Below are positions 1 to 64,000 of a stretch of 64,000 bases of DNA, piece after piece (the stretch's first letter is position 1; each line of letters begins with the position of its first letter). The DNA comes from Beijerinckiaceae bacterium (GTDB lineage Bacteria > Pseudomonadota > Alphaproteobacteria > Rhizobiales > Beijerinckiaceae), in NCBI GenBank assembly GCA_025458025.1, contig JALOTF010000002.1:28004-92003 (forward strand), read 5' to 3'. Position numbers and translations under genes: made by a program. The notes under the pieces are model-generated. The model saw only the letters and a program-made list of their open reading frames with translations, had not been told where the DNA came from and searched no databases.

Positions 1-1
1 G

Positions 2-349
2 AATCGCTGCTGGTATTGCCTCGTGGCGCATGGTGCTGCCGTGCGCCAGCTCTCGGGTGATCCCGCCTTGGGTGAAGCTTTGGCGCTCAACTACCGGCAG
101 GCGAAGGTGACGCCGAAGCAGCGGGCCATGCTGGATTTCGCGCTGAAGGTCGCGCGCGCCTCCGCCGAGATTGAGGAGGCAGACCGCAACCGTCTGCGTG
201 AGGCAGGGTTCAGCGAGCGGGACATCTGGGATATCGCTGCCGTCTCCAGCTTCTTCGCGATGTCGAACCGCATGGCCTCGGCCACGGGCATGCAGCCCAA
301 TCCGGAATATCATGCGCAGGCTCGCGATCCCGCCAGCGCAAAAAAATAG
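2..349 (+). CDS. Peroxidase-related / AhpD-like carboxymuconolactone decarboxylase family protein, 5'-truncated by the window edge
   Basis: Frame is open from base 2 (N-R-C-W-Y-C-L-V-A-H-G, a CxxC followed by HG typical of AhpD-like proteins) and continues into the listed ORF. Confidence 0.7.
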   Translation, partial: NRCWYCLVAHGAAVRQLSGDPALGEALALNYRQAKVTPKQRAMLDFALKVARASAEIEEADRNRLREAGFSERDIWDIAAVSSFFAMSNRMASATGMQPNPEYHAQARDPASAKK

Positions 350-378
350 GCGGCCTCGCGAGGTTATCGCGGGCCGCC
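349..378. terminator. Strong hairpin starting at the stop codon of the first gene
   Basis: GGCGGCC-T-CGCGA-GGTTA-TCGCG-GGCCGCC, nested complementary arms; no downstream T-run, so terminator function is only inferred. Confidence 0.4.
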
Positions 379-664
379 CTGCCATGTGCGGGTGGATCGG
401 CAGATCCGGGATGCGAGCGAGGGGGCTGGGGGGCGTAGGGTCTCGCTGGCACCATCACCGTGGCATTGAATGGAGATTCGCGTGCGCGTCGGGCGCGCGC
501 ATGGTCGAATTCGGGCCAAACTGTGGCGTACCTGACGTCTGCGTGAGGGTTTTCGTCAGGCCGAGCTCGAAACGCCTTGGCAAGAAACCGGGCGCAGGAT
601 GATGCGCGGGCAAAAGAGGGTTGCCAGCCTCGGGCATTCTGCCACACTGACCTCGGAGTTCGGC

Positions 665-1030
665 ATGGAAGCACCCGATCAGAACATGTCAGACGGCGCG
701 ACCGTCATTCCGCTGGTCACGCGGCGGGTGGCCGAGGATGTCCGCTTCGACAGGCGCGAACTCGGCGAAATCCTCAACGTCTATGGCCGCCATGTCGCAA
801 CGGGCGAATGGCGCGATTATGCCATCGCCTTCGGGCGCGAGCGTGCGGTCTTCGCCATCCTGCGCCATACGGGCGAAACGCCGCTCTACCGCATCGAGAA
901 AGATCCGAAGCGCGCGGCCAAGCAGGGGGCCTATGCCGTCATCGCGCAGGGCGGGATGGTGCTGAAGCGCGGGTCGGATCTCGCGCGTGTGCTGAAGGTG
1001 CTGGACAAGCCGAAACGCGTGATTGGCTGA
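665..1030 (+). CDS. DUF2794-like protein
   Basis: Translation MEAPDQNMSDGATVIPLVTRR...FDRRELGEILNVYGRHVATGEWRDYAI resembles the small alphaproteobacterial DUF2794 family; start chosen within ORF 599..1030. Confidence 0.65.
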   Translation: MEAPDQNMSDGATVIPLVTRRVAEDVRFDRRELGEILNVYGRHVATGEWRDYAIAFGRERAVFAILRHTGETPLYRIEKDPKRAAKQGAYAVIAQGGMVLKRGSDLARVLKVLDKPKRVIG

Positions 1031-1118
1031 GCACCTTTCGGCTTTTTAGGGGGGGCTCGCTGCGCTGACTGTTGTCCTCCCCATCTTTTCTCGACGGGCG
1101 ACTGCCGTCACCGCGCAT

Positions 1119-1146
1119 GAAAAAAGCCCCGGTTTCCCGGGGCTTT
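1119..1146 (-). terminator. Intrinsic terminator of the Bax inhibitor-1 family gene
   Basis: AAAGCCCCGG-TTTC-CCGGGGCTTT preceded by an A-run on the + strand, i.e. hairpin plus U-tract on the minus strand, just downstream of the 1171..1947 stop. Confidence 0.8.
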
Positions 1147-1170
1147 CGCGTTTCTCGAAGCGGGCTGCGC

Positions 1171-1947
1171 TTATTCTTCGTTACGGACACCGAAGAGTTG
1201 CAGCAGCATCTGGAACATGTTGACGAAGTTCAGGTACAGCGTCAGCGCGCCCATCAGCGACCACTTCTGCATGAGGGTCTGGTCACCGGCCACCACGTCA
1301 TACTCTTCCTTCAGGCGCTGGGTGTCCCAGGCGGTCAGACCCGCGAAGACCAGCACGCCGATCACGTTGATCGCGAACTGAAGCGCCGACGACTTCATGA
1401 AGATGTTCACGAGGCCGGCGATGATGAGGCCGAACAGGCCCATGAGCATGAACTTGCCCATGCCGCTGAGGTCCTTCTTCGTCGTGTAGCCGAAGAGCGA
1501 CAGCGCACCGAAAGCGGCGGCGGTGATGAAGAACACCTGCGCGATAGAGCCCAGCTTGTAGATGACAAAGACGCTCGACAGCGACAGGCCCATAATGGCC
1601 GCGAAGCTGTAGAACGTGCCTAGCAGCGCGCCATAGCTCATCCGTTCCCAGCGGAACGAGAGCAGCAGCACGAAGCCGAGCGGGGCGAGCATCACCACCC
1701 ACTTCAGCGGGCTGAGCCAGATGGCCTGGCCGAACGGGGTGAGCGCCAGACGGCCATTCACACCCGTGGTGGTGCCGAGCATGAACGCGCCAATCGCCAC
1801 CAGACCGGAAATGGCCAGCGCGATGGACATGTGGTTGTAGATGCCGAGCATGTACGAGCGCAGGCCAGCATCATACTGGGCGGCGCTCATGGAACGGCCC
1901 ATGCCCGCGGCATAGGGGGCATAAGCGTTGCGATCGTAATCAGCCAT
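1171..1947 (-). CDS. Bax inhibitor-1/YccA family membrane protein
   Basis: 258 aa, seven or so hydrophobic segments, N-terminal and C-terminal motifs (RSYMLGIYNHM..., LNFVNMFQMLLQLFG) typical of the family. Confidence 0.9.
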   Translation of the reverse strand: MADYDRNAYAPYAAGMGRSMSAAQYDAGLRSYMLGIYNHMSIALAISGLVAIGAFMLGTTTGVNGRLALTPFGQAIWLSPLKWVVMLAPLGFVLLLSFRWERMSYGALLGTFYSFAAIMGLSLSSVFVIYKLGSIAQVFFITAAAFGALSLFGYTTKKDLSGMGKFMLMGLFGLIIAGLVNIFMKSSALQFAINVIGVLVFAGLTAWDTQRLKEEYDVVAGDQTLMQKWSLMGALTLYLNFVNMFQMLLQLFGVRNEE

Positions 1948-2131
1948 TGGAGCCTCTCTCCTGCCAGGGCGGCAACCGTGCCGTCCTTGGTTTCGCTATA
2001 TATTACGTTCTTCGTGGAAAATCTCAAGAGGGGGGAGTGTAGCGAACTCCCTTTCAAGGCTAGGCGGCGGCCAGCGTCGCCGCCGTCAACAATTGTGTCA
2101 GAATATCGGCGAAACTAAACTGGATAACTCT

Positions 2132-4687
2132 TCAAGCATGGCGCAAGTATGGGGCAGGTTTTTGCCCCAGTATGTGCCATGTCCCAATCAACCCAAGAAT
2201 AATCGTGACAACAAAGGCAGAAAAAGCCATCGAGAGTGTTGACGCCACGGGCAAAACAAATTCCAGCCGCATGATGCCGGACACCACGAGTGACGCTCCG
2301 GCTACTCCGCAGACAATCCCGAATATCACAGCAATCGCCCCGAGTGCCGAGTATTCAACGATCATCGCGCCCAAAAGCGTCGAGCGTGTGGCGCCCAGCG
2401 TTTTCAGAATCACGCTTTCGCGCTGCCTTGTGCGGGCTGATGCGGCCAGCGCGCCGCCCAGAACAAGGATGCTCGCGACCAGGGCGATGGCGCTCGCGGC
2501 GCGGATCGCGAAGACCAGTTGCGAGACGAGGCTATCTGCCGCAGCGAGTGCTTCCTTCACGCGCACGGAGCTGATCGAGGGGAATTCCCGCGCGATCTTC
2601 CGGGCCAGCGCGATTTCCGCCTGCGCGGATGTTCCCGGCGGCAGGCTCACAGTCGCGAGGAAGCTGTGCGGCGCGCCGGCGAAAGTGTTCGGCGAGAAGA
2701 CCATGATGAAGTTGATGCCGATCTGCTGCCAGCGGATCTCGCGCAGATTGGCGATGGTCGCGGTGATGCGCCGGCCCAGCACGTTGACCGTGACCGTATC
2801 ACCCACCTTGAGGCCGAGATTGTCGGCGATGTCCTTCGCGAAAGAGACCTGCGGCGTGCCGCGATAATCCGCCGGCCACCACTGGCCTTCGACCACGCGC
2901 GAGCCTTCAGGCGGGGTCGCCGCATAGGTGATGCCGCGATCGCCGTCGAAAATCCAGGCATCTTCCGAGCGGCGGAATTCGCCGGCACCGAGGCCGCGAA
3001 TTTCCACGATGCGCCCCCTGAGTTGCGGCGTGCGCGCCACCGTGCCGCCGGGGGCTTCGGCCTTCAGGAAGGATTCGAAGCGGTCCATCTCGCGGGAGGG
3101 GATGTCGATGAAGAAGAAGCTCGGTGCGAGGCCCGGCAGGGTTCCGCGGAATTGCCGCACGAGGTTGGTATCGATCAGCATCAGCGCGACGATCAGCGTG
3201 AGGCCCAGGCCCAGCGAGAGGATCACCGAGGGCGTCAGGCTGCCGGGGCGATGCAGGTTGGCAATCGCCACGCGCACGATGGGGTTCCTCGGGCGCGGCA
3301 GCTTCGCAGCGAGGCGCATCACCAGCGCCGAAACGAGCCGCAGGGTCAGCAGAGCGCCGCCGGCCGAGACGAGATAGATCGTCGCGATCCGCTTTTCGGT
3401 CGCAGTTTCGATCACCAGCGCCCCAAAAGCCCCGATGGCCAGCACGACGATCGCGATATCTATAAAGCTCGGGCGCCAGCGCGGGGCGGCAATTTCATCG
3501 CGGAAGAGCACGGTGGGCGGTACCGCGCGGGCGCGCAACAGCGGCCAGAGCGCGAAAGCAGTAGCCGTCACCACGCCATAGCCGAGGCCTAGCAGCAATT
3601 CGCGCGGATAAATGCCGATTTGCAGCGGGAAGGGAAGAAGATCGCCGAAGCCCATCAGCGCCGCCTGCGGGAGCAGGGTGCCCAGCGCGAGGCCGATCAC
3701 GATGCCGATCAGCGCGAAGGCGAGCACCTGCGCCAGCGCCGAGAAGAACACGAAGCGGCTGGAGGCGCCGAGGCTTTTCAGGGTAGCGATGCGGGGGATC
3801 TGCTTGTCGGCAAAGGCGCGAGTGGCATTCGCCACGCCCACGCCGCCAATCAGGAGGCTGGTAAGGCCCACGAGCGAGAGAAATTGCGTGAAGCGGCCGA
3901 TCTGCCGCTCAAGGCCAGGCGAGGCGCGCAGGCGCGTTACCACCTGCCAGCCGGCATCGGGTGCGGCCTTGGCAATCGTGTCGAGCGCTGCGGCCAGCCG
4001 CGTCTCGCTCGCCTGCGGCCCGAGATCGAGCCGGTAGGAGAAGCGCGTCAGCGATCCCGGCTGGATCAGCCCGGTGCGGCGCATGGAATCCGTGCTCATC
4101 AGCACGCGCGGGCCGAAGCCGAAGCCGCCGGAGAGCTTGTCCGGCTCGCTGGTGAGATGGGCGGCGACGCGGAATTCCGCTTCACCGATGCGCAAACGGT
4201 CGCCGATGCCGATGCCCAGCCGGCCCGTCAGCAGCGGATCGACCACGAGGCCGGAGAGGCCGCTGGCATCGGGCGCAAAAAGCGCGTGAAGATCGGTTGG
4301 CTTGGTGCCGTTCGGCCCTTCAAGGCCCACGGTTCCGGCCACCGGGTAGGCGGTCTCGACCGCCTTGATCTCGACCAGCGTGCTTTCATCATTCGTGGCA
4401 CGCGCCATGGCGCGGCTGAGAATCTGCACGGAAACGCGGCCTTCGCGTTCCAGAACCGCGCGTTCCGCCGGCGTCGCCTCCCGCTGGATGAGCGTGAAGG
4501 CCGCATCCGCGCCGAGGATCAGCTTGCCCTCGCGGCTGAGGCCGTCAGTCAGTGCGCGCGACAGGCTGACGACCGCGACAATCGCCGCGACACCCAGTGC
4601 GATGCAGGCGATGAGAATGCCGAACTGGCCGATGGAGGCGCGCAACTCGCGCTTCACCAGCCGCCCGATGAGAGGGAGGCCGTTCAT
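2132..4687 (-). CDS. ABC transporter permease, FtsX-like (YbbP type)
   Basis: 851 aa with two FtsX-like permease units; 4-nt overlap with the upstream ATPase gene. Confidence 0.9.
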   Translation of the reverse strand: MNGLPLIGRLVKRELRASIGQFGILIACIALGVAAIVAVVSLSRALTDGLSREGKLILGADAAFTLIQREATPAERAVLEREGRVSVQILSRAMARATNDESTLVEIKAVETAYPVAGTVGLEGPNGTKPTDLHALFAPDASGLSGLVVDPLLTGRLGIGIGDRLRIGEAEFRVAAHLTSEPDKLSGGFGFGPRVLMSTDSMRRTGLIQPGSLTRFSYRLDLGPQASETRLAAALDTIAKAAPDAGWQVVTRLRASPGLERQIGRFTQFLSLVGLTSLLIGGVGVANATRAFADKQIPRIATLKSLGASSRFVFFSALAQVLAFALIGIVIGLALGTLLPQAALMGFGDLLPFPLQIGIYPRELLLGLGYGVVTATAFALWPLLRARAVPPTVLFRDEIAAPRWRPSFIDIAIVVLAIGAFGALVIETATEKRIATIYLVSAGGALLTLRLVSALVMRLAAKLPRPRNPIVRVAIANLHRPGSLTPSVILSLGLGLTLIVALMLIDTNLVRQFRGTLPGLAPSFFFIDIPSREMDRFESFLKAEAPGGTVARTPQLRGRIVEIRGLGAGEFRRSEDAWIFDGDRGITYAATPPEGSRVVEGQWWPADYRGTPQVSFAKDIADNLGLKVGDTVTVNVLGRRITATIANLREIRWQQIGINFIMVFSPNTFAGAPHSFLATVSLPPGTSAQAEIALARKIAREFPSISSVRVKEALAAADSLVSQLVFAIRAASAIALVASILVLGGALAASARTRQRESVILKTLGATRSTLLGAMIVEYSALGAIAVIFGIVCGVAGASLVVSGIMRLEFVLPVASTLSMAFSAFVVTIILGLIGTWHILGQKPAPYLRHA

Positions 4688-5418
4688 TCCGCCGCCCCCA
4701 GAAGGTCGCGCTGCTCCACGATCTGCCCGGCGCGGATGCGCACGACGCGATCGCAGGATTCCGCGAGGCCCATATCATGCGTGATCAGCAGCAGGGTGGT
4801 GCCGCGCTCGCGCTTGAGGCGGAACAGAAGGGAAATGATCTCGCGACCCGTAGCTTCATCGAGGTTGCCGGTGGGTTCATCCGCCACCACGATGGCCGGG
4901 CGCGGGGCCAGTGCACGGGCAATGGCCACGCGCTGCTGCTCGCCGCCGGAGAGCTGGCCGGGATAATGGTTGAGCCGATGCCCAAGGCCCACAGCCTGCA
5001 ATTCGGCCTCGGCGCGCTGGAAGGCGTCATCCGCGCCGGCGAGTTCCATGGGGATCGCCACGTTTTCCCGCGCCGTGAGCGTGGGAATGAGGTGGAAGGA
5101 CTGGAAGACGATGCCGATATTCCGCCCCCGAAACTGCGCGAGCTTGTCCTCGGAATAATGCGTGATGTTCTCGCCTGCGATGTGGATTTCGCCCGTATCC
5201 GGCCGTTCGAGGCCTGCCGCGGTCATCAGCAGGGTTGTCTTGCCGGAGCCGGAAGGACCGACGAGACCTACCGCGAGCCCACGCGGAATATCCAGCGAGA
5301 GCTTCTTCAGGATATGCACGCGGGATGCACCCGAACCGAGGCTCAGATCGATCTCGTGCATCCGGATCGCAGGTTCAGCCTTGGTCTCGACGATTTTCGT
5401 CATCACGTTCATGTCCAT
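4684..5418 (-). CDS. ABC transporter ATP-binding protein (YbbA/LolD type)
   Basis: Walker A GPSGSGKTTLL, signature LSGGEQQRVAIARAL, Walker B IVVADEPTGNLD. Confidence 0.93.
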   Translation of the reverse strand: MDMNVMTKIVETKAEPAIRMHEIDLSLGSGASRVHILKKLSLDIPRGLAVGLVGPSGSGKTTLLMTAAGLERPDTGEIHIAGENITHYSEDKLAQFRGRNIGIVFQSFHLIPTLTARENVAIPMELAGADDAFQRAEAELQAVGLGHRLNHYPGQLSGGEQQRVAIARALAPRPAIVVADEPTGNLDEATGREIISLLFRLKRERGTTLLLITHDMGLAESCDRVVRIRAGQIVEQRDLLGAAE

Positions 5419-5537
5419 CCCCGCTTGCGGGCGAGCCGCTCGCGGCCCATCTCGTGCGTTATACGTTTGTGCAGGCCTCCAGATGGTGGCTTGCGTGTGA
5501 ATTCCAAGAAAGCGAACCGAGAAAGGGTTTCCCGGTC

Positions 5538-6212
5538 ATGCAATTTCGATTTCCCGGTGCTGAAAAAGTCCGGTCCCTTCTCCCGGCTCTCGCGGTTCTC
5601 TGGGGCTTTCTGATGGCAGGCACACTGACCGCAACGATGGCCGAGGCGCGCACCATCCGGTTGGTTGCGTTGGGCGACAGCCTCACGGCGGGTTACCAGC
5701 TTGCGGGCAAGGATGCTTTCCCCGCCGTGCTCGAAGCAGCGCTGAAGGCCAAGGGCCATGATGTGGTGATAGAGAATGCCGGCGTCTCCGGCGATACGAC
5801 CACGGGCGGGCTCGAACGGCTCGATTGGTCCGTGCCCGACGGCACCGATGGCGTGATCCTCGAACTCGGCGCGAATGATGCGCTGCGCGGGCTCGACCCC
5901 TCGATCCCCGAGAAGGCGCTCGACCAGATCCTCACGAAGCTGAAGGCGCGCAACATTCGCGTGCTCATCGCGGGCATGTATGCGCCGCGCAACAATGGCG
6001 AGGCCTATGCGAAGGCTTTCGACGCCATTTATCCGCGCCTCGCCCAGAAGCACGGCGCGATGCTCTACCCCTTCTTCCTCGATGGCATTGCCGGTGATGC
6101 GAAGCTTAATCTCGCGGATGGCATTCACCCCAATCCGGCCGGGGTACGCGTGATTGTCGAGCGCATATTGCCCACGGTCGAGGCTTTCCTGAAATCGCTT
6201 GCCAAGGGCTGA
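5538..6212 (+). CDS. Arylesterase / TesA-like SGNH hydrolase
   Basis: GDSLTAGYQL block, GANDALRG, and C-terminal DGIHPNPAG catalytic motif; divergent from the ABC operon, as is common for tesA/ybbA. Start chosen inside ORF 5235..6212. Confidence 0.88.
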   Translation: MQFRFPGAEKVRSLLPALAVLWGFLMAGTLTATMAEARTIRLVALGDSLTAGYQLAGKDAFPAVLEAALKAKGHDVVIENAGVSGDTTTGGLERLDWSVPDGTDGVILELGANDALRGLDPSIPEKALDQILTKLKARNIRVLIAGMYAPRNNGEAYAKAFDAIYPRLAQKHGAMLYPFFLDGIAGDAKLNLADGIHPNPAGVRVIVERILPTVEAFLKSLAKG

Positions 6213-6280
6213 CCGCTTGTCAGCCGCCATTCAGGCAGCCACAAGCAGGAAAAGACCATCAGAAAGGAAAGGATACGCGC

Positions 6281-6841
6281 GTGGCGAAACTCGATCTTTG
6301 GAAAGACCCCTGGCCTCTCGATGAGAAGCAGTGCCCGTGCGACGTGCATTTCACGCGCTATCTCACGACGAATGGGCTCAAAAACCAGCGGATCTTCCAT
6401 TTCGGCACGGGCGATCATCATCATGTCGGCCTGCAGGCGCCGGGGGCGGGGCATTCCGTGCTGGGCATCACGGCAACGGAAGCCGAGTATTCGAGCTATA
6501 TCCGCCTCGTGGTGGAGAATCCGGCGTTGGGAAAGCACTACAAGGTGCTTTTCTCGGATATCTACCAGACCAATCTCGCGCTGCTACCGGAATTCGACAT
6601 CGTGACGCTCTTCCATGTCGGAGAGTTCTGGTCGGCGAACAACGCGCCCTTCGCGAGCGTGGATGATGCCGGGCTCATCGAGGGCATGGCCGGCAAGCTC
6701 GCCAAGGGTGGGCGGCTGTTCATCTATACCGGCTCCTTCGCCTATGACGTGGCAGAGCGGCTCATCCCCGCGATTGCCGCGCGCGCCGACCTTGTGGAAG
6801 AGCCACGTTTCGAAACCCTCCGGGTGTTCCGCAAGGCATGA
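6281..6841 (+). CDS. Uncharacterised protein, possibly SAM-methyltransferase-like fold
   Basis: 186 aa ORF between arylesterase and thpR; RIFHFGTGDHHHVGL and LAKGGRLFIYTGSF loosely resemble methyltransferase motifs I and post-III. Confidence 0.6.
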   Translation: MAKLDLWKDPWPLDEKQCPCDVHFTRYLTTNGLKNQRIFHFGTGDHHHVGLQAPGAGHSVLGITATEAEYSSYIRLVVENPALGKHYKVLFSDIYQTNLALLPEFDIVTLFHVGEFWSANNAPFASVDDAGLIEGMAGKLAKGGRLFIYTGSFAYDVAERLIPAIAARADLVEEPRFETLRVFRKA

Positions 6842-6931
6842 AGCCTTGTGGATGACGGCGCAAAAACAGTGCGGAATTTTCGCACGCTCTTGATAGCCTG
6901 AATGCATCAGCGTGATTCGGGGGAGGGTGCC

Positions 6932-7465
6932 ATGCCACGGCTCTTCATCGGTCTCGAAGTGCCGGAGGCGATTGCCACGCGCCTGTCCCTGCTCCGGGCC
7001 GGTTTGCCTGGTGCGCGATGGGTCGATCCATCCGATTACCATGTCACCCTGCGCTTCATCGGCGATATCGATCGCCGCCTCGCCAATGAGGTGGATGAGG
7101 AGCTGGCGGATCTCTATGCCGAGCCGGTTCGCGTGCGCATCACCGGGCTCGGGGTGTTCGGGGGTGACAAGCCGCATACGCTTTATGCCGCGATTGATCC
7201 CTCCCGGCCGCTGGTCGGTTTGCAGGCCGATAGCGAGCGGCGCCTGAGGCGTCTCGGCCTGCCGCCGGAACCGCGGAAATTCGTGCCGCATGTCACGCTG
7301 GCGCGATTGCGCGGGGCCTCCACGCTGGATCTCGCGGATTACCTCTCTGCTTATAGTTTGATGGGCGGTGTGGAATTTATCGCCGACCAGTTCGCGCTCT
7401 TCTCGGCCCGCGACATGGTGGGTGGCGGGCCCTATATCGTGGAGGCGGCCTACCCGCTCCATTGA
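6932..7465 (+). CDS. thpR: RNA 2',3'-cyclic phosphodiesterase
   Basis: 2H-phosphoesterase motifs YHVTLRFIG and FVPHVTLARL. Confidence 0.9.
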   Translation: MPRLFIGLEVPEAIATRLSLLRAGLPGARWVDPSDYHVTLRFIGDIDRRLANEVDEELADLYAEPVRVRITGLGVFGGDKPHTLYAAIDPSRPLVGLQADSERRLRRLGLPPEPRKFVPHVTLARLRGASTLDLADYLSAYSLMGGVEFIADQFALFSARDMVGGGPYIVEAAYPLH

Positions 7466-7474
7466 GGGATTTCC

Positions 7475-7777
7475 ATGTCGAAGACACTTGCTCCCGCTGC
7501 CCGCAAGGCTGCGCTCGAAACCCTGCCGGACTGGAACTTCGATGAAGCGCGCGACGCGATCGCCCGTCGCTTCAGCTTCGGCGATTTCGTCGAGGCCTTC
7601 GGCTTCATGAGCGAGGTCGCGCTTGAGGCCGAGAAGATGAACCATCATCCGGAATGGACGAATGTCTATCGCCACGTCGATATTCGCCTGACCACGCATG
7701 ATGCCGGCGGGCTGACCGAGTTGGATCTCGCCTTGGCCCGCGCGATCGAGCGCATCGCCGCCCGCCGGGCGGGGTGA
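7475..7777 (+). CDS. phhB: 4a-hydroxytetrahydrobiopterin dehydratase
   Basis: [29 protein letters not shown] is the conserved PCD signature. Confidence 0.93.
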
Positions 7778-7793
7778 TTCTCGCTTTTTCGTG

Positions 7794-7843
7794 GACGCAT
7801 TTTCTTCACGCGAACCGGAAACCACTTCGCTTGAAAATGCTTT
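7794..7843. repeat. Imperfect palindromic interspersed repeat, copy A
   Basis: gacgcattttcttcacgcgaaccggaaaccacttcgcttgaaaatgcttt; its reverse complement matches 23089..23138 at 49/50 positions by eye. Confidence 0.9.
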
Positions 7844-7847
7844 GCCT

Positions 7848-8633
7848 TTATTTCGGCGCCATGCGGATCGCGCCGTCGAGGCGAATGCCCGTGCCGTTGA
7901 GCATGTCGTTCCGGCAGATCGTCTCGACCAGCGCGGCATATTCCGCCGGGTTGCCCAAACGCTGCGGGAACGGCACTGCTGCCGCGAGCGTCTTGCGGTA
8001 TTCCTCGGAGATCTGATCGAACATCGGCGTGTGGAAGATGCCCGGCAGGATGCTGACCACACGGATGCCATGGCCCGAGAGATCGCGCGCGACCGGTAAA
8101 GTGAGCGCGAGAATGCCGCCCTTCGAGGCCGAATAGGCGGCCTGCCCGATCTGGCCATCCTCGGCGGCCACCGAAGAGGTGTTCACGATCACCCCGCGCC
8201 CGCCATCGGGCGTGATCGGCTCCAGCCCCGCCATGGCGACCGAGCATTTCGCGATCATCCGGTAGGAACCGATGAGGTTGATGCCGAGCACTTTCGTGAA
8301 GGCGCCGAGGTCGTGCGCCTTCAGTGCGCCCGTTTCGCGATCTTTCGAGACCGTGCGCTGCCCGGCGACAATGCCCGCGCAATTCACGAGAATGCGCTCC
8401 ACGCCATGCGTTGCGCGCGCCGCCGCGAGAGCAGCATCGACTGATTCATCGCTTGTGACATCACAGAGGTGGAAGAATCCGCCGATCTCGCCGGCCACGC
8501 GGTTGCCGCGCTCGGCATTGAGATCGAGCAGCGTCACCTTCACGCCGAAGCTCGCGAGGTGCCGCGCCGTGGCCTCGCCAAGGCCGGAAGCGCCGCCGGT
8601 GACTACGGCTGCAATCGTGGAATCGAGCTTCAT
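7848..8633 (-). CDS. SDR family oxidoreductase (3-hydroxyacyl-CoA dehydrogenase type-2-like)
   Basis: VVTGGASGLGEATA cofactor motif, NCAG, YSASKGG; start chosen inside ORF 7848..8717. Confidence 0.88.
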   Translation of the reverse strand: MKLDSTIAAVVTGGASGLGEATARHLASFGVKVTLLDLNAERGNRVAGEIGGFFHLCDVTSDESVDAALAAARATHGVERILVNCAGIVAGQRTVSKDRETGALKAHDLGAFTKVLGINLIGSYRMIAKCSVAMAGLEPITPDGGRGVIVNTSSVAAEDGQIGQAAYSASKGGILALTLPVARDLSGHGIRVVSILPGIFHTPMFDQISEEYRKTLAAAVPFPQRLGNPAEYAALVETICRNDMLNGTGIRLDGAIRMAPK

Positions 8634-8782
8634 CGTCGTATCTCCCCAGATGGTCTCTGCCAGCGGTAGCGGCTCGTGGTATACCACGCAACCCCGCCAG
8701 AGGTCTGAGAACGGCACGTTGGACTTGAACTTGCCGCAATCGCGCGCAAAATCCGCTGCCGCTATCCCGGAGGATTTCGAGA

Positions 8783-9169
8783 ATGAGCGTCGAATGGCGT
8801 GAACCGATGAGCAAGGCCGAAATGCAGGCGCTGCGCCGCGCCGCGCGCGATGAGGCCGGCATTCTGGCCGAGGTTCTGGCGATGATGCGCCGGCTCGCCC
8901 GGGCTCTGCCGTTTTCGGAAGATGTGCTCGCGGCCTATGTCTGCGTGCGCGATCCTGCCACCAGCAAGCGCGTGAAGTTCATCCTGCTTGCGGCCCTGGC
9001 TTATCTCGTCATGCCGCTCGACGGCATCCCGGATGTCCTGCCGCTCCTCGGTTTCACGGATGATGCCGCGATGATCGCCACAGCGATCGCTGCGGTGCGC
9101 GGCGCGATCACGCCCGAACATCGCGAAGAGGCCCGCAACCTGCTGGATGAAACGCAATACGCGGATTAA
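8783..9169 (+). CDS. YkvA family (DUF1232) membrane protein
   Basis: LAALAYLVMPLDGIPDVLPLLGFTDDAAMI is the DUF1232 signature. Confidence 0.9.
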   Translation: MSVEWREPMSKAEMQALRRAARDEAGILAEVLAMMRRLARALPFSEDVLAAYVCVRDPATSKRVKFILLAALAYLVMPLDGIPDVLPLLGFTDDAAMIATAIAAVRGAITPEHREEARNLLDETQYAD

Positions 9170-9170
9170 C

Positions 9171-9779
9171 CTAGCGCGATTCTTCCACGCCTGCCGCTTC
9201 CAACCCACGTCTCAAGCGCGTGAAGGCAAGACGCAGGCGTGACTTCACCGTGCCTAGCGGAATCCCCGTGCGGTCGGCGATCTGCGAATGCGAGAGCCCC
9301 TCGTAGAAGGCGAGCTTCACGAGGCTCTGCTGTTCGTTCGGGAGTTCGGTGACGAGCCCGCGCACGATATCGTCGCGCTGCTGGCCGTCGAAGGCCTGGT
9401 CGATCCGGCCTTCCGAGGCAATCTCGAGAATCGCGGGCGATTGCGGATCGACATAATCCGTACGGTCGCGGCGCGAGAGATCGATGCGGCGGTTGCGCGC
9501 GATGCGATAAAGCCAGGTGGAGAGCGCCGATTTCGAGGGGTCGAACAGCGAGGCCTTGCGCCAGAGCGTGATCATCACGTCCTGCGCGATTTCCTCGGCC
9601 TGCGCCGCATCCAGCCCGAGCCGCTGGAGATGGGCCTCGATGCGCGGCGCGAAATGGTCGAACAGTGTCGTGAAGGCTTCCTTGTCCCGGTCCTGCGCCA
9701 CGCGGGCCACAAGGCGCGCCCAATCCGCGGCTCGCGAGCCGCCCGCGGGTGCGGATGTCGGGGGGTCAACCTTGTCCAT
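9171..9779 (-). CDS. ECF RNA polymerase sigma factor (ChrR-partnered/ECF11-like by sequence)
   Basis: Region 2 (FTTLFDHFAPRIEAHLQRLG...EEIAQDVMITLWRKASLFDP...LSTWLYRIARNRRID) and region 4 (FYEGLSHSQIADRTGIPLGTVKSRLRLAFTRLR). Confidence 0.9.
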   Translation of the reverse strand: MDKVDPPTSAPAGGSRAADWARLVARVAQDRDKEAFTTLFDHFAPRIEAHLQRLGLDAAQAEEIAQDVMITLWRKASLFDPSKSALSTWLYRIARNRRIDLSRRDRTDYVDPQSPAILEIASEGRIDQAFDGQQRDDIVRGLVTELPNEQQSLVKLAFYEGLSHSQIADRTGIPLGTVKSRLRLAFTRLRRGLEAAGVEESR

Positions 9780-10101
9780 GGCTTGATCTCCCGACCTTAT
9801 CGGGAGCAACTCCGTCGCAATTAAGGCTCAGCGGAAATATCGAAGTCGTGGCAAATCACGATGTCTCATCGGATTGCGCTGCACTGTAACACGGCAAGGC
9901 CAAAGGGCACGAAGAATTTCGCGACGATATGTCTTCTTGATTTTCGCAGGACAATTGTTCTCACACCGCAATTCTGCCGAAGTTCGCATGCGGAAATGGG
10001 GCGCGACGCTTCCCCCATCAAGCGGGATGAGCTAACGCAAGGTCCGAAGGGCGGAACTGCGCCAAATCAGGCGCTGCGGTAAGAGGTCAGCAGGAGAAAC
10101 G

Positions 10102-10707
10102 ATGATCGGTCGTGGCATCGCGGCGCATCAGGGCGCCTTCGGTTGGAGCATGTCCCGTTTCGCACTGGCGACGGGTCTGGTGCTGGGCCTTGCCGGAACC
10201 GCCATGGCGCAGCAGCGCCCGCCGGCGGCAGCCCCTGCGGCGACCGCGCAGCGCGCCAATCCGAACGGCACGTTTGAACTCGGCACGTTCGGCGACTGGA
10301 AGGCCGCGATTTCCGGGCAGGGCCGCGCAAAGGTCTGCTATGCGCTGGCATCGCCGAATGATCGCCTGCCCAAGGGCCTGAAGCGCGATCCGGCCTCGAT
10401 TTTCGTTTCCACCCGCATCGGCGATGGTGCGAAGAACGAGGTGGCGATCCGTCTCGGTTTCAGCGCCAAGCCGAAGGAAGATGGCACCCTGACCATCGGC
10501 ACCACCAATTTCGCGCTGGTGACGGAGGGCGAGAACGCCTTCCTGAAGAACCCGGCGCAGGAAGCCCAGTTGCTCGACGCCATGCGCAAGGGGCAGGCCG
10601 TGCAGATCAAGGTGACCTCGGCGCGCGGCAACGCGCTGACGGATCGCTACAGCCTCAAGGGTTTCGCGCAGGCCGTGGAACGCATGGCCAAGGAATGTCC
10701 GGGCTGA
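10102..10707 (+). CDS. Invasion-associated locus B (IalB)-like protein
   Basis: Signal peptide, FGDWKAAI...GRAKVCYALASP, and C-terminal RYSLKGFAQAVERMAKECPG; start could be 10150. Confidence 0.8.
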   Translation: MIGRGIAAHQGAFGWSMSRFALATGLVLGLAGTAMAQQRPPAAAPAATAQRANPNGTFELGTFGDWKAAISGQGRAKVCYALASPNDRLPKGLKRDPASIFVSTRIGDGAKNEVAIRLGFSAKPKEDGTLTIGTTNFALVTEGENAFLKNPAQEAQLLDAMRKGQAVQIKVTSARGNALTDRYSLKGFAQAVERMAKECPG

Positions 10708-10741
10708 TTCACCGGATGCATGATGGAAACCGCGCAAGGAC

Positions 10742-11971
10742 ATGTCCGTGACGCCTGATCTCGCTCCCGCTCCCGCGCCGGCCGCACCCGTCGCCTCGCT
10801 CATGCCGGCGAAGCCGACCCTGGCGGGCCTTACGCGCGCTGCTCTCGCGGATTTCCTGATCGCGCAAGGCGTGCCGGAGAAGGAAATCCGCATGCGGGTT
10901 GGCCAGATCTGGCACTGGCTCTATGTGCGTGGCGCGACTTCTTTCGATGACATGACCAATGTCGCCAAAACCCTTCGCGCTCTTCTCGACGCGAATGCGA
11001 CGCTCCAGCGCCCGGAAATCGTGCGCGAGCAGGTTTCGGCCGATGGCACGCGCAAATGGGTTTTGCGGCTCCCCTCGCGCACGGCCTATGACAAGGGCGC
11101 GGAAGTCGAATGCGTCTACATCCCCGAGAAGGATCGCGGCACGCTCTGCGTGTCCAGCCAGGTCGGCTGCACACTCAACTGCTCCTTCTGCCATACTGGC
11201 ACGCAGAAGCTCGTGCGGAATCTCGAGGTGAGCGAGATCGTGGGGCAGGTGCTGGTCGCGCGGGACAGGCTTGGCGATTATCCTGGCAAGACCCCGCCCG
11301 AAGGCGCTTTCGTGCCCCGCGATGGCGGGCGCTTCATCTCGAACATCGTCTTCATGGGCATGGGCGAGCCGCTCTACAATTACGAGAATGTGCGCGATGC
11401 CATCGGCGTTTTGACGGATCCCGAGGGTCTGCAGCTCTCCAAGCGCCGCATCACGGTGTCCACCTCCGGCGTGGTGCCGGAAATCGCGCGGCTCGGTGCG
11501 GATACGGGCACGATGCTCGCGATCTCGCTGCATGCCACAAATGATCCGCTGCGCGACGTGCTCGTGCCGATCAACAAGAAATACAACATCGCCGAATTGT
11601 TGCAGGCCTGCCGGGATTATCCCGGTGTTTCCAATGCGCGGCGCATCACCTTCGAATACGTGATGCTCAAGGGCGTGAATGACAGCCTCGCCGAGGCGCG
11701 CGCGCTGGTGAAGCTGCTGAAGGGCATTCCAGCGAAGATCAATCTCATCCCTTTCAATCCATGGCCGGGTTCGATCTATGAATGCTCGGATTGGGAGCAG
11801 ATCGAGAAGTTCTCCGATCTCATCTTCGCTGCCGGCTATTCCTCGCCGATCCGCACGCCGCGCGGGCGCGATATTCTCGCGGCCTGCGGGCAATTGAAGA
11901 GCGATACCGAGAAGATGCGCGCCCGCGCGCGCCTGATGCTGGAAGAGCAACTGGCGCTCGGCGCGGATTGA
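10742..11971 (+). CDS. rlmN: 23S rRNA (adenine-C2)-methyltransferase
   Basis: Radical [39 protein letters not shown] motifs. Confidence 0.96.
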
Positions 11972-12116
11972 ACGGGAAGCCGTTCAGATTCGTGTAAACT
12001 TAATTCGAATTCAGCATGGAAATGCCGGGTTCGTGTCGCTAATGGCAGCGCTTTCGTAAGGGAACCGGGCCTAGCCTCGGCGCATTCATCGAGGGGACAC
12101 TCGAGGGGAATGCGTC

Positions 12117-12974
12117 ATGAATGTCATCGGCCGCGCCATCGCGCGTTTTCTCGAAAAGCCCATCCGGGGCTATGAGCCGGCGGTCTCGCCGGATTTCGAG
12201 GTGCTCAATGCTGTGCTGAAGCCGGGCGACGTGGTGCTCGTCGAGGGCAATATCCGGGTCTCCTCGGTCATCAAGTATCTCACGCAATCCACCTGGTCGC
12301 ATTCGGCGATCTATGTCGGCGATTGCCTTGGCCGCCGCGAACCTGATGGCGAGCCGCATGTGCTGATTGAAGCCGAGATGAGCGAGGGCGTGATTTCCTC
12401 GCCGCTCTCGAAATACCGCAACACGCATCTGCGCATCTGCCGCCCTGTCGCGCTGAAGGAGGATGATCTCCACCGTGTGATCGACTTCCTGAAGGACCGG
12501 CTCGGCTATGGCTACGATATCAAGAACGTCGTGGACCTGATGCGCTTCCTCATTCCGCTGCCGATTCCCACCCGCTGGCGGCGGCGCATGCTGGCGCTCG
12601 GCTCGGGTGATCCTAGCCGCGCGATCTGCTCGACACTGATCGCCGAGGCCTTCCATTCCGTGCGTTACCCGATCCTGCCGAGGGTGGAATCTGTCGATGG
12701 CCGTCGCAAGGTGAAATCGCGCTATGCCCGGCGTGAAATCCTGCACATTCGCCATCATTCGCTCTACACGCCGCGCGATTTCGATATCTCGCCCTATTTT
12801 GCGGTCGTGAAGCCGACCATCGAGGCGGGGTTCGACTACAAGGCGCTGAAATGGACGAAGAGCTTCGCGGTTGTGCCGACGCGCGCCCAGCCGCGCGCGT
12901 CGGATGAGCCGCGCAAGGCCGGTGCCGGTGCTGGCGCTTCTGCCGTGGATTGGGTTCCCGCCGCCCCGCGTTGA
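12117..12974 (+). CDS. YiiX-like permuted papain-like (NlpC/P60) peptidase
   Basis: GDVVLVEGNIRVSSVIKYLTQSTWSHSAIYVGD and RAICSTLIAEAF carry the permuted His/Cys arrangement. Confidence 0.75.
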   Translation: MNVIGRAIARFLEKPIRGYEPAVSPDFEVLNAVLKPGDVVLVEGNIRVSSVIKYLTQSTWSHSAIYVGDCLGRREPDGEPHVLIEAEMSEGVISSPLSKYRNTHLRICRPVALKEDDLHRVIDFLKDRLGYGYDIKNVVDLMRFLIPLPIPTRWRRRMLALGSGDPSRAICSTLIAEAFHSVRYPILPRVESVDGRRKVKSRYARREILHIRHHSLYTPRDFDISPYFAVVKPTIEAGFDYKALKWTKSFAVVPTRAQPRASDEPRKAGAGAGASAVDWVPAAPR

Positions 12975-13069
12975 GGCGGTCTCGCCCGCAGGTTTTGCGC
13001 CGAAGGCAATCGACAAGCCCGCCCTTGCGGGTCTAGCCTTCCCTTCCGCATCATCGGAGGGGGAATTCC

Positions 13070-14809
13070 ATGCGCGCCAAACCGTTTCTTCTGAGCTTCT
13101 TTGCGGGGCTCAGCGCCATCAGCGTAGCGGCAGCGCAAACCGCACCACCCGCCGCCCCGCCGATCATCGCGCAGAATGCGCGGCTGCTGCCGGTTCTCGC
13201 GCAGAAGGGCATGGTCGCCTCGCAGGAGCGCCTCGCGAGCGCCGTGGGCGTGGATATCCTGAAGCGTGGCGGCAATGCGGTGGATGCCGCCGTGGCCGTG
13301 GGCTTCGCTTTGGCCGTCACCTTGCCGCGCGCCGGCAATCTTGGCGGCGGCGGCTTCATGCTCGTGCATCTTGCGAAGACCGGCGAGACGGTCGCGATTG
13401 ATTACCGCGAGATCGCGCCGGCGGCTTCCACGCCGACCATGTTCCTCGGCGCGAATGGCGAGCCTGACCCGCAGAAATCGCGCGATTCCGGCCTCTCGGT
13501 CGGCGTTCCGGGCACGGTGCGCGGCATGGCGCTCGCGGTCGAGAAATACGGTTCCGGCAAGTTCACGTTGGCGCAGCTGATTGAGCCCTCCGTGAAGCTC
13601 GCCCGCGAAGGCATTCCGGTGGAGGAGGATCTCGCGGATTCGCTGCCGGGCGCCATGGGCCGGATGAGCAAGTTCCCGTCTTCCATGGCGATTTTCGCGA
13701 AGGATGGCAAAGCCCTCCCGCGTGGTTCCATGCTGGTGCAAGCCGAGCTCGCCAACACGCTGGAGGCGATTCGCCAGCAGGGGCCAGATGCCTTCTACAA
13801 GGGGCGTATCGCCGAGCAGATCGTCGCTGCCGTGCGTGAAACCGGCGGCATCATGACCGCCGAGGACATGGCGAATTACAAGGCTGTGATCCGCCCAGCG
13901 GTGAAGGGCAGCTATCGCGGCTATACGCTTGCCTCCATGCCGCCGCCCTCCTCGGGTGGGGTGCATCTGGTGCAGATCCTCAACATTCTCGAAGACTATG
14001 ATCTCAAGGCCATGGGCGCGGGCTCGGCCGCGAGCCTGCATGCCCTCGCGGAGGCGATGAAGCCGGCCTATGCCGACCGCGCGACCTTCCTCGGCGATCC
14101 CGATCGCGTGAAGGTGCCGGTGAAGGGCCTCACCTCCAAGGCCTATGCCGAGAAGCAGCGCGCGAAGATCGATCTCGCAAAGGCCACCAAGGCGGATGAC
14201 ATCAAGTCGGGCGATCCGATGCCGCATGAGAGCGACCAGACTACGCATTATTCGGTGGTCGATGCCGAGGGGAATGCGGTTGCGAATACCTATACGCTCA
14301 ATTTCTCCTACGGCATGGGGTTGGTTGCCGCCGGAACGGGCGTGCTTCTGAACAACGAAATGGATGATTTCTCCGCGAAACCCGGCGCGCAGAACGCATA
14401 TGGCCTCGTGGGGTCGGATGCGAATTCGGTGCATCCCGGCGCGCGCCCGCTCTCCTCGATGACGCCGACCATTCTCTTCAAGGATGGTAAGCTCTTCATG
14501 GTCACGGGTTCGCCCGGCGGCAGCCGCATCATCTCGACGACCCTGCAGGTCATCACCAACGTGATCGATTTCGACATGAACCTCGCGGAAGCGGTGGCGG
14601 CACCGCGCATCCACCACCAGTGGAAGCCAGACGCATTGCTGGTGGAGCCGGGCCTCTCACCCGATACCCTGAAGCTGCTCGCGGAGCGCGGACAGACCGT
14701 GCGCCCCGGTGCGACCTCGGGTTCGGCGAATTCCATCCTGTTGCAGGGCGGATGGCTGCAAGGCGCGGCTGATCCGCGCCAGCGCGGCACGGCTGCGATC
14801 GGCTACTGA
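13070..14809 (+). CDS. ggt: Gamma-glutamyltransferase
   Basis: GGNAVDAAVAVGFAL, cleavage-site TTHYSVVDAEGNAVANT, GSPGGSRIISTTLQVI. Confidence 0.95.
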   Translation: MRAKPFLLSFFAGLSAISVAAAQTAPPAAPPIIAQNARLLPVLAQKGMVASQERLASAVGVDILKRGGNAVDAAVAVGFALAVTLPRAGNLGGGGFMLVHLAKTGETVAIDYREIAPAASTPTMFLGANGEPDPQKSRDSGLSVGVPGTVRGMALAVEKYGSGKFTLAQLIEPSVKLAREGIPVEEDLADSLPGAMGRMSKFPSSMAIFAKDGKALPRGSMLVQAELANTLEAIRQQGPDAFYKGRIAEQIVAAVRETGGIMTAEDMANYKAVIRPAVKGSYRGYTLASMPPPSSGGVHLVQILNILEDYDLKAMGAGSAASLHALAEAMKPAYADRATFLGDPDRVKVPVKGLTSKAYAEKQRAKIDLAKATKADDIKSGDPMPHESDQTTHYSVVDAEGNAVANTYTLNFSYGMGLVAAGTGVLLNNEMDDFSAKPGAQNAYGLVGSDANSVHPGARPLSSMTPTILFKDGKLFMVTGSPGGSRIISTTLQVITNVIDFDMNLAEAVAAPRIHHQWKPDALLVEPGLSPDTLKLLAERGQTVRPGATSGSANSILLQGGWLQGAADPRQRGTAAIGY

Positions 14810-14818
14810 AGAGGAAAG

Positions 14819-15586
14819 TCAGCTCTGGGCGCTGGCCGAGAACGCGGCGCCCAGCACCTCGCCGGGGGCTTCGAGGCTGCCGGCCTGCACGACCAGCGCG
14901 AAGGCATCAGCCTCCACGCGGGCGAGCATCTCCGGGGCAATCGCAACCGTCGCATTCCCGGTGGGGGCCGGACCGAGATCGACGAGATCGCGCACCACGT
15001 TGGCATAGGTGATGGTCTTGCCCATGTTCTCGCCGCGGCGGATTTCCACTGACTGGCGCAGGCTAACGGGCATGAGAATGACACGCGCGGGCAGAGAGCC
15101 GGCGCGGGCAATAGTGGCCTTCCAGCCAGCATCAGCCTTCGTGAGCGTCACACTCGCGAGTTCGGCGCTGTTGCCGGGGTAGCGCTGCAGGCGGGTGAGG
15201 GCCGAGAGATCCGAGCCCACGCAATGCGCGCGGCCATTCACAATGGCCTGCGGGGTGTAGACACGCTTGTTCGCAATGCCCGCCGCATAGGCCTTGTGGC
15301 GCCGCGTGAAGGCGGGCTTCGCGAGCGTGTCCTTCCAGCCGAGATAATCCCAGATTTCGGTGGCGAAGGTCAGCGGGAGCACGTTCGGTTCGCTGGCAAG
15401 TTTCAGCATCAGGGCATCCGCTGCCGGGCATGAGGAGCAACCCTGCGAGGTGAAGAGTTCGATGAGCGTCACGCGCGCCGGGGCCGCTCCTTGCGCACGG
15501 GCAAGGCCCGGCAGCAGGCAAGCCGCAGCCATTCCGCGACCAAAGGCACGGCGGCTGAGGCAGAAGGGGCGGTCGGACGTCATCAT
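14819..15586 (-). CDS. DUF1223 domain-containing secreted protein
   Basis: Tat-like RRAFGRG leader; LIELFTSQGCSSCPAADALM motif. Confidence 0.88.
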   Translation of the reverse strand: MMTSDRPFCLSRRAFGRGMAAACLLPGLARAQGAAPARVTLIELFTSQGCSSCPAADALMLKLASEPNVLPLTFATEIWDYLGWKDTLAKPAFTRRHKAYAAGIANKRVYTPQAIVNGRAHCVGSDLSALTRLQRYPGNSAELASVTLTKADAGWKATIARAGSLPARVILMPVSLRQSVEIRRGENMGKTITYANVVRDLVDLGPAPTGNATVAIAPEMLARVEADAFALVVQAGSLEAPGEVLGAAFSASAQS

Positions 15587-15673
15587 GCAAAAACCTAAAG
15601 CAGGTCTGCCTGCCACATGCGAATCACAAGCCGGTGTATTTTCCGTGCGCTCCCACAAAAGCGCTTGCTCATC

Positions 15674-15702
15674 AAAAAGCCGCCGGAGAGGGCCCCGGCG
15701 GC
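15674..15702 (-). terminator. Intrinsic terminator downstream of acnA
   Basis: GCCGCCGG/CCGGCGGC arms; A-run on + strand gives U-tract on minus-strand transcript. Confidence 0.8.
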
Positions 15703-15727
15703 TGGTTCTTGAATCGGCAGGAGCCGC

Positions 15728-18424
<2,697 letters not shown>

Positions 18425-18688
18425 CGGGAGTCCTTAGAGGTCAGAATCCGGGTCAAAAAGTCCGTGAACGGACGCATGCGGGGTGGCCGGGGGAGCCGTT
18501 ACAGCCTCGAATCGGCGGGATTGGACCACCGGGCCGAGCGCGGCAGACCGGCGAGCCGGCACCGCGTGCGCCGCTCCGGGAGTGCCCGGACCCCGCGTCT
18601 TTGACCGGACGCGCGGCGCAACCGGGGCGCTCTATAGATCATTTCCAAAAAGACCGCTACACGGACGATGGTTTGAGACGGGTCTGCT

Positions 18689-19357
18689 TTGCCGCATATC
18701 AACATCGCGGGCCTTCCGGGGGGATTTTTGACCACCTTTTCCAGCCTCCGTCTGGTTGCATTGGGCCTCGCCGTGCGGCGCGGGCCTCGTTTCCTGTTTC
18801 GCGGGCTCGACATGAGCCTTGCCAGCGGGCAGGTGATGCAGCTCACCGGCCCTAATGGCAGCGGGAAATCCACGCTGATCCGCCTGCTCGCGGGCTTCTC
18901 GCCGCCCGATGCCGGCACGGTGCGGCTTGAAGGCGCGGGCGAGGAGCATCCCGGTGCGTTCCTGCACTATTTCGGCCATCGCGAAGGCCTCAGGCCGGCG
19001 CTGACAGCGCGCGAGAACCTCGCCTTTCTTGCGGGACTCCTTGGCGGGGATGAGGCGCGCATCCCCGACGCCCTCGGCAAGCTTGGTGTGGCGCGCCTGC
19101 TCGATCTTCCCGTCCGGGTGCTTTCCGAAGGCCAGCGGCGACGCGTGGCGCTCGCGCGGTTACTGGTGGTGGATCGCCCGATCTGGCTGCTGGATGAGCC
19201 ACTCGCTTCGCTCGATGTCGAGGCCATCGCGACCGTTTCCGGCCTTGTCGCGGAGCACGCGAAGGCTGGCGGCATGGCGCTGGTGGCCACGCATCAGCCG
19301 CTCGCCGCCACCAACGCGACGTTGGACCTTTCCGGACGACGCGAGGCTGCGGCATGA
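18689..19357 (+). CDS. ccmA: Heme exporter ATP-binding protein
   Basis: GPNGSGKSTLIRLLAG, LSEGQRRRVALARLL, WLLDEPLASLD; followed by ccmB/C/D. True start may be an internal codon. Confidence 0.93.
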   Translation: MPHINIAGLPGGFLTTFSSLRLVALGLAVRRGPRFLFRGLDMSLASGQVMQLTGPNGSGKSTLIRLLAGFSPPDAGTVRLEGAGEEHPGAFLHYFGHREGLRPALTARENLAFLAGLLGGDEARIPDALGKLGVARLLDLPVRVLSEGQRRRVALARLLVVDRPIWLLDEPLASLDVEAIATVSGLVAEHAKAGGMALVATHQPLAATNATLDLSGRREAAA

Positions 19358-20019
19358 GCGCGTTCTCGGCTGTCCTCAAGCGTGACCTGCGCCTCGCCCG
19401 CCGTGCGGGTGCCGGAGCCAGCCTCGGGCTGATGTTCTTCCTCGTGCTGATCGCCATCGTGCCATTCGCGATTGGTGCGGACCAGAAGCTGATCTCGCGC
19501 CTCGCGCCGGCTTTGCTCTGGATCGCGGCCTTGCTCGCGACGCTTCTCGGCCTCGACCGGCTCTTTCAGGCCGATGAGGAGGATGGCGCGCTCGATCAGT
19601 TCCTGCTCTCCGGCGGTTCGCTCACCATGCTCGTGCTCGCGAAGGCTTTGGCGCATTGGCTGGTCACGGGTTTGCCGCTCAGCCTCGCCGCGCCCGTGCT
19701 CGGCCTGATGCTCGCGATCGAACCGCAGGCCATGCTGCCCCTGTCGCTGTCGCTTCTTGTCGGAACGCCGGCGCTCACGCTCATCGGCCTCGTGGGAGCG
19801 GCGCTCACTGTCAGCCTTAATCGCGGCGGATTGCTGCTCTCGCTGCTCGTGGTGCCGACGGCCATCCCCACGCTGATTTTTGGCGTGGCCGTGGCGAAGG
19901 CTGCGGCAGAGGGCCGCGATTTTGCCATGCCCTTGACGGTTTTGTGCGGCACCACACTCTTCGCGCTGGCGATATCGCCCATCGCCGCCGCTCTTGCGCT
20001 CCGTCAAGCGCGTGGATGA
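19354..20019 (+). CDS. ccmB: Heme exporter membrane protein
   Basis: LDRLFQADEEDGALDQFLLSG; 4-nt overlap with ccmA. Confidence 0.94.
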   Translation: MSAFSAVLKRDLRLARRAGAGASLGLMFFLVLIAIVPFAIGADQKLISRLAPALLWIAALLATLLGLDRLFQADEEDGALDQFLLSGGSLTMLVLAKALAHWLVTGLPLSLAAPVLGLMLAIEPQAMLPLSLSLLVGTPALTLIGLVGAALTVSLNRGGLLLSLLVVPTAIPTLIFGVAVAKAAAEGRDFAMPLTVLCGTTLFALAISPIAAALALRQARG

Positions 20020-20060
20020 CGTGAATTGCGTGTGATCGCTCCGGCAGATATGGGAGAACC

Positions 20061-20807
20061 ATGACCGACCAGACCTCCGGTTCCCTGCTGCGCCTTGCCA
20101 ATCCGGCCGTGTTCAACCGGCTTGCGGATCGGCTGATCGCGCCTTTCGCGGTGCTGACGCTGCTGCTGTTCGTCTGGGGACTCTACGGTGCGTTCTTCGT
20201 CTCCCCGCCGGATTACCAGCAGGGCGAGACCATCCGCATCATGTTCATCCATGTGCCTTCGGCGTGGATGGCGATGTTCGTTTATGCGGGCATGAGCCTT
20301 TCGGCTTTGGGCACGCTCATCTGGCGACACCCGATGGCGGATGTGGCGCAGAAATGCGCGGCGCCGCTCGGCGCGGGCTTCACCCTGCTTTGCCTTGTGA
20401 CGGGCTCGCTCTGGGGCAAGCCGATGTGGGGGACATGGTGGGAATGGGATGCGCGGATGACCTCCGTGCTGGTGATGTTCCTGATCTATATCGGCGTGAT
20501 CGCGCTCCAGCAGGCGATCGAGGAGCCCAATCGCGCGGCGCGCGCCGTGGCGATCCTCACGCTGGTGGGGGCGGTGAACCTGCCGATCATCAAGTTCTCG
20601 GTCGATTGGTGGTCCACCCTCCACCAGCCCGCTTCGGTGTTCCGAATGGATGGGCCGACGATCCACGGCTCCATGCTCGGCCCGCTTTTCATCATGGGGA
20701 TCGCCTTCCTGATGCTCTACATCACGCTGCTGATGCTCTTTATGCGCGCCGAGGTGATGAACCGCCGCGCGGAACGGCTCGAACTTCTCGCGGCCGAGGC
20801 GGATTGA
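20061..20807 (+). CDS. ccmC: Heme exporter membrane protein
   Basis: WWEWDARMTSVLVMFLIYIGV (WWD-type), FIHVPSAWMAMF. Confidence 0.95.
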   Translation: MTDQTSGSLLRLANPAVFNRLADRLIAPFAVLTLLLFVWGLYGAFFVSPPDYQQGETIRIMFIHVPSAWMAMFVYAGMSLSALGTLIWRHPMADVAQKCAAPLGAGFTLLCLVTGSLWGKPMWGTWWEWDARMTSVLVMFLIYIGVIALQQAIEEPNRAARAVAILTLVGAVNLPIIKFSVDWWSTLHQPASVFRMDGPTIHGSMLGPLFIMGIAFLMLYITLLMLFMRAEVMNRRAERLELLAAEAD

Positions 20808-20962
20808 TGTCGGGACAGTATTTTGGCTTCATTGCGGGCTCCTACGCAGCGGCGATCCTTGTGCTCGGCGCGATGATCGTTGGCGCGATCCTCAGCTATC
20901 GTGGCGCGAAAACGCGGCTCGCCCGCGCCGAAGCCTTGCGCGATGGCGGGAAGGCCTCGTGA
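20807..20962 (+). CDS. ccmD: Heme exporter protein CcmD
   Basis: 51 aa MSGQYFGFIAGSYAAAILVLGAMIVGAILSYRGAKTRLARAEALRDGGKAS, visible as the tail of ORF 20264..20962; TGATG overlap with ccmC. Confidence 0.9.
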   Translation: MSGQYFGFIAGSYAAAILVLGAMIVGAILSYRGAKTRLARAEALRDGGKAS

Positions 20963-21540
20963 TGAGCGAGGCTGCGCGCCCGCCCGCCCGTCGCTGGGTC
21001 TGGTTCCTGCCGCTCGCCGTTTTCGCGGCGTTGACCCTGCTCTTCCTGTTCCGGCTTTTCGCGGGCGATCCGTCGAAATTGCCTTCGGCGCTCATCGGCA
21101 AGCCTGCCCCGGCGCTGACCTTGCAGCCTGTGGAAGGCCTGATGGATGAGGGCAAGCCGATGCCGGGCTTCGGCCCGGCCGATCTCGCCACCGGCAAGCC
21201 GGTTCTCGTGAATGTCTTCGCAAGCTGGTGTGCGCCCTGCCATCAGGAGCATCCGTTTCTGATGGATCTCGCCAAGGCGGGCCGCATCGGGATGATCGGC
21301 TTGAATTACAAGGACAAGCCGGAGAACGCGCGCCGCTTCCTCGGCCGGCTTGGCAATCCCTATTCCCGCGTGGGCGCTGATCCCGATGGCCGCAACGCCA
21401 TCGAGTGGGGCGTCTATGGCGTGCCGGAGACCTTCCTCGTGGATGGCAAGGGCATCATCGTTTTCAAGCATGTCGGGCCGCTCACGCCGGAGATCATCCG
21501 CGACCGGCTGGAGCCTGCGATCAAGGCAGCGGGCGGCTGA
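20959..21540 (+). CDS. ccmG: DsbE/CcmG thiol:disulfide interchange protein
   Basis: VNVFASWCAPCHQEHPFL and YGVPETFLVDGKG. Confidence 0.93.
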   Translation: MMSEAARPPARRWVWFLPLAVFAALTLLFLFRLFAGDPSKLPSALIGKPAPALTLQPVEGLMDEGKPMPGFGPADLATGKPVLVNVFASWCAPCHQEHPFLMDLAKAGRIGMIGLNYKDKPENARRFLGRLGNPYSRVGADPDGRNAIEWGVYGVPETFLVDGKGIIVFKHVGPLTPEIIRDRLEPAIKAAGG

Positions 21541-21575
21541 TCACTTCCCCGGGCCGAACCCGTGGCGCATCATCA
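21541..21575. repeat. Direct repeat copy 1 (duplicated 3' end of the septation protein gene)
   Basis: tcacttccccgggccgaacccgtggcgcatcatca; near identical to 21647..21681. Confidence 0.85.
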
Positions 21576-21581
21576 CCCGGA

Positions 21582-21625
21582 GCATGGCAGGGAAAAGTGG
21601 GAACCGGTTTTCCGGCCCGCCATGC
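21582..21625. repeat. Palindromic element between convergent ccmG and septation gene
   Basis: gcatggcagggaaaagtgggaaccggttttccggcccgccatgc; GCATGGC/GCCATGC outer and GGAAAA/TTTTCC inner arms. Confidence 0.85.
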
Positions 21626-21646
21626 GACTACGCAGAAAGCCGATGC

Positions 21647-22285
21647 TCACTTCCCCGGGTCGAACCCGTGGCGCATCATCATCGGCGTTTGCGCCAGCGC
21701 GAAGGCCATGGTGAGCGGCATCACGCCCCAGACCTTGAAGGCCACCCAGAAATCGGTGGTCTGCGTGCGCCACACCACCTCGTTGATGGCCGCGAGCACG
21801 AAAAAGAACACACCCCAGCGGAAGGTGAGCTTCTTCCAGCCCTCGCGATCGAGCTGGAACACGCTGTCGAGCACGTAGGGCAGAAGCGGCTTGCCGAAGG
21901 CGAGGCCACCGAGCAGCACCGCGCCAAACAGCGAATTCACGATGGTCGGCTTCAGCTTGATGAAGAGGTCGTTGTGCAAGGCCAGCGTGAGGCCGCCGAA
22001 GACCAGCACCACCGCACCGGAAACGAGCGGCATGATCGGCAGGCGGCGATAGAGCGCCCAGGTCGCAATGAGCGACGCAGCCATCCCCACCATGAAAACG
22101 GCGGTGGCAATGAGGATCGGTGCCTTGTCGCCCGTGACCACGCCCTGTCCGAACACGGCCCCGACGATGGGCCTGAACCAGTCCGGCTTTGAATTCGCCG
22201 CGAAGAACAGCAACAGCGGCCCCATTTCGAGCAGCAGTTTCGTGATGCCATTCTCGGCGCGATGCGTCGTGTTCTGTTCGGTCAT
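21647..22285 (-). CDS. Septation protein A / YciB (IspZ) family
   Basis: LLLEMGPLLLFFAANSK...NEVVWRTQTTDFWVAFKVWGVMPLTMAFALAQTPMMMRHG; start chosen inside ORF 21647..22537. Confidence 0.93.
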   Translation of the reverse strand: MTEQNTTHRAENGITKLLLEMGPLLLFFAANSKPDWFRPIVGAVFGQGVVTGDKAPILIATAVFMVGMAASLIATWALYRRLPIMPLVSGAVVLVFGGLTLALHNDLFIKLKPTIVNSLFGAVLLGGLAFGKPLLPYVLDSVFQLDREGWKKLTFRWGVFFFVLAAINEVVWRTQTTDFWVAFKVWGVMPLTMAFALAQTPMMMRHGFDPGK

Positions 22286-22368
22286 GGTCGTTCCACGGAA
22301 GGGAGGGGCTGGACCCTCGTTGTCCCTGCCCTTACACCTCTGGAGGCACGCCGAAAAGGCCGAGCCCG

Positions 22369-23088
22369 TTGCAGAAGGTTTCTCCCATGTCCATGCCCAT
22401 CCCCGTTCTCGAACCCCGCGTGAGCCTTGCCATCGTGGGTGAGGCAGAGCGCTTTCCCGTGCGGCGCGGTTTCTGCATCGGGCGGAATTATGCGGCCCAT
22501 GCGCGCGAGATGGGATTTGATCCGGATCGCGAGCCACCGTTCTTCTTCATGAAGACGGCCGAGGCGATTCTCCCCGTGGAAGCGGGTGTGGAGACGCCGC
22601 TGCCCTATCCATCCAGCACGTCTGATTATCATCATGAGGTGGAACTCGTGGTGGTGCTTGGCAAGGGCGGCCGGAACATCCCCGAAGACAAGGCGATGGA
22701 GCATGTCTTCGGCTATGCCGTGGGCCTCGACATGACCCGCCGTGACCTGCAGGGCGAGGCGAAGAAGCTGGGACGCCCGTGGGAGATCGGCAAGAGCGCG
22801 GATGCCTCCGGCCCGGTCGGCCCGATCACGCGCGCCAATGCGCCGGGCTTCTCGCTGAAGGGACGTATCACGCTCGCGACCGATGGCGTGATGAAACAGG
22901 ATGCCAACATGGCCGCGATGATCTGGTCGATCCCCGAGCAGATCGCGATTCTCTCGCAGTTTTTCGAGCTGAAGGCCGGCGATCTCATCTTCACGGGCAC
23001 ACCGGAAGGCGTGAGTGCGGTGACGCGCGGGCAGGTGATGGTGGGTGAGGTGGAAGGCCTCACGCCCATCCGGCTGAAGGTGGTGTGA
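22369..23088 (+). CDS. Fumarylacetoacetate hydrolase family protein
   Basis: CIGRNYAAHAREMG, YHHEVELVVVLGKGG, GDLIFTGTPEGV. Confidence 0.93.
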   Translation: MQKVSPMSMPIPVLEPRVSLAIVGEAERFPVRRGFCIGRNYAAHAREMGFDPDREPPFFFMKTAEAILPVEAGVETPLPYPSSTSDYHHEVELVVVLGKGGRNIPEDKAMEHVFGYAVGLDMTRRDLQGEAKKLGRPWEIGKSADASGPVGPITRANAPGFSLKGRITLATDGVMKQDANMAAMIWSIPEQIAILSQFFELKAGDLIFTGTPEGVSAVTRGQVMVGEVEGLTPIRLKVV

Positions 23089-23138
23089 AAAGCATTTTCA
23101 AGCGAAGTGGTTTCCGGTTCGCATGAAGAAAATGCGTC
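23089..23138. repeat. Imperfect palindromic interspersed repeat, copy B (inverted relative to copy A)
   Basis: aaagcattttcaagcgaagtggtttccggttcgcatgaagaaaatgcgtc; begins immediately after the upstream stop codon. Confidence 0.9.
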
Positions 23139-23145
23139 AAACGCT

Positions 23146-24219
23146 TTAACCTTCATCCAGCCCGGCGATTGCGCGGGCAAAATCCTTCGCGGCGAAGGGC
23201 TCGAGATCCTCGACGCCCTCGCCCACGCCGATGAAATGGACGGGCAGGCCGAATTTCGCCGCGAGCGCCACGAGAATGCCGCCGCGCGCTGTGCCGTCGA
23301 GCTTGGTCATCACAAGGCCGGTGACGCCCGCTACCTGCTTGAAGATCTCGACTTGCGACACCGCATTTTGGCCCACGGTAGCATCGAGCACGAGCAGCGT
23401 CGCATGCGGCGCTTCAGGATCAAGCTTCTTGATCACGCGCACGATCTTGCCGAGTTCGTCCATCAGCCCCTGCTTGTTCTGAAGGCGGCCGGCGGTGTCG
23501 ATCAGCAGGATGTCACGCCCCTCCGCGCGCGCCTGCTCGATCGCGTCATAGGCGAGGCCCGAGGCATCGGCCCCCGGCTCACGCGAGACGAAACCCGCGC
23601 CGGTGCGCTCGGCCCAGATCTTAAGCTGGTCGATGGCTGCCGCACGGAAGGTATCGCCTGCAGCCATCAGCACCGATTTTCCCTCGGCGCGGAATTTCGC
23701 GGCAAGCTTGCCGATGGTCGTGGTCTTGCCGGAGCCGTTCACGCCCACCATCAGCAGGATGAAGGGCTTCTTTGCAGGCTCGATCACCAGAGGCTTGGCC
23801 ACCGGAGCCAGCACCTTCTCCACCTCGGTCGCGAGCGCGGCCTTGATCTCCTCCGGCGAGATGGTCTTGTCGAAACGGTCCTTGCCGATGGTCTCGACGA
23901 TGCGGCCCGACACCTCCACGCCGAGATCGGCCTGGATGAGGATGTCCTCCAGATCCTGAAGGGTATCCGCATCGAGCTTGCGCTGCGTGAAGATCGCCGT
24001 GATGCCCGAGCCGAGCGACGAGGCCGTGCGGGACAGCCCCTGCGACAGGCGCTTCCACCAGGACAGCTTCGGCGCGGGTGGCTCAACGGAAGCAGGGGTT
24101 TGATCAGCGGGTGCAGGTTGGGCTGGCTGTTCCGCCAACGCTGCCGTTCCCGGGGCCTTGCCGCCGCCGAACAGGCGCGAGAAGAAACCGGGTTTCTTGT
24201 CTTCGGGAGGGGTTGTCAT
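23146..24219 (-). CDS. ftsY: Signal recognition particle receptor
   Basis: GVNGSGKTTTIGKLA, DTAGRLQNKQGLMDEL, TKLDGTARGG. Confidence 0.96.
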   Translation of the reverse strand: MTTPPEDKKPGFFSRLFGGGKAPGTAALAEQPAQPAPADQTPASVEPPAPKLSWWKRLSQGLSRTASSLGSGITAIFTQRKLDADTLQDLEDILIQADLGVEVSGRIVETIGKDRFDKTISPEEIKAALATEVEKVLAPVAKPLVIEPAKKPFILLMVGVNGSGKTTTIGKLAAKFRAEGKSVLMAAGDTFRAAAIDQLKIWAERTGAGFVSREPGADASGLAYDAIEQARAEGRDILLIDTAGRLQNKQGLMDELGKIVRVIKKLDPEAPHATLLVLDATVGQNAVSQVEIFKQVAGVTGLVMTKLDGTARGGILVALAAKFGLPVHFIGVGEGVEDLEPFAAKDFARAIAGLDEG

Positions 24220-25502
24220 GCGGAAATGTCTCCCGTCAGCATCGAACCGGCGATGCCCGTCACTCTGGCCATGGCCAACTGGCCCGGAATGCCGGGCTGG
24301 CTGAGGCGGATGGGCGTAAAATCATCGAGCCGCGCCATGCTCCCCCGCTCTGCCAGAATGGCGACCATTCGTCCCGGATATTGCGCGAGATGGCGCTGAA
24401 GTGCGGCATCTCCCGCCTCGCGCAGGCGCGCCGCCCGCGCCTTGATGACCGGGCCTGCCACCTGCGGCATGCGCGCGGCCGGCGTGCCCTTGCGCGGCGA
24501 ATAGGGGAAGACATGCAGGAAGGCGAGGCCGCATTCCTCCACCAATCGCAGGGTGTTCTCGAACATTGCATCGGTTTCCGTGGGAAAACCGGCGATGAAA
24601 TCGGCCCCGAAGGCGTAATCCGGACGCGATTTCCGCAATTCCGTGCAGAAGCGGATGGCATCCGCGCGCCCGTGCCGCCGTTTCATGCGCTTCAGGGTGA
24701 GATCATCCCCAGCCTGCAACGAGAGATGCAGATGCGGCAGCAGGCGTGGTTCGCCTTTCAGCAGCTCCATCAGCAGCGGATCGGCCTCGATGCAATCGAG
24801 CGAGGAGAGCCGCAGGCGGTTGAGTTTCGGCACGTTCCGCAGAATGGCCGCGACCAGCGTGCCGAGCTTCGGCTGACCCGGCAGATCGGGCCCGTAGGAG
24901 GTGAGATCGACCCCTGTCAGCACGATTTCAGGCGAGCCTGCATCGACCAGACGCTCGATCTGGCTCACCACTTCGCCCATGGGCACGGAGCGGGAATTTC
25001 CGCGACCATAGGGGATGATGCAGAAGGTGCAGCGATGGTCGCAGCCATTCTGCACCTGCACGAAAGCGCGCGTGCGGCCCTCCAGCCCGTCGATGAGATG
25101 ACCGGCAGTTTCGCGCAGGCTCATGATGTCGTTGATGATCACGCGCTCGGTTTTCCCGATGCCGAAATCGGGGTGAGGGCGGACGGTGTCCTGCCAGGTC
25201 TCGGGTTTCAGCTTCACGTCATTGCCGATGATCTGGCTGACTCCCGCCATACCGGCGAAGGTTTCCGGCTCGGTTTGCGCAGCGCAGCCTGTCACGACAA
25301 TGCGGCGCGCGGGGTTCTCGCGCGCGAGGCGGCGGATGGTCTGGCGAGCCTGCCGGACCGCTTCGCCAGTCACCGCGCAGGTATTCACAATCACGAGATC
25401 GGAATGGCCCGCCGCCAGAGCGGCTTGGCGCATGGCTTCGCTCTCCACCGTATTGAGGCGGCAGCCGAGCGTGACGATTTCGGGCGAGGCGGCAGCGCCC
25501 AT
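24216..25502 (-). CDS. mtaB: tRNA t6A37 methylthiotransferase
   Basis: TLGCRLNTVESEAM, radical SAM QNGCDHRCTFCIIPYGRG, C-terminal TRAM-like segment; start chosen inside ORF 24216..25694. Confidence 0.93.
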   Translation of the reverse strand: MGAAASPEIVTLGCRLNTVESEAMRQAALAAGHSDLVIVNTCAVTGEAVRQARQTIRRLARENPARRIVVTGCAAQTEPETFAGMAGVSQIIGNDVKLKPETWQDTVRPHPDFGIGKTERVIINDIMSLRETAGHLIDGLEGRTRAFVQVQNGCDHRCTFCIIPYGRGNSRSVPMGEVVSQIERLVDAGSPEIVLTGVDLTSYGPDLPGQPKLGTLVAAILRNVPKLNRLRLSSLDCIEADPLLMELLKGEPRLLPHLHLSLQAGDDLTLKRMKRRHGRADAIRFCTELRKSRPDYAFGADFIAGFPTETDAMFENTLRLVEECGLAFLHVFPYSPRKGTPAARMPQVAGPVIKARAARLREAGDAALQRHLAQYPGRMVAILAERGSMARLDDFTPIRLSQPGIPGQLAMARVTGIAGSMLTGDISA

Positions 25503-25504
25503 GC

Positions 25505-26401
25505 TCAGCCCGCGAGCAGCGAGGGGTGGATCGTGCCGGAGAAACTTTCCGCCACTGGGCCGATCATGATCACCCGCCCTTCCGGCGAGCGGCGGATGGC
25601 GAGCGGCCCGCCCGGCAGGTGCAGCCGCACGGTTTCGCCCGTGAAACCGAGGCGATGTGCGGCGACGGCCGTAGCGCAGGCGGCTGTGCCGCAAGCAAGC
25701 GTCGCGCCGGCCGCACGCTCCCAGACGCGCAAGGTGATCTCGCCATCGGGTCGCAATTCGGCGAACGAGATGTTCGCCTTTTCCGGGAAGATCGGGTGCG
25801 TTTCGAGCACCGGGCCGATGCGGGCAAGGTCGATCGCGCGGGCATCCGTCACGAAGAAGATGCCATGCGGATTACCCATGTTCACCGCCGAGAACCAGCC
25901 GGGGAGATCGGGCGAGAGTGCGGCAGTGTCGAGCGGAATGCGCGCGGTGTCGCGCGGTTCGCCGGCCAGCGGAATGCGCGCCCAATCGAGCACGGGCAAG
26001 CCCATATCGACCGCGACCTCCGTGCCTTCCAGGCGGCCCACGAGCAGACCGGCCACCGTTTCGATGCGTGCCTCGCTCTGGCCGCTTTCCTCAGTCAGAA
26101 GCGATGCGATGCAGCGCGTGGCATTTCCACAGGCCTCCACCTCGCCGCCATCCGGGTTGAAGATCCGCATGCGTGCGTCACCCCTCGTGGAGGGTTCGAG
26201 CAGGATGAGCTGGTCGCAGCCGATGCCGAAGCGGCGATCGGCAATGCGCTCCAGTTGCTGCTGCGCAAGCGCAAGCGGCGCATGGCGTGCGTCCAGCACA
26301 ACGAAATCATTGCCGAGGCCATGCATCTTGCGGAAGGGCAAGGCGGCGGGCGCGGGCGCGGGCATGGGCGATATTGTCATCGAAGACGATCCGGAAGGCA
26401 T
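25505..26401 (-). CDS. dapF: Diaminopimelate epimerase
   Basis: FRKMHGLGNDFVVLD, EACGNATRCIA, ACGTAACATAV. Confidence 0.95.
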   Translation of the reverse strand: MPSGSSSMTISPMPAPAPAALPFRKMHGLGNDFVVLDARHAPLALAQQQLERIADRRFGIGCDQLILLEPSTRGDARMRIFNPDGGEVEACGNATRCIASLLTEESGQSEARIETVAGLLVGRLEGTEVAVDMGLPVLDWARIPLAGEPRDTARIPLDTAALSPDLPGWFSAVNMGNPHGIFFVTDARAIDLARIGPVLETHPIFPEKANISFAELRPDGEITLRVWERAAGATLACGTAACATAVAAHRLGFTGETVRLHLPGGPLAIRRSPEGRVIMIGPVAESFSGTIHPSLLAG

Positions 26402-26543
26402 CGATCAGAAACGGAAACCAATGTCCGGTGAACCCGTTGGCTCAGCGGGCTTCGGCCCTACAATCCATTGGCGCTATAACGGGTTTTCGGATAAGGGCAA
26501 AACGCTTGGCCTCCCGAGCCTCAGAACAGGATTATCGGATCGA

Positions 26544-27926
26544 ATGCAACGGCAGTTTGCCCCCCTTGCTTTCGCCTCTGCGCTTCGGCCGGGGGGTGGC
26601 ATTGTTGCCGGCGTGATTCTCGGTGTTTCACTGCTGTTTTCGCCCCCGTCGGGCGCGCAGGGCGAGGTTGCAAGTGACCCGCGCCCCAAGCCGGTAATCA
26701 CCCCCATCCAGATTCCGAACCTCTCGCTCGGCGTGGTGATCTTCCCCAATGGCAAGGCGATCAACCTCTCCGTGGGCACGGGGTCGAGCGCCTATCGCAC
26801 CGCGAATGACATTCCCGGCCGTGTGTGGCTGCTGACCGATCGTGGCCCGAACATCGAATGTGGTGAGGCGCGCCGCATTCTCGGTCTGGAGGCCGAACAG
26901 GCCTGCGCGGGCAATCGCAACGGGCGGATCATGCCTCTGCCGGGGTTCGTGCCTTCGATCTACGGTGCGGATATCGGCGCGGATAATGTGGCGCGCATCA
27001 ACGTTTTCCTGCCGCTCAAGGGCAAATCCGGCAAGCCGCTCTCGGGTCGGCCGCCGCAGGGCAACGGGCGCTATGAAAGCGCCTATGCGCTGGATGGCAA
27101 GCCGCTCCCGCCCGATCCGTCCGGTGTTGATCCGGAAGGCCTCGTGCGCCTCTCGGATGGGACCTTCTGGATCGCGGAGGAGCTGGGCCCCTCGCTGCTG
27201 CAGGTGGCGGCGGACGGCACTGTGCTGAAACGCTTCGTGCCGCAGGGCCTGCAGAACGACTTCAAGGATGCCGACTACGAAATCGTGCCGTCGCTGCCGC
27301 CCATTCTGCGCTATCGCGCGCAGAATCGTGGGTTCGAGGCGCTGGCGCTCTCGCCGGACGAGAAGTTTCTCTACCTGATGCTCCAGGGGCCTCTGGCCAA
27401 TCCGGACGTCGAGACCGGGCGACGCTCCCGGAATGTGCGGCTCTTCAAGCTCGCGCGCGAGACCGGTGAAGTCGTCGGCCAGTATTTCTACCAAAGCGAC
27501 GATATAAAGAGCTACACCGGCGATGCCGATGGCCGTGAGCGTGTGCAATCGCGTGTGCTGGTGAGCGAGATGGCCGCCATCGCTGAGGACCAGCTTCTGG
27601 TGCTGGAGCGCGTGGACCGCCATACGCGTTTCTACACCATCCAGCTCACGGATGAGAATCGCGTGCCGCGCCTGCTCGACAATCCGGAATATGGCCCCGG
27701 CCTTGAATGGATGGAGCCGTCGCAGCTGGGCATTCGCGGGGTGCTGCCCGTGTCGAAATCCCTCGTGCTCGACAGCGAGATGGTCACGGGCCTGCCTTCT
27801 AAGATCGAGGGCATGGCGATCACCGGGCCGAATGAACTCATCATCATCAACGACAATGATTTCGGCGTGGATGGCGTGCGCACGCAGATGTTCCGTGTCA
27901 CTCTTCCCCAGCCGCTGATTCGATAG
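26544..27926 (+). CDS. Esterase-like activity of phytase family protein (secreted)
   Basis: WLLTDRGPNIE, DPEGLVRLSDGTFWIAEELGPSLL, GFEALALSPDEKFLYLMLQGPL; in-frame start inside the 24078..27926 ORF. Confidence 0.8.
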   Translation: MQRQFAPLAFASALRPGGGIVAGVILGVSLLFSPPSGAQGEVASDPRPKPVITPIQIPNLSLGVVIFPNGKAINLSVGTGSSAYRTANDIPGRVWLLTDRGPNIECGEARRILGLEAEQACAGNRNGRIMPLPGFVPSIYGADIGADNVARINVFLPLKGKSGKPLSGRPPQGNGRYESAYALDGKPLPPDPSGVDPEGLVRLSDGTFWIAEELGPSLLQVAADGTVLKRFVPQGLQNDFKDADYEIVPSLPPILRYRAQNRGFEALALSPDEKFLYLMLQGPLANPDVETGRRSRNVRLFKLARETGEVVGQYFYQSDDIKSYTGDADGRERVQSRVLVSEMAAIAEDQLLVLERVDRHTRFYTIQLTDENRVPRLLDNPEYGPGLEWMEPSQLGIRGVLPVSKSLVLDSEMVTGLPSKIEGMAITGPNELIIINDNDFGVDGVRTQMFRVTLPQPLIR

Positions 27927-27962
27927 GCTTTTCGCGGCTGGCAGTCGAAGGAGAGGCGAGCG

Positions 27963-28613
27963 ATGCGCCGGAAATCGCTTTCCGTCAGCGTTTTGTGCGG
28001 GATTTTCGGGGTGTTTCTCGTGGTCGCGAGCGCGGTCGCGCAGACGACGCCCGCGCCCTCGCAAGCCCCGGTACAGACGCCCGCTCCCGTGCCGGCACCT
28101 GCGCCTGCGCCCGCAGCCCCCGGCATGGATCGCCCCTCGGCGGATGCCTCCACCGGCCAGCTTGTGGAGTATGCCGCCCGGCCCGTTTTACGCAGCCGCG
28201 CCACCAGCACCTGGGATGATGGTTTCGCCGAAATCAAGAAGGCGATGCTGCTGCTCGGGGAGGAGGCGCGTCGCCTCGGCCTGCTCACCGGCACGCCGCC
28301 CATGGTGCATTTCGTGACGAGCGATGATCTCGGCTTCACCTTCGAGGCGATGCTGCCGCTCGCCGGCCCCGCCGCGCCGGGCACGCAGGCCCGCGCGGGC
28401 TTCGAACTCGCGCAATCGCCGGCGGGCCGCGCGATGATCTTCACCCATGAGGGACCTTACGACGATATCGACGCGGCCTATGAGGCGATTACGGCTTTTC
28501 TCGATGAAAAGGGCCTCACTTCCACCGGCACCTACCTCGAGGAATATCTCTTCTGGCCCGAGAAGAGCGACGATCCGGCGTTGAAGCTGAACATCGTGGT
28601 CTTCCTGAAATAG
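27963..28613 (+). CDS. Predicted exported protein with GyrI-like/effector-binding-type domain
   Basis: Signal-like N-terminus, P/A-rich linker ([26 protein letters not shown]), then HEGPYDDIDAAYEAITAFLDEKG...EEYLFWPE. Confidence 0.7.
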   Translation: MRRKSLSVSVLCGIFGVFLVVASAVAQTTPAPSQAPVQTPAPVPAPAPAPAAPGMDRPSADASTGQLVEYAARPVLRSRATSTWDDGFAEIKKAMLLLGEEARRLGLLTGTPPMVHFVTSDDLGFTFEAMLPLAGPAAPGTQARAGFELAQSPAGRAMIFTHEGPYDDIDAAYEAITAFLDEKGLTSTGTYLEEYLFWPEKSDDPALKLNIVVFLK

Positions 28614-28857
28614 GCATTTTACGGCGAAACTTGACCGCTTTTCCCGTTTCCCCTATGAGGCGGGCATCCAATCAGCGTGATCTCTGGATCGGCTGACCGG
28701 GGCATGGCCCCGGAGGTTCACGTCCGGCAGCGCGAGGCGCCCCCGGGCGCGAAAGTGTTTGGTTTGACGGGAGCGGGCAAGCCCACCCCTTCTGCCAGAC
28801 GCGTTTTCGTTTGGAACAACGGATTTTGCCGCGCGAGCGGCACAACGCGGGTGACAC

Positions 28858-30369
28858 ATGTTCGAAGGCCTTTCGGGTCGTCTCTCCGGCATTCTCGACA
28901 AGCTCACGCGTCGTGGCGCGCTGAGTGAGGCGGATGTGGCCGAAGCGATGCGCGAAGTGCGCCGTGCGTTGCTGGAAGCCGACGTGGCGCTCGATGTGGT
29001 GCGCGACTTCACCGAGAAGGTGCGGGCACGCGCCGTTGGCGTGGATGTCATCAAATCGGTGACGCCCGGCCAGATGGTGGTGAAGATCGTCAATGACGAA
29101 CTCGTCGCCATGCTGGGTTCGGATGCCCAGCCGATCGATCTTCAGGCCGTTCCGCCGGTCGGCATCCTGATGGTCGGCCTGCAAGGCTCGGGCAAGACCA
29201 CGACCACCGCGAAGATCGCCAAGCGCCTGAAGGAACGCGAGAAGAAGAAGGTTCTGCTCGCCTCGCTCGATACGCGCCGCCCCGCCGCGATGGAACAGCT
29301 CGCGGTGCTCGGGCGCGATAACGGTCTCGACGTGCTGCCCATCGTGGCCGGCGAGAATGCAATCCAGATCGCCAGGCGCGCGGAAGCGGCGGCCCGTCTC
29401 GGCGGCTTCGATGCCGTGATCTACGACACCGCCGGCCGCGTGACGCTTGATGACGAGCTGATGGACGAGGTGGTGCAGGTTCGCGCCGCCATCCAGCCGC
29501 ATGAAGTGCTGTTGGTGGCCGACAGCCTCACCGGCCAGGATGCGGTGGTGACCGCCCGCGCCTTCGAAAGCCGCGTGGGTCTCACCGGCATCGTGCTCAC
29601 GCGCGTGGATGGTGATGGCCGCGGCGGTGCCGCGCTCTCCATGCGTGCGGTCACCGGCAAGCCGATCAAGCTGATCGGTGTCGGCGAAAAGATGGATGCG
29701 TTGGAGGATTTCCACCCCGCGCGCATCGCCAACCGCATTCTCGGCATGGGCGATATCGTCAGCCTCGTCGAGAAGGCGGCGCAGAACATCGATCAGGAAA
29801 AGGCGCTGGCGATGGCCGAGCGCATGCGGAAGGGCAAGTTCGACCTTTCCGACCTGCGCGACCAGCTGAAGCAGATGGAAAAGCTCGGGGGCCTCGGCGG
29901 CCTCATGGGCATGCTGCCGGGCGTCGCCAAGGCCAAGGACCAGATGGCCAATGCCGGCGTGAACGACAAGATGATCGCCCGGCAGGTGGCCATCATCAAT
30001 TCGATGACGCCGGAAGAGCGCCGCAACCCGGATCTGCTGAAGAACTCCCGCAAGAAGCGCATCGCGGCGGGCTCCGGTACGAGTGCCGAGGAGATCAACA
30101 AGCTCCTCAAGATGCATCGCGGCATGGCCGACATGATGAAGGCCGTGGGGCAGGGCAAGCGCGGGCCGATGGCGGGCCTCGCCAACATGTTCGGCCTTGG
30201 CGGCGGCGTACCCGATCTTTCGAAGATGCAGCCGCCGGCTGGCGTTTCGCCCGATGCGATCGCCGAGGCGCAGAAGAAACTCGAACAGATGCAGGGTGGC
30301 GGCAAGCTGCCCGGCCTTGGCTCGGGTCTGCCGGGCCTCGGCGGGTTCAACCCGTTCCGCAAGAAATAA
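28858..30369 (+). CDS. ffh: Signal recognition particle protein
   Basis: GLQGSGKTTTTAKIA, DTAGRVTLDDELMDE, Met-rich M domain. Confidence 0.97.
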   Translation: MFEGLSGRLSGILDKLTRRGALSEADVAEAMREVRRALLEADVALDVVRDFTEKVRARAVGVDVIKSVTPGQMVVKIVNDELVAMLGSDAQPIDLQAVPPVGILMVGLQGSGKTTTTAKIAKRLKEREKKKVLLASLDTRRPAAMEQLAVLGRDNGLDVLPIVAGENAIQIARRAEAAARLGGFDAVIYDTAGRVTLDDELMDEVVQVRAAIQPHEVLLVADSLTGQDAVVTARAFESRVGLTGIVLTRVDGDGRGGAALSMRAVTGKPIKLIGVGEKMDALEDFHPARIANRILGMGDIVSLVEKAAQNIDQEKALAMAERMRKGKFDLSDLRDQLKQMEKLGGLGGLMGMLPGVAKAKDQMANAGVNDKMIARQVAIINSMTPEERRNPDLLKNSRKKRIAAGSGTSAEEINKLLKMHRGMADMMKAVGQGKRGPMAGLANMFGLGGGVPDLSKMQPPAGVSPDAIAEAQKKLEQMQGGGKLPGLGSGLPGLGGFNPFRKK

Positions 30370-30414
30370 CCGATCCAGCAATCAATCCGAACTCAAGACA
30401 AACAGGAGTAACCC

Positions 30415-30762
30415 ATGTCTCTCAAAATCCGTCTCGCCCGTGGTGGCTCGAAGAAGCGCCCGGTCTACCGCATCGTCGTGGCTGATGCCCGTTCCCCGCG
30501 CGATGGCCGCTTCATCGAGAAGATCGGCACCTACAACCCGATGCTCGCCAAGGATTCGGCCGAGCGCGTGGTGCTCGATCTCGAAGCCGCGAAGAACTGG
30601 ATCGCCAAGGGCGCCCAGCCGACCGATCGCGTGCTCCGCTTCCTCGATGCTGCCGGCATCGTGAAGCGCCCGGCCCGCAACAACCCGGAAAAGGCCGTTC
30701 CCGGCGACAAGGCCAAGGAACGCGCCGCGAAGAAGGCCGAGAAGGCCGGCGAAGCCGCGTAA
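30415..30762 (+). CDS. rpsP: 30S ribosomal protein S16
   Basis: [43 protein letters not shown]. Confidence 0.98.
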
Positions 30763-30777
30763 GGCTTCTTCCGCAGG

Positions 30778-30867
30778 GCGTCATGGCCGGACTTGTTCCG
30801 GCCATCCACGTCTTGTCGCGCGTTCGTTCAAAGTCGTGGATGCCCGGGCTAAACCCGGGCATGACGC
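30778..30867. repeat. Compound palindromic repeat (two hairpins inside a larger inverted repeat)
   Basis: gcgtcat[ggccgga..tccggcc]atccacg...cgtggat[gcccggg..cccgggc]atgacgc; all four arm pairs match by eye. Confidence 0.9.
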
Positions 30868-30882
30868 GTTTTCGAGGCTCGA

Positions 30883-31461
30883 ATGAAAAAGCCGAAGATA
30901 CCCCCCGTGATGCCCCCGCCTGAAAGGCGGATCGTGGTTGCGACCATCGGCGCGCCGCATGGCGTGCGGGGCGAATGCCGCGTGAAAAGCTACACGGCGG
31001 ACCCGCTGAGCCTCGGCGATTACGGCCCGCTTTTCCTGCCCGATGGCCGGGCGCTGGAGATCGTCGATGGCCGTCCGCTGAAGGACGACATGCTCGTCGT
31101 GCGCTTCAGGGGCCTCGCGGATCGCGATGCGGTGCAGGCGCTGACCGGCCAGAACCTCGTGATCGACCGCGACAGCCTCCCCCCGCCCGAGGAGGAGGAC
31201 GAGTTCTACCATGCTGATCTCGTGGGCCTTCCGGTGACAGATGCCGAGGGCAATGGCATCGGCTCGATCCTTGAGGTGCATAACCACGGGGCCGGCGATC
31301 TGCTGGTGATCCGCCCCGTCGCCGGTGGCGCGACCCTGCTGCTGCCCTTCACGAAAGTCGCCGTGCCGGTGCTCGATGTGCCCGGCCGGCGCGTCGTGAT
31401 CGATCCGGCTTATCTCGCGGGACCGGAAAAACCGCCCGCCAACCCGGAGCAGGACGCATGA
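30883..31461 (+). CDS. rimM: Ribosome maturation factor RimM
   Basis: TIGAPHGVRGECRVKSYT, EDEFYHADLVGLPV. Confidence 0.95.
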   Translation: MKKPKIPPVMPPPERRIVVATIGAPHGVRGECRVKSYTADPLSLGDYGPLFLPDGRALEIVDGRPLKDDMLVVRFRGLADRDAVQALTGQNLVIDRDSLPPPEEEDEFYHADLVGLPVTDAEGNGIGSILEVHNHGAGDLLVIRPVAGGATLLLPFTKVAVPVLDVPGRRVVIDPAYLAGPEKPPANPEQDA

Positions 31462-32111
31462 GCAAGCCCATTCGCGGCCTCATCTTCGATATGGATGGCA
31501 CGCTCGTCGACAACATGCGCTTCCATGATGATTCATGGGAGAAATGGCATGCCGATCTCGGTTTGCCGTTTGATCGCGCAGGGTTCTTCGACAAGACGGC
31601 GGGCCGTTCCGGGCCGGAGATCATCGGTGAACTTTTCCCGGGCAAGTCGCGCGAGGAACTGATCGCGCTCGAAGATGCGAAGGAAGTGATTTACCGCGCG
31701 CTATACAAGCCGCATCTCGCGCCCATCGCCGGCTTGCTGCCGCTGCTCGATCGCGCGGATGCGCAAGGCCTGCCGATGGCCGTGGGCACGGCGGCACCGC
31801 CGGGCAATGTCGATTTCACGCTCGATGGCCTCGGGCTTCGTGAGCGTTTTCGCACGATTGTTTCGCCCTCGCAGGGCTTTCGTGGCAAGCCGCATCCGGA
31901 CATGTTCCTCGCCGCTGCGGAGCGGATGGGCGTTGCGCCGGAGGAATGCCTTGTCTTCGAGGATGCGCCGCTGGGCGTGGAAGCCGCGCGCCGTGCCGGC
32001 ATGCGCGCCGTGGTTCTGCTGACGACTGCTCCCGCCGAGACTTTCGCGCATTTCGACCATGTCATCGCGCTCGCGCCGGATTTCGCGAGCCTCGAACTCG
32101 CTTTCGGCTGA
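31458..32111 (+). CDS. HAD superfamily hydrolase (beta-phosphoglucomutase-like)
   Basis: [55 protein letters not shown]. Confidence 0.92.
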
Positions 32112-32112
32112 C

Positions 32113-32814
32113 ATGGCCTTCGCGGCGACCGTGCTGACGCTGATGCCCGAGATGTTCCCGGGCACGCTCGGCCATTCGCTCGCGGGCGAGGCTTTGGCCA
32201 GAGGAACTTGGTCGCTTCAGGTGAAGGACATCCGCGACCATGGTCGTGGGAAGCACCGCGCGGTGGATGATACGCCGGCGGGCGGCGGTCCCGGCATGGT
32301 GATCCGCGCGGATGTGTTGGCGGAAGCCATCGATGCTGTCGTTCCCGCCGATGATCCGCGCCCGCGTTTCCTGCTCTCGCCGCGCGGGCGCGTGTTCGAC
32401 CAGGCGTTGGCGCGTGAACTTGCGAGCGGGTCTGGCGCGGTGTTCGTCTGCGGGCGGTTCGAGGGCGTCGATGAACGCGTGATTGAAGCGCGCGGGCTCA
32501 TGGAATTGTCCATCGGCGATTACGTGCTCTCCGGCGGTGAAGTGGCAGCACAGGTCGTCCTCGATGCCATCATCCGCCTTATGCCCGGCGTGATGGGCGG
32601 GGAGAGTTCGGATATCGAGGAGAGCCATGAGGACGGCCTGCTCGAATATCCGCATTATACGCGGCCCCGTGATTTCGAGGGGCGCGGCATTCCGGAGGTG
32701 CTGACCTCCGGCAATCACGGCGCAATTGCCAAATGGCGGCGCGCCGAGGCCGAAATGCTGACGAAAGCGCGCCGGCCTGATCTCTTTGCGCGAAAATTCC
32801 CGCCCAAGGGGTGA
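32113..32814 (+). CDS. trmD: tRNA (guanine-N1)-methyltransferase
   Basis: [54 protein letters not shown]. Confidence 0.96.
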
Positions 32815-32912
32815 CAAAGCAGCGGCGTTCCTGTATGCGCCGCACCTCAACTCAGAACAGCGTCCCGAAACGCTTGGCCATCAGAGCCAAAACCGGAAAA
32901 AGGTTCCCGACC

Positions 32913-33287
32913 ATGGATATCCTCGCTCAACTCGACCAGGAAGAAGCCGCCCGCGTTCTGGGCGAAAAGAAGATCCCCGAATTCCGCCCCGGCGACACCG
33001 TCATCGTGAATGTGAAGGTGAAGGAAGGCGAGCGTAGCCGCGTGCAGGCCTATGAAGGCGTGTGCATCGCCCGTTCGGGTGGTGGCTTCCAGGAAAGCTT
33101 CACGGTCCGCAAGATTTCGTATGGCGAAGGTGTGGAGCGCGTGTTCCCGCTCTATTCGCCTAACATCGACAGCATCAAGGTGGTTCGCAAGGGTAAGGTG
33201 CGCCGCGCGAAGCTCTATTACCTGCGCGATCGCCGCGGCAAGTCGGCCCGCATCGCCGAGCGCGTCGAGCCCCGCAACCAGGGCTGA
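32913..33287 (+). CDS. rplS: 50S ribosomal protein L19
   Basis: [35 protein letters not shown]; start within ORF 32811..33287. Confidence 0.97.
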
Positions 33288-33314
33288 GGCACTCGCGGGT
33301 TTGCAGAACATTCA

Positions 33315-33338
33315 GGCGGCCTCCGGGCCGCCTTTTTT
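33315..33338 (+). terminator. Intrinsic terminator of the rpsP-rplS operon
   Basis: GGCGGCC-TCCG-GGCCGCC followed by TTTTTT. Confidence 0.9.
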
Positions 33339-33423
33339 GTTGCCGAAAACGTGATGTTCCTTCGGTTTCCGTTTTCCGCCGCCCCGCGTTAGCCTCCGGC
33401 GCGACGGATAACGGGAGGAAACC

Positions 33424-34323
33424 ATGGCTGCTGACAAGACCCATGTGCCGGAGGATGTGATCCGCCTCTATGATCGCTTCACACATGGCGGTATGGATCG
33501 CCGCGCCTTCATGGAACGGCTGACGCAGATCGCCGGCTCCACCGCCGCTGCGGCTGCGATCTTGCCGCTGCTCCAGAGCGATTATGCGGTGGCCGAGACC
33601 GTGAAGCTGGATGATCCGCGCCTCGTTTCTGAGGATGGTGTGGCGATCCCCGGTTCGGATGCCGGGCTCAAGGGTTATCTCGTGGCGCCCAAGGGTGGCA
33701 TGAAGCGCCCGGCCTTGCTGATGATCCACGAGAATCGTGGTCTCAATCCGCATATCCGCGACATGACCCGACGCGGTGCGCTCGCGGGCTACCTCACGCT
33801 GGGCATTGATGCACTTTCGCCCGAGGGCGGCACGCCCGCGAACGAGGATCAGGCGCGCGGTATGTTCGGCACGCTCGATCCGGAGGTTGCGGCGCGGCGC
33901 TGTGCCGCGGCGGTGCGCTTCCTCGCCATCCATCCGCAATCAACCGGCAAGGTGGGTGCGATGGGCTTCTGCTGGGGCGGCGGGCAGGTCAATCGCGTGC
34001 TCGCGATCGAGCCGGCGCTGAATGCCGGTGTTTCCTATTACGGCTCGCAGATTCCGGCGGAGCGCGTGCCGGCCATCAAGGGTGCGCTGATGCTGCATTA
34101 TGCGGGCAAGGATGAGCGCATCAATGCGGGCATTCCGGCCTATGAGGCGGCCTTGAAGGCCAACAACAAGGCCTACGAACTCCATATGTATGAGGGCGTC
34201 GATCACGCCTTCAACAATGATACTGGCGGCGCCCGCTACAACCCGGACGCGGCGAAACTGGCCTGGGACAGGAGTCTCGCTTTCCTCGCGAAGCATCTTG
34301 GCGCGCCGCCGGCGCTCGGCTGA
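33424..34323 (+). CDS. Dienelactone hydrolase family protein
   Basis: MIHENRGLNPHIRDMTRR, GAMGFCWGGGQVNRV, YEGVDHAFNND. Confidence 0.92.
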   Translation: MAADKTHVPEDVIRLYDRFTHGGMDRRAFMERLTQIAGSTAAAAAILPLLQSDYAVAETVKLDDPRLVSEDGVAIPGSDAGLKGYLVAPKGGMKRPALLMIHENRGLNPHIRDMTRRGALAGYLTLGIDALSPEGGTPANEDQARGMFGTLDPEVAARRCAAAVRFLAIHPQSTGKVGAMGFCWGGGQVNRVLAIEPALNAGVSYYGSQIPAERVPAIKGALMLHYAGKDERINAGIPAYEAALKANNKAYELHMYEGVDHAFNNDTGGARYNPDAAKLAWDRSLAFLAKHLGAPPALG

Positions 34324-34330
34324 TGGCACA

Positions 34331-34348
34331 TAGTTTCAGATGAAACTA
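34331..34348. promoter_or_regulatory. Candidate operator upstream of hmgA
   Basis: Perfect inverted repeat TAGTTTCA-GA-TGAAACTA about 70 nt before the likely hmgA start. Confidence 0.55.
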
Positions 34349-34418
34349 ATTCTTGCCGGTCCATGCGGTTTCTGGCATGGATCGGTGCAGGATTTTCATG
34401 CCATCGGAAGTGATCACG

Positions 34419-35786
34419 ATGAACAGGCCAGTGCAGTTTTCACCGCTCGCGGGTGCGCGCACCACCGTTGAGGGGTCGCTCGCCTATATGTCGGGTTTCG
34501 GCAATTCCTTCGAGACGGAGGCGCTGCCAAATGCCCTGCCGGTGGGGCGCAACTCGCCGCAGAAATGCAATTACGGCCTTTATGCCGAGCAGCTCTCGGG
34601 CTCGCCCTTCACCGCACCGCGCTCCACCAACGAGCGCTCCTGGCTCTATCGCATCCAGCCCGGCGTGAAGCATCAGGCACGCTATCGCAAAGTGAGCGGC
34701 GGCCTCATCCGCACCGCGCCGAACCGCGAGGAATCGACGCTTCCCATCGGCCAGATGCGCTGGATGCCGGTGCCGATCCCCGGCGAGAAGCTCACCTTCC
34801 TCACGGGCCTGCGCACCATGACGACGGCCGGCGATGCCGAGGGGCAGGCGGGCATGGCCGCGCATATCGCGCTCGTCACCGCCTCGATGACTGATGAGTA
34901 TTTCTTCAACGCCGATGGCGAATTGATGATTGTGGCCCAGCAGGGCCGCCTGCGCTTCGCCACGGAATTCGGTGTGATCGAGATCGAGCCGGGCGAGATC
35001 TGCGTCATTCCGCGCGGCATCATTTTCCGCTGCGAGCTCGTGGATGGCCCGGCGCGCGCTTATGTCTGCGAGAACTATGGCGGCGCCTTCACGCTGCCGG
35101 AGCGCGGGCCGATTGGTGCGAACTGCCTCGCCAATGCACGCGATTTTCTCACGCCCGCCGCATCCTATGAGGACAAGCCCGGCAAGGCGCTGCTTCATGT
35201 GAAGTGGTGCGGGGAGATGTTCGCGACCGAACTCGAGGCCTCGCCACTCGATGTCGTGGCGTGGCACGGAAATTACTACCCCTACAAATATGATCTCCGC
35301 CGCTTCTCACCTGTTGGCGCGATTTCCTATGATCACCCCGATCCCTCGATCTTCACGGTGCTCACCTCGCCTTCGGGCGAAGTCGGCACGGCGAATATCG
35401 ATTTCGTGATCTTCCCCGAGCGCTGGATGGTGGCGGAAAACACCTTCCGTCCGCCCTGGTATCACCGGAACATCATGAGCGAGTTCATGGGGCTGATTTA
35501 CGGGGTTTATGACGCGAAGCCCGAGGGCTTCGTGCCCGGTGGCGCGAGCCTGCATAACATGATGCTGCCGCACGGGCCCGATACGCCCGCTTTCGAGCAG
35601 GCCTCCAACGAGCCGATGCTGCCGAAGAAGCTGACCGGCACCATGGCTTTCATGTGGGAGACGCGTTTGCCCCAGCGGCTCACGAAGTTTGCCAGCAAGG
35701 ACGCGCCCATTGACCAGAGCTATCTCGGCTGCTGGTCGGGGTTGAAGCGGCGCTTTGACCCCTCCACGCCTGAGCCGCAATGGTGA
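34419..35786 (+). CDS. hmgA: Homogentisate 1,2-dioxygenase
   Basis: [57 protein letters not shown]; start could also be 34398. Confidence 0.96.
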
Positions 35787-35885
35787 TCGGCGTGCCCGAG
35801 GGCATGTAGGAAAACCACGGAAATCCGCTTGGCGGCGAAAGTTTCCCCCCGTAATCTCGCGTCAAAGCGATGCGGGGGAAACAGC

Positions 35886-36758
35886 ATGAGCGAAGCCGGG
35901 AAAACTGAAACAGGCAAGACCCTGCTTGTGAGCATCGAGGCCGCGCGCGACCATCTCTCGCGGTCCGAGGCGCGCGTGGCGGATATCATCCTGCGCGACC
36001 CCAACCGCGCGGTGGAGATGTCGATTGCCGCGATCTCCGAGGCTGCGGATGTCAGTGAGCCCACCGTGGCGCGGTTCTGCAAATCCCTCGGCTTTTCCGG
36101 CCTCAAGGAATTCAAGCTGCGCCTCGCCCGCAGCCTCGGTGCGGGCACGCCCTTCGTGCATCAGGATGTGAAGCCGGGCGATGACGCATCCTCCGTGATC
36201 CGTAAGATGCTCGACCGGGCCTCGACCGCGTTGGCGCGTCTCTCGGAGGATCTCGATTCCGGCCTGCTGGCTCGGGCCGCGAAGGCCATGGCCGAGGCGC
36301 CGCGGCTGGAATTCTACGGGCAGGGCAATTCCGGCATCGTGGCGATGGATGCCCAGCACAAATTCTTCCGCCTCGGCATTCCCACGGCGGCTTATTCCGA
36401 TCCGCATGTGCATGCGATGTCCGCCGCTCTGCTCGGCCCGAAGGATGTGGTGATCGCCATTTCTGCTTCGGGCCGCACGCTGGATCTCATCCGCTCGGTG
36501 GAGATCGCGCGGAATGTCGGCGCGACCGTGATCGGGCTCACCACGCGTGGCTCGCCGCTGACCAAGCTCTGCGATGTCGCGATCACCACGGATGTGGAGG
36601 AAGATACGGATGTCTATTCGCCCATGCTCTCGCGGCATGTGCATCTCGCGATCATCGATGTGCTGAGTGTGCTGACGGCTCTGGAACGGGGCGATGCGGG
36701 TGTCACCAGCCTCGCGCGGGCCAAGAAGAGCGTGCGGGAGAAGCGCACGGCGGGATAA
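35886..36758 (+). CDS. MurR/RpiR (HexR-like) transcriptional regulator
   Basis: N-terminal HTH (AAISEAADVSEPTVARFCKSLGFSGLKEFKLRLARSL) and SIS domain (YGQGNSGIVAMDAQHKFFRLG); directly upstream of zwf-pgl. Confidence 0.9.
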   Translation: MSEAGKTETGKTLLVSIEAARDHLSRSEARVADIILRDPNRAVEMSIAAISEAADVSEPTVARFCKSLGFSGLKEFKLRLARSLGAGTPFVHQDVKPGDDASSVIRKMLDRASTALARLSEDLDSGLLARAAKAMAEAPRLEFYGQGNSGIVAMDAQHKFFRLGIPTAAYSDPHVHAMSAALLGPKDVVIAISASGRTLDLIRSVEIARNVGATVIGLTTRGSPLTKLCDVAITTDVEEDTDVYSPMLSRHVHLAIIDVLSVLTALERGDAGVTSLARAKKSVREKRTAG

Positions 36759-36779
36759 AGCCGCAGTTCACGCTTTAAT

Positions 36780-36815
36780 TGTAAGAAAATTACCTTTTTT
36801 CGTAGTAAAGCTTCA
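36780..36815. promoter_or_regulatory. Two tandem candidate HexR operators in the zwf leader
   Basis: 36780 TGTAAGAAAATTACC and 36801 CGTAGTAAAGCTTCA resemble the HexR consensus TGTARTWWAATTACA-type palindrome. Confidence 0.5.
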
Positions 36816-36848
36816 CACTTGTAATGCGGTCGGGTTATAAGAACTGGA

Positions 36849-38387
36849 ATGGCCGGAAACGGCCGCGCCGCGCCTGCCGCTGAAGGAAATGCCCGCATGG
36901 TTGAACGTCGCCTCCCCGTGATGCCCGAGCGCACGCCGGTGCCGCTTTTCGATCTCGTTCTCGTGGGTGCGACGGGCGATCTCGCCTTGCGGAAGCTGTT
37001 CCCGGCCCTTGCCCGGCGTGCGGCGGAGGGCGTGTTGCCGGATGGCAGCCGCATCACCGGTGTTGTCCGCAGCGGCGACAGCCCCGAGGCGCTGAAGGAG
37101 CATCTCGGCACGAAACTGCGCGAGCATGGCGTGGCCGATGAGGATGTGCGCCGCCTGCTGCCGATCGTCGAATTCGTGAAGGCGGATATCGCGGATGCCG
37201 CGAGCCTTTCCGGCCTTGCCGAGCGGCTGGATGACCCGAATCGCGTGCGGGCCTTCTATCTCGCGACGCCGCCAGACCGGTTCATTCCCGCGAGCCGCGC
37301 GCTGAAATCGGCGGGCCTGCTCGAAGGCGGCACGCGCCTCGTGCTCGAAAAGCCGCTGGGGCAGGATCTCGCCTCGGCCCGCGCCATCAACGAGGCCGTG
37401 GCGGCCGTGCTGCCTGAAAGCCAGACCTATCGCATCGACCATTACCTCGGGAAGGAGACGGTGCAGAACCTGCTCGTCCTGCGCTTCGCGAACACGCTTT
37501 TCGAGCGCTCATGGTCCGAACGCGACATCGATCATGTGCAGATCACCGTGGCCGAGACGGTGGGGCTTGAGGCCCGTGCGGGCTATTACGACAAGATCGG
37601 CGCCTTGCGCGACATGGTACAGAACCACGTGCTGCAACTTCTCTGCCTCTTCGCGATCGAGCCGCCGAATACGCTCACGGCTGATGCGATCCGTGATGAG
37701 AAAGTGCGTGTCCTGCGCGCGTTGAAGCCGATTTCCGGCCTTGATGTGCTGCAGAAAACCGTGCGCGGGCAATATATCCGCGGGTCGCTCGATGGCTCGC
37801 CGGTGCCGGGCTATGCCGAGGAACTCGGGCGCGAGAGCGGCACGGAAACCTTCGTTTCCCTGCGCTGCGAACTGGAAACCTGGCGTTGGGCGGGCGTGCC
37901 GATCTTCCTGCGCACGGGCAAGCGCATGGGCTCGCGCTATTCGGAGATCGTCGTCACCTTCCGCAAGCTGCCGCATCTCATCTTTCCGGGGCAGGCCGGG
38001 GCTGCGGTAGAAGCGAACCGGCTGGTCATCCGCCTGCAACCGAATGACGGCCTGCAATTGCAGATGATGATGAAGGTGCCGGGCTCGGGACGCCTGAAGC
38101 TTGTGCCGCGCGTGCTCGACCTGCGTTACGACACCGCCTTCGACGAGCGCACACCCGACGCCTATGAGCGCCTGCTGACCGATGTCATCCGTGGCGACCA
38201 GACGCTGTTCATGCGGCGCGATGAGGTGGAAACCGCCTGGTCCTTCATCGATCCCATCGTCGAGGGCTGGAAGGAGCATTACGCCACGCCGCATCGTTAT
38301 GTCGCCGGTACTTCCGGCCCGGCGCAGGCGGTGGCCCTCATCGAGCGGGAAGGGCGAAGTTGGAGTGACCCGGAATTGCGGGTTTGA
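36849..38387 (+). CDS. zwf: Glucose-6-phosphate 1-dehydrogenase
   Basis: GATGDLALRKLFPAL, RIDHYLGKETVQNLLVLRFAN. Confidence 0.96.
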   Translation: MAGNGRAAPAAEGNARMVERRLPVMPERTPVPLFDLVLVGATGDLALRKLFPALARRAAEGVLPDGSRITGVVRSGDSPEALKEHLGTKLREHGVADEDVRRLLPIVEFVKADIADAASLSGLAERLDDPNRVRAFYLATPPDRFIPASRALKSAGLLEGGTRLVLEKPLGQDLASARAINEAVAAVLPESQTYRIDHYLGKETVQNLLVLRFANTLFERSWSERDIDHVQITVAETVGLEARAGYYDKIGALRDMVQNHVLQLLCLFAIEPPNTLTADAIRDEKVRVLRALKPISGLDVLQKTVRGQYIRGSLDGSPVPGYAEELGRESGTETFVSLRCELETWRWAGVPIFLRTGKRMGSRYSEIVVTFRKLPHLIFPGQAGAAVEANRLVIRLQPNDGLQLQMMMKVPGSGRLKLVPRVLDLRYDTAFDERTPDAYERLLTDVIRGDQTLFMRRDEVETAWSFIDPIVEGWKEHYATPHRYVAGTSGPAQAVALIEREGRSWSDPELRV

Positions 38388-38396
38388 GCGGCAGCC

Positions 38397-39089
38397 ATGA
38401 ACCGCGATCCCGTGCTGCATCTCCATGCCGATCTCGCCGGTGCTTCGCAGGCCCTCGCGGATTGGGTTGCCGCATGCATTCGCACGGTGCTGGAGCAGCA
38501 GGAGCGCGCGAGCGTCGCGCTGCCCGGTGGCTCGACGCCGGGGCTGTTTCTCGCGGCCCTGGCGAAGCAGGATCTGCCGTGGAAGCGCATCACATTGCTG
38601 CCCACCGATGAGCGCTTCGTGCCGGCGGACCACCCCCGTTCCAACGAGCGGATGATGCGCGCAGCACTTCAGCCGGCTTTGCTGGCGGGCGCGGAATGGC
38701 TCTCATTCGCCAGCGAAGAACCGAGGCAGTCGCTGGAGGATTTCGCGCGCCACCTCGCAGGGCGTGTCTTGCCGGTGCTGCCGCTCTCCGTCGTGGTTTG
38801 CGGCATGGGCGAGGACGGGCATATCGCTTCCCTCTTTCCGGGCGACGCGGCGGCGAATGCCGATCAGGGTGAAGGGCAGGCGATTGTTCCGGCCTTTCCG
38901 GCGGGCCTCGAGCCGCGCCTCTCGCTCTCGGCCAGCGTCCTGCGCGGCGCGCAGGAAGCCGCGCTGCTTTTTGCCGGCGAAGTAAAGCGGCATGTGTTGA
39001 CTGAGGCGCTGCGCCTTGGCGACAAGCCTGTGACGTTACTTATAACCGAGCGGAGAAGATTACATGCCTTCGTGGCCGAGCAATTGTGA
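38397..39089 (+). CDS. pgl: 6-phosphogluconolactonase
   Basis: SVALPGGSTPGLFLAAL, TLLPTDERFVPADHPRSNERM, GMGEDGHIASLFPG. Confidence 0.95.
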   Translation: MNRDPVLHLHADLAGASQALADWVAACIRTVLEQQERASVALPGGSTPGLFLAALAKQDLPWKRITLLPTDERFVPADHPRSNERMMRAALQPALLAGAEWLSFASEEPRQSLEDFARHLAGRVLPVLPLSVVVCGMGEDGHIASLFPGDAAANADQGEGQAIVPAFPAGLEPRLSLSASVLRGAQEAALLFAGEVKRHVLTEALRLGDKPVTLLITERRRLHAFVAEQL

Positions 39090-39253
39090 GGGAAACTCAA
39101 TTCTCGATTGCAATTGGCGCACAATATTTATGCAAACCTCTCCATTCCTTATGTTTTTTAGCGTAACAAGGATCGGGATTTTCCATTTCTTTACCAGCTT
39201 CCGTTGAGCTTCCCGCATTCAGGACCGCCCCAGAAATCGAGCGGGAGCTTTGC

Positions 39254-41404
39254 ATGTTCGGGAAGTTGAAGAAGCAATCGGGCGCAACACGTCCCGCGAC
39301 CGGCAAGGCAATGCGCCTCTCCATCGGTCGACGGCTGGCTCTGGGCTTTGCTCTTGTGGTGATGCCATTCATTCTGGGCGGTGCGGCCTCCTACTGGTTT
39401 GTCGACAAGGCCCGCGGCAATGTGGAAGCGATGCTCGATCGATCGCAGGCCGCGCGCCTTACAGCCGAGGTGATGGCAACTGTTCATGCCGCAACCGCCA
39501 ATCTCGGAAGTTTCGTGCTGACCAATGACGACAAAGCCCGTCGTGCCTTCGATCAGGACTGGATCGACCTCCTGAGGCACATGAAGGCGGTGGATGAGCG
39601 ACTCGCAACCGAAGCCAACAGCGAGATCGTCGCCACCTTGCGCGAGGTGAAGGAATCAGTCCTTGCGCTCCAGCGCGTTCAGACCCGCATCGCCTCGATG
39701 ACCGGTGGCCCCAGCGCCCTGCCGGGGATGACGCGACTGGAAACCCAGCTTGTGCCGGACGGCATGGCGCTGGTGGAGCTGCTCAACAACCTCGTCGAGC
39801 GCCGCCCCAAGGGCAATTTCGATGTCGATGATGTTCGCGCCTTCCAGTTCATGGCGCGGGATGTGCGCGACATGTTCCTCCGGGCCATCGCGGCGCTTCG
39901 CCTCTATGCCTATTCCGGCACAGAGGAGGATCTTTCGGTCTACAACGACCTTGTAGGCGTACTGTCGTTCCGCATCACGCAGCTGGATCGCCGCGCCGTG
40001 GGCTTCGGCCAGGATTACAATACCGATCTGACGGTGCTGAAGGAAACGCTTCCCAACTGGATGAAGGGTGCGAACGAGATCGTCGATCGCCGCAAGCTGC
40101 CGAGCTGGAACCGCGTGCACCAGATCGTTGCGGAAGAAGCGGCACCCGTCGTGAGCAAGATCACCGCGCTGCTCGAAGGCGAGATCAACCAGTTCGGCGA
40201 GAAGACCGCTGGCCTCGGAGATCGCCAGAAGGCCGATGTGGTGCAACGCGCTGAAGGTTCGCAGCAAATCCTTGCGTTAAGCTCCATGGTGACACTTGCG
40301 GTCATCACGCTTGCCACCCTGCTGGCGATCATCCTCGGTTTCGCGATCAGCCGTTCGCTCACCGGCCCGATCACCGGGCTGACGGTGGCCATGCGACGGC
40401 TCGCCAACAAGGATTATGCCACCGACGTGCCCGGTGAATCGCGCGCCGACGAAGTGGGTGACATGGCCCGCGCGGTGCTGGTGTTCCGCGAAACCGGGCT
40501 TGAGGCCGAGCGCATGCGCGGGGCCGAACTCGAGGGACAGCGGGATCGCGAGCGGCGCAATGCTGCCATCGAGGCCGCCATCGGGTCGTTCGAGGTCGGT
40601 GCGGCGGAGATCGTGACCACGCTCGCCTCTGCCTCCACGCAATTGCAGGCTGCAGCCACGAGCCTTTCCGCAACGGCCGAGGAGACCTCGATGCAGGCGA
40701 CCTCGGTTGCCAGTGCGGCCGATGAAGCCTCGGTCAATGTGCAGGGGCTGGCCAGTGCGGGCGATGAACTCGCGCATTCTATTGGCGAGATCGGTGAGCA
40801 GGTACGCCGCTCCACCGAGATCGCCGCGAAAGCTGTGGCGCGAGCCTCCGAAACCGATCAGCAGGTGCAGCAGCTCGCACTGTCGGCGCAGCGCATCAGC
40901 GAGGTTGTTTCACTCATCCACTCGATTGCGTCGCAGACGAACCTGCTCGCGCTCAACGCGACCATCGAGGCCGCGCGGGCGGGCGAGGCGGGGCGTGGTT
41001 TCGCGGTGGTCGCGAATGAGGTCAAGGAACTCGCGAACCAGACGCGTCTGGCCACGGAACAGATCGCCGAGAGTGTGCAGGCTATGCAATCGGTGACGGA
41101 TGGCACCATCAGTGCCATCCAGGGCATTGGCGAGGCGATCGGCGCGATCGACGGCATCTCGAAGATGATCGAGGCCTCGATCGTGGAGCAGGACCGCGCG
41201 ACTCACAACATCGCGCTCAATGTCCAGCAGGCCGCGCGCGGCACGGAGGAGGTGTCCTCCAACATCGCGCAGGTCAATCAGGCGGCAGCTTCCACCGGCA
41301 GTGCGGCGACGCAGGTGATGGCCTCGGCCTCCGAGCTGGCCGAACAGGCTGAGCGCATGCGCCGGCGCGTGCAGGACTTCCTGGCCGCCGTGCGCGCAGC
41401 CTGA
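39254..41404 (+). CDS. Methyl-accepting chemotaxis protein
   Basis: N-terminal TM, periplasmic sensor, second TM, HAMP, and conserved hairpin [40 protein letters not shown]. Confidence 0.95.
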
Positions 41405-41516
41405 GCCCGTGACATCAAGGCGCGCCTGCTCCAAGCAGGCGTGCGTTCGCCGCGCTTCAGGCGGGTGAATGATGGTGTCGTTCTGATGGATGAACGGGCT
41501 GGGACGGAGAAGAAAA

Positions 41517-41592
41517 TGGTGGAGCTGAGCGGGATCGAACCGCTGACCTCTGCAGTGCGATTGCAGCGCTCTCCCAGCTGAGCTACAGCCCC
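41517..41592 (-). tRNA. tRNA-Ala, anticodon CGC
   Basis: Reverse complement GGGGCTGTAGCTCAGCTGGGAGAGCGCTGCAATCGCACTGCAGAGGTCAGCGGTTCGATCCCGCTCAGCTCCACCA; anticodon stem CTGCA/TGCAG, loop ATCGCAC, encoded CCA. Confidence 0.95.
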
Positions 41593-41792
41593 GGAAACGG
41601 GTGGCAGGTTCATTGCGGAACTTCTCGGCGAAGTCAACGGGCAATTCGCGGCGATGTACAAGTTGATGTCGCGAGCCGGCCTTGCCCCCCGCGGCCTCGC
41701 TCGGATAGAGGTGAAGCCGCAATGCTCGCGTCGCGCCGCCGTTTCCTCCGGGAAATGAATTCCGTTTCGGAAATCTGTTTGGGACCTTCTCG

Positions 41793-42068
41793 ATGAATCC
41801 GCTGCTCTGGCTCTTCGATACCGTCGTCTCGCTCTACATCTGGATGGTGGTCGGACAGGCCGTGCTGAGCCTGCTGATTGGCTTTGGCATCGTGAATGCC
41901 CGCCAGCCGCTTGTCTCGTCGATCGGGGAGTTTCTCTATCGCGTTACCGAGCCGGCTTTGGCGCCCATTCGCCGGCGCATGCCGAATCTCGGCCCGGTGG
42001 ATATCTCGCCGATGGTTCTCATCATCGGCCTGCTGTTCCTGATGCGCCTCGTGCACTGGGTGTTCTGA
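41793..42068 (+). CDS. YggT family protein
   Basis: 91 aa; LYRVTEPALAPIRRRMPNLGPVDISPMVLIIGL. Confidence 0.92.
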   Translation: MNPLLWLFDTVVSLYIWMVVGQAVLSLLIGFGIVNARQPLVSSIGEFLYRVTEPALAPIRRRMPNLGPVDISPMVLIIGLLFLMRLVHWVF

Positions 42069-42092
42069 GCCCAGTGCGCAACCGCCCGGGGC

Positions 42093-42698
42093 TTGCGAAG
42101 CGCGCGTGCCTCGGTCACTCTCTTCCGGCTGCAACGGGAGGAGCGGATGATGATGCGTCGGGGAGGGGTCGCGCTCGCTGCGGCCATCATGGGAATTCTG
42201 GCCGTTCCGGGCCATGCGCAGAATGCGGGTGATGCGACCTTCACGCGCGTGGCGCTGCCGGCTGATTTCGCCAAGGGCTTCAAGCTTTACGACAAGGTCG
42301 ACAAGCCCGACCGCAAGATCGTGCGCTATCTCTACATCAATCCGCAGGCGCTGGCGGCCGTGAAACCGGGCGAGCCCTTCCCGGATGGCACAATCCTGGT
42401 GATGGCCGATCACGATGTCGCGCTGGAAGCGGGCGGCACGCCGATCAAGGGGGCTGATGGTCGGTTGCAGCCCACGCAGCGCCTGCGCGCCATCGCCGTG
42501 ATGGAAAAGCGCGCGGGCTGGGGCGAGACCAATCTCTTCCCCACCGACAAGGATAACGGCGATTGGGAATATGCCTCCTTCAAGGCGGATGGCGCGCCCA
42601 ACCCCATCAAGCTCGACAATTGCTATGCCTGCCACCTGCCGCAGAAGGGGCTGGATTTCACCTTCTCGGGCCAGAAAATCTACGATCTGAAGAAATGA
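42093..42698 (+). CDS. Cytochrome P460 family protein
   Basis: Signal peptide, VRYLYINPQAL, DNCYACHLPQKGLDFTFS with a CxxCH heme motif; start may be one or two codons downstream. Confidence 0.8.
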   Translation: MRSARASVTLFRLQREERMMMRRGGVALAAAIMGILAVPGHAQNAGDATFTRVALPADFAKGFKLYDKVDKPDRKIVRYLYINPQALAAVKPGEPFPDGTILVMADHDVALEAGGTPIKGADGRLQPTQRLRAIAVMEKRAGWGETNLFPTDKDNGDWEYASFKADGAPNPIKLDNCYACHLPQKGLDFTFSGQKIYDLKK

Positions 42699-43033
42699 AC
42701 CCCGCCGCCGGGGCGGGTTTTCTCCGGGCCGATGGCGAGGGAACGCTGGTGTTCCTTCGCCTGACGCCGCGCGGCGGTCGCGATGCGCTCGAGGGGGTCG
42801 AAACCCTCGCGGATGGCCGTGCGGTGCTCATGGCCCGCGTGCGCGCCGTGCCCGAGGATGGCCGCGCCAATGCCGCCATCGAGAAGCTTCTGGCACAGGA
42901 ATTGGGCCTTCCTGCCCGCGCGATTCGCATTGTGGCGGGTGCGACCTCGCGCCTCAAGACGATCCGCATCAATGAGGCGTATCAGGATGTGCAGAAAAAA
43001 CTGGCGCGCCGGGGCGTGGTGCCGCAAGGCTGA
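42695..43033 (+). CDS. DUF167/YggU family protein
   Basis: LRLTPRGGRDALEG...VRAVPEDGRANAAIEKLLA; ATGA overlap with the cytochrome gene. Confidence 0.9.
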   Translation: MNPAAGAGFLRADGEGTLVFLRLTPRGGRDALEGVETLADGRAVLMARVRAVPEDGRANAAIEKLLAQELGLPARAIRIVAGATSRLKTIRINEAYQDVQKKLARRGVVPQG

Positions 43034-43156
43034 GGTCCGACCAAGGTCGTGCCGCTCAGACATTGCAGTGCGGCAGAGTTTTCGCTAACGGACCCCATTG
43101 TTCCGTTTTCACAACGTCTTTGTGTCACGACACGAAGACCAGACTTGGAAAACCCG

Positions 43157-43549
43157 ATGCCGCGCACCTCTCCGGCCCAGCGCCCGCTTTCTCCGCACCT
43201 CCAGATCTACAAACCGACGATTACCATGGTGATGTCGGTTCTGCATCGCGTCACGGGTGCGGCCCTGTTCTTCGGCACCCTGCTGGTGGTGGCGATGCTC
43301 GTCGCGCTTGCGGCCGGCAAGGATGCCTATGGCGTGGTGCAGGCGATCTACGGATCGTGGATCGGCAAGCTCGTGCTGTTCGGCTACACCTGGGCGCTGT
43401 TCCACCACATGTTCGGCGGCCTGCGTCATCTCATCTGGGATACCGGCGCGATGTTCGACCGCGAGGCGCGGATGAAGCTCGGCTGGGCGACGCTCATCGG
43501 CTCGGTGGGGCTCACCCTGCTGGTCTGGGCGCTGGTTCTGATGCGCTGA
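43157..43549 (+). CDS. sdhC: Succinate dehydrogenase cytochrome b556 subunit
   Basis: RPLSPHLQIYKPTITMVMSVLHRVTG; FHHMFGGLRHLIWD. Confidence 0.95.
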   Translation: MPRTSPAQRPLSPHLQIYKPTITMVMSVLHRVTGAALFFGTLLVVAMLVALAAGKDAYGVVQAIYGSWIGKLVLFGYTWALFHHMFGGLRHLIWDTGAMFDREARMKLGWATLIGSVGLTLLVWALVLMR

Positions 43550-43561
43550 GGGGGATGAACC

Positions 43562-43957
43562 ATGTCACATAATCCGAATTCCATTCGCACCCCTCTCGCC
43601 CGCGTTCGTGGCCTTGGTGCTGCGAAATCCGGCACCGGCCATTTCTGGATGCAGCGCCTGACGGCGGTCGCGAATATCCCGCTGACCTTCGCCATGGTGG
43701 TGATCGTGGTGATGCTCGCGAAGCTCGATTATGCCGGCGCCCGCGCGCTGGTGGCGAACCCGCTGGTCGGCATCCTGCTCATCGCCTTCCTCGTCTCGGC
43801 GCTGCTGCATATGCGCCTCGGCATGCAGGTGATCATCGAGGATTACGTCCATGAGGAGGGGAAGAAGATCGTGCTCATCCTCCTCAACACCTTTTTCGCG
43901 GTGCTGATGGGGCTCGCCTCCATCTACGCCATCCTCCGCATCGGCTTCGGCAGCTGA
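43562..43957 (+). CDS. sdhD: Succinate dehydrogenase membrane anchor subunit
   Basis: [40 protein letters not shown]. Confidence 0.94.
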
Positions 43958-43994
43958 GCGGTTCGTTTCGGAATTTCGGCAGGGAACCTGTTTC

Positions 43995-45833
43995 ATGGCA
44001 ACGAAGGACGCGAAAGCGAAGGGCACGTTCGAGATCAACGGACGCGCCTATCCGGTCACCGATCACACTTTCGACGTGGTGGTGGTGGGTGCGGGCGGTG
44101 CGGGTCTGCGCGCCACGGTCGGCTGCTCGCAGGCCGGCCTGCGCACGGCATGCATCACCAAGGTGTTCCCCACCCGCTCGCATACGGTGGCGGCGCAGGG
44201 CGGCGTGGCCGCAGCGCTTGGCAATATGGGCCAGGACGAGTGGAAGTGGCACATGTACGACACCGTGAAGGGGTCGGACTGGCTGGGCGACCAGGATGCC
44301 ATCGAATATCTCTGCCGGAACGCGCCGGCCGCCGTTTACGAACTCGAGCATTGGGGCGTGCCCTTCTCGCGCACCGAAGAGGGCAAGATCTACCAGCGCC
44401 CCTTCGGCGGCATGACCACCGATTACGGCAATGGCCCGCCGGCCCAGCGCACCTGCGCGGCGGCTGACCGCACGGGACACGCCATTCTCCACACGCTCTA
44501 TGGCCAGGCCCTGCGGAACTCGACCGAGTTCTTCATCGAGTATTTCGCCATCGACCTGATCATGGATCAGGAAGGCGTGTGCCGTGGCGTCGTCGCCATG
44601 AAGATGGATGACGGCACGATCCACCGCTTCCGCTCGCAGCTCTGCATCCTCGCGACGGGTGGTTATGGCCGCGCGTACTTCTCCGCCACCTCGGCGCATA
44701 CCTGCACGGGCGATGGCAATGCGATGGTTTTGCGCGCCGGCTTGCCGCTTCAGGATATGGAATTCGTGCAGTTCCACCCCACCGGCATCTATGGCGCGGG
44801 CTGCCTCATCACCGAGGGCGCGCGCGGCGAGGGCGGTTACCTCACCAATGCCGGCGGCGAGCGCTTCATGGAGCGCTATGCGCCCTCCGTGAAGGATCTC
44901 GCCCCGCGTGACATGGTTTCGCGCGCGATGACCATGGAAATCCGCGAGGGCCGTGGTGTCGGCAAGAGTGGCGACCACATCCACCTGCATCTCGAGCATC
45001 TCGACCCCGCGATCCTGCATGCCCGCCTGCCGGGCATTTCGGAAAGCGCGAAGATCTTCGCGGGCGTGGACGTGACGAAGGAGCCGATCCCGGTTCTGCC
45101 GACCGTGCATTACAACATGGGCGGCATCCAGACGAACTATCACGGCGAAGTCGTCACCATGAAGGGCGGTAACCCGGATACCATCGTCCCGGGTCTGATG
45201 GCCGTGGGCGAAGCGGCCTGCGTGTCCGTGCATGGCGCGAACCGCCTCGGCTCGAACTCGCTGATCGACCTCGTGGTGTTCGGTCGCGCGGCTGGCCTGC
45301 GCGCCGCCGAACTGGTGACCGCCGGTGCGAAGCAGCCGGAACTGCCGGCCGATTCGGCGGATCTCTCGCTCGGTCGCCTTGACCATTACCGCTATGCGAA
45401 TGGTGGCACCTCCACCGCCGAGCTTCGGTTGCGCATGCAGAAGACCATGCAGGCGAACTGCGCGGTCTATCGCACGGGCGAGACGCTGGAAGAAGGCTCG
45501 AAGCTCATCCACGAGGTGTGGAAGGGCATCGAGGACATCAAGGTCACGGATCGCAGCCTCGTCTGGAATTCCGACCTGCTGGAAACGCTCGAATTCGACA
45601 ACCTCATCGTTCAGGCGGTGGTGACGATGGATTCCGCCGTGAACCGCACGGAATCGCGTGGCGCGCATGCCCGCGAGGATTTCCCGGATCGCGACGACAA
45701 GACCTGGATGAAGCACACGCTCGCCTGGATGGATGAGAACAAGCGCTCGGTGACGATCGATTATCGCCCGGTGCATTCCTACACCATGTCGAACGACGTA
45801 CAGACCATTCCGCCGAAGCAGCGCGTTTATTGA
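43995..45833 (+). CDS. sdhA: Succinate dehydrogenase flavoprotein subunit
   Basis: [52 protein letters not shown]. Confidence 0.98.
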
Positions 45834-45843
45834 GGAACCTGCA

Positions 45844-46623
45844 ATGGCCCAGTTTCAACTCCCCAAGAATTCCCGCCTGACCGAAGGCAAGACCTGGCCG
45901 AAGCCTGCGGGTGCCAACAACCTGCGCGAATTCCGCATCTATCGCTGGGATCCGGATGGCGAGAGCAATCCGCGCGTCGATACCTATTTCGTCGATCTCG
46001 ACGATTGTGGCCCGATGATTCTCGACGCGATCATCTGGATCAAGAACAAGATCGATCCCACGCTGACCTTCCGTCGCTCCTGCCGCGAGGGCATTTGCGG
46101 CTCCTGCGCGATGAATATCGACGGGGCCAACACCCTCGCCTGCACCAAGGGCATGGAGGAGATCGACGGTCCGGTTCGCATCTATCCGCTGCCGCATATG
46201 CCGGTGGTGAAAGATCTCGTGCCGGATCTCACCCGCTTTTACGCCCAGCACGCCTCCATCGAGCCGTGGCTCAAGACCTCGACGCCTGCGCCGGAGAATG
46301 AGTGGAAGCAGGCCCCGGTGGACCGCGAGAAGCTCGACGGTCTCTATGAGTGCATTCTCTGCGCCTGCTGCTCCACCTCTTGCCCCAGCTATTGGTGGAA
46401 TGGCGATCGCTATCTCGGCCCGGCGGCCCTGCTGCAGGCCTATCGCTGGCTGATCGACAGCCGCGATGAAGCGACCGGCGAGCGGCTCGACAATCTGGAA
46501 GACCCCTTCCGGCTTTATCGCTGCCACACGATCATGAATTGCTCCAACGCTTGCCCCAAGGGCCTCAATCCGGCCAAGGCGATTGCGGAGATCAAGAAGA
46601 TGATGGTGGCGCGTCAGTTCTGA
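45844..46623 (+). CDS. sdhB: Succinate dehydrogenase iron-sulfur subunit
   Basis: [50 protein letters not shown]. Confidence 0.98.
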
Positions 46624-46646
46624 TGGGTGCGCGCTCCTCAGTTCTC

Positions 46647-46676
46647 AAAAAGCCGCCTCCGGGCGGCTTTTTTTTA
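46647..46676. terminator. Bidirectional terminator between sdhB and MAPEG gene
   Basis: AAAAAGCCGCC-TCCG-GGCGGCTTTTTTTT, A- and T-flanked hairpin between convergent genes. Confidence 0.9.
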
Positions 46677-47057
46677 TTTGCCCGCCGCCGCCGTGCCGAA
46701 CAAGCCGATGATGCAGAGGATGCCTACTATCCAGCAGAGCGAGCGCAGCGTCGCGCGGTCCGTGAGATAGCAGGCGGTATAGGCGATGCGCGCGGCAATC
46801 GCGGCAATGGCGAGAAGGTTCACCGTCGCGTTGCCGCCGCTGCGCATCTCGGCAATGATCACCGCGGCAGCGAAGAAGGGAAAGAATTCAAAATGGTTTT
46901 GGTGCGCGGCATAGGCCCTGGCCTGAAAGCCCTGAAGCCCGGCTGCCCATTGGCGCGGGTGATTGTTGTCGTATCCGCGGGCTGAAAACTTGGCGAAGCC
47001 CACCGTAGCATAGGGCAGGAGCCCGGCCACCAGCAACATCCAGAATGAAAAAGCCAT
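46674..47057 (-). CDS. MAPEG family membrane protein
   Basis: QRWAAGLQGFQARAYAAHQNHFEFFPFFAAAVIIAE-type motif; start chosen inside ORF 46674..47108. Confidence 0.87.
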   Translation of the reverse strand: MAFSFWMLLVAGLLPYATVGFAKFSARGYDNNHPRQWAAGLQGFQARAYAAHQNHFEFFPFFAAAVIIAEMRSGGNATVNLLAIAAIAARIAYTACYLTDRATLRSLCWIVGILCIIGLFGTAAAGK

Positions 47058-47210
47058 TTTTTGTCCTCGATTTCTTGGTTTTACGATTTGGTATCCAGAT
47101 TGGAGCATTTTCGGGCGACTTGAATTCCGGTTCGCGCCAACAAATATGCGCCCAACCAGACACGAAGAGCGTTTTCATCCGAAAACGCCGGAGATGACGG
47201 TCTTCTCGCG

Positions 47211-47924
47211 ATGCTCCCGCACCGGAGCGGAGATTTTCCGGAGGGTTCGATGCCGGCCAAGGCCCCTTTCCTGTTTCGCGCTGCTGCGCTGACAGTTCCG
47301 CTGACCTTTCTCGTCGCTTGCGATTCCAGCCAGCGCTTCGGCGGATACATGCCGGGCGGCGGCCAGATGACGCGCACAGCACCCGCTTCACCGCCCCCGC
47401 CGCTCACGGCTGCACCGAGTGTCGATGACGCCGATACGCAGACCCTGCCGCCTCCTCCGGGCTCCGGCGCGGTCGTCGGCACTGCCCCGCTTTCGCCGCC
47501 GCCCTCACCGAGCCTCACGACCGGCTTGCCGCCGGCACCAGGCACGGCGGCGCCTGCGCCCGGCGGTGTGGCAACCGCGCCGGGCAACCTGCCGCGCGTC
47601 GCGACTGCGCCCGCTACGCCTTCGGTTCCCGCCGCTGCCCCCAGCCGCACGAGCGTCACCGGCAACTGGTCCCTGATGGAATCCGCCGGAAATCGCTGCC
47701 GCATCACGCTCTCCAGCGCGCCAAAGCTCGATCTTTACGGCGCGGGCACCAATGGCTGCAAGGCGACCGAATTGCAGCGCGTGAACGCCTGGGAACTCAG
47801 CGGATCGGAAGTGATCCTTTATGAATCCGGTGGCGCGGTGGTCGCGCGGCTGCGGCAATCGGGCGATGGCGGCTTCGCTGGCGTCTCCACGCGTTCCGGC
47901 GCGCCGGTCACGATGTCGAAGTAA
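47211..47924 (+). CDS. AprI/Inh-like metalloprotease inhibitor lipoprotein
   Basis: Lipobox-like FLVAC, long P/A/G-rich linker, then GNWSLMESAGNRCRITLSS...GCKATELQRVNAWELSGSEVILYESGG. Confidence 0.75.
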   Translation: MLPHRSGDFPEGSMPAKAPFLFRAAALTVPLTFLVACDSSQRFGGYMPGGGQMTRTAPASPPPPLTAAPSVDDADTQTLPPPPGSGAVVGTAPLSPPPSPSLTTGLPPAPGTAAPAPGGVATAPGNLPRVATAPATPSVPAAAPSRTSVTGNWSLMESAGNRCRITLSSAPKLDLYGAGTNGCKATELQRVNAWELSGSEVILYESGGAVVARLRQSGDGGFAGVSTRSGAPVTMSK

Positions 47925-48001
47925 TCCCTTCGACGAGGGGGCGTTTCGTCCCTTTGCAGGCCGGACTTTCTGCCCTAAAGGCGGAATGTTCAGGAATTGC
48001 C

Positions 48002-49177
48002 ATGCCCGGTCCCATCCAAACGCGCTATCAGGCCCTTGTCGCGGAAGGCCGTCTTGATGCCGACCCCGCGCAGGCCCGGATTGTCGCGACGCTCGACCAA
48101 CTCACCGAACGGCTGGAGGCGCATCGCCTCGCGCGTAAGGGGTCGGCGCTGGGCTGGTTGTTCGGGCGGAAGCAGAAACCGGAGCCGCTGAAGGGCCTCT
48201 ATCTCTGGGGTTCCGTCGGGCGTGGCAAGACCATGCTGATGGATCTCTTCCACGAGAATCTCAGCGTGCGGCGCAAAAGGCGCGCGCATTTCCATGCCTT
48301 CATGGCGGATGTGCATGCGCGCATCCATGCCTATCGCCAGAAGCTGAAGACGGGCGAGGTGAAGGGAGGCGACCCCATCATTCCCGTGGCCGAGCAGCTG
48401 GCCGAAGAAAGCTGGGTGCTCTGCTTCGATGAGTTCTCCGTCACGGATATCGCCGATGCGATGATCCTCGGGCGTCTGTTCGAGGCCTTGTTCGCGCGCG
48501 GCGTGGTGCTCGTCGCGACCTCCAACGTGGAGCCCTCGCGGCTTTACGAAAACGGCCTCAACCGCGCGCTCTTCCTGCCCTTCGTGAACCTGATCCAGAA
48601 CCGGCTCGACATCATCCGGCTCGATGCGCGCACGGATTACCGGATGGAGAAGCTTCAGGGGCGCAAGGTCTATCATGCGCCCGCCGGCATGGCCTCGGAG
48701 GAGGCCCTGGACCAGGCCTTCGCTGATCTTTCTGCCGGCGCGCGGGTGCATAAGCGGGTTTTCGATCTGGGCGGCCGGGAACTGGTGGTAGAGCGCGCGG
48801 CAGGTGGCGTGGGCCGTTTCAGCTTCGACGAACTCTGCGCGCGCCCACTGGGATCGCTGGATTTTCTCGCGATTGCGCGGAATTTTCACACGGTGATCCT
48901 GGAAAACATCCCGCGCCTCACCTTCGAACGGCGCAACGAGGCCAAGCGCTTCATCACGCTGATCGACATTCTCTACGAGCATCACGTGAAGCTGATTTGT
49001 TCGGCGGCGGCGATGCCGGACAAGCTTTACAAGGCCGAACTCGGCCACGAGGCTTTCGAATTCGACCGCACCATTTCGCGCCTCACCGAGATGCAATCCG
49101 AGAGCTATCTCGCCCTGCCGCATGGCCGGGCGGATAGCGAGGCGAGCGGCAATTCCACCGGGCTCGTCGAGACATGA
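48002..49177 (+). CDS. zapE: Cell division protein ZapE / AFG1-like ATPase
   Basis: GLYLWGSVGRGKTMLMDLF, LCFDEFSVTDIADAMILGRLF, VATSNVEPSRLYENGLNR. Confidence 0.95.
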   Translation: MPGPIQTRYQALVAEGRLDADPAQARIVATLDQLTERLEAHRLARKGSALGWLFGRKQKPEPLKGLYLWGSVGRGKTMLMDLFHENLSVRRKRRAHFHAFMADVHARIHAYRQKLKTGEVKGGDPIIPVAEQLAEESWVLCFDEFSVTDIADAMILGRLFEALFARGVVLVATSNVEPSRLYENGLNRALFLPFVNLIQNRLDIIRLDARTDYRMEKLQGRKVYHAPAGMASEEALDQAFADLSAGARVHKRVFDLGGRELVVERAAGGVGRFSFDELCARPLGSLDFLAIARNFHTVILENIPRLTFERRNEAKRFITLIDILYEHHVKLICSAAAMPDKLYKAELGHEAFEFDRTISRLTEMQSESYLALPHGRADSEASGNSTGLVET

Positions 49178-49764
49178 GCCGCGCGCCAGAAGCCACGCGA
49201 TCGCGCCTGATCGCCGCGGCCACCGCGGAAATCCGCAAGATCGGTCCGCGACGCATGACCGTGCTGCATGTCGCGGGCGGGCTGGGCATGAGCCATGCGA
49301 ATGTCTATCGGCATTTTCCGGACAAGACGGCCCTCATCGATGCCGTGCTCAATGGCTGGCTAAAGGGGCTGGAGCAGCGCCTCGGCGAGATTGTCGAAGG
49401 GCCGGACCCGGCAGATGACAAGCTCGAACGTTATTTCGCGACCCTCTCGCGCGCCTATGCCGAAACACTGCGCGACGACCCCGCGATCTTCCGCCTTCTG
49501 GCTGAGCCGGAACCGGATGCGGATGAGCCCGCACGCCATCGCCAGCGGATCATCCAGCAGGTCGGGCGCATTGTGGAGGAGGGTATGTCTACCCGCCTTT
49601 TCGCGGGCAGCGAGGCCCGCCGCTCAGCCCAACTGGCGCTTGATCTTGCCCATCGCTTTGTCGATGCGCGCGCGGTGCTGCTAACGGGTGACGATCCGTC
49701 ATCCGATGCGCGCCGCGACCGGGCCATCCGGGCTGTCATCCGCTCTCTCGGCAGCCGAAAATAA
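49174..49764 (+). CDS. TetR family transcriptional regulator
   Basis: N-terminal HTH TRSRLIAAATAEIRKIGPRRMTVLHVAGGLGMSHANVYRHFPDKTALIDAVL; 4-nt overlap with zapE. Confidence 0.92.
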   Translation: MSRAPEATRSRLIAAATAEIRKIGPRRMTVLHVAGGLGMSHANVYRHFPDKTALIDAVLNGWLKGLEQRLGEIVEGPDPADDKLERYFATLSRAYAETLRDDPAIFRLLAEPEPDADEPARHRQRIIQQVGRIVEEGMSTRLFAGSEARRSAQLALDLAHRFVDARAVLLTGDDPSSDARRDRAIRAVIRSLGSRK

Positions 49765-49926
49765 GAGACAAATAACAAACTTTGATATTTGTAACAATTG
49801 TTCTTTTGTTAGGATTTGCGAAATTTTCCGACGTGTTTCGTCTTAACACGCTGATTTCATTTGTTCCTCTAAATCGTTTCTCCTGAAATCATCGGCCATG
49901 CGACCATTGGACCGACGCATTCGTGA

Positions 49927-51090
<1,164 letters not shown>

Positions 51091-51110
51091 GGCGGACGGG
51101 ACGAGGCGGC

Positions 51111-51134
51111 GGGCATCCCGCTTTCGGGATGCCC
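51111..51134. other. Perfect 10-bp stem-loop in the mdh-sucC intergenic region
   Basis: GGGCATCCCG-CTTT-CGGGATGCCC, no following T-run. Confidence 0.85.
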
Positions 51135-51180
51135 GGTCGCATCAAGCCCATTGCCGAATGCCACTCCGAAGGAATTTCAC

Positions 51181-52374
<1,194 letters not shown>

Positions 52375-52382
52375 GCGTTTAA

Positions 52383-52814
52383 ATGAGGGGCGTACTCATC
52401 CTTGCTAGTTTTTGGTTTCTTGGTTCGGCTGCCTGTGCAGCCGAGTTAAGTATCAAGTGCGGCGCGATGAATGGGTATTCTACCTTTGTTGCCACTGAAT
52501 TGCGTCCTGCAGAGCTACGTCCTGACGCATTACTAAACGGCTCCTACCGTTTCGTTGTTTCGTCGAGTCGAGGTCTGTTTAGAGCCTTTTTCGAATCGGC
52601 GGAGAGCGTAGTCGAAAGAAAAATTGACGACTCGATTGTCGTCAATGGGGGCAATACAATAGTTCTTCGTGGCAAAAATGAAAATGTAGAACAAAAGTTT
52701 TACATAAATGTCGTCAACTCAAGATTTCGTATGGTTTATGTCAGTGAAGTAAAGATGCTTAGCGGTGAAATACAGCTGGGTATTTATGCTGCTGACTGTC
52801 AGAAAACTGGCTGA
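52383..52814 (+). CDS. Uncharacterised secreted protein between sucC and sucD
   Basis: 143 aa with signal peptide [20 protein letters not shown]; noticeably A/T-rich with TTA, CTA, ATA, AGA codons; 8 nt after sucC and 12 nt before sucD. Confidence 0.75.
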
Positions 52815-52826
52815 CTGGAGAGCAAA

Positions 52827-53714
52827 GTGGCCATTCTCATCAACGCGAATACCAAGGTCATCTGCCAGGGCTTTACCGGCAAGAACGGGACCTTCCACTC
52901 CGAACAGGCGATTGCCTATGGCACCAAGATGGTCGGCGGCACCTCGCCGGGCAAAGGCGGTTCCACGCATCTCGGCCTGCCGGTCTTCGACACCGTGGCC
53001 GAAGCGCGCGACAAGACCGGCGCTGACGCCTCGGTGATCTACGTGCCCCCGCCGGGTGCCGCGGATGCGATTTGCGAAGCCATCCAGGCAGAAATCCCGC
53101 TTATCGTCTGCATCACGGAAGGCATTCCGGTGCAGGACATGATCAAGGTGAAGCGCGCGCTCGATGGCTCAAAGTCGCGTCTCATCGGCCCGAACTGCCC
53201 GGGCGTGATGACCGCCGGCGAGTGCAAGATCGGCATCATGCCGGGCAACATCTTCAAGCGCGGCAATGTCGGCATCGTCTCGCGCTCCGGCACGCTGACC
53301 TATGAAGCGGTGTTCCAGACCACGCAGGAAGGCCTGGGACAGACCACCGCGGTCGGCATCGGCGGCGACCCGGTGAAGGGCACCGAATACATCGACATGC
53401 TGGAAAAGTTCCTCGCGGACCCCGAGACCCAGTCGATCATCATGATCGGCGAAATCGGCGGCTCGGCCGAGGAAGAAGCCGCGCAGTTCATCGCGGATGA
53501 GGCGAAGCGTGGCCGCAAGAAGCCGATGGTCGGCTTCATCGCGGGCCGCACGGCGCCTCCGGGCCGTCGCATGGGCCATGCCGGCGCGATCATCGCGGGC
53601 GGCAAGGGCGGCGCGGAAGACAAGATCGCCGCGATGGAAGCCGCGGGTATCCGCGTCTCGCCATCGCCGGCGCGCCTTGGAAAAACCCTCGTCGAGGTTC
53701 TCAAGGGCAAGTGA
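52827..53714 (+). CDS. sucD: Succinate-CoA ligase subunit alpha
   Basis: GTG start; [64 protein letters not shown]. Confidence 0.97.
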
Positions 53715-53718
53715 TGCG

Positions 53719-54060
53719 ATGCGCATGACGGATATCCCCTTCGGCACGACCGACTGGAGCGACATCCCCGTGACCCGCCACCCGGCGGAAGCGGGCGAGG
53801 CACTCTGGCGGACCCGACATTTCGGGCCGGAGGGGAACCCAATCCGCGTGCGCATGGTCGAATACACGCCGGGCTATGTTTCGGACCATTGGTGCGAAAA
53901 GGGCCATGTTCTGCTGTGCCTGGAGGGTGAACTGGAAACCACCCTCGCCGATGGCCGGCATTACGTGCTCAAGCCCGGCATGAGCTATCAGGTCGCCGAT
54001 GGCGCGGAGCCGCATCGCTCCGTTTCGCCCAAAGGCGCCAAACTCTTCATTGTCGACTGA
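53719..54060 (+). CDS. DHCW-motif cupin family protein
   Basis: FGTTDWSDIPVTRHPAEAGEALWRT...YVSDHWCEKGHVLLCLEGEL; 4 nt after sucD. Confidence 0.85.
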   Translation: MRMTDIPFGTTDWSDIPVTRHPAEAGEALWRTRHFGPEGNPIRVRMVEYTPGYVSDHWCEKGHVLLCLEGELETTLADGRHYVLKPGMSYQVADGAEPHRSVSPKGAKLFIVD

Positions 54061-54067
54061 AAACGGG

Positions 54068-56953
54068 ATGGAACCCATGGACGACAAAAGCGGAATTGAT
54101 CTCTCGGCGCTTTCGGCCGGCAACACGGCCTATCTCGAAAGCCTCACCGGCGAAGAGACGCCCGGCCCTTCCTGGGCGCGCAAGAACTGGCCGCCGCAGG
54201 TCAATGGCGAGCTGATCTCGGCGCTCGATGGCAACTGGGGTGCGGTCGAGAAGGTCGTCTCGGACAAGCTCAAGGGCAAGTCGGAGGTCGCTGTCGCCAA
54301 GGGCGCGCCCGGCCTCACCGATGCCGACCTCATTCGTGCCGCGCGTGATTCCGTCCATGCGCTCATGATGATCCGCGCTTATCGCATGCGCGGCCATCTG
54401 CATGCCAACCTCGATCCGCTCGGCATGGAGCCGCGCAAGGATCACGAGGAGTTGCATCCCTCATCCTACGGCTTCACGGAAGCGGATTGGGATCGCAAGA
54501 TCTTCATCGACAACGTGCTCGGCCTTGAATTCGCGACCATCCGCGAGATGCTGGCGATCCTCCGCCGTACCTATTGCGAGACCATCGGCTACGAGTTCAT
54601 GCACATCTCCGACCCGGCGGCGAAGAGCTGGCTGCAGGAGCGCATCGAAGGTCCGGACAAGGAAATCACCTTCACCCGCGAGGGCAAGCGCGCGATCCTC
54701 AACAAGCTGGTGGAAGCCGAGGGCTTCGAGAAGTTCCTCGATGTGAAGTTCACCGGCACCAAGCGCTTCGGCCTTGATGGTGGCGAGAGCCTCATCCCGG
54801 CGCTCGAACAGATCATCAAGCGCGGCGGCAATCTCGGCGTGAAGGATATCGTGCTGGGCATGGCCCATCGCGGTCGCCTCAACGTGCTCACGCAGGTCAT
54901 GGGCAAGCCGCATCGCGCCTTGTTCCACGAGTTCAAGGGCGGCTCTTTCGCGCCCGATGACGTGGAAGGCTCGGGCGACGTGAAATACCATCTCGGCGCG
55001 TCCTCGGACCGCTCGTTTGATGGCAACAACGTCCATCTCTCGCTGACGCCGAACCCCTCGCATCTGGAAATCGTCAACCCGGTCGTGCTGGGCAAGGTGC
55101 GCGCGAAACAGGACCAGCATGGCTGCCCGCCGGATGATCGCCGCGCGGTTCTCCCGCTGCTGTTGCATGGTGATGCGGCTTTTGCGGGCCAGGGTGTCGT
55201 TGCGGAATGTCTTGGACTGTCGGGCCTCAAGGGCCACCGCACGGGCGGCTCGGTGCATTTCATCATCAACAACCAGATCGGTTTCACCACCTATCCGCGT
55301 TATTCGCGCTCCTCGCCTTACCCCTCCGACGTCGCGAAGATGGTGGAAGCGCCGATCTTCCACGTGAATGGCGATGATCCGGAAGCGGTGGTGTTCGCGG
55401 CGAAGGTCGCGACCGAATTCCGCATGAAGTTCCAGCGGCCGGTCGTGATCGACATGTGGTGCTACCGCCGCTTCGGCCATAACGAAGGCGACGAGCCGGG
55501 CTTCACCCAGCCGCTGATGTACAAGAACATCCGCGGCCACAAGTCGACGCTTGAGATGTATGCCGCGAAGCTCGTCGCCGAAGGCGTCGTGACCGATGGC
55601 GAGGTCGAGAAGATGAAGGCCGACTGGCGCCAGCGCCTCGAGGCTGAATTCGAGGCAGGGCAGGCCTACAAGCCGAACAAGGCCGATTGGCTCGATGGCA
55701 AATGGGCAGGCCTCACCTCTACCAAGGAAAGCGACGATGATCCGCGTCGCGGCCAAACCGGCATCGAGACCGAGCGCCTGAAGGAGATCGGCTACGCCAT
55801 CTCGAAGGTTCCGGATGGCTTCAATATCCACAAGACCGTGCAGCGCTTCCTCGATAATCGTCGCAAGATGATCGAGACCGGCACCGGCATCGATTGGGCC
55901 ATGGGCGAGGCGCTGGCCTTTGGCAGCCTCGTCTCCGAGGGCCATCGCGTGCGCCTCTCGGGCCAGGATTGCGAGCGCGGCACCTTCTCCCAGCGCCATT
56001 CGGTGCTGATCGACCAGGAGACGGAGGCGCGTTACACCCCGCTGAACCATGTGCAGGCGGGGCAGTCGAAATACGAGGTCATCAACTCGATGCTCTCGGA
56101 AGAGGCCGTGCTCGGCTTCGAATATGGCTACAGCCTCACGGAACCGAACGCTCTCACCTGCTGGGAAGCGCAGTTCGGTGACTTCGCCAACGGTGCGCAG
56201 GTGCTGTTCGACCAGTTCATCTCGTCGGGTGAGCGCAAATGGCTTCGTATGTCAGGCCTCGTCTGCCTGCTGCCGCATGGCTATGAAGGGCAGGGCCCGG
56301 AGCATTCGAGCGCCCGCCTCGAGCGCTTCCTGCAGCTCTGCGCGGAAGACAACATGCAGGTTGCGAACTGCACCACGCCGGCGAATTACTTCCACATCCT
56401 GCGCCGGCAGCTGAAGCGCGATTTCAGAAAGCCGCTGATCCTGATGACGCCGAAGAGCCTGCTGCGCCACAAGCGCTGCGTCTCCGACCTCGCGGATCTC
56501 GCGGGCGGCACTTCATTCCACCGCATCCTGAAGGATGACGCGGAATTCGGTCGCTCGCCCACGAAACTGAAGGCAGACGCCAAGATCCGCCGCGTCATCC
56601 TTTGCTCGGGCAAGGTTTATTTCGACCTGCTCGAAGAGCGCGAGAAGCGTGGCATCGACGATGTCTACCTGCTGCGCGTGGAACAGCTCTATCCGTTCCC
56701 GATGAAGTCGGTCGCGACCGAACTCGCCCGCTTCAAGAAGGCGGATGTGGTGTGGTGTCAGGAAGAGCCCAAGAACATGGGCAGCTGGACCTTTGTGGAG
56801 CCCTATCTCGAATGGGCGCTCCAGCAGGTCGGCGCGTCTTCCACCCGCGCCCGCTATGCCGGCCGCCCGGCGGCGGCCTCCACCGCTGTCGGCCAGATGT
56901 CCAAGCATCTCGAGCAGCTGAACGCGTTCCTCAACGACGCGTTTGCAGCCTGA
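54068..56953 (+). CDS. sucA: 2-oxoglutarate dehydrogenase E1 component
   Basis: [62 protein letters not shown]. Confidence 0.97.
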
Positions 56954-56988
56954 TCCTCGTTATTTCCGTTCAAGAAGGTCCTTTTCCC

Positions 56989-58191
56989 ATGAGCACCGAA
57001 ATCCGCGTTCCCACCCTCGGCGAGAGCGTCTCGGAAGCCACGATCGGCAAGTGGTTCAAGAAGCCGGGCGACGCCGTGAAGGCGGATGAGCCCTTGCTGG
57101 AACTCGAGACCGACAAGGTGACGCTTGAAGTCAACGCGCCGGCTGCCGGCACCTTGGCCGAGATCGTCGCCAAGGAAGGCGAGACCGTCGGCGTCAACGC
57201 GCTGCTCGGCTCGATTGCGGCCGGTGGCGCTGCCGCCGTCGCCGCTCCGGCTGCTGCCCCGAAGGCGGCAGCCCCGGCTGCGGCTCCCGCTCCGGCGGCC
57301 ACGACTGCCATGCCGCCCGCGCCCTCCGCTGCGAAGCTGATGGCCGAGACCGGTGTTGCGGTCGATGCCGGCTCGGGCAAGCGCGGGCAGGTGCTGAAGG
57401 AAGACGTGCTCCGCGCGCTGGCCAACCCGGCTCCGGCCGCGGCGCCTGCCGCTCCGGCGGCTCCCCGCGCGGCTTCCGCCCCGTCGGATGCCTCCCGCGA
57501 AGAGCGCGTGAAGATGTCGAAGCTGCGCCAGACCATCGCGCGCCGCCTCAAGGAAAGCCAGAACACAGCCGCGATGCTCACGACCTTCAACGAGGTCGAT
57601 ATGAGCGCCGTGATGTCCCTGCGCAACCAGTACAAGGATCTCTTCGAGAAGAAGCATGGCGTGAAGCTCGGCTTCATGAGCTTCTTCGTGAAGGCCTGCG
57701 TGCAGGCGCTGAAGGAACTGCCGGGCGTCAATGCCGAGATCGACGGCACGGACATCATCTACAAGAACTACTATCATGTCGGCATCGCCGTCGGCACGGA
57801 GAAGGGTCTTGTGGTTCCGGTGCTGCGCGATGCCGACCATCTCGGCCTCGCCGGCATCGAGAAGAGCATCGCCGATTTCGGCAAGCGCGCGCGCGATGGC
57901 CAGCTCAAGATCGAGGAGATGTCGGGCGGCACCTTCACGATCACCAATGGCGGCATCTATGGTTCGCTGATGTCGACGCCGATCCTCAATGCGCCGCAAT
58001 CGGGCATCCTCGGCATGCACAAGATCCAGGAGCGCCCGGTGGTGATCGGCGGCAAGATCGAGGTGCGCCCGATGATGTATCTCGCGCTCTCCTATGATCA
58101 CCGGATCGTCGACGGCAAGGAAGCCGTGACCTTCCTCGTCCGCGTGAAGGAGTGTCTGGAAGATCCGTCGCGCCTCGTGATGGACCTCTGA
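56989..58191 (+). CDS. sucB: 2-oxoglutarate dehydrogenase E2 (dihydrolipoyl succinyltransferase)
   Basis: Lipoyl domain [13 protein letters not shown]-rich linkers, catalytic [15 protein letters not shown]. Confidence 0.96.
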
Positions 58192-58202
58192 GGCGGCTGG
58201 CG

Positions 58203-58964
58203 ATGGGCGTTTCGTCCACAGAGAAGCCTGTCGCGCTGGTCACCGGCGGCTCGCGCGGCATTGGCCGCGCCTGTGCGCTGGGTCTCGCCGAGGATGGCTA
58301 CGACATCGTCATCAACTACGTCGGCAACAAGCAGGCGGCGAACGAGGTGGCGGCGGGTGTCGCCGCCCGCCATCGCCGGGCGCTGGTGGTGCAGGGCGAT
58401 GTGGGCTCCGAGGCCGACATGCTCCAGCTCTTCAAGGCGGTGGATGGCTTCGGCCGTCTCGCCGTTCTTGTGAACAATGCCGGCGTGGTCGATGTTGCCG
58501 CGCGCGTGGACGAAATGTCGCTCGAACGCCTGATACGGATGATGCAGATCAACGTGATCGGCTCGTTCCTCTGTGCACGCGAGGCCGTGAAGCGCATGTC
58601 GACCCGCCATGGCGGCAAAGGCGGGGCGATCATCAATATCGGATCGGTTGCAGCCATTCTCGGCGCCCCGGCCCAGTATGTCGATTATGCCGCCGCCAAG
58701 GGCGCGGTCGATTCCATGACCATCGGCCTCGGCCGCGAGGTCGCGGCCGAGGGTATCCGCGTCAATGCGGTGCGGCCCGGCCTGATCGAGACGGATATCC
58801 ATGCCTCGGGCGGTATTCCGGACCGGGTGCAAAAGCTTGCAGGGTTTGTGCCCATGCAGCGCGGCGGCACGGCGGAGGAAGTGGCGGACAGTGTTCGCTG
58901 GCTCGCTTCGCCCAAGGCGTCCTATGTGGTCGGCGCGATCATCACGGTTTCCGGCGGTCGCTGA
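58203..58964 (+). CDS. SDR family oxidoreductase (3-ketoacyl reductase-like)
   Basis: [39 protein letters not shown]. Confidence 0.92.
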
Positions 58965-58996
58965 GGCGGCCTCCTCCAAAGCAAGGATTTTGTTCC

Positions 58997-60394
58997 ATGT
59001 CCTACGATCTCGTCGTCATTGGCACCGGCCCCGGCGGCTATGTCTGCGCCATCCGTGCGGCCCAACTCGGCCTGAAGGTGGCGGTGGTGGAAAAGCGCAA
59101 GACGCATGGCGGCACCTGCCTCAATGTCGGCTGCATCCCCTCCAAGGCGATGCTGCACGCATCCGAACTCTTCCATGAGGCCGGCCATGGCTTCGCGGCC
59201 CTCGGCATCGATGTGCCTGCGCCGAAGCTGAACCTGCCGGCCATGATGAAGCACAAGCAGGAAACGATCGACGCCAACGTTCAGGGCGTCGGCTTCCTGC
59301 TGAAGAAGAACAAGGTCGAGGCTTTCCACGGGCTCGGCACCATCCTCGCCGCTGGCAAGGTGCAGGTGAAGGCCGAGGACGGCTCCACGCAGGTGCTGGA
59401 AACGAAGAATATCGTGATCGCCACGGGCTCGGAATCCGCGAACCTGCCGAATGTCACGGTCGACGAGAAGCAGATCGTCACCTCGACCGGCGCGCTGGAA
59501 CTCTCGCAGGTTCCTGGCAAGCTGGTGGTGATCGGCGCGGGCGTGATCGGTCTGGAAATGGGCTCGGTCTGGGGTCGCCTCGGTGCCAAGGTCGAGGTCA
59601 TCGAATATCTCGATCGCATCCTGCCGGGCATGGATGGCGAGGTTGCGAAGCAGACCCAGCGCATCCTCGAGAAGCAGGGGTTCAAGTTCCATCTCGGCAA
59701 GAAGGTTACCGGTGCCAAGGCCGGCAAGGATGGCGTGACCCTCTCGGTCGAGCCTGCCGCGGGAGGGGCAGCCGAGGAGATGAAGGCCGATGTGGTGCTC
59801 GTCGCCATCGGTCGTCGCCCGAACACGGATGGCCTCGGGCTTGAGGCAGTCGGCGTGGCGATGGAGCGTGGCCGCGTAACTATCGGCCACCATTTCGAGA
59901 CCAACGTGCCGGGCATCTATGCCATCGGTGACGTGGTGCGCGGGCCGATGCTTGCCCACAAGGCCGAGGATGAGGGCGTCGCGGTGGGGGAAATCCTCGC
60001 CGGCAAGGCGGGCCATGTGAATTACGACGTGATCCCCGGCGTGGTCTACACCTTCCCGGAGGTTGCTTCGGTCGGCAAGACCGAGGAAGAACTCAAGGCC
60101 GCGAATGTGGCCTATAATGTGGGCAAGTTCCCCTTTACTGCCAATGGCCGCGCGCGTGCCAACCGCGCCACGGATGGCTTCGTGAAGGTGCTCGCCGACA
60201 AGGCGACCGACCGGGTGCTGGGCGTGCACATCATCGGCGCCGGTGCTGGCGAGATGATCCACGAGGCCGCGGTGCTGATGGAATTCGGCGGCTCGTCGGA
60301 AGACCTCGCGCGCACCTGCCACGCTCACCCGACGATGAGCGAAGCGGTGAAGGAAGCGGCGATGGCCGTGGAAAAGCGCCAGATCCATATGTGA
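58997..60394 (+). CDS. lpdA: Dihydrolipoyl dehydrogenase
   Basis: [48 protein letters not shown]. Confidence 0.97.
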
Positions 60395-60401
60395 TCGAAA
60401 T

Positions 60402-60424
60402 GCGGGGCCTTCGGGCCCCGCTTT
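60402..60424 (+). terminator. Terminator-like hairpin after lpdA
   Basis: GCGGGGCC-TTCG-GGCCCCGC followed by a short T stretch. Confidence 0.7.
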
Positions 60425-60469
60425 GCTATCCGGCGTGACAAGGCGGGCGCGCTTCGCCATGTTCCCGGA

Positions 60470-61429
60470 ATGAGCGTTACAGCGATTCCCCCGTCACGCC
60501 CTGCCCGCATTCCCGCGCTCGATGCCGCGCGGGGCGTCGCGATTGTCGCGATGGTGATCTACCATTTCGGCTGGAATCTCTCGTTTCTGGAGCTGATTCC
60601 GGTTGATCTCAGGGATTATCCGGCCTGGATCTGGTTCGGCCATGTCATCGCCGCGAGCTTCCTCGCGCTCGTCGGCGTCGGCCTCCTGCTGGGGCATGGC
60701 GAAGGCCTGAAGCGCGAGCGCTTCCTGCGACGCCTCGCGCTGGTGGCCGGTGCGGCGGCTCTGGTGACGGCGGGAACCTACCTCGTTTTTCCGGACCAGT
60801 TCATCTTCTTCGGCATCCTGCATCACATCGCGCTGGCGAGTGTGCTGGCTTTGCCCTTCCTGCGCCTGCCGTGGGTGATTGCGGCGGGCGCGGCGGTTGC
60901 CGTCTTCGCCTTGCCGCTGGTTTTCAAGGCGGATGCTTTCTCCGCGCCCTGGCTGGTCTGGCTGGGGCTTGGTACGCGCGTGCCTTCCACGAATGATTTC
61001 GTGCCGGTTTTCCCATGGTTCGGGTGCGTGCTCGCGGGCATCGCGTTGGCGAAGCTCTGGCCTCCGGCATCGCCTGCGGCGGAAATGCACCCCTCAGCGC
61101 CCGTGCGTGCGCTCGGCTGGATGGGCCGGAAGAGTCTGCCGATCTACCTCATCCACCAGCCGGTCCTCTATGGCGGGCTGGCCTTGCTTGCTTCCGCCAT
61201 CCTGCCGCCGGTGGATCGCGAGACGCGGGGCTTCCTCGTTTCCTGCCAAGAGCAATGCCGATCGACGGGTGGCGATGCGCTGACCTGCTCGAATTTCTGC
61301 GGCTGCGTCGCCAGCGGCCTCAAGAAAGAAGGCCTCTGGCAGCGCGTGCTGGTGGATACGCCGGATATGACGGTGAAGCTCAGGGTCGATGCGGTGACAC
61401 GCCAGTGCACCGCGCCGAAGGCGCCCTGA
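60470..61429 (+). CDS. DUF1624 / heparan-alpha-glucosaminide N-acetyltransferase-like membrane protein with Cys-rich C-terminus
   Basis: ALDAARGVAIVAMVIYHFGWNLSFLELI; PVFPWFGCVLAGIAL; GWMGRKSLPIYLIHQPVLYG. Confidence 0.85.
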   Translation: MSVTAIPPSRPARIPALDAARGVAIVAMVIYHFGWNLSFLELIPVDLRDYPAWIWFGHVIAASFLALVGVGLLLGHGEGLKRERFLRRLALVAGAAALVTAGTYLVFPDQFIFFGILHHIALASVLALPFLRLPWVIAAGAAVAVFALPLVFKADAFSAPWLVWLGLGTRVPSTNDFVPVFPWFGCVLAGIALAKLWPPASPAAEMHPSAPVRALGWMGRKSLPIYLIHQPVLYGGLALLASAILPPVDRETRGFLVSCQEQCRSTGGDALTCSNFCGCVASGLKKEGLWQRVLVDTPDMTVKLRVDAVTRQCTAPKAP

Positions 61430-61432
61430 GCC

Positions 61433-61999
61433 TTAAGAAATGAAGGGCACTGCTGTTGGCGCCCAGGTGCCGAAGCCCATCAGTACCAGAGCGCCGATGC
61501 CGAGCCCGCCTGCACACCAGACGAGCAAGCCGATGCCGGTGATGACCGCCGCCGAGGCCAGAACGATGCCGATCTGGATCAGCGCCGAGGATATTTCGAA
61601 GACTTCTGAGCGGACCTTCTGCAGATCTCGACGTTCTTCGGCGGCCTTGGCACGCACGATCAATTCCTTGCGGCCCTCATTGGTTTCAGGCTCGCTCTCG
61701 TAACGGGCGGCGGTGTCGCGCCAGCGCTTGATCTGCGCTTCGTAGGCGGCCTTCACAGCCGGGTCTGTCACGGTCGCGAGGCGGGTTTGCATGTCCTCGG
61801 CTGCGACGAGCGTCGAGGTCCGGCGGATCGTCTTCGCCTGGAAGAACGACCAGAGATTGGCCGCCTCGATGTTCTTCGCGACCGATTCCGCCTCGGCCTG
61901 CTTGTTGCCCATTTCGGAGAAGGCCAGCATGAGCGCCAGCACGGCGATCAGCAGACCGATCCTCTTGTTTCCATCCGGAATATCCGGTGCGCCCGACAT
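61433..61999 (-). CDS. DUF4337-like membrane protein
   Basis: Two or three TM segments flanking a charged middle (NLWSFFQAKTIRRTS...QIKRWRDTAARYESEPETNEGRKEL). Confidence 0.7.
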   Translation of the reverse strand: MSGAPDIPDGNKRIGLLIAVLALMLAFSEMGNKQAEAESVAKNIEAANLWSFFQAKTIRRTSTLVAAEDMQTRLATVTDPAVKAAYEAQIKRWRDTAARYESEPETNEGRKELIVRAKAAEERRDLQKVRSEVFEISSALIQIGIVLASAAVITGIGLLVWCAGGLGIGALVLMGFGTWAPTAVPFIS

Positions 62000-62083
62000 C
62001 AGCCCCTCCGTCGAATCACTGCCCCGGCAGGACGATAATCCGAACGATTCGGCGGGCAAATTCGGGAAGGCTGTTTCGCGCGA

Positions 62084-62992
62084 TCAGGCCCGGGGATGTG
62101 CGGCCTTGTAAGCGGCCATGAGGCGGGTCGTGTCCACTTCCGTGTAGATCTGGGTGGTCGAGAGCGAGGCGTGGCCGAGCAGCTCCTGAATGGTGCGCAG
62201 ATCGCCCCCGCGCGCCAGCAGATGCGTCGCGAAGGAATGGCGAAGGGCATGCGGCGTGGCGCTCTCAGGCAGGCCAAGGGCACCGCGCAGGCCCTCCATC
62301 GCGAGCTGGATGATACGCGGCGAGAGCGGCCCGCCCTTCACGCCCACGAAAAGCGGTTCATCCCCGCGCATCTTCCAAGGGCATTGCCGCAGGTAATCGT
62401 CGATGGCTGCCGCGATCTGCGGAAGGATCGGCACCTGCCGCGGCTTCCCACCCTTGCCGATGATGGTGAGCGTCGCGCCTGCTTTCGGCGCATCCTTCCG
62501 CTGAATCGAGAGCGCTTCGGAAACACGAAGGCCAGCGCCGTAAAGCAGCGCGAAAACAGCGGCATCGCGCGCGAGCACCCATGGCTCGCGTTCCTCGCCG
62601 GCGCGCGTGGCGATCACGGCCGTGGCGCGCGCATCCTGCGGGGTCAGCGGGCGGGGCAGGCCCTTCTTCACGCGTGGGCCGCGCACGGCCTTGAAGGCCG
62701 AGGCATGGCCATGCCCCTCCCGTTCGAGGTGTCGCGCGAAGGATCGCAACCCTGCGAGCTGCCGCATCAGGCTGCGGCTGCCGATGCCCTGATTTCGCCG
62801 CTCGCCCATGAAAAGACGTAGATCTGAGGGTTTCAGTGCCAGAAAATCAGCGGGTGTCGTCACATCCGCGCCGAAATAGGCGAGCACCTGCCGCACATCG
62901 CGGCCATAGGATTCCACCGTGTTCAGCGAGGCCTTGCGCTCATGGGCGAGGGAGCGCAGCCAATCCTGGAGGGCGAGTTCAATGGCGTTCAT
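62084..62992 (-). CDS. xerC: Tyrosine recombinase XerC
   Basis: SLNTVESYGRDVRQVLAYF, LLYGAGLRVSEALSI, LRHSFATHLLARGGDLRTIQELLGHASLSTTQIYTEVD; internal start in ORF 62084..63925. Confidence 0.94.
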   Translation of the reverse strand: MNAIELALQDWLRSLAHERKASLNTVESYGRDVRQVLAYFGADVTTPADFLALKPSDLRLFMGERRNQGIGSRSLMRQLAGLRSFARHLEREGHGHASAFKAVRGPRVKKGLPRPLTPQDARATAVIATRAGEEREPWVLARDAAVFALLYGAGLRVSEALSIQRKDAPKAGATLTIIGKGGKPRQVPILPQIAAAIDDYLRQCPWKMRGDEPLFVGVKGGPLSPRIIQLAMEGLRGALGLPESATPHALRHSFATHLLARGGDLRTIQELLGHASLSTTQIYTEVDTTRLMAAYKAAHPRA

Positions 62993-63091
62993 CGGCGCAT
63001 CCTCGCTGTCATGGGTTAAGAAACGGCGCATCCCGATCGCCTGCGAATCGGTGATATGCAATGTGCCAGCGCATCGACCGGAGGGGGAGGG

Positions 63092-64000
63092 ATGATCGCC
63101 GATATCGTCCTGCCGCTGGCGCTCGATGCGCCCTATTCCTACCGCGTGCCGGAGGGCATGGCGCTTCAGCCCGGCCAGACCGTGCATGTGCCCTTGGGCA
63201 CGCGCGAAACCTTCGGGCTCGTCTGGAGCGTCGATGAGAAGGCCTCGGGCGAGAACCTGAAGGCGATCCGCGCTGTCTCCGCCCTGCCGCCCTTGCCCGA
63301 CAAGCTGATGACCTTCCTCCAGCGTGTCGCGGCCTACACGCTTGCGCCGCTCGGGCTTGTGGCGCGGATGGCGATGCGCGACCCCGAGGCTGAGGCGCAT
63401 GAAGCGCCGAAATTCGGCCTGCGCGTCACCGGCACCGCCCCGCGCCGCCTCACGCCGACACGTGCCCGCGTGATGGCGGTGGCAGTTGGTGGCCTCACGC
63501 ATCGCAAGAGGGATCTCGCGGATGCCGCGGGTTGTTCCACGGGTGTCATTGATGCCCTCGTGGATGAGGGCGTGTTCGAGATCGTGCCTTTGCCGAGCCT
63601 CGCGCGGGCGGCACCGCTCGATCTGGCGTCGCGCGGGCCGGTGCTGAACGATCAGCAGCGCGAAGCGGCGGATATGCTCTCCGGCCTGGTGAAAGCGGGT
63701 GGTTTCGCGCCGGTTCTGCTGGAGGGCGTCACCGGATCGGGCAAGACGGAGGTCTATTTCGAGGCGGTCGCGGCCGCTTTGCAGGCGGGCAGGCAGGCGC
63801 TGATCCTGCTGCCGGAAATCTCGCTCACGCCGGAATTCGTCGCGCGGTTCGAGGCGCGATTCGGCGGCGCGCCGGGCCTCTGGCATTCGGGCATTGCCGC
63901 CACGCGGCGGGATCGCCTGTGGCATGCGGTTGCCGAGGGCGAGGCGAAGGTGGTGGTGGGCGCGCGCTCGGCGCTTTTCCTGCCGTTCAGTGCCCTCGGC
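63092..64000 (+). CDS. priA: Primosomal protein N' (PriA), 3'-truncated by the window edge
   Basis: MIADIVLPLALDAPYSYRVPEG, LLEGVTGSGKTEVYFEAVA, LILLPEISLTPEFV; frame open to base 64000. Confidence 0.95.
   Translation, partial: MIADIVLPLALDAPYSYRVPEGMALQPGQTVHVPLGTRETFGLVWSVDEKASGENLKAIRAVSALPPLPDKLMTFLQRVAAYTLAPLGLVARMAMRDPEAEAHEAPKFGLRVTGTAPRRLTPTRARVMAVAVGGLTHRKRDLADAAGCSTGVIDALVDEGVFEIVPLPSLARAAPLDLASRGPVLNDQQREAADMLSGLVKAGGFAPVLLEGVTGSGKTEVYFEAVAAALQAGRQALILLPEISLTPEFVARFEARFGGAPGLWHSGIAATRRDRLWHAVAEGEAKVVVGARSALFLPFSALG

Follow-up and report, generated by a model that had tools for sequence, protein, structure and literature searches.

The window, the whole 64,000-nucleotide stretch of DNA analysed here, contains a TCA-cycle gene cluster in the order mdh-sucC-sucD-sucA-sucB. 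An open reading frame of 143 aa with an ATG start, ORF X, is located between sucC and sucD on the same strand, leaving gaps of 8 nt and 12 nt between the sucC stop at 52374 and the GTG start of sucD at 52827. Both suc genes are intact and of full length, as described in the first-pass annotation. The features of the region are:

51181-52374, + strand: sucC (succinyl-CoA synthetase beta subunit), 5' flank, 397 aa, intact
52375-52382, + strand: 8-nt junction from the sucC stop to ORF X, GCGTTTAA, with no Shine-Dalgarno (SD) sequence; anti-SD duplex energy -2.5 kcal/mol
52383-52814, + strand: cargo ORF X, predicted exported protein of no known family, under purifying selection in frame
52383-52442, + strand: predicted signal peptide as read from the sequence, residues 1-19 or 1-20, cleavage near the boundary between ACA and AE
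52458-52460, + strand: Cys26 codon, kept in the other carrier, G007
52797-52799, + strand: Cys139 codon, kept in G007
52817-52822, + strand: sucD SD sequence GGAGAG, directly 3' of the cargo stop; duplex energy -6.4 kcal/mol
52827-53714, + strand: sucD (alpha subunit), 3' flank, 295 aa, intact

The sucD start reads GTG-GCC in this genome (G000) and in G007, while it is ATG-TCC or ATG-TCT in the other congeners compared. A cupin-like ORF is present at 53720-54060, between sucD and sucA. The sucD/sucA junction is variable too, since about 350 bp separate the two genes in this genome and in many congeners, compared with just 80 bp in G007 and G010.

ORF X, with 45% GC, sits in a region of 63% GC. 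Its composition (GC 45.0%, GC3 42%) differs from that of sucC (61.5% and 85%) and sucD (65.0% and 84%), as had been claimed, and the codons singled out earlier are all found in it (CTA and TTA twice each, ATA and AGA three times each). Among the 33 ORFs of the window longer than 1 kb, GC3 has a median of 0.74 and a minimum of 0.58.

ORF X is a single-copy gene in this genome, and a homologue with 94% protein identity is found in one of 16 congeners, G007 (JADCBP010000012.1, deposited as a 'Methylobacterium sp.' MAG). Since G007 is a separately assembled second species with the same layout, an assembly chimera as the source of the sucC-X-sucD arrangement is ruled out. The two ORF X sequences differ at 6, 1 and 10 first, second and third codon positions, and the changed codons comprise nine synonymous and eight non-synonymous ones, giving a dN of 0.025, a dS of 0.098 and a dN/dS of about 0.25. 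The probability of so few non-synonymous changes under neutrality is 0.007 in a site-count test that ignores transition bias. ORF X is thus under purifying selection in this frame and is a genuine gene, not a chance ORF.

The N-terminus of the product looks like a type I signal peptide with n-, h- and c-regions and an AXA cleavage site, in agreement with the first-pass annotation. The predicted mature protein has the two cysteines noted before, Cys26 and Cys139. The signal peptide contains a further cysteine, Cys18, and since the lipobox-like context of this residue (SAAC) is weak, a lipoprotein is a minor alternative. The statement that the protein belongs to no recognised family holds in profile and sequence searches, which returned no Pfam family even at E values up to 10, no NCBIfam family at E values up to 0.1 and nothing better than an E value of 1.8 among PDB sequences. 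No homologues were found in plasmids, phages or viral contigs, and a profile search of 398 genomes of the order gave no match apart from its own. Two hits were judged to be due to chance, one to a PHROG (E value of 0.15) and one to an internal stretch of the 1,218-position PADLOC profile of PglX (E value of 0.007). AlphaFold, given the two ORF X sequences, produced a poor model (pLDDT 52, pTM 0.48) that offers only a hint of a beta-rich fold, in which the first mature strand carries one of the two cysteines and the last strand the other. With a model of this quality, the Foldseek search, in which no PDB entry matched below an E value of 0.1, is meaningless as a fold search. The protein is a taxonomically restricted orphan that is probably exported, most likely a small, beta-rich periplasmic protein of about 123 aa when mature, in which Cys26 and Cys139 would form a disulfide staple.

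The genus sample has one genome per species, and the comparison is between species, not strains. The sucC/sucD spacer is empty, with a length of 9-21 bp, in 10 of the 17 genus genomes; it is filled in the other seven by six mutually unrelated single genes, each of which fits the gap almost exactly. ORF X itself accounts for two of the genomes; the other five cargoes are a soluble protein of 116 aa and four small membrane proteins, all different, of 105, 119, 85 and 74 aa. ORF X is thus one of many unrelated cargoes at a recurrent insertion site inside a TCA operon, a feature that the first-pass annotation missed. The acquisition that it proposed is supported: ORF X is missing in 15 of the 16 congeners and in every other relative searched, its composition is foreign, and the site is empty in other genomes. 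The idea of a one-off insertion is incomplete, since the junction is a recurrent landing site.

The same site is occupied far beyond the genus; contrary to what had been assumed, between roughly a quarter and a third of relatives do not have sucC and sucD side by side. Matches to sucC are found in 239 of 248 family genomes, and sucC and sucD, the two conserved flanking genes, are present in more than 95% of them. Measured between match ends, the sucC-sucD distance exceeds 100 bp in 27 of 113 pairs in the family, counting genomes in which a single contig lists both genes, and in 50 of the 136 places of the order-wide sample; the 50 are spread over 25 of 46 families. These are raw counts in which a few gaps represent longer sucC frames or rearrangements. 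The apparent filled site in G312 has a longer sucC reading frame and a true gap of 9 bp, so the order count of 50 is slightly too high, and the gap of about 19 kb in G311 (L147) contains chromosomal genes, among them ccmB and cytochrome c assembly genes, and so is an operon rearrangement and not a cassette. In two f20 genomes, G377 and G347 (L127 and L128), sucC has an apparent long C-terminal frame extension ahead of the gap to sucD, the open frames being 685 and 876 aa long.

Cargo was read directly at 21 family and 20 order sites. VapBC toxin-antitoxin pairs are present in G129, G126 and G296, and a PIN toxin also in G114 and G384. Other cargoes are a 4-oxalocrotonate tautomerase in three genomes of one genus, DUF1579 proteins in G034, G094 and G316, cupins in G381 and G316, a Cu/Zn superoxide dismutase with a small membrane protein in G346, a methyltransferase in G080, exported proteins of about 200 aa and several small membrane proteins. 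VapBC, DUF1579, a 70-aa TM/coiled-coil protein and the family shared by G006 and G231 recur in different genera or families. The membrane and coiled-coil protein, 68-71 aa long, is found at sucC/sucD in three families of the order (G040, L027; G069, L134; G087, L141), where it could be either ancestral or repeatedly gained. The filled sites of G284, G167 and G184 have no convincing ORF.

Other junctions were compared in a control set of 41 clusters that is enriched for filled sucC/sucD sites. The mdh/sucC gap does not exceed 156 bp in 38 of these 41 clusters, the sucA/sucB gap, measured in 40 genomes, falls within 32-128 bp in 39, and the atpH/atpA and atpA/atpG gaps are 17-127 bp, without insertion, in all 16 intact genus loci. 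Since these junctions are nearly free of insertions, the sucC/sucD pattern does not reflect a general growth of spacers. A 644-bp atpA/atpG gap in this genome was rejected as an insertion, the atpA match breaking off at 281 of 503 positions; on contig C95 (L070) atpG lies about 640 bp beyond this partial match, and a frameshift in the draft assembly is the probable cause.

A second hotspot of the genus is the nuoC/nuoD junction (L071-L085). In six congeners the two genes are 4-10 bp apart; in nine genomes the junction carries 328-972 bp, and the cargo differs among them. The cargo consists of DUF2059-type exported proteins, membrane proteins, a 105-aa soluble protein and a four-helix protein of the 23S-rRNA-IVP type (PF05635); in this genome it is a 110-aa membrane protein (C124, outside the window). 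In G008 the nuoC end occurs twice (L072:650-735 and L072:1061-1145), the second copy, of 86 bp and 85% identity, lying between two cargo ORFs and being preceded by a nuoD-like start (MIEQLNVRNF...). This duplication looks as if it was made by recombination at CGCAATTT, a motif common to the nuoC end and the nuoD start.

The cargo genes appear to be read through their neighbours. No promoter-like site was found around ORF X, and terminator-like sites inside it are at chance level only; with gaps of 8 and 12 nt, co-transcription with sucCD, as suggested earlier, is likely. The starts of all seven genus cargoes lie at -4 to +19 nt relative to the sucC stop, with an ATGA overlap in two cases, and none of the genes has an SD sequence of its own, their duplex energies being -2.5 to -4.4 compared with a random median of -3.0. 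The energies at sucD starts are -3.5 to -9.4, and the cargoes finish near the sucD start, in most cases with a usable sucD SD sequence. The simplest reading of cargo starts without an SD sequence is termination-reinitiation after sucC, by which the cargo would be translated at a modest level.

The genus cassettes are whole genes which, given their positions relative to the sucC stop and the sucD start, add a cistron while the subunits stay unbroken. The filled sucC/sucD gaps inspected contain only cargo ORFs and show no integrase, transposase or flanking repeat, and a search for copies of the sucC or sucD ends within the gaps gave only short matches of 10-41 bp. Cassettes that lack mobility genes may move by homologous recombination in the conserved suc genes on either side. 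In a housekeeping tree (mdh, sucA, atpA, nuoD), G004, whose site is empty, and G010, which has a different cargo, come between the two carriers, G000 and G007. Between the carriers, the dS of ORF X (0.098) is about a third of that of sucC and sucD (0.27), a difference to which its unusual composition could contribute in part. Homoplasy in the close clade is significant for sucC (p = 0.002) and not for sucD (p = 0.36), sucA or mdh; at the genus level nearly all genes tested give a recombination signal, and identity along the suc flanks is mosaic. The tree, the dS values and the sucC homoplasy fit an exchange through the flanks, without proving it. ORF X is considered, with a probability of about two in three, to be a foreign single-gene cassette in a recurrent sucC/sucD site inside the mdh-sucCDAB operon, resembling the minimal mobile elements (MMEs) of Neisseria, exchanged through its flanks and read by coupling to sucC.

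The carrier pattern could also arise by loss and replacement. The block of sucC tail, ORF X and sucD would then have descended vertically since before G000, G004, G007 and G010 split, with loss in G004, replacement in G010 and no movement between species, as the proximity of G000 and G007 in the housekeeping tree would allow. This history is rather unlikely, given that the synonymous divergence of ORF X is only about a third of that of its flanks and that G004 and G010, which group with G007, lack the gene. It is improbable that the spacer grew by random DNA in which ORF X arose de novo, so that tolerance of junk and not gene transfer makes the hotspot. The orphan status of ORF X, its two known carriers and the three filled sites with no convincing ORF would suit such an origin, but much of the cargo elsewhere belongs to known, widespread families, and a gene of such low GC content for its region, with a predicted signal peptide and under purifying selection, does not look like random spacer.

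Reuse of one junction across many genera might suggest a site-specific mobile element or integrase that recognises the sucC 3' end and inserts cassettes there. The absence of mobility genes and repeats from the gaps inspected, together with cargo boundaries that vary within the genus from -4 to +19 nt at one end and from -2 to -37 nt at the other, makes this very improbable; moreover, copies of the flanks inside the inserts are limited to the short matches mentioned above, and nuoC/nuoD, which is unrelated in sequence, is a hotspot as well. That the ORF X protein serves succinyl-CoA synthetase or the TCA cycle as a functional accessory, its position reflecting a physical or regulatory partnership, is barely credible and a specific link to the cycle is not supported: its exact place between the subunit genes on the same strand and its purifying selection would agree with such a role, but a signal peptide would take it out of the cytoplasm, six unrelated genes share the site in one genus in which most congeners have it empty, and cargoes elsewhere (VapBC, tautomerase, DUF1579, superoxide dismutase) suggest no common partner function.

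With the recurrent use of sucC/sucD, an isolated oddity becomes a testable general pattern, in which a junction of a core metabolic operon repeatedly takes in whole foreign genes across an order. The site also offers a natural experiment on how operons acquire orphan genes, how these are translated without signals of their own, and why sucC/sucD and nuoC/nuoD accept cargo and sucA/sucB and the atp junctions do not. A tentative generalization, possible rather than probable, is that subunit-gene junctions of essential respiratory and TCA enzymes serve as order-wide 'safe harbours' for single-gene cargo without a promoter or SD sequence. Such cargo would be read only via the essential upstream gene and would be hard to delete without damage to the operon, so that selfish (toxin-antitoxin) genes and orphan envelope genes would accumulate and be swapped there.

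The literature searched, with incomplete coverage, contains no description of sucC/sucD as such an insertion site, yet parts of the arrangement resemble known systems. VapBC (PIN-domain) modules are themselves recurrent cargo at sucC/sucD in several genera, but ORF X, which has neither a PIN nor an antitoxin domain, does not belong to the toxin-antitoxin genes. The MMEs of Neisseria were reportedly described by Saunders & Snyder in 2002 and by Snyder et al. in 2007. The sucC/sucD site, too, is bounded by two conserved genes, has six unrelated cargoes in the genus and many more beyond it, often of low GC content, and no mobility genes are seen there. MMEs are defined as pairs of conserved genes that enclose differing whole-gene cassettes, which are taken up through homologous recombination (PMC3082526). 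Unlike in MMEs, the variation at sucC/sucD is known between species, genera and families and not between strains, the site lies in a tight operon between the subunits of one enzyme, the cargo has no ribosome-binding signal of its own and recombination in the flanks is only partly supported. In models of operon evolution, ORFan or horizontally acquired genes are inserted into existing operons. ORF X is likewise a new small gene in a pre-existing operon whose neighbours are unbroken, but its distinctive feature relative to these models is that the same sucC/sucD junction is reused by unrelated genes across an order.
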